Source: a virus. From it: a stretch of DNA of 20,954 nt. This document shows, piece after piece, positions 1 to 20,954 of the stretch; position 1 is the first letter of the stretch, and each line of letters begins with the position of its first letter. Location: IMG/VR virus record IMGVR_UViG_3300035224_000005, positions 1 through 20,954 of that record. One strand, written 5' to 3'. The position numbers and the translations under genes were made by a program. The notes under the pieces are model-generated. The model saw nothing but the letters and a program-made list of their open reading frames with translations. It did not search any database and had not been told where the DNA came from.

Positions 1-162
1 GAGAAGTATGGAGTCTTTGAGAAAGTTGGAAATCGTATTAAGATTGACGGCACCTCTGTATATCCAAAATCAATTCTTGCAGATCCCGAGAAGTATTTCA
101 CGGAAGAAGTAATGGTTAAACTTGAAGAAGCAGCACAGCAAGAATTCTCTTATGGCAACTGA
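1..162 (+). CDS. uvsX: UvsX RecA-like recombinase, C-terminal fragment
   Basis: The window opens inside a reading frame (frame 1) that ends with TGA at 160-162. The 53 visible residues run from EKYGVFEKVGNRIKIDG to QQEFSYGN, which I recognise as the C-terminal tail of the T4-type strand-exchange protein UvsX as found in cyanophages. UvsX coats single-stranded DNA and drives recombination-dependent replication and repair. The catalytic RecA core lies upstream of the window and cannot be checked. The next gene, gp41 helicase, starts inside its last codons (11-base overlap), and uvsX followed by gp41 is the usual order in T4-like cyanophages, which supports the call. Identification rests on a short tail and on context. 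Confidence 0.8.
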   Translation, partial: EKYGVFEKVGNRIKIDGTSVYPKSILADPEKYFTEEVMVKLEEAAQQEFSYGN

Positions 163-1540
163 GCGCATTCAACAAACTATCTTACGTAATCTCATCTTCA
201 CTGAAGAGTATTATCGTAAGGTAGTTCCTTTCCTAAGAGCAGATTATTTTGAGGAGTATCATGAGAAAGTTATCTTTGAAGAGATCGCTGACTTTGCTGG
301 TAAGTATGACAAAGTTCCTACTCAAGAAGTCTTATCGATTAATCTCCAAAATCGTAATGATCTTACTGACGAAACGTTCAGAGATTCGTTATCGACAATA
401 CGAGGACTCACAGACGAATGGGTTGACTACGAGTGGCTCCTCGACGCAACCGAAAAGTGGTGTCAAGACAGAGCAATCTATCTCGCCCTTATGTCCTCGA
501 TCAAGATCGCAGATGGAGGCGATAAAAAAATATCAAAGGATGCGATCCCAGGTATCTTACAAGAAGCCTTGGCAGTATCGTTCGACGAACACATAGGACA
601 CGATTACATTGAACAAGCAAAAGACCGCTATGAATTCTATCACCGCAAAGAAGAGAAGGTTCCCTTTGATCTGGAAAAGTTTAACTTTATTACAAAAGGT
701 GGTATCTCTAACAAGACTCTCAGTGTCGCTCTTGCTGGAACGGGTGTCGGCAAGTCTCTATTCATGTGCCATTGCGCTGGTGCCGCACTCACGCAAGGGA
801 GGAACGTACTCTATATTACATGTGAAATGGCAGAGGAGAAAATTGCTGAACGAATTGACGCAAATCTTTTAAATGTTTCTATCAAAGATATTGCTGAACT
901 ACCTGAAGTTATCTTCAATTCTAAAGTTCAGGAGATCTCTAGGAAGACTAGAGGCAAACTTATTATCAAAGAGTATCCCACAGCATCAGCACATGCAGGG
1001 CATTTCAAATCACTTCTAAGTGATCTGTCTCTCAAGAGAGATTTCAAACCAGATATAATCTATATTGATTATCTGAACATCTGTGCATCAGCGAGGTATA
1101 AAGGTGCGATTGTCAATTCTTACACGTATGTCAAGGCGATTGCTGAGGAGCTTCGGGGTCTTGCTGTGGAATGTAATGTTCCTATTGTCACAGCTACTCA
1201 AACTACTCGCAGTGGTTATGGCAATAGTGATCCTGACCTTACCGATACTTCTGAGTCTTTTGGTTTGCCTGCCACTGCTGACTTTATGTTTGCTCTTATC
1301 AGTACTGATGAACTTGAACAACAGGGTCGCATCATGGTCAAACAACTTAAGAACAGATACAACGAAACCGCTGCCTCACGAAAATTCATGGTGGGAATTG
1401 ACAGATCCAAGATGAGGCTGTATGATGTAGCGGAGGATGCTTCTGACATCAACATCAATCAAGAGGACGCAGGTGAACAACTTGCACAGTTCTCGCAAAC
1501 ACAAAACCGACTATCTAAATTTGCTGAGTGGAATGTATGA
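152..1540 (+). CDS. 41: gp41 replicative DNA helicase (DnaB-like)
   Basis: This 462-residue protein is the T4 gp41-type hexameric 5'-3' replicative helicase, which unwinds the fork and works with gp61 primase (encoded at 8679). It has an N-terminal helical domain and a C-terminal RecA-like motor with Walker A GTGVGKS (residues about 196-202, in SVALAGTGVGKSLF) and Walker B DIIYIDYL (about 301-308). A downstream segment PIVTATQTTRSGYGN corresponds to the DnaB-family sensor/arginine-finger region. The length matches T4 gp41 (475 residues). I chose ATG 152 (MATERIQQT) over the in-frame TTG at 122 because it leaves only an 11-base overlap with uvsX and looks like the usual start. The stop overlaps the next gene as ATGA. 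Confidence 0.95.
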   Translation: MATERIQQTILRNLIFTEEYYRKVVPFLRADYFEEYHEKVIFEEIADFAGKYDKVPTQEVLSINLQNRNDLTDETFRDSLSTIRGLTDEWVDYEWLLDATEKWCQDRAIYLALMSSIKIADGGDKKISKDAIPGILQEALAVSFDEHIGHDYIEQAKDRYEFYHRKEEKVPFDLEKFNFITKGGISNKTLSVALAGTGVGKSLFMCHCAGAALTQGRNVLYITCEMAEEKIAERIDANLLNVSIKDIAELPEVIFNSKVQEISRKTRGKLIIKEYPTASAHAGHFKSLLSDLSLKRDFKPDIIYIDYLNICASARYKGAIVNSYTYVKAIAEELRGLAVECNVPIVTATQTTRSGYGNSDPDLTDTSESFGLPATADFMFALISTDELEQQGRIMVKQLKNRYNETAASRKFMVGIDRSKMRLYDVAEDASDININQEDAGEQLAQFSQTQNRLSKFAEWNV

Positions 1541-1941
1541 CTATTAAATTTGAACGCTATGAAGAATTTGTTTCAGCAGTTACTTCAGACGCTTCTACAA
1601 ACTTTGTTGATTTCGCTGACCGTATTGGTGATCTGGATCGACAAGGTGCCAATATTGAGAGACTTCTTACTGCTGGGGTTGGAATTAATGCTGAGGGCGG
1701 TGAGTTCCTTGAGATCATTAAAAAAATGGTCTTCCAAGGAAAACCGTGGAACGAAGATAATCGTGAGCATCTTATCATTGAGTTGGGTGATGTTATGTGG
1801 TACGTTGCTCAGGCAACAATGGCACTTGATATATCCTTCGATGAGGTAATCGAAACTAACGTTAACAAACTCAAGAAGCGTTATCCTGGCGGTGAGTTCA
1901 ATGTTCATAACTCAGAAGTTCGTGCTGCTGGCGACAGATAA
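1537..1941 (+). CDS. MazG-like nucleotide pyrophosphohydrolase
   Basis: A 134-residue all-helical protein with the metal-binding pattern of the MazG/dUTPase-like NTP pyrophosphohydrolase superfamily: E53, E56 and E59 in AEGGEFLEIIKK, then about 22 residues later E82-L-G-D85 in IIELGDVMWYV. This matches the EExxE...ExxD signature in spacing. Such enzymes hydrolyse (d)NTPs to monophosphates; phage versions may clear damaged nucleotides or free host nucleotides for phage DNA. The substrate cannot be told from sequence. ATG 1537 overlaps the gp41 stop as ATGA; an upstream GTG at 1528 is less likely. It probably shares the transcript of uvsX and gp41. Confidence 0.8.
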   Translation: MTIKFERYEEFVSAVTSDASTNFVDFADRIGDLDRQGANIERLLTAGVGINAEGGEFLEIIKKMVFQGKPWNEDNREHLIIELGDVMWYVAQATMALDISFDEVIETNVNKLKKRYPGGEFNVHNSEVRAAGDR

Positions 1942-2138
1942 TGTATAGTCTCTGGATCCACCTACGAGCATTCTTTTCTGTTGTAGTGGTGAGTTGTGCT
2001 CACCCTGTCAACTGGGAGCAATGTGTTCGTGTGGACCAGTGGCTCTTGCCAGAAGTCAAGGAAGGGTATAGACTGTGGACAGGACAGACAACCCCATACC
2101 AAAATGAAAAAGATTATCTCGACCTCCCCTCTAAATAG
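1941..2138 (+). CDS. small protein of unknown function
   Basis: A 65-residue reading frame whose ATG shares one base with the stop of the MazG-like gene (taATG), typical of translational coupling in this genome. The N-terminus is hydrophobic (FFSVVVVSC, residues about 11-19) with a cysteine at its end, so a short signal peptide or membrane anchor is possible. The rest is Trp-rich and polar. The stop (TAG 2136-2138) lies inside the loop of a hairpin terminator, so it would be the last gene of the uvsX-gp41 transcript. I do not recognise a family; it is called from position, coupling and the lack of a competing frame. Confidence 0.5.
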   Translation: MYSLWIHLRAFFSVVVVSCAHPVNWEQCVRVDQWLLPEVKEGYRLWTGQTTPYQNEKDYLDLPSK

Positions 2139-2157
2139 TTAGACGGGAGGTTTTTTT
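2122..2157 (+). terminator. Rho-independent terminator after the uvsX-gp41 block
   Basis: ACCTCCC (2122-2128) pairs perfectly with GGGAGGT (2145-2151), followed by an uninterrupted run of seven T (2151-2157). The loop is 16 bases and contains the upstream stop codon and a CTAAATA motif. This is the clearest intrinsic terminator in the window. Confidence 0.8.
2130..2137 (+). promoter_or_regulatory. possible late-promoter motif TCTAAATA
   Basis: TCTAAATA resembles the T4-type late octamer TATAAATA and is identical to the motif at 20111-20118 in front of a structural gene. It lies in the loop of the 2122-2157 terminator, 23 bases before the ATG at 2160, a distance that would suit late transcription of that gene. 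The overlap with a terminator makes the call uncertain. Confidence 0.35.
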
Positions 2158-2159
2158 GT

Positions 2160-3404
2160 ATGAAGCCATCAGACTTTGCGAGGAAGGGATCTAAGTATCG
2201 TGACAGAACTGATGTTTTGTTTGATAAAGCATTGTCTCGTAATAATAAAGTAAATAGTTTTAAGACAGAGCAGGGTATAGTTGAGATAGGTGGATTTGAA
2301 ATTACTAGGCAAACAAAAACTGCCAAGAAAACAATAAAAACTTCAAACTATTTTGACTTTGCAGATATGCGTGGAGCATCTGGAGTAGCTAGAATGAATG
2401 CTGCTAAGAGAGCATTTAATTCTTTGATGCTTGCTGGACTACGTGGTCAAAATCATATTGAGTTTACATGTAATGTTAACAACGCAAGAAACCGAGACAT
2501 ATACTTAGACCTTGGGGACTTTGAAAAGACTGAAGAGTTTGGGGGTCGTGGACCTAACACAACTAAGCAAAATTTTGGTACTGAGTATGAGAAGTCTCTT
2601 GCCAAATCACTTCAGGACTGGAAGGAGGGTCTTCCTGTCAAGAGATGGGCGGATCATGTCAAAACCATAACGACTGATGTGCAGAAGAAGCATGGTGCTA
2701 TACTAGAGGTAATCGTAACAGGCGAAGTGGACACCAAAAGACCTCTAGTCTTGAGTGGTCAGAACGTGGTGATCTCAGTGGGTGGTGGCACCCTCACTAC
2801 TGACATTGGATCTAAGGTTGCTGATATTGTTCTTAGGTGTGAGAATAGTGATGCTTATCTGTCTGTAAAATATGGTGATACATTATCATTCTTTAACTGT
2901 GGTGTTGCAGGTAGCGGAAAAGCTAACTTAAAACTATTTCCAGAAACAGATTTACGTAAGGGTGAAATTCCTGATGATGGTAAAAAATATCTCGATATGT
3001 TTGGTATCATTCACGAAGATTTCTTATCTGTCTTTGAAAAATATACTGGGAAGGATGCTGTGAGTGCATCTGTTGAAAATCATATTCGTAAAATAAATCT
3101 TACATCATCACAAAAATCTGCACTACAGAATTTAATTGCTAGTGGTGTTGGTAAAGGTTATTGGATGACTCATTATGATGGAGGCAAACTACACTTCCAC
3201 GAAATTAATAATAAGTATTTGACTGATGCATCTACACTTACTGGTAGCACAATTGAACTTCAGTATGGTGGTGGTAATGGAAAAGCGAAGAGAATTAATA
3301 TGGTCTTTGAGACTAAGACTTATGAGTTTAGTTTTAATATAAGAAGTAAGAGTGGTGGTATCTATCCTACTCACACTAACGGAGACTACTTCAAAAAGAA
3401 CTAA
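2160..3404 (+). CDS. conserved phage protein, possible PD-(D/E)XK-type nuclease
   Basis: A 414-residue soluble protein. I do not recognise a characterised family. Residues 127-151 (FGGRG, then GTEYEKSLAKSL) and 215-249 (DIGSKVADIVL, then AYLSVKYGDTLSFFNCGV) resemble the layout of PD-(D/E)XK endonucleases: a helix with a conserved Glu (about E143), an acidic residue at the end of a strand (D222), then a strand with an xVK motif (S235-V-K237) and a following FFNxG. The usual Glu of ExK would be Ser, as in some restriction-enzyme families with SxK. This is pattern reading, not proof. The gene lies directly after a terminator, starts at ATG 2160, and shares one base with the ligase-like gene that follows, so the products are probably made together. 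Confidence 0.75.
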   Translation: MKPSDFARKGSKYRDRTDVLFDKALSRNNKVNSFKTEQGIVEIGGFEITRQTKTAKKTIKTSNYFDFADMRGASGVARMNAAKRAFNSLMLAGLRGQNHIEFTCNVNNARNRDIYLDLGDFEKTEEFGGRGPNTTKQNFGTEYEKSLAKSLQDWKEGLPVKRWADHVKTITTDVQKKHGAILEVIVTGEVDTKRPLVLSGQNVVISVGGGTLTTDIGSKVADIVLRCENSDAYLSVKYGDTLSFFNCGVAGSGKANLKLFPETDLRKGEIPDDGKKYLDMFGIIHEDFLSVFEKYTGKDAVSASVENHIRKINLTSSQKSALQNLIASGVGKGYWMTHYDGGKLHFHEINNKYLTDASTLTGSTIELQYGGGNGKAKRINMVFETKTYEFSFNIRSKSGGIYPTHTNGDYFKKN

Positions 3405-4600
3405 TGGCAAACGTAACTCAACTCAAACACCTAGAACACCTTGAAGATGAGATGCTGAACTACGGCATCGATGGTTGTAAGGCATCGGTATCATTTCTGA
3501 AAGAACTTCGTAAGATGTTGGGTCATCAGGAAAATGCTGGATTCATGCAAACTAAATGGGACGGTGCTCCCTCTCTTGTATGTGGTACAGATCCCATGAC
3601 TGGTATGTTCTTTGTTGGAACAAAATCTGTTTTTGCAAAAACTGCCCCCAAAATTTGTTATGGTCCTGAAGATGTAGATCAATACTATGAAGGAGATCTT
3701 GCTGAGAAATTAAAATATGCTCTCTTGTATTTTGCAGAACTAGGAATTGAAGGTGTCGTGCAAGGGGATTTGTTATTTACTACCAGCACACTGAATAAAG
3801 AAACTGTTAATGGTGAGCGACTGTATACATTCAGACCTAACACTATCACCTATGGTATTCCAGTAGATCATCCTATTGGACAGGCAACAGGTAGATCAAA
3901 GATTGGTGTGGTGTTTCATACACACTATACAGGAGATGATATATCCACAATGCAAGCTCGTGCTGGTGCTAAAGTTAAAGGATCTGTAGACGTTCTGTCA
4001 GTTGAAAATGATACTCCTATGCATAAAGTTGGTTTTTCTAAATCAGAGATGAGTAAGTTTGATAATCACATAGTTAAGATTGAACGTATGTGTAACGTCT
4101 GTGGAGATTTTCTGGATGATCTAGTTTCTAACTTTGGAACCACTGGTGATTCCAAATTTCATATCTCCTCATACATTAAACAGTTTTTTAATTCTGAGAT
4201 TAGAGAACGTCGTAATGTTGGAAACATCGATGAGACTATCAATGCATTGGTAAACTTTTACGATGCTAAGATGCAGAAAGAGTTGGCAAAGATTAAGACA
4301 CCTGCCAACAGAGTGAAGAAGTGCAATCTGGTATACCAGAGTGAGAACTATTTGATTGATAATGTATACAAATTTAAGGCTATGCTTGCTTTATATAAAG
4401 AGATACAAACTGTCAAGCAAATGGTTATAGATAAACTAGATCATCTAGAAGAATTCAGAACCTTCGTTCAAACTGATAAGGGATATAAGATCACAACTCC
4501 TGAAGGATATGTTCTTCATAAGGATGGTGATATGATCAAGTTTGTTAATCGTCTTGAGTTTGCTTACAATAACTTCACCCTCCAGAAATCATGGCGTTAA
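3404..4600 (+). CDS. ligase/nucleotidyltransferase-like phage protein (KWDG motif)
   Basis: A 398-residue protein of a family I recall as uncharacterised in marine phages (possibly DUF6267; from memory). Its motifs read like those of the covalent nucleotidyltransferases (DNA/RNA ligases, capping enzymes): motif I K51-W-D-G54 in QTKWDGAPSL, a motif III-like VVQGDLLF (118-125), a motif IIIa-like KIGVVFHTHY (166-175), and near the C-terminus motif IV E367-G-Y-V370 followed by motif V-like MIKFV with K379. The stretch between motif IIIa and IV is far longer than in ordinary ligases, suggesting a helical insertion of about 190 residues. If real, K51 would carry the AMP. ATG 3404 shares one base with the previous stop; the 3' end overlaps the HxGH nucleotidyltransferase by 10 bases. 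Confidence 0.8.
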   Translation: MANVTQLKHLEHLEDEMLNYGIDGCKASVSFLKELRKMLGHQENAGFMQTKWDGAPSLVCGTDPMTGMFFVGTKSVFAKTAPKICYGPEDVDQYYEGDLAEKLKYALLYFAELGIEGVVQGDLLFTTSTLNKETVNGERLYTFRPNTITYGIPVDHPIGQATGRSKIGVVFHTHYTGDDISTMQARAGAKVKGSVDVLSVENDTPMHKVGFSKSEMSKFDNHIVKIERMCNVCGDFLDDLVSNFGTTGDSKFHISSYIKQFFNSEIRERRNVGNIDETINALVNFYDAKMQKELAKIKTPANRVKKCNLVYQSENYLIDNVYKFKAMLALYKEIQTVKQMVIDKLDHLEEFRTFVQTDKGYKITTPEGYVLHKDGDMIKFVNRLEFAYNNFTLQKSWR

Positions 4601-5154
4601 ATTGTATCAAATGCTATTTTACTTTTGGTAGGTTTCAACCACCTACCACAGGACACAAAGATAACTTTGATGGGGTGAAACGCATTGCAAATGGTCATGA
4701 CTATAGAATCTATATCTCTCAGACATTTGATACTAAAGGTAAGAACCCCTTACCACCTGATCGTAAATTGTATTACATGAACTTGATGTTTCCAGAACAT
4801 CGTGGTAAAATAATTTCTGGACCTAAAGATCCTGTCGCTATCATGCAAGACTTGATGATGGCGGGATACAATGAGGTTATATTTTTAGTCGGATCTGATA
4901 GAGTGAATGCGATGCAGTTCTTACACAAATACAATGGTAAAGACTTCTCGTTCAGAAAGATAGAGATACAATCTTCTGGTAGCAGAGATGCTGATGGAGA
5001 TACCTTTGCTATTTCTGGAACGAAGATGAGACGTGCCGCATTTGCGGACGACTTTAAAACGTTTCGTTCTGGTATACCCAGAGCATTGAATGATAAACAG
5101 TGCCAGCAAATGATGTCAGAGATACAAACAAATCTACCTGCGAATTTTAAATGA
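4591..5154 (+). CDS. cytidylyltransferase-like nucleotidyltransferase (HxGH/ISxxxxR)
   Basis: A 187-residue protein with the hallmarks of the HIGH-type nucleotidyltransferase fold: GRFQPPTTGHKDNF (residues about 13-26), where T-x-GH stands for the HxGH nucleotide-binding motif, and FAISGTKMRRAA, matching the ISxxxxR motif near the C-terminus. Family members (NMN adenylyltransferase, phosphopantetheine adenylyltransferase, CTP:phospholipid enzymes) transfer a nucleotide with release of pyrophosphate. The first His of the motif is Thr here (TTGH), which is seen in some phage members as I recall. The substrate is unknown. It overlaps the ligase-like gene by 10 bases and the next gene as ATGA, so the three upstream genes and this one look like one operon. 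Confidence 0.85.
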   Translation: MALNCIKCYFTFGRFQPPTTGHKDNFDGVKRIANGHDYRIYISQTFDTKGKNPLPPDRKLYYMNLMFPEHRGKIISGPKDPVAIMQDLMMAGYNEVIFLVGSDRVNAMQFLHKYNGKDFSFRKIEIQSSGSRDADGDTFAISGTKMRRAAFADDFKTFRSGIPRALNDKQCQQMMSEIQTNLPANFK

Positions 5155-5408
5155 AAGATTTCAAGAAACTACGTGAAGAAGCACTGCGTCAACAACAGAG
5201 GCAGGAAGAAATATTTAAAGAAGGTGATGCTGTTATGTCATCACGCACAGGAGAAAAAGGACATCTTCATAGAGTGGGTGGAAACTATGCTATCGTAATT
5301 TCTGAAGAAGGTAATATGTTTAGGGAGTGGATAAAGAATATTAGATCTATAAATAATACGAGAAGAACCTCCTTGTTAAACGATGAAGTATCAGAAGACA
5401 GTCGATAG
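5151..5408 (+). CDS. small basic protein with KOW/SH3-like barrel
   Basis: An 85-residue protein of unknown function. The N-terminus MKDFKKLREEALRQQQR is a charged helix resembling the N-terminus of the gene at 5934 (MKTFRQLRED), a lead common to several T4-like phage proteins. Residues about 23-66 (EGDAVMSSRTGEKGHLHRVGG, then YAIVISEEGNMFREWIKNI) look like a small beta-barrel of the KOW/SH3 kind, which often binds nucleic acid or protein. ATG 5151 overlaps the previous stop as ATGA. The 3' end overlaps the following gene by 26 bases. Function is not assignable. Confidence 0.75.
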   Translation: MKDFKKLREEALRQQQRQEEIFKEGDAVMSSRTGEKGHLHRVGGNYAIVISEEGNMFREWIKNIRSINNTRRTSLLNDEVSEDSR

Positions 5409-5937
5409 CGTTAACAATAATGACGAGTTTTCGTCTGAGTTGATGGAAGCATATGGTAAATGGATGGGTGGAGATACCTTCCAGAATACTACCATCAGCG
5501 AAGCAGCATTTAATGGTATGGTGCAGCAGTCCAATGGTGCTGAAATTGAAGACACTACAGTAAAAGCAAAGAAAGCAAAGAAAGCGGTTAAGAAAGAAGA
5601 AGTAGAAGTTCTTGAGCGCGAAGAGTATGAGATCGATGGCGAGATTTATGTCATCGAGAAAGTTAAGATGGATGGCAAAGACGACAATGGCAATAGTTCC
5701 TGCTGGAAAGGATATAAGAAGCAGGGAACTAAAGCAAAGGGTGGTAAAGAAGTAAACAACTGTGTAAAAGCAGGCGTTGAATATGAAGGTGATGAACTCA
5801 CTGAAAAGAAACTTGACCCCGTAGGTAAGGCAGATGCTGACATCGACAATGATGGCGATGTAGATAAGTCTGACAAGTATCTTCACATGCGTCGTAAGAA
5901 GGTCTCCAAGATCATTGGTATGTCAAAGAAAAAATGA
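5383..5937 (+). CDS. Lys/Glu-rich phage protein with an EF-hand-like calcium loop
   Basis: A 184-residue protein. Residues 61-75 are a Lys-rich low-complexity stretch (KAKKAKKAVKKEE). Residues about 105-128 (SCWKGYKKQGTKAKGG, then VNNCV) form a module I recall in many marine T4-like phage proteins, with two Cys that could pair or bind metal. Residues 153-164 give a near-perfect EF-hand loop, DIDNDGDVDKSD: acidic residues at loop positions 1, 3, 5, 7, 9 and 12, Gly at 6 and Val at 8; followed by a basic helix. Calcium binding is plausible for a virion or assembly protein. ATG 5383 overlaps the previous gene; a later in-frame ATG at 5443 is an alternative. The stop overlaps the next gene as ATGA. 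Confidence 0.8.
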   Translation: MKYQKTVDSVNNNDEFSSELMEAYGKWMGGDTFQNTTISEAAFNGMVQQSNGAEIEDTTVKAKKAKKAVKKEEVEVLEREEYEIDGEIYVIEKVKMDGKDDNGNSSCWKGYKKQGTKAKGGKEVNNCVKAGVEYEGDELTEKKLDPVGKADADIDNDGDVDKSDKYLHMRRKKVSKIIGMSKKK

Positions 5938-6296
5938 AAACATTTAGACAACTTCGCGAAGATTGTGGCAGTAGTTGCCCCAAAGATTGTAAGAAGAGTT
6001 GCTGTAATAAAAAATCAAAGAAAGATAAGAAGAGTGGTAATGTAGAAATCATGCCTACTGTCAACGACGGAGAGAAGGGCATGGTTACTAAACCTACTAA
6101 TGAGTCAAAGAACTATCAGGGTCCTTTGTATGCTCCATGGTCTGCTGTTGTTAAAGGCAGAGGTTTTGATCCACTAGAAGAATCGTTTGAAGGTGGCGTA
6201 GCAAAAGCAAGACGCGACTACCGTTCTGGAACACTGTTAAATTTTAAACAGTTCATGTCAAAATTGACATCTATTTTAGATGAGTGGGAGAAATAA
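5934..6296 (+). CDS. Cys-rich N-terminal phage protein, unknown function
   Basis: A 120-residue protein starting MKTFRQLREDCGSSCPKDC. Five Cys fall between residues 11 and 24 (C11, C15, C19, C23, C24) in a Lys-rich setting, suggesting a metal-binding or disulfide knot. The remainder includes APWSAVVKGRGFDPLEESFEGG and a C-terminal helix NFKQFMSKLTSILDEWEK. It is translationally coupled to the EF-hand-like gene by ATGA at 5934. The stop TAA (6294-6296) lies inside the AATAAATA late motif for the next gene. I cannot assign a role. Confidence 0.7.
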   Translation: MKTFRQLREDCGSSCPKDCKKSCCNKKSKKDKKSGNVEIMPTVNDGEKGMVTKPTNESKNYQGPLYAPWSAVVKGRGFDPLEESFEGGVAKARRDYRSGTLLNFKQFMSKLTSILDEWEK

Positions 6297-6299
6297 ATA
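6292..6299 (+). promoter_or_regulatory. T4-type late promoter motif AATAAATA
   Basis: AATAAATA matches the NATAAATA late octamer of T4-like cyanophages and lies 25 bases before the ATG at 6324. The stop codon of the upstream gene is embedded in it. Confidence 0.65.
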
Positions 6300-6321
6300 G
6301 TTCATGCTCTATGACATGAAC
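6300..6321 (+). other. hairpin in the 5' leader of the 6324 gene
   Basis: GTTCATG (6300-6306) pairs perfectly with CATGAAC (6315-6321) around an 8-base loop. It ends two bases before the ATG at 6324, and no Shine-Dalgarno sequence is visible, so the stem would sit where the ribosome binds. Confidence 0.55.
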
Positions 6322-6323
6322 CA

Positions 6324-6527
6324 ATGTTATCCTTTCTACTTCCACTAGCATCCAAAATTATTTCTGATGCTGTTAACAAAATTCCAGAAAATGAAGAACT
6401 GGGCGAGAAACTTGTTGAGATCTGTCTTGCTATTCTTGCTAAAGCAGTTAAGTTAACCAAGACTGATATGGACGATCAACTTCTAGAAGTTGTATCGAAA
6501 GCGATTGCTGCTCGCAAAGATTCCTGA
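6324..6527 (+). CDS. 67-residue helical protein, late-expressed
   Basis: A short protein MLSFLLPLASKIISDAVNKI... consisting of two likely amphipathic helices (residues about 2-19 and 27-44) and an acidic then basic tail. The first helix is hydrophobic enough to lie on a membrane. It stands alone between two late-promoter motifs (6292 and 6531), so it is probably made late as a virion, assembly or lysis-related protein. I recall similar small ORFs in cyanophages but know no function. There is no recognisable ribosome-binding site. Confidence 0.7.
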   Translation: MLSFLLPLASKIISDAVNKIPENEELGEKLVEICLAILAKAVKLTKTDMDDQLLEVVSKAIAARKDS

Positions 6528-6530
6528 GAA

Positions 6531-6538
6531 TATAAATA
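6531..6538 (+). promoter_or_regulatory. T4-type late promoter TATAAATA
   Basis: An exact copy of the T4 late consensus TATAAATA, starting four bases after the TGA of the upstream gene and 30 bases before the ATG at 6568, the right distance for a late transcript of that gene. Confidence 0.8.
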
Positions 6539-6567
6539 ACCATTAGGAAAATAAACGCTGAATAAAC

Positions 6568-7179
6568 ATGTCTCTATACGGAAGAACTGACAGCAATGCA
6601 AATAAAACCAAAGCTGGTGTAGGCATTGCAGCGTCAAGTCAAGCAAAAACTACAGTCTTCGTTGACGAGACTGAAGCACAACTAAACGAAACCAAGTCCC
6701 GTGGTATCACTGGTCCTGGTTGGTGGTCTTATTTCACCTATACTGATTCTTCTGGCGCAACTCGTCATAAGGCAGAGCAACTTATTTTTGTTGCTAATCC
6801 TGATGGCACAGAATCTCAGGCAGATGATGCCATCGCAGCAGATGTAGCATCAGCAGTTACCATTACGGTTCAACCTGCTAACTCTACATCTTCTTCGGGT
6901 GCTGGTACTTACACCCTCACCACTACGACAACCGGAACACCTGGAGCACTTGCGTATCAGTGGCAGCGTCAGACTGCAGGCGGTAAGCGTTGGACTAACA
7001 TCACTGCTTCTCTTGATACTGGTATCACCTATGCAGACTTCACGACAGCAACTCTTGCTTATAGTGGTCTCGCTGGCGATACTCTGGATGGTAACAAGTT
7101 TAGAGTCAAGGTCACCTCTGCGGGTGGTACTGAAGAAGTAATGTCTGATGGTGCAGCAACACTAACCTTCGGAAGTTGA
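6568..7179 (+). CDS. virion protein candidate with Ig-like domain
   Basis: A 203-residue protein starting MSLYGRTDSNANKTKAG, which I recognise as a conserved cyanophage protein opening. Residues about 1-75 form a conserved module (SRGITGPGWWSYFTY). Residues about 91-203 look like an immunoglobulin-like beta-sandwich: a first strand AVTITVQPANST, the signature LAYQWQRQTAGGKRWTNI in mid-domain, and a final strand GAATLTF. Ig-like domains decorate capsids and tails of many phages and may bind cell-surface glycans. It is preceded by a perfect late promoter, which fits a structural role. The Ser/Thr/Gly/Ala-rich composition also fits a virion surface protein. The role as decoration or fibre protein is inferred. 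Confidence 0.8.
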   Translation: MSLYGRTDSNANKTKAGVGIAASSQAKTTVFVDETEAQLNETKSRGITGPGWWSYFTYTDSSGATRHKAEQLIFVANPDGTESQADDAIAADVASAVTITVQPANSTSSSGAGTYTLTTTTTGTPGALAYQWQRQTAGGKRWTNITASLDTGITYADFTTATLAYSGLAGDTLDGNKFRVKVTSAGGTEEVMSDGAATLTFGS

Positions 7180-7182
7180 TGA

Positions 7183-7536
7183 ATGAACTTCGATGAATTG
7201 ACGCCAGACAACTGGCTCTTCTTTGCTATTCAAAATTATAACAACCCGTCGTCAGTAACTTATAGTGATTTTGAAGAAGACTTAAAGAGATTTAAGTATA
7301 TCAAAAGATTACTAAAGCGATATGAGACGACGGGTGAGTTAAAAACACATCTTATTTTAAATCATGTGATTGTATTGTATAATGTGTTTGGTGATGCAGC
7401 AACTCCGTTGTTGTTTTACAAGACAGAAGCAACATATTGGAAACAGATTACTGCTTTCATGTTGTTTCTAAATAGATTACCACCCAACTTTACTGATGCT
7501 GACGAAGAATGTCTAAAAAGTCTGAATCTAATTTAA
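7183..7536 (+). CDS. conserved T4-like phage protein of unknown function
   Basis: A 117-residue, mostly helical soluble protein: MNFDELTPDNWLFFAIQNYNN, then FEEDLKRFKYIKRLLKRY and HLILNHVIVLYNVFGDAATPLLFYK. I recall close relatives in many T4-like phages, where it is a conserved hypothetical. It starts three bases after the stop of the Ig-like gene (preceded by TGA TGA A) and overlaps the next gene by 28 bases, so it is probably co-expressed late. No catalytic motif is visible. Confidence 0.75.
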   Translation: MNFDELTPDNWLFFAIQNYNNPSSVTYSDFEEDLKRFKYIKRLLKRYETTGELKTHLILNHVIVLYNVFGDAATPLLFYKTEATYWKQITAFMLFLNRLPPNFTDADEECLKSLNLI

Positions 7537-8216
7537 ATGAAATGATGGCAGGAGACGGTTCTGGTCTTCAGTTGCCACCTGCTTTTGTTATGGTGAATCC
7601 TAGACAGCACCGTAAGTATAAAAAGAACAACCAAGATAAAGTTGATGGGCGCACATCAGGTGCTCGCACTCTCTTCGATCGTATACAAAAAAGAAAAATG
7701 AAAGAACAAGTAGAATCACAAATTGATGAAGCTATTGTGTCCGATACAGAGAGGGCACAGAAGTCTATTCAGCAAGGCAAGAAACTGAATCGCCAAAAAG
7801 ATATGCAGAAAAAGCGTAAAGAGGCGAAAGAAAAAATGATGAATAAGTCTGGTGAGATGGATACTCTCATGAAGGCACGTATGTCTGACTTTAAAAAGAA
7901 AGCGAAGGACCAAGAAAAGAAAGTCCAAAAAAATTCTTATGAACCCACAGGTGAAATTATGACTGAAAATCAAGATGTAGTTCAAGTTGCATTAGACGTT
8001 GCGACATCAGAACTTAATCCACAAGGTGAAGGATCATTTGCTAAGGTACAATTTGGCGATGGATCTACACAGAACCTTGATAACTTCTCAGCAAAACGTA
8101 TTGCTGCTTGCTATGCTCAATTAGATGATAGTCATAAGCAACAGTTCCAGTATCTGCTGAACAAAGATGCTTCTTCATATCAAACAGCACTCAATTTCGC
8201 AGTAAGAAATGTATAA
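7509..8216 (+). CDS. highly charged coiled-coil phage protein, unknown function
   Basis: A 235-residue protein in three parts: an N-terminal segment with GLQLPPAFVMVNPRQHRKYKK; a very Lys/Glu-rich, probably coiled-coil middle (residues about 60-143, with KDMQKKRKEAKEKMMNK); and a folded C-terminal part, residues about 155-235, containing NLDNFSAKRIAACYAQLDD and YQTALNFAVRNV. I recall the C-terminal module from other cyanophage proteins without known function. The extended basic helix would suit a scaffold or DNA-associated protein, but this is speculation. ATG 7509 lies inside the previous gene (28-base overlap). Its stop TAA is part of the next late promoter. Confidence 0.75.
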   Translation: MSKKSESNLNEMMAGDGSGLQLPPAFVMVNPRQHRKYKKNNQDKVDGRTSGARTLFDRIQKRKMKEQVESQIDEAIVSDTERAQKSIQQGKKLNRQKDMQKKRKEAKEKMMNKSGEMDTLMKARMSDFKKKAKDQEKKVQKNSYEPTGEIMTENQDVVQVALDVATSELNPQGEGSFAKVQFGDGSTQNLDNFSAKRIAACYAQLDDSHKQQFQYLLNKDASSYQTALNFAVRNV

Positions 8217-8219
8217 ATA
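8212..8219 (+). promoter_or_regulatory. T4-type late promoter TATAAATA
   Basis: An exact late consensus octamer, 37 bases before the ATG at 8256. The TAA at 8214-8216 that ends the preceding gene is part of the octamer. Confidence 0.75.
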
Positions 8220-8255
8220 CATAAGTATTAATACGCACACTGGAATGTAAAATTT

Positions 8256-8672
8256 ATGGCGTTTGGTCTTGGTAGATTAGCAGTTTTAGAATCAAAACTT
8301 GACATTTATGAAGATCTCTCCAAAGAGATGCTTGACAAGCTCGAAAGAGCCGTAGGTACAATCTCAGAAAACAGCAATAGAGTTGCTGTAATCTTGGAGC
8401 GTCATGAAAATCGTTTGGATGAATCTGAACGTGCCGATAAACTTATCATCGGTATGCTGGAAGAGATGAAGGAAAGACATGATAAGGATTATTTACTAAT
8501 TACTAGTAGGATGGATAGGATCCAGAAGAAAACAGAAAGCAATGCTAGGTTTGTCATTGCTACTACAGCTGTACTGACCACCCTTGTGACAGCTTTACAA
8601 GTGTTCCCTCCTGTCTTAAGACTGTTGACACCCCAAGTAAACGCTGCTATTATAGGACCAGCGAATCCCTAG
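8256..8672 (+). CDS. coiled-coil protein with C-terminal membrane anchor (holin-like candidate)
   Basis: A 138-residue protein. Residues about 10-92 form long charged helices with heptad-like spacing (LESKLDIYEDLSKEMLDKLE, VAVILERHENRLDESERA). One hydrophobic segment follows at about 98-118 (FVIATTAVLTTLVTALQVF), then a short tail. This layout, an N-terminal coiled coil plus a single C-terminal membrane helix, is that of XhlA-type haemolysin/holin-associated phage proteins, so a role in lysis or membrane association is possible. Late transcription from 8212 would fit. It could equally be a structural or superinfection-related membrane protein. Confidence 0.75.
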   Translation: MAFGLGRLAVLESKLDIYEDLSKEMLDKLERAVGTISENSNRVAVILERHENRLDESERADKLIIGMLEEMKERHDKDYLLITSRMDRIQKKTESNARFVIATTAVLTTLVTALQVFPPVLRLLTPQVNAAIIGPANP

Positions 8673-8678
8673 TAGTGA

Positions 8679-9668
8679 ATGTCATTCATTGACGTAAAGT
8701 ATATACAACTAGTATCCTCTCGTTTGACTCTTTTCAGTCGCAAGAAGGCAGACCTGTATAATTTCAGGTGTCCTTACTGTGGCGACTCACAAAAGAGGAA
8801 GAATAAAACGAGGGGATATCTTTTTAAGATCAAGAATGACTTCGTGTTTAAGTGCCATAACTGTGGCATGGGTAGAACACTTTCTAATTTTTTAAAGGAC
8901 CAAGATACTTTTCTCCACGACCAATATGTCATGGAGAAATTTAAAGATGGCAGGACTGGTAAGGGAACTACTGTTCCCAATCCCAAGTTTGAATTCAAAG
9001 CACCAAAATTTGCAAAGAAAGATACAAATCTTGAAAAGATTTCTTCGCTAAATATATCTCACCCGGCAAGAGAATATCTTGAGAACCGAGGGATCAAAGA
9101 TCTAGATTACTTCTACTATTGTCCCAAGTTTAAGGCTTGGACAAATGAGCAAAAGAAGATGTTTGATACCCTTAGACAAGATAGTGCTCGCATTATCATT
9201 CCATTCCGAGACAAAGAAGGTAACCTGTTTGGATACCAAGGCAGATCGCTCGCCCCTAAGGCAAAACTAAGATACATCACGATCATGCTTGACGAAGACC
9301 ACCCAAAGATCTTCGGACTGGATAAAATACAAGACGACAAACCTGTTTACATTGTGGAAGGACCATTCGATGCTACCTTCCTCAGTAATTCCGTTGCTAT
9401 GGCTGGATCAGATGCTGATGTTAGAACCTTTGGTTGGAACAATTACATCTGGGTATTTGATAATGAACCACGCAACAAAGAAATCGTCAACCGAATCTCT
9501 AAAGTTATTGACCGAGGAGATAAGGTAGTCATTTGGCCAAAGAAGATACAGGAAAAGGACATAAATGACATGTTCCTTGCTGGACACGACGTTCAGAACA
9601 TGGTAGACTCTAATGTCTATGCTGGACTAGAAGCAACCCTTAAATTAAACGACTGGAAGAAAGTATGA
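8679..9668 (+). CDS. 61: gp61 DNA primase
   Basis: A 329-residue protein, close to T4 gp61 (342 residues), the primase that makes RNA primers on the lagging strand in complex with gp41 helicase. The N-terminal zinc-binding domain has C31-x2-C34 (RCPYCGDS) and C59-x2-C62 (KCHNCGMG). The TOPRIM-type catalytic core shows IVEGPFDATF (E227), then VFDNEPRNKE with D261 and E263 as likely metal ligands. IIIPFRDKEGNLFGYQGR (about 172-189) is the conserved strand region before TOPRIM in DnaG-like primases. ATG 8679 follows the previous stop by a few bases. The stop overlaps nrdA as ATGA, tying primer synthesis to dNTP synthesis. Confidence 0.93.
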   Translation: MSFIDVKYIQLVSSRLTLFSRKKADLYNFRCPYCGDSQKRKNKTRGYLFKIKNDFVFKCHNCGMGRTLSNFLKDQDTFLHDQYVMEKFKDGRTGKGTTVPNPKFEFKAPKFAKKDTNLEKISSLNISHPAREYLENRGIKDLDYFYYCPKFKAWTNEQKKMFDTLRQDSARIIIPFRDKEGNLFGYQGRSLAPKAKLRYITIMLDEDHPKIFGLDKIQDDKPVYIVEGPFDATFLSNSVAMAGSDADVRTFGWNNYIWVFDNEPRNKEIVNRISKVIDRGDKVVIWPKKIQEKDINDMFLAGHDVQNMVDSNVYAGLEATLKLNDWKKV

Positions 9669-11986
9669 CAAACGGACACGGTATCAAAGTAAAGAAGCGT
9701 AGTGGCGCTGTAGAGGGTTTGAACCTTGATAAGATCCATAAGATGGTAGAGGAGGCATGTGAGGGTCTAGGGAGCGGTGTGAGTGCCTCTCAGGTGGAGA
9801 TGAACTCTGGTCTCCAATTCTTTGATGGGATCCAGACAAGCGATATTCAAGAGATCCTTGTTCGCTCTGCTAGCGACTTGATTAGTTTAGATAATCCTAA
9901 CTATCAATTTGTTGCTGCTCGATTACTTTTGTTTGGAGTTCGTAAGCAAGTCTTTGGTCCAGATTGGATCGTGGGATACCCTACTGTGTTGGATCACGCA
10001 ATAAAATGTGTCTCCAAGAGTGTTTATGATGATGGGATCTTGCGTAAATATACTCAGGAAGAGTGGAACAAGATTGATTCTTACATGGATCATGATCGTG
10101 ATATGTTGTTTACCTATGCTGGTCTCCGCCAGGTTGTAGATAAGTATCTTGTTCAGGATCGTAGCTGCGGTGAAATGTATGAGACTCCTCAATACATGTA
10201 CATGATGATTGCGGCAACTCTTTTCCAAAATTATCCTATAGATACCAGACTGGATTATGTCCGAAGATACTACAACGCAATCAGCAAGCACAAGATCAAC
10301 ATCCCAACGCCAATCATGGCGGGAGTTCGGACACCGCTCCGTCAATTTGCATCTTGTGTTCTCGTTGATGCTGATGACTCCCTCGATAGTATCTTTAGCA
10401 GCGATATGGCTATTGGTAGGTATGTCGCACAGAGGGCTGGTATCGGCATTAACGCAGGCAGAGTTCGTGGCATCAATTCTAAAATTAGAGGTGGCGAGGT
10501 ACAACACACAGGCGTTGTCCCCTTCCTTAAAAAGTTTGAAAGCACTGTCAGATGTTGTACACAAAACGGCATCAGAGGTGGTTCTGCTACAGTTCACTTT
10601 CCTATCTGGCACCAGGAAATAGAAGACATTATTGTTCTTAAGAATAATAAGGGAACAGAAGACAATCGAGTGAGGAAACTTGACTACTCAATCCAAATTT
10701 CAAAACTTTTCTACGAACGTTTCATTGCGAATGGGGAGATTAGCTTATTCTCACCGCATGACGTACCAGGTCTCTATGATGCTTTTGGTACTGATGCATT
10801 TGACGCTTGCTATGTGGACTATGAATCAGATCAGTCTATTCCAAGAAAGACTATCGGGGCGCAGGAACTTATCCTAGATATTTTGAAGGAGAGAGCAGAG
10901 ACTGGTCGGTTATATCTTATGAATATCGACCACTGTAACTCACACTCGTCCTTTAAAGACAAAGTTTACATGAGTAATCTTTGTCAAGAGATCACTCTCC
11001 CAACAAAACCACTTCAGCATATCGATGACCCTAACGGTGAGATTGCTTTGTGTATCTTGTCTGCTGTTAACATAGGTAAGGTATCAAAGAAAGATGAACT
11101 GGAAGAAATTTGTGATCTTGCTGTTCGTGGTCTTGAGGAGTTGGTAGACTATCAAGAATATCCAGTCGTAGCAGCAGAATTGAGCACCAAGAATCGTAGA
11201 TCTCTTGGCATTGGTTATATCGGACTCGCACATTACCTAGCAAAAAATGGAGAACACTATGACGACCCAACCGCATGGAAACTCGTCCACGACTTGTCTG
11301 AATCTTTCCAATATTACTTGCTCAAGTCAAGTAATGCCATCGCTAAAGAGAAGGGCAAGTGTGGATATTTTGATAGAACCAAGTATGCAGACGGTATCCT
11401 CCCAATCGACACTTACAAACGTGATATCGATGAGTTCTGTGGGACGGAATTGAATCATGATTGGGAAAGTCTTAGAGAATCTATCATTACCCACGGTCTT
11501 AGGCACTCAACACTGTCCGCACAGATGCCTTCAGAGAGCAGTTCCGTTGTGTCAAACGCAACTAATGGAATCGAGCCACCTAGAGGATATCTGTCCACTA
11601 AAAAGTCCAAAAAAGGACCACTCAAGCAGATCGTTCCTCAGTATGGCAGCCTCAAGAATAATTACACTCTTCTATGGGATATGAAGGGCAACGATGGATA
11701 CATTAAGATCGTTGCTGCTATGCAAAAGTTCTTTGATCAGGCAATTTCAGGCAACTGGAGTTATAATCCAGAGAACTATGACAATAATGAGGTCCCAGTA
11801 TCTGTTATGGCAGGTGATTTCCTGAAGACTTACAAGTATGGATGGAAAACTTCTTATTATCAAAACACATATGATAACAAAGATGATTTGTTAGATGCTA
11901 TTGATGAAAAACCAAATCAAGTCCAAGATTTATTATCCGAAATTTTAGAAACCGAGGAGGACGACTGTGACAGTTGCAAAATTTAG
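9665..11986 (+). CDS. nrdA: class Ia ribonucleoside-diphosphate reductase, alpha subunit
   Basis: A 773-residue NrdA (E. coli: 761). It reduces ribonucleotides to deoxyribonucleotides with NrdB. The N-terminal ATP-cone is present (VKKRSGAVEGLNLDKIHK, residues about 9-26), so allosteric control by dATP is possible. The redox pair is C231 (FASCVLVD) and C463 (ALCILSAVN). The active site is N438-L-C440-Q-E442, matching E. coli N437/C439/E441. The radical-relay tyrosines are Y731-Y732 in TSYYQNTY. The C-terminus ends DDCDSCKI, giving the shuttle cysteines that receive electrons from thioredoxin or glutaredoxin. All key residues are intact. The ATGA overlap with gp61 and 20-base overlap with nrdB indicate one operon. 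Confidence 0.98.
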   Translation: MTNGHGIKVKKRSGAVEGLNLDKIHKMVEEACEGLGSGVSASQVEMNSGLQFFDGIQTSDIQEILVRSASDLISLDNPNYQFVAARLLLFGVRKQVFGPDWIVGYPTVLDHAIKCVSKSVYDDGILRKYTQEEWNKIDSYMDHDRDMLFTYAGLRQVVDKYLVQDRSCGEMYETPQYMYMMIAATLFQNYPIDTRLDYVRRYYNAISKHKINIPTPIMAGVRTPLRQFASCVLVDADDSLDSIFSSDMAIGRYVAQRAGIGINAGRVRGINSKIRGGEVQHTGVVPFLKKFESTVRCCTQNGIRGGSATVHFPIWHQEIEDIIVLKNNKGTEDNRVRKLDYSIQISKLFYERFIANGEISLFSPHDVPGLYDAFGTDAFDACYVDYESDQSIPRKTIGAQELILDILKERAETGRLYLMNIDHCNSHSSFKDKVYMSNLCQEITLPTKPLQHIDDPNGEIALCILSAVNIGKVSKKDELEEICDLAVRGLEELVDYQEYPVVAAELSTKNRRSLGIGYIGLAHYLAKNGEHYDDPTAWKLVHDLSESFQYYLLKSSNAIAKEKGKCGYFDRTKYADGILPIDTYKRDIDEFCGTELNHDWESLRESIITHGLRHSTLSAQMPSESSSVVSNATNGIEPPRGYLSTKKSKKGPLKQIVPQYGSLKNNYTLLWDMKGNDGYIKIVAAMQKFFDQAISGNWSYNPENYDNNEVPVSVMAGDFLKTYKYGWKTSYYQNTYDNKDDLLDAIDEKPNQVQDLLSEILETEEDDCDSCKI
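11953..11960 (+). promoter_or_regulatory. strong Shine-Dalgarno of nrdB inside nrdA
   Basis: GAGGAGG lies within 11954-11960, six bases before the GTG at 11967. It is one of the few full Shine-Dalgarno sequences in the window and decides the GTG start of nrdB over the in-frame ATG at 12000. Confidence 0.75.
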
Positions 11987-13151
11987 AACAAATAACCAAA
12001 TGCGTAGTCAAGTAGATGGTATGACGGTATTCAATACAAGTATCGTTGACAGCACCAAGCAAAAGATGTTCTTTGGACCCCCTCTTGGGGTTCAGAGATA
12101 TGATAAGTTTAAGTATCCTGTGTTTGATAAACTTACACAGCAACAACTGGGTTATTTTTGGCGTCCTGAAGAGGTATCTCTACAGAAAGATCGCGCTGAC
12201 TATCAAATTTTAAATGATGCACAGAAACACATCTTCACATCGAACCTTAAGTATCAGATCCTCCTTGACTCCGTACAAGGTCGTGGTCCTGGCATGGCTT
12301 TCATGCCTTATTGCAGCCTACCCGAACTTGAGGGTGCCATGAACATTTGGCAGACCATGGAGATGATCCATAGTCGCTCCTACACTCACATTATCAAGAA
12401 TGTATATGCTGATCCTTCTGATGTCTTTGACAAAATCTTAGATGATGACAGGATTCTTGCGAGAGCACAGTCAGTTACTAGTGCTTATGATGAATTCCTA
12501 CGGGCAGCACAAGAATGGGGAGCAGGTAATCAATGGGAACATGCTTTAGATGAAGTTCCCTCAGCACAGATAGAACTTCGTGAACTCAAGCGTAAATTGT
12601 ATCGTGCTGTGGTTAATGTCTATATCCTAGAAGGTATTCGTTTCTACGTATCATTTGCATGTTCGTTTGCTTTTGGTGAACTTAAACTTCTCGAAGGATC
12701 TGCTAAGATTATTGGTCTTATTGCTAGAGATGAGAGTCAACACATGACTATTACCAAGAACATTATCAAAAAATGGTTGGAAGGTGATGATCCTGAGATG
12801 GTTGAGATTGCTAAGGAAGAGGAAGAGAATGTCTATCAGATGTTCCGTGAGTGTGTAGAAGAAGAGAAGTCTTGGGCTGAGTATTTGTTCCGAGATGGAT
12901 CTCTTATTGGTCTCAATGACAAACTACTTGCTAAGTATGTTGAATGGACTGCTAATCGTCGTCTAAAGTCTATTGGATTGAAGGCAATTTTTGATACTCC
13001 TGTCACAAATAACCCTCTACCATGGACAGAGCACTGGTTATCTTCTAAAGGTATGCAAGTTGCTCCTCAAGAAACAGAAGTAGAATCATATTTAATTGGG
13101 AGTATTAAGCAAGATGTTGAAAAAGATACGTTCGCTGGTTTTCAGTTGTGA
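11967..13151 (+). CDS. nrdB: class Ia ribonucleoside-diphosphate reductase, beta subunit
   Basis: A 394-residue NrdB, the radical-generating subunit of class Ia reductase. Diiron ligands are complete: D101 (ILLDSVQGR), E132 and H135 (TMEMIHSRSYTHI), E222 (ILEGIRFYVSF), E256 and H259 (ARDESQHM). The radical tyrosine is Y139 in SRSYTHI, so it is a classical tyrosyl-radical enzyme. The C-terminal tail FAGFQL is the segment that docks on NrdA. I take the GTG at 11967 because a full Shine-Dalgarno precedes it at ideal spacing; it overlaps the end of nrdA by 20 bases. The next late promoter is at 13305. Confidence 0.97.
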   Translation: MTVAKFRTNNQMRSQVDGMTVFNTSIVDSTKQKMFFGPPLGVQRYDKFKYPVFDKLTQQQLGYFWRPEEVSLQKDRADYQILNDAQKHIFTSNLKYQILLDSVQGRGPGMAFMPYCSLPELEGAMNIWQTMEMIHSRSYTHIIKNVYADPSDVFDKILDDDRILARAQSVTSAYDEFLRAAQEWGAGNQWEHALDEVPSAQIELRELKRKLYRAVVNVYILEGIRFYVSFACSFAFGELKLLEGSAKIIGLIARDESQHMTITKNIIKKWLEGDDPEMVEIAKEEEENVYQMFRECVEEEKSWAEYLFRDGSLIGLNDKLLAKYVEWTANRRLKSIGLKAIFDTPVTNNPLPWTEHWLSSKGMQVAPQETEVESYLIGSIKQDVEKDTFAGFQL

Positions 13152-13305
13152 TAAGATATTCTTTACCTGGTTGGAGGGAAGACCTCCTACAGACAAACCT
13201 ACCCAATCAGGAGGAGAGAAATCTCCTCTCAAAGGGTCCGTCAAGTCTCGCTCAAGCATGGAGAATGCAGGCAATAAAGTACAAATACGTGACCCATGGG
13301 ACTGA
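13114..13305 (+). CDS. possible small protein downstream of nrdB
   Basis: A 63-residue frame from ATG 13114 (overlapping nrdB by 38 bases) to TGA 13303-13305. The part beyond nrdB reads FFTWLEGRPPTDKPTQSGG and ends NKVQIRDPWD, which looks like ordinary protein, and no other frame fills the 180 bases between nrdB and the late promoter. Two hairpins (13173-13187 and 13211-13228) lie within it, so the DNA may instead be an untranslated 3' region of nrdB. No family is recognised. Confidence 0.35.
   Translation: MLKKIRSLVFSCDKIFFTWLEGRPPTDKPTQSGGEKSPLKGSVKSRSSMENAGNKVQIRDPWD
13173..13228 (+). other. two GGAGG-type hairpins downstream of nrdB
   Basis: GGAGG (13173-13177) pairs with CCTCC (13183-13187) around GAAGA. 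GAGGAGA (13211-13217) pairs perfectly with TCTCCTC (13222-13228) around a GAAA tetraloop. No T-run follows, so they are not standard terminators; protection or processing of the nrdAB mRNA 3' end is possible. Confidence 0.55.
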
Positions 13306-13312
13306 ATAAATA
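13305..13312 (+). promoter_or_regulatory. T4-type late promoter motif AATAAATA
   Basis: AATAAATA overlaps the TGA (13303-13305) of the preceding small frame by one base and precedes a strong GGAGG (13315-13319). It would drive the GIY-YIG nuclease and lysozyme-like genes late. Confidence 0.65.
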
Positions 13313-13334
13313 ATGGAGGTTATATCATGAGTAT

Positions 13335-13793
13335 GTGGCAGAAATTAAAGAGTATCCGAATCCCTGGATGTATTGTGGGAGCGTCTTTGACGGGTCTCTT
13401 ATTGGGGACAACTATGGTTTTGTTTACAAGATTGCCTGTAGCACCACCAACCGTTCCTACATCGGTAGAAAATACTTCTGGCAAAAACGAAAGCCTAGAG
13501 ATACTGGTCAGACTACAAAACGGCGAAGAGTTACAAGTGAGAGTAACTGGAGAAACTACTATGGAAGTTGTCCAGAACTTAGTGATGATATTAAAAAATA
13601 TGGACGGGAGTCTTTTACTAGAGAAATCCTCTCCTTACACACCACACCAGGACAAGTCAACTACGAGGAGACACGCCAGCTCTTCGTTCATGGTGTTCTG
13701 ACCGAGGCACTTGACAATGGGACGCCTACCTACTATAATAGCAATATCCTCGGTCGTTATTACAGGAAGGATTATTTCACCTATGATTTTTGA
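13335..13793 (+). CDS. SegE-like GIY-YIG endonuclease
   Basis: A 152-residue protein with a GIY-YIG nuclease module: G28-F-V-Y31 (NYGFVYKIACS) for the GIY element and Y42-I-G44 (RSYIGRKYFWQKRK) for the YIG element, followed by ESNWRNYYGSCPELSDDIKKYG, a late Glu (E111) and YYNSNILGRYY. This is the form I associate with SegE-like free-standing endonucleases of T4-like phages; they cut DNA and often promote their own spread or exclude relatives. The only start in this frame is GTG 13335. The full GGAGG at 13315-13319 is 15 bases away, better placed for an ATG at 13327 in another frame, so how this gene is started is unclear. The 3' end overlaps the lysozyme-like gene by 11 bases. Confidence 0.8.
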   Translation: MAEIKEYPNPWMYCGSVFDGSLIGDNYGFVYKIACSTTNRSYIGRKYFWQKRKPRDTGQTTKRRRVTSESNWRNYYGSCPELSDDIKKYGRESFTREILSLHTTPGQVNYEETRQLFVHGVLTEALDNGTPTYYNSNILGRYYRKDYFTYDF

Positions 13794-14334
13794 GACACTT
13801 ACAGCATTTTTGATGCCACCCCCACCAGCAACTATCCCACCAGTGGTTCCTGTTGAGGCAGTGGAGTACAAAGAGACTTGGAAGTGCCCTGATTGCACCC
13901 CGTCAGAGCAGTTTGTTCTGACTGAACTCCAAGCACAAACTAAGATTACAGATCGTAATGCTCTCGCTACGCTGATGGGAAACATCAAGCAAGAGAGTAA
14001 GTTTATCCCTAACATCTGTGAGGGTGGCGCTATTGTTTCATACACGAACTGCTTGAGTGGTGGTTATGGTTTGATTCAATGGACTTCTGCTCACCGCTAC
14101 AGGGGTCTTGGGACCTTCTGTAATAAGTTTGCTTGTGATCCATCATCACTTTCAGGTCAGGTTCGCTGGATGATTAATGAACCAATCTTTCAACGTGTCT
14201 TGCCTGAGTTTGAAGGACGTGGAGACAGTATTCCTCAGTATATGACACATGCATACTACTGGTTAGGATGGGGAATCAAAGGTAATCGTGAGGTTTATGC
14301 TTGGGATTACAGAGATAAAATGGTGTTTTCCTAA
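13783..14334 (+). CDS. phage-tail-lysozyme-like protein
   Basis: A 183-residue protein beginning MIFETLTAFLMPPPPATIPP, a hydrophobic start and a Pro-rich linker, then WKCPDC and a lysozyme-like domain: NALATLMGNIKQESKF with a likely catalytic Glu (about residue 71), SGGYGLIQWTSAHRYRGL, VRWMINE and YYWLGWGIKGNREVY. The GxxxQES...GxGLIQWT pattern is that of the phage tail lysozyme (Phage_lysozyme2) family, which cuts peptidoglycan for DNA entry or lysis. Cys pairs in the domain suggest an exported or virion location. I prefer ATG 13783, with AGGAAGG 12 bases upstream; in-frame ATG 13717 would add a hydrophobic N-terminus but overlap the nuclease gene more. Late transcription from 13305 is likely. 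Confidence 0.8.
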   Translation: MIFETLTAFLMPPPPATIPPVVPVEAVEYKETWKCPDCTPSEQFVLTELQAQTKITDRNALATLMGNIKQESKFIPNICEGGAIVSYTNCLSGGYGLIQWTSAHRYRGLGTFCNKFACDPSSLSGQVRWMINEPIFQRVLPEFEGRGDSIPQYMTHAYYWLGWGIKGNREVYAWDYRDKMVFS

Positions 14335-14355
14335 ACACCTTGGGGTAGCACCCCA
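14322..14355 (+). other. tandem hairpins between lysozyme gene and tRNA cluster
   Basis: GGTGTTT (14322-14328) pairs perfectly with AAACACC (14333-14339) across the stop codon, and TGGGGT (14341-14346) pairs with ACCCCA (14350-14355) around a 3-base loop. The second stem ends three bases before tRNA-Arg. No T-run follows; RNA processing or termination are both possible. Confidence 0.5.
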
Positions 14356-14358
14356 CAT

Positions 14359-14432
14359 GGGTCAGTAGCTCAGATGGATAGAGCAATTCACTTCTAATGA
14401 ATTGGTCGGGGGTTCGAGTCCCTCCTGACCCG
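14359..14432 (+). tRNA. tRNA-Arg (anticodon UCU)
   Basis: A 74-base cloverleaf. Acceptor GGGTCAG (14359-14365) pairs with CTGACCC (14425-14431), with G as discriminator. The anticodon stem ATTCA/TGAAT encloses CTTCTAA, giving anticodon TCT (14393-14395) for AGA/AGG codons. The T-loop TTCGAGT is standard. CCA is not encoded. AGA is a codon favoured by AT-rich phages more than by many hosts. Confidence 0.93.
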
Positions 14433-14436
14433 CCTT

Positions 14437-14518
14437 GTCGGTATGGCGGAATTGGTAGACGCGCCAGGTTTAGGTTCTGGTGTCTTATGACGTGGAGGTT
14501 CAAGTCCTCTTACCGACA
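14437..14518 (+). tRNA. tRNA-Leu (anticodon UAG)
   Basis: An 82-base class II tRNA. Acceptor GTCGGTA (14437-14443) pairs with TACCGAC (14511-14517), discriminator A. The stem CCAGG/TCTGG encloses TTTAGGT, anticodon TAG. A long variable arm (TGTCTTATGACGT) is present as expected for leucine. It starts four bases after tRNA-Arg ends. CCA is not encoded. Confidence 0.93.
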
Positions 14519-14521
14519 CTC

Positions 14522-14593
14522 GCTCGAATAGCTCAGCGGTAGAGCAGCACCTTTACACGGTGAATGTCGGGGGTTCGATCCCCTCTTCGAGCA
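14522..14593 (+). tRNA. tRNA-Val (anticodon UAC)
   Basis: A 72-base cloverleaf. Acceptor GCTCGAA (14522-14528) pairs with TTCGAGC (14586-14592), discriminator A. The stem GCACC/GGTGA (with the closing pair weak) encloses TTTACAC, anticodon TAC. The T-arm GGGGG/CCCTC with loop TTCGATC is standard. It follows tRNA-Leu by three bases, so the three are probably cut from one transcript. Confidence 0.92.
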
Positions 14594-14621
14594 TTACTCA
14601 TATGAGGTTAAATGCTTACTA

Positions 14622-14870
14622 ATGTTATCTGCAAGATGCAAATTATGCAACAAAGAACTGACAAGCAATAGCAAGGTTCAGTTCTGTGGGTGTCCGAATC
14701 AGATGAAGGTTGTGGACGATACCGTGGGAGCAATTGACTTGGGTCAAGTGGTTCTAACAAAACATGACAATAACATCAAATATCATGGTATCCTGACACC
14801 TGATGACCTAAAATACCAAGAGGAACGACGCCAACGTAAGGTCCGTCGCATTAATTTTGAGGAACGCTAA
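14622..14870 (+). CDS. small zinc-ribbon-like protein
   Basis: An 82-residue protein. C6-x2-C9 (ARCKLCNKEL) and C22-x-C24 (VQFCGCPNQ) form a likely four-cysteine zinc ribbon. The middle carries DDTVGAIDLGQVVLTK and the C-terminus is a basic helix (EERRQRKVRRINFEER), which suggests binding to nucleic acid or to another protein. Function is unknown. It lies 28 bases after tRNA-Val and shares one base (taATG) with the following gene. Confidence 0.75.
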   Translation: MLSARCKLCNKELTSNSKVQFCGCPNQMKVVDDTVGAIDLGQVVLTKHDNNIKYHGILTPDDLKYQEERRQRKVRRINFEER

Positions 14871-15076
14871 TGATTAATCTGGACGCTCGTTATCACGAAT
14901 ACTTACATAGTAATAAATGCTTTACTATCGATGGAGCATGTGAAAAAGTAATTGCCTATGGGTGGACAGATGATGGTTCGACCATTGATGGATATTATGT
15001 CTTGACAAACAACTATAAACTCCAGTATAATATGAAAGAACAATGTATCTCGATGCAGCAACGCATTAGAGTGTAA
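14870..15076 (+). CDS. small protein of unknown function
   Basis: A 68-residue protein (MINLDARYHEYLHSNKCF..., ending MQQRIRV), coupled to the zinc-ribbon gene by a one-base overlap. Aromatic residues and alternating polar residues (AYGWTDDGSTIDGYYVLTNN) suggest a small beta-sheet fold. I do not recognise it. It ends 14 bases before talC. Confidence 0.6.
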   Translation: MINLDARYHEYLHSNKCFTIDGACEKVIAYGWTDDGSTIDGYYVLTNNYKLQYNMKEQCISMQQRIRV

Positions 15077-15090
15077 TCAACTTACTGAAT

Positions 15091-15738
15091 ATGAAAATTT
15101 TTCTAGACACTGCTGACTACGAAGCAATTGCTGAACGCTATGAGACTGGTCTAGTCGATGGTATTACTACAAACCCTACACTAGTTCGTAAGTCTGGTGT
15201 AAACTACCTTGATTTTATCAAGACACTTGCTTCGGAATTTCAGTTTGAAAGTATTTCTGCTGAAGTTGAAGGTGATACTGATGTAGAAATGATTCGTAAT
15301 GCCCAACAATATATTGAGGTTGGAGAAAACGTTACTATCAAACTGCCTCTCACTAAAGATGGGTTATCTGCATGTAAAGTTCTTACTGATGATGGTATTG
15401 AAACTAACGTCACTCTCTGTTTCAGCGCCGCTCAGGCAGTGATGGCAGCGAAGGCAGGTGCCACATACGTTTCTCCATTTGTAGGACGTATGAATGACAA
15501 TTCACTCAGTGGTGTTGAACTTGTTCGTGCTATCTCTGGACTGTATGGTGCTCATGGTGTTCGCACTAAAGTTCTTGCTGCCAGTTTAAGAGATGTCCAC
15601 CATGTCTCGCGTTGCTTCCTCTATGGTGCTAGTGTATGCACATTACCACCTGCTGTGTTCGACAAAATGTATAACCATGTCCTGACCGATTCTGGTTTGG
15701 CAATTTTTGAAAAAGATTTTAAGGAGATCAATGGTTGA
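15091..15738 (+). CDS. talC: transaldolase, TalC type (auxiliary metabolic gene)
   Basis: A 215-residue short-form transaldolase of the TalC/MipB type known from cyanophages. It transfers dihydroxyacetone units between sugar phosphates in the pentose phosphate pathway; during infection it is thought to push host carbon towards NADPH and ribose for phage DNA. The barrel start MKIFLDTADYEAI and GLVDGITTNPTLV are diagnostic. The Schiff-base lysine is K84 in VTIKLPLT. GATYVSPFVGRMND is the conserved strand near the C-terminal half. The length is that of the full family. The end overlaps the antitoxin-like gene by 8 bases; together with nrdAB it belongs to the nucleotide-supply programme. Confidence 0.95.
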   Translation: MKIFLDTADYEAIAERYETGLVDGITTNPTLVRKSGVNYLDFIKTLASEFQFESISAEVEGDTDVEMIRNAQQYIEVGENVTIKLPLTKDGLSACKVLTDDGIETNVTLCFSAAQAVMAAKAGATYVSPFVGRMNDNSLSGVELVRAISGLYGAHGVRTKVLAASLRDVHHVSRCFLYGASVCTLPPAVFDKMYNHVLTDSGLAIFEKDFKEING

Positions 15739-15934
15739 AGTTCCGTTTGCTGAATTTGAAAAAGACTTCGATGCATACATGGATCGCATTGAAGCAGGTG
15801 AATCCTTTATAGTTCGTAAACCAGATGGAACTGCTGTCATGGCAGTCCCTGCTGATGAATATAAAGAACTAACAGATCAGGTTACTGATACTGATTGGGA
15901 AGATATGATGACAACACATGATGATGCTAGTTAA
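15731..15934 (+). CDS. Phd/YefM-like antitoxin-type protein, no toxin partner
   Basis: A 67-residue acidic protein. Residues 2-46 (VPFAEFEKDFDAYMDRIEAG, then SFIVRKPDGTAVMAVPADEYKEL) match the Phd/YefM antitoxin pattern: a helix, a strand ending in xIVRKPDG, a strand AVMAVP, and a final E-Y-x-x-L. The tail is acidic and probably disordered, as in antitoxins that fold on their toxin. AAGGAG at 15721-15726 inside talC marks ATG 15731 as the start (8-base overlap with talC). No toxin-like gene is adjacent: the next gene is a membrane protein. A phage-made antitoxin could neutralise a host toxin, or the protein could act only as a small DNA-binding repressor. Confidence 0.75.
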   Translation: MVEVPFAEFEKDFDAYMDRIEAGESFIVRKPDGTAVMAVPADEYKELTDQVTDTDWEDMMTTHDDAS

Positions 15935-16331
15935 AAAACTAATTGCTAAGTATATCTCTCTAATTCAAAAAATTCCAGAGAGATACTACTGGCCTATCTT
16001 TGTGTTTCTGTCTCTATACTTCATCGTTCCGATGAGTGAGATCACAGTTACACTGGTAGCAATTCTTTACTTCAAGTTTGAAAAGAAGATTGCTCCTGTG
16101 GTAGGTAAACTCACTAAGAGATTGCCTAACTGGTTGAGGTTTGGTGGTGGTGTTATCTTCTTCCTTGTGATGATTGATGATACCTTGTTCTACTTTGCCT
16201 TGATTGCTCTAGCATTCTGGAGTAGTAAGCAGGTCAGAAAGAAAACTGGCACACCCTCTTTACAAGACGATGAGGAGGTGCTACAATACGGAGAGAACAA
16301 GGAACCTAATGAAACCGACAGTCATTCTTGA
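15918..16331 (+). CDS. integral membrane protein, unknown function
   Basis: A 137-residue protein with hydrophobic segments at about residues 25-39 (WPIFVFLSLYFIVPM), 41-53 (ITVTLVAILYF) and 77-101 (GGVIFFLVMIDDTLFYFALIALAFW, perhaps two helices broken by DD). The N-terminus is basic and the C-terminus acidic and polar. Three consecutive ATG codons (15918, 15921, 15924) are possible starts; all overlap the antitoxin-like gene. I do not recognise the family. A role in the host membrane during infection is the simplest reading. Confidence 0.7.
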   Translation: MMMLVKKLIAKYISLIQKIPERYYWPIFVFLSLYFIVPMSEITVTLVAILYFKFEKKIAPVVGKLTKRLPNWLRFGGGVIFFLVMIDDTLFYFALIALAFWSSKQVRKKTGTPSLQDDEEVLQYGENKEPNETDSHS

Positions 16332-16551
16332 GAGATTTCCTTACCGCTACGTTCAGTGCGGTCTTCTGGAGATCAACGGTAGACCTGACTACCGTATTCA
16401 AAAATACCATGAGTGGAAAAAGAGATACTTTGACATGTATTTCCTTGACAACCAAATGCAACTAGACACCTGTCTAGAAGATGTAGAGTATACTAAATGG
16501 TTAGATCCAGATGGTGTGCCTTGCTACGTCCGCGACACTGTAAAAAACTAA
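16309..16551 (+). CDS. small protein of unknown function
   Basis: An 80-residue protein (MKPTVILERFPYRYVQCGLL..., ending YVRDTVKN), rich in Tyr, Asp and Trp. AAGGA (16299-16303) precedes ATG 16309 by five bases, so I prefer this to the in-frame ATG at 16270, which would overlap the membrane-protein gene more. It overlaps that gene by 23 bases. No family is recognised. Confidence 0.65.
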   Translation: MKPTVILERFPYRYVQCGLLEINGRPDYRIQKYHEWKKRYFDMYFLDNQMQLDTCLEDVEYTKWLDPDGVPCYVRDTVKN

Positions 16552-16560
16552 GAGGTTATT

Positions 16561-16866
16561 ATGAGCGTAAGATCACAAGTCCAAGCTGCTGAAGAAGCAC
16601 TCCGTCAAGCATTGATTAACGCTCTTGCTGAGGGAGATGAAGATTGTTTGTCCGAACTGTTTACTCAGTATCAAGCAGTCAGTAATCTGAATAAAAAAGT
16701 AAATGATATAACTAAATTTGCTTATGATTCAAATTACAATTTCAATCTGTCGTCTGATTATCTCACTCGTCCTGGTGGTGATATGGATGCCTTAGATAAT
16801 GTTATTGATTTTGGTGGCAACATTACTATTGGAAACTCTAGTGATGATACTATCACCTTCAATTAG
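16561..16866 (+). CDS. conserved small phage protein, unknown function
   Basis: A 101-residue protein. The N-terminal half is helical and acidic (SQVQAAEEALRQALINALAE, then GDEDCLSELFTQYQAV), the second half polar and beta-prone with DNVIDFGGNITIGNSSDDTI. The last part resembles low-complexity structural-protein sequence. AAGAGG (about 16550-16555) precedes the ATG. The helical opening looks familiar from other cyanophages, but I know no function. It ends directly before the structured leader at 16864. Confidence 0.7.
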   Translation: MSVRSQVQAAEEALRQALINALAEGDEDCLSELFTQYQAVSNLNKKVNDITKFAYDSNYNFNLSSDYLTRPGGDMDALDNVIDFGGNITIGNSSDDTITFN

Positions 16867-17040
16867 TCTCGGTACGACTATAAAAGAGCCCTGGTGCGGG
16901 TGATGTTATCGCCGCCTGGTTTCTTGCTTCCAGTTAAAAAGCAAGTGGTGGTGCCAAACCCCTTCCGTGTGGCTGTTTTCTTGTTTAGCAGTTAAAATAA
17001 TAAAACAAGTGGCGTGCATGTGCTCGGGGTTGACAACCCC
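16864..17040 (+). ncRNA. structured leader RNA upstream of the 2OG oxygenase (candidate cis-regulator)
   Basis: The 203 bases between 16866 and 17070 hold no gene but many helices. TAGTC/GACTA (16864-16868/16876-16880). GCGG-GTGAT/ATCGCCGC, an 8-bp stem with one bulge and loop GTT (about 16896-16915). CTTGCTT/AAGCAAG (16923-16929/16939-16945). CTTGTTT/AAACAAG (16980-16986/17003-17009), which repeats the previous hairpin with a C-G to T-A exchange in the stem and keeps AGTTAAAA in the loop. GGGGTT/AACCCC (17026-17031/17035-17040). An outer stem GGTTT/AAACC (16918-16922/16956-16960) could enclose the first repeat. AACCCC occurs again at 16957-16962, so GGGGTT has two rival partners. Known cyanophage leader RNAs (such as manA or wcaG motifs) sit in similar places; I cannot say whether this is one. 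Confidence 0.65.
16880..16886 (+). promoter_or_regulatory. possible promoter element ATATAAAAG before the leader RNA
   Basis: CTATAAAAG at about 16878-16886 could be a -10-like or divergent late element for a transcript that begins with the structured leader. No clear -35 box is seen. The call is weak. Confidence 0.25.
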
Positions 17041-17069
17041 AACTCTATAAAACTTTTTATCTTCTATCC

Positions 17070-17621
17070 ATGGCAAAAAATAATGGAATTTATTTAATTC
17101 CATCTGGAATTGACCAATCTGTATCCAATGTCATGCAAAAACAACTTGCTGATTCTTCTCTCGTAGAAGGAAAACTTCAGGATGACGTACTTGATAAACA
17201 AATTCGTAATGTTTCTGTTTCTTGGATTAATACAGATCATTGGATTGCTGGAATGTTAGCACATTTCATTTCTGTTGCAAATAAAGATCATTTCCATTAT
17301 GATTTACATGGGTGGGCTGATAAAATACAGTATAGTGTATACGATGGGAAAGGAACAGGATATAGATGGCATAATGATCATCAAAAATCTACTTACTATA
17401 GTGATATGGTGAGAAAATTGAGTGTTGGTTTGTGTCTAAGCGATGATTATGAAGGAGGAGAATTTCAAATTTATGATCACGACCTTGAACTAAGTACATT
17501 TAAAATGAAATGTGGTGATGTTGTAATTTTTTCTTCGGAAATGATGCATCGTGTGAGACCTATCAAATCTGGATGTAGATTATCATTAGTTGGATGGTAT
17601 GCTGGTCCTAACTACAAATAA
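17070..17621 (+). CDS. 2-oxoglutarate/Fe(II)-dependent oxygenase
   Basis: A 183-residue protein of the prolyl-4-hydroxylase-like 2OG-Fe(II) oxygenase superfamily, common in marine T4-like phages. The iron-binding triad is H101-x-D103 (GYRWHNDHQKS) and H160 (SSEMMHRVRP); R170 (GCRLSLVGWY) would bind 2-oxoglutarate. GLCLSDDYEGGEFQIYD and MKCGDVVIFSS are the usual core strands. All catalytic residues are present. The enzyme hydroxylates an unknown protein, nucleic acid or small molecule; a link to host carbon-nitrogen status through 2-oxoglutarate is possible. Codons are visibly more AT-rich than in neighbouring genes. It follows the structured leader, and a perfect 8-bp hairpin lies at codons 5-12. 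Confidence 0.88.
   Translation: MAKNNGIYLIPSGIDQSVSNVMQKQLADSSLVEGKLQDDVLDKQIRNVSVSWINTDHWIAGMLAHFISVANKDHFHYDLHGWADKIQYSVYDGKGTGYRWHNDHQKSTYYSDMVRKLSVGLCLSDDYEGGEFQIYDHDLELSTFKMKCGDVVIFSSEMMHRVRPIKSGCRLSLVGWYAGPNYK
17083..17103 (+). other. hairpin in the first codons of the 2OG oxygenase
   Basis: ATGGAATT (17083-17090) pairs perfectly with AATTCCAT (17096-17103) around TATTT, 14 bases after the A of the start codon. A stem here could lower or regulate translation initiation together with the leader. Confidence 0.45.
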
Positions 17622-17636
17622 CCCTTCTGGGTTTTT
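17620..17636 (+). terminator. short terminator after the 2OG oxygenase
   Basis: AACCC (17620-17624) pairs with GGGTT (17629-17633) around TTCT, followed by a T-run to 17636. The stem is only five pairs and overlaps the stop codon. It would end the oxygenase transcript just before tRNA-Gly. Confidence 0.5.
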
Positions 17637-17638
17637 CT

Positions 17639-17710
17639 GCGGGTGTAGCTCAGTGGTAGAGCGTCAGTTTTCCAAACTGAATGTCGTCGGTTCAAGTCCG
17701 ATCTCCCGCT
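17639..17710 (+). tRNA. tRNA-Gly (anticodon UCC)
   Basis: A 72-base cloverleaf. Acceptor GCGGGTG (17639-17645) pairs with CTCCCGC (17703-17709) apart from one T-T mismatch at the sixth pair; the discriminator is T. The stem TCAGT/ACTGA encloses TTTCCAA, anticodon TCC for GGA/GGG. The T-arm GTCGG/CCGAT with loop TTCAAGT is standard. It stands apart from the 14359-14593 tRNA cluster, between the oxygenase and a structural gene. CCA is not encoded. Confidence 0.9.
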
Positions 17711-17712
17711 TT

Positions 17713-17720
17713 AATAAATA
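17713..17720 (+). promoter_or_regulatory. T4-type late promoter motif AATAAATA
   Basis: AATAAATA directly follows tRNA-Gly and lies 37 bases before the ATG of the tail-fibre-like gene at 17758, as expected for a late structural gene. Confidence 0.7.
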
Positions 17721-17757
17721 CTTCTAGCTTAGAAATAGTGTCTTCAGGACTGGAAGT

Positions 17758-20115
17758 ATGTCAAAAATTCTTGCAAACCAAATTGCCAACTACGGGGACA
17801 ACTCTCCTGTTGAGGTGAAGGAGGGTGTGAACATTCCTGCTGGAAAACCATTACAGACTGGTGGTGTCAGTGGATCTTCTGGTCAAGTCCTTACATCAAC
17901 TGGTACTTCTATTGAGTGGACGACACCTTTTAATGGTAGTTATCTTACTCTTACTAATGCACCTTCAATTCCAGCAGCACAAGTTAAAGCAGACTGGCTT
18001 GCTGTGGGATCTATTGATGAAATTTTAAATAAACCTGTTGTACCTGCTCAACCATCAATCGTAAACGCTGGTGCTAATGGTGGGGGAACTCTTTCATATA
18101 ATACTGTAAATGGTCAGTTCACTTTTGAATCTGCTGACCTATCTTCATATGCATTAACAACTTCTTTAGCAAATTCTGGCAATTGGGACAGTGCATATGG
18201 TTGGGGTAATCATGCCTCTGCTGGATATTTAACTGCAGAAACAGATCCACAGTTTAATAATTGGTATACTACTTCTGGCGCTGTTGGAATTACTACTACA
18301 TCAACCAATCAGTGGAACACTGCGTATGCATGGGGAGATCATTCTACTGGGGGTTATCTGACATTTGAATCTGATACTCTTGCTGATGTAACTGGTAGAG
18401 GTGCTAGTACTAATAGCAATATTACTTTTAATGGCACTATAGATTTTTATGATACTGTTGAATTTAAAGGAACTAACGGAGATAGTTCAGTACACATGTA
18501 TGATGAGAATGCAATTCATTTTGGTGATCAAAATGATGGAAAAATAATTTATAATAGTACTGGAAATATTGTTAAATTTGAACGATCTGGAAGTGCTGGT
18601 GAAATAGAAATTAATGCTACACCTATCACACTTAAGCATACTAGTAATATAAAATTACAAACAACAGAAACTGGTGTAGATATTACTGGAAACCTTTCTG
18701 TAACTGGCACAACTGATATAGACATTGAAGATTTAAATAATGTTAATATTGGCGGTGGATTATCTGATCAACAGGTTCTCAAGTGGGATGCTGCGTCCAC
18801 TTCATGGAAACCTGCAAACGATTTAGTTGGTGGTCAGTCTGCTATTGAACTTGCTGATTTGTCTGTAGCATCAGCAGCAGTCGGAACAGCAGGACTAGCA
18901 TACAACAATACTAACGGTGTGTTTACATATACACCACCAGATTTAAGTGATTTTATTAGTGATGCTGATTTTGGCGCTGATGGTCTGATGACTACAGATG
19001 GTTCTGGAACCTATAGTATTACTATCAATGCTTCAGCAAACTGGAATACTGCATATGGTTGGGGAAATCATTCTACCCAAGGTTATCTAACAACAGAAAC
19101 TGATCCTGTATTCACTGCTCATGTAGCATCTGGTATTCTGCAGACAAATATCAACAACTGGAACGCTGCATACGGATGGAGTGATCATTCTTTAGCAGGT
19201 TATGCAACTACAACTGAACTTAATACAGCTGTAGCAAACGCTTCTAATTGGGATCTAGCATATGGGTGGGGTGATCATAGTCTTGTTGGATATTTAACAG
19301 CAGAAACACAAAATTTAAATGATGTTCTAACACTTGGAACAACAACTACATTTGATATTGATACTACTGGTAAAATTTATTACTCCAACAACTTTGCCAC
19401 GACTGGAGATCTTCCAGATGCAACTACCTACCATGGTATGTTCGCTCATGTTCATGCTGAAGGTCATGGATACTTTGCACATTCTGGTAGTTGGACACAA
19501 CTACTAGATACTGGTTCTTCTCTTGGCGAACTAGCAGATGTGGACTTATCTACATCACCAACATCAGGACAAGTATTGAAGTATGATGGAAGCAATTGGA
19601 TTGCTGGTGATGATGATTCTGGAAATATTGTCGCTAATGCATCTATCTCTGACACTGCTCCTGGTTCTGCTAATGCTGGTGATCTGTGGTGGGAGAGTGA
19701 TAAGGGACGCCTAAAGATCTACTACAACGATACTGATAGCTCCCAGTGGGTTGATGCTTCACCACCACTAACAAATGCTAACGTGCCTGTACATGTTGGC
19801 GAGGTAGAACTTTGGCAGGGTGGAAATCAGATTACATGGTTAGGTAGTAATGGTGTAACAGCAGCAATACGAGCTACTGAAGGTGGTGGTGGATTCCAAA
19901 GTCCTTGTATCAGAGTTACTTTCGCACAACCATTCAGTTCTTCTGATTCTTACACAATACAAGCCACAGTATACAATCCTAGTCAAATAGGTGATGTGTA
20001 TCAAACTTCTATTCGTAAAACTGGTCCACAGCATTTTGATTTTCAGGTATATAATTTGACAGATTCTGTTGTTGCAACTGATTTTAAAGTTGCTATTACA
20101 ATCTATGCAATCTAA
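17758..20115 (+). CDS. tail-fibre-like structural protein with WG-H repeats
   Basis: A 785-residue Ser/Thr/Asn/Gly-rich protein typical of phage fibres. The N-terminus MSKILANQIANYGDNSPVEV is common to cyanophage structural proteins. Five repeats of W-x-x-A-Y-x-W-(G/S)-(D/N)-H-x-x-x-G-Y begin near W143, W186, W429, W468 and W498. Between them lies a beta-rich part (TFNGTIDFYDTVEFKGTNG, residues about 222-320) resembling fibre shaft sequence. Two copies of a G-x-L-x-Y-N...NG-x-F-x-F...DLS module occur near residues 105-130 and 378-400. The C-terminal part (about 675-785, with VGEVELWQGGNQITWLG) may be the receptor-facing tip. Late promoter upstream. It is probably a tail or neck fibre; which one cannot be told. 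Confidence 0.85.
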   Translation: MSKILANQIANYGDNSPVEVKEGVNIPAGKPLQTGGVSGSSGQVLTSTGTSIEWTTPFNGSYLTLTNAPSIPAAQVKADWLAVGSIDEILNKPVVPAQPSIVNAGANGGGTLSYNTVNGQFTFESADLSSYALTTSLANSGNWDSAYGWGNHASAGYLTAETDPQFNNWYTTSGAVGITTTSTNQWNTAYAWGDHSTGGYLTFESDTLADVTGRGASTNSNITFNGTIDFYDTVEFKGTNGDSSVHMYDENAIHFGDQNDGKIIYNSTGNIVKFERSGSAGEIEINATPITLKHTSNIKLQTTETGVDITGNLSVTGTTDIDIEDLNNVNIGGGLSDQQVLKWDAASTSWKPANDLVGGQSAIELADLSVASAAVGTAGLAYNNTNGVFTYTPPDLSDFISDADFGADGLMTTDGSGTYSITINASANWNTAYGWGNHSTQGYLTTETDPVFTAHVASGILQTNINNWNAAYGWSDHSLAGYATTTELNTAVANASNWDLAYGWGDHSLVGYLTAETQNLNDVLTLGTTTTFDIDTTGKIYYSNNFATTGDLPDATTYHGMFAHVHAEGHGYFAHSGSWTQLLDTGSSLGELADVDLSTSPTSGQVLKYDGSNWIAGDDDSGNIVANASISDTAPGSANAGDLWWESDKGRLKIYYNDTDSSQWVDASPPLTNANVPVHVGEVELWQGGNQITWLGSNGVTAAIRATEGGGGFQSPCIRVTFAQPFSSSDSYTIQATVYNPSQIGDVYQTSIRKTGPQHFDFQVYNLTDSVVATDFKVAITIYAI
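18181..19305 (+). repeat. five WG-H protein repeats within the fibre gene
   Basis: The repeat NWDSAYGWGNHASAGYL and its variants (QWNTAYAWGDHSTGGYL, NWNTAYGWGNHSTQGYL, NWNAAYGWSDHSLAGYA, NWDLAYGWGDHSLVGYL) begin at about nucleotides 18181, 18310, 19039, 19156 and 19246. Three are followed by (T)AETD or TTETD. Spacing is uneven (43, 243, 39 and 30 residues between the first Trp of each), so these are dispersed modules rather than a strict tandem array. Confidence 0.85.
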
Positions 20116-20118
20116 ATA
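20111..20118 (+). promoter_or_regulatory. late promoter motif TCTAAATA
   Basis: TCTAAATA contains the TAA (20113-20115) that ends the fibre gene and lies 31 bases before the next structural ATG. It differs from TATAAATA at one position. Confidence 0.5.
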
Positions 20119-20141
20119 CTACGGAAGGAGCATCTTAAGAA

Positions 20142-20954
20142 ATGGCAATTAATTTTCCCTCAACAGCAGGGCAGGCAGTAGATGGAACATTTACTTATGT
20201 TGTATCAGGTATTACTTACTCGTGGAATGGCGAGAGTTGGACTGCTGCAGGATCAGGTGCCACTGCTACAGATCTAACGGTCTTTAGTGCTATTAATACT
20301 GGCGTTGGTGGGGGTGGTTCATTAGCATACAACACTAATACTGGTGTATTTGGTTTTACTCCTCCAGATCTTTCATCTTACTTAACTAGTACAGGATCTA
20401 TCAGTTCTCATACTGATGTAAACATTACTGGTCCTAGTGCTAATCAGTTATTAGTATATGATGGACCCAATTTAAGGTGGGAAAATAAAACTCCTGGATC
20501 TGGATCTGGGTTAGATGCAGACCTTCTGGATGGAGAGGAAGGCACTTACTATACTGATGCATCAAATTTAACTAGCGGAACGTTGAGTTCTAGTAGGTTA
20601 TCTGGACAATACAATATTAGTATTGATGGTTCTGCAAACTCAATTGCATCTGTGGATAGTATTACAAATGTTAATATTACCAGTTTGTCTAATGGACAAA
20701 CATTAATTTATAATGGATCTAATTGGGTAAATTCTGACTCTACTGGAATTAGAAATGCAGTTTCTTATACCGCAACAAATTTATCAAACGCTTCTACATC
20801 CACTTTTGGTATTACAACACCAAATACTTACGCTATATTAAAAATAGAGTTATCTCATGCTGCATGGGTGAGGTACTATGTTGATGCTACTAGCAGAACA
20901 AATGATTCTTCCCGAGATCAAACTACAGATCCATTGCCTGGGTCAGGTGTAATT
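20142..20954 (+). CDS. second tail-fibre-like structural protein, 3' end beyond the window
   Basis: An open frame from ATG 20142 to the window edge: 271 codons without a stop. It starts MAINFPSTAGQAVDGTFTY, and SGITYSWNGESWTAAG is a common start module of cyanophage fibre proteins. GSLAYNTNTGVFGFTPPDLSSYL (given in two parts: GSLAYNTNTGVF, GFTPPDLSSYL) repeats a module found twice in the preceding gene. LDADLLDGEEGTYYTDASNL is the classic phage fibre motif LDADxLDG. The last part, after about residue 205, starts a beta-rich domain (AVSYTATNLSNAS). GGAAGGAG (20123-20130) lies 11 bases before the ATG. It probably functions with the upstream fibre protein. Confidence 0.85.
   Translation, partial: MAINFPSTAGQAVDGTFTYVVSGITYSWNGESWTAAGSGATATDLTVFSAINTGVGGGGSLAYNTNTGVFGFTPPDLSSYLTSTGSISSHTDVNITGPSANQLLVYDGPNLRWENKTPGSGSGLDADLLDGEEGTYYTDASNLTSGTLSSSRLSGQYNISIDGSANSIASVDSITNVNITSLSNGQTLIYNGSNWVNSDSTGIRNAVSYTATNLSNASTSTFGITTPNTYAILKIELSHAAWVRYYVDATSRTNDSSRDQTTDPLPGSGVI

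Follow-up and report, generated by a model that had tools for sequence, protein, structure and literature searches.

A wcaG-class RNA of tandem pseudoknots as a possible transcript-boundary element behind a conserved cyanophage operon

The structured stretch that begins at position 16,864 on the plus strand of the window (one complete virus record of 20,954 bases) is almost certainly an RNA of the wcaG class (RF01761), and it is a member of that known family in an extended form, with a longer architecture and a different genetic attachment. The explanation that we favour as a whole, to which we give roughly an even chance (about 0.5), is that this wcaG-class array serves as a transcript-boundary RNA of the operon upstream of it. 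The wcaG RNA is known from marine samples and T4-like cyanophages and was graded a certain RNA, a probable cis-regulator and a probable riboswitch, its role as a ligand-binding riboswitch having candidate status in the literature (Weinberg et al., 2010; PMC2864571); three later cyanophage papers took over the annotation, as regulator of the next gene.

Results

A full-length wcaG match in an extended array

An earlier note made from the sequence of this DNA had proposed a leader RNA, named wcaG among the candidate families and asked for an Rfam search; cmscan against Rfam returned RF01761 at 16,862–16,959 with 62.9 bits (gathering cut-off 42), spanning model positions 1–98 of 98. All pairs of the model's third hairpin are canonical in the window and one pair of the second is non-canonical, whereas three of the seven pairs of the first are non-canonical, the module at that place being of another type that makes a different stem (UAGUC/GACUA). 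Akin to known wcaG RNAs, the window's copy is set in a T4-like cyanophage and carries the same conserved sequence blocks, but it extends past the Rfam model by a knotted module and a 3' hairpin. It is followed by an oxygenase gene, where the typical wcaG association (which is no condition of family membership) has an exopolysaccharide or high-light gene, and its attachment is traced below to the operon upstream. Three other structured RNAs of cyanophage genomes, manA, glnA and PhotoRC-II, had no match in the window at gathering score, nor had STAXI, which also gave none within 16,800–17,150 at E up to 10. STAXI likewise strings two or three copies of a pseudoknot together, but it sits with genes for DNA-binding or DNA-handling proteins (PMC2864571). 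Close DNA matches to the array came from Synechococcus and Prochlorococcus myoviruses (Kyanoviridae records), and a DNA-pattern scan found it also in many IMG/VR contigs; among the 80 matches listed from bacterial genomes scanned with the wcaG pattern, none was a cyanobacterium by title and they were judged to be chance and uninformative.

The array very probably consists of one A-type module and two H-type pseudoknots with short linkers. Its first three bases are the TAG stop (16,864–16,866) of the upstream gene, phrog_604 (16,561–16,866, plus strand; function unknown). The A-type module (16,864–16,895), which the Rfam alignment places on the first wcaG hairpin, pairs UAGUC (16,864–16,868) with GACUA (16,876–16,880), contains a UAAAA stretch and closes with CUGG (16,891–16,894) followed by U; a second, crossing stem (UCGG/CUGG) is possible there, if unproven. 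A linker hairpin (16,896–16,915; GCGG-G-UGAU-GUU-AUCG-CCGC) corresponds to the second hairpin of the model and leads into the B pseudoknot (16,916–16,948; CUGG-UUU-CUUGCUU-CCAG-UUAAAA-AGCAAG-UGG), in which CUGG (16,916–16,919) pairs with CCAG (16,930–16,933) and CUUGCUU (16,923–16,929) with AAGCAAG (16,939–16,945), with UUU as L1, an A-rich L3 and UGG after the knot. Beyond the linker UGGUGCCAAACCCCUUCCGUGU (16,949–16,970) and outside the Rfam model lies the C pseudoknot (16,971–17,012; GGCUG-UUUU-CUUGUUU-AG-CAGUU-A-rich-AAACAAG-UGG), formed by GGCUG (16,971–16,975) with CAGUU (16,989–16,993) and CUUGUUU (16,980–16,986) with AAACAAG (17,003–17,009), with UUUU as L1 and again UGG behind it. The array ends with CGUGCAUGUGCUC (17,013–17,025), where homologues finish GUGGCGUGCAUG or GUGGCGAGCCUG, and is followed by a 3' hairpin, GGGGUU-GAC-AACCCC (17,026–17,040), whose homologous counterparts are succeeded by a U-run or a tRNA gene. 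All these elements lie on the plus strand, as do the 2OG-Fe(II) oxygenase gene (PF13640; 17,070–17,621) and tRNA-Gly(TCC) (17,639–17,710) behind them. The unpaired bases of the arrays are highly conserved across the homologous loci. A 65-residue minus-strand open reading frame (16,906–17,103) overlaps the array; it is purely mechanical and without support as a gene.

The two tandem hairpins of the earlier note (16,923–16,945 and 16,980–17,009) thus have real stems, and all the sequences it named, including the shared loop AGTTAAAA and the GTGG behind both hairpins, are where it had placed them; the pair is nevertheless better read as H-type pseudoknots.

Comparative support for the pseudoknots

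About 200 IMG/VR loci were gathered by DNA pattern, in scans that fixed wcaG sequence and may therefore have missed divergent copies. A descriptor of the fold (a stem, a U-only loop, a second stem crossing the first, and UGG) matched 362 times on the element strand of 217 loci (1.88 Mb), as against 8 times on the other strand and 9 times in Markov-shuffled sequence, so that the structure exceeds chance; since most of these loci came from wcaG patterns, an excess near arrays was expected, and it is the low background that is informative. Both pseudoknots of the window are among the matches, and 345 of the 362 sit in arrays, to which the modules are almost confined.

Covariation supports the pseudoknots, and pairing tests across homologues bore out the earlier note's view of a conserved, covarying structured RNA. 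Where the homologues have their second B pseudoknot (at 16,916 in the window), two-by-two scans of IMG/VR found CTGG/CCAG in more than 100 contigs and CAGG/CCTG in 51, and each of the two mismatched combinations in none; these counts are of contigs rather than independent events, and the CTGG/CCAG pattern was slightly unlike the other three, all of which fix neighbouring bases. In the C pseudoknot, 99.2% of cells were paired and five pairs had changed on both sides (22 distinct sequences, kinship ignored), none of 500 shuffles being as good and sliding controls being half paired or less. Permutation tests were used for the first B modules because a MAFFT alignment gaps their pseudoknot strand. 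The long stem b was paired at 184 of 189 positions (permutation maximum 165, kinship ignored); the crossing stem a was formed in 25 of 50 unique cases with Watson–Crick pairs only (permutation maximum 21 of 50, kinship ignored), but with G–U pairs allowed its 39 of 50 equalled the permutation maximum of 39 and gave no separation, and the case for the crossing stem therefore comes chiefly from the second B module and its two-by-two scans. The A-type stem was fully paired in 98 of 108 anchored cases (permutation mean 49, maximum 62, kinship ignored), in variants that include AGTC/GACT, CGTC/GACG, AGAC/GTCT, CGCC/GGCG and CGTG/CACG. Single-sequence folding was weak (z −1.74, with 8 of 200 shuffles as stable), as expected from a program that cannot form pseudoknots; it was dropped as proof of structure, and the signal is comparative.

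The alternative folds envisaged in the earlier note did not hold up as well. GGGGTT (17,026–17,031), AACCCC (17,035–17,040 and 16,957–16,962) and GGTTT (16,918–16,922) are present as described, but a linker pairing of at least 5 bp occurs in only 14 of 31 homologues, compared with 29 of 31 for the local 3' hairpin, and a long-range switch between AACCCC (16,957) and GGGGTT (17,026) was rejected as not consistently conserved.

The steady neighbour is the upstream operon

Homologues of the genes found within 2.5 kb upstream (phrog_481, phrog_604, phrog_2318, phrog_552 and a Phd-like antitoxin) were present in 136 of 139 loci and in the window itself, that is, in 137 of the 140 loci with 1.2 kb or more of upstream sequence and a gene called downstream; the window lay outside the BLAST database and was counted through its own phrog_481, phrog_604 and Phd-like genes. 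A further 43 loci, collected separately with another pattern, all had them, which brings the loci where upstream-operon genes stand before the array to 180 of 183. The stop codon of an open reading frame coincided with the start of the A-type module in 26 of 76 cases, against 5 of 72 control positions. Seventeen loci with apparently divergent upstream genes were dropped as evidence on orientation, many of them holding small same-strand reading frames that the simple gene caller skipped.

In L210, L109, L193 and other loci, extra A-type modules stand between small upstream reading frames, as do tRNA-like sequences in some of them, and the A-type modules look as if they also separate genes inside the operon. 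The Phd/YefM-like antitoxin gene of the window's upstream operon lies at 15,707–15,934 (phrog_375; PF02604 just below cut-off). Farther upstream are a tRNA cluster at 14,359–14,593 (Arg(TCT), Leu(TAG) and Val(TAC)), apart from the tRNA-Gly, a phage tail lysozyme domain (PF18013; 13,711–14,334) and a SegE-like GIY-YIG endonuclease, possibly a homing endonuclease (PF19835, E 1.8e-48; 13,335–13,793).

Upstream genes are more conserved beside the array than downstream ones. The first downstream genes fell into 36 clusters and at least 11 gene families, among them epimerases, tail fibres, cytidylyltransferases, outer-membrane-like proteins and several oxygenase families as well as mannose-phosphate isomerase-like and nucleotidyltransferase genes; genes for nucleotide sugars and exopolysaccharide account for much of it (clusters of 53, 16, 6 and 4 of 173), and tRNA genes lie within 300 nt downstream of 53 of 209 arrays. 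The window's oxygenase family was found behind the array at 4 of 217 loci by tblastn and formed a cluster of 5 of 173 when downstream genes were clustered. In the closest phages (S-CAM4, Sf-CH11 and ACG-2014i) tRNA-Gly comes immediately after the array, and no oxygenase separates the two. The oxygenase between array and tRNA-Gly in the window, absent from these relatives, therefore looks like an insertion, the direction of change being our reading of the comparison. These neighbours speak against the earlier note's placing of the RNA as the leader of the oxygenase, and a dedicated metabolite-sensing leader of this gene is very improbable: the two share a strand, about 30 nt separate the 3' hairpin from the ATG with no terminator found between, and the same family stands behind the array in L021, L055 and L181, but nearly all arrays lack this oxygenase behind them and the closest relatives carry the array without it. 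By annotation, S-SCSM2R is an exception to the usual arrangement, with a baseplate protein upstream, then the array, a terminator and an oxygenase; its terminator stands directly before the oxygenase start codon, an attenuator-like layout.

The 3' side of the array

A terminator-like hairpin follows 91 of 134 short arrays (3% of shuffles) and 13 of 39 long ones (10% when shuffled), and such a hairpin, a tRNA or both end the array in 136 of 173 loci. At the short-array loci a sigma-70 promoter may overlap the terminator hairpin: TATAAT stands a few bases past the T-run. This exact hexamer was present after 66 of 91 short-array terminators, against 9 of 91 in the shuffled control, and both promoter hexamers were found in 36 of 134 short arrays; judged from sequence, the putative promoter has a well-supported −10 and a variable −35 element. 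The window's own hairpin (17,026–17,040) lacks an immediate U-run and is a weak terminator at best, and no terminator was found on the plus strand between 16,400 and 17,800.

Discussion

Since the steady neighbour of the array is the upstream operon, we favour a role at the transcript boundary, with read-through attenuation as its main rival; the boundary function taken by itself is a tentative proposal to which we assign somewhat less than even odds. The array begins on the stop codon of the operon's last gene and finishes at the small hairpin; its knots would fold while the RNA emerges, and the 3' end would be produced by termination or tRNA processing. Once folded, it may stabilise the upstream mRNA, or it may tune transcription that passes into the gene behind. 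The window's oxygenase would be expressed by read-through, because no terminator was found before it. Several points weigh against a boundary role. The loci belong to related phages and share one genomic place, so that synteny, and not function, may lie behind the conserved upstream genes, and positional conservation can also come from a common genome region with a variable downstream cassette. The frequent nucleotide-sugar and exopolysaccharide genes downstream fit regulation of the next gene, as does the attenuator-like order in S-SCSM2R. We found no usable cyanophage transcript map covering wcaG in the literature.

The main rival, a cis-regulatory riboswitch or protein-binding attenuator in which a ligand on the tandem pseudoknots sets termination against read-through into exopolysaccharide genes, the oxygenase, hli or tRNA, appears unlikely on balance while deserving serious weight. 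It would account for the S-SCSM2R terminator between array and start codon, the many nucleotide-sugar genes in first downstream position and the high conservation of unpaired bases, and it accords with the riboswitch role proposed for wcaG (Weinberg et al., PMC2864571). It is harder to reconcile with downstream genes so diverse that tRNA genes are among them, with a TATAAT past the short-array terminator that could give the next gene a promoter of its own, and with the better conservation of the upstream genes.

A bolder reading, which we consider improbable, denies wcaG RNAs any role as riboswitch leaders. They would instead be modular 3' elements, built of tandem pseudoknots, that belong to a conserved cyanophage operon and are freed by termination or tRNA processing; as stable RNAs they would shield the transcript or work in trans, for instance by drawing off a host RNA-binding protein as a decoy. 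Less probable still is a stable trans-acting noncoding RNA, released in the same ways, which might, for instance, soak up a host RNA-binding protein or an RNase as a sponge or decoy. The frequent ending of arrays at a terminator or beside a tRNA and the near confinement of modules to arrays are consistent with it, as is the resemblance to type III antitoxin RNAs such as ToxI, in which tandem H-type pseudoknots precede an intrinsic terminator (PMC5086642). Unlike near-identical repeats, however, the array's modules have diverged and are separated by linkers, and the gene behind the window's array encodes a PF13640 oxygenase and no ToxN-like nuclease; Pfam likewise identified no ToxN-type endoribonuclease among eight representatives of the other downstream genes.

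The wcaG RNA has carried the label of a probable riboswitch since 2010, and our data suggest a longer, modular RNA tied to the upstream operon. The reading of wcaG as a switch for the next gene thereby becomes open to experimental test. For phage RNAs that lie beside variable gene cassettes, naming the downstream gene as the target by position alone can mislead.
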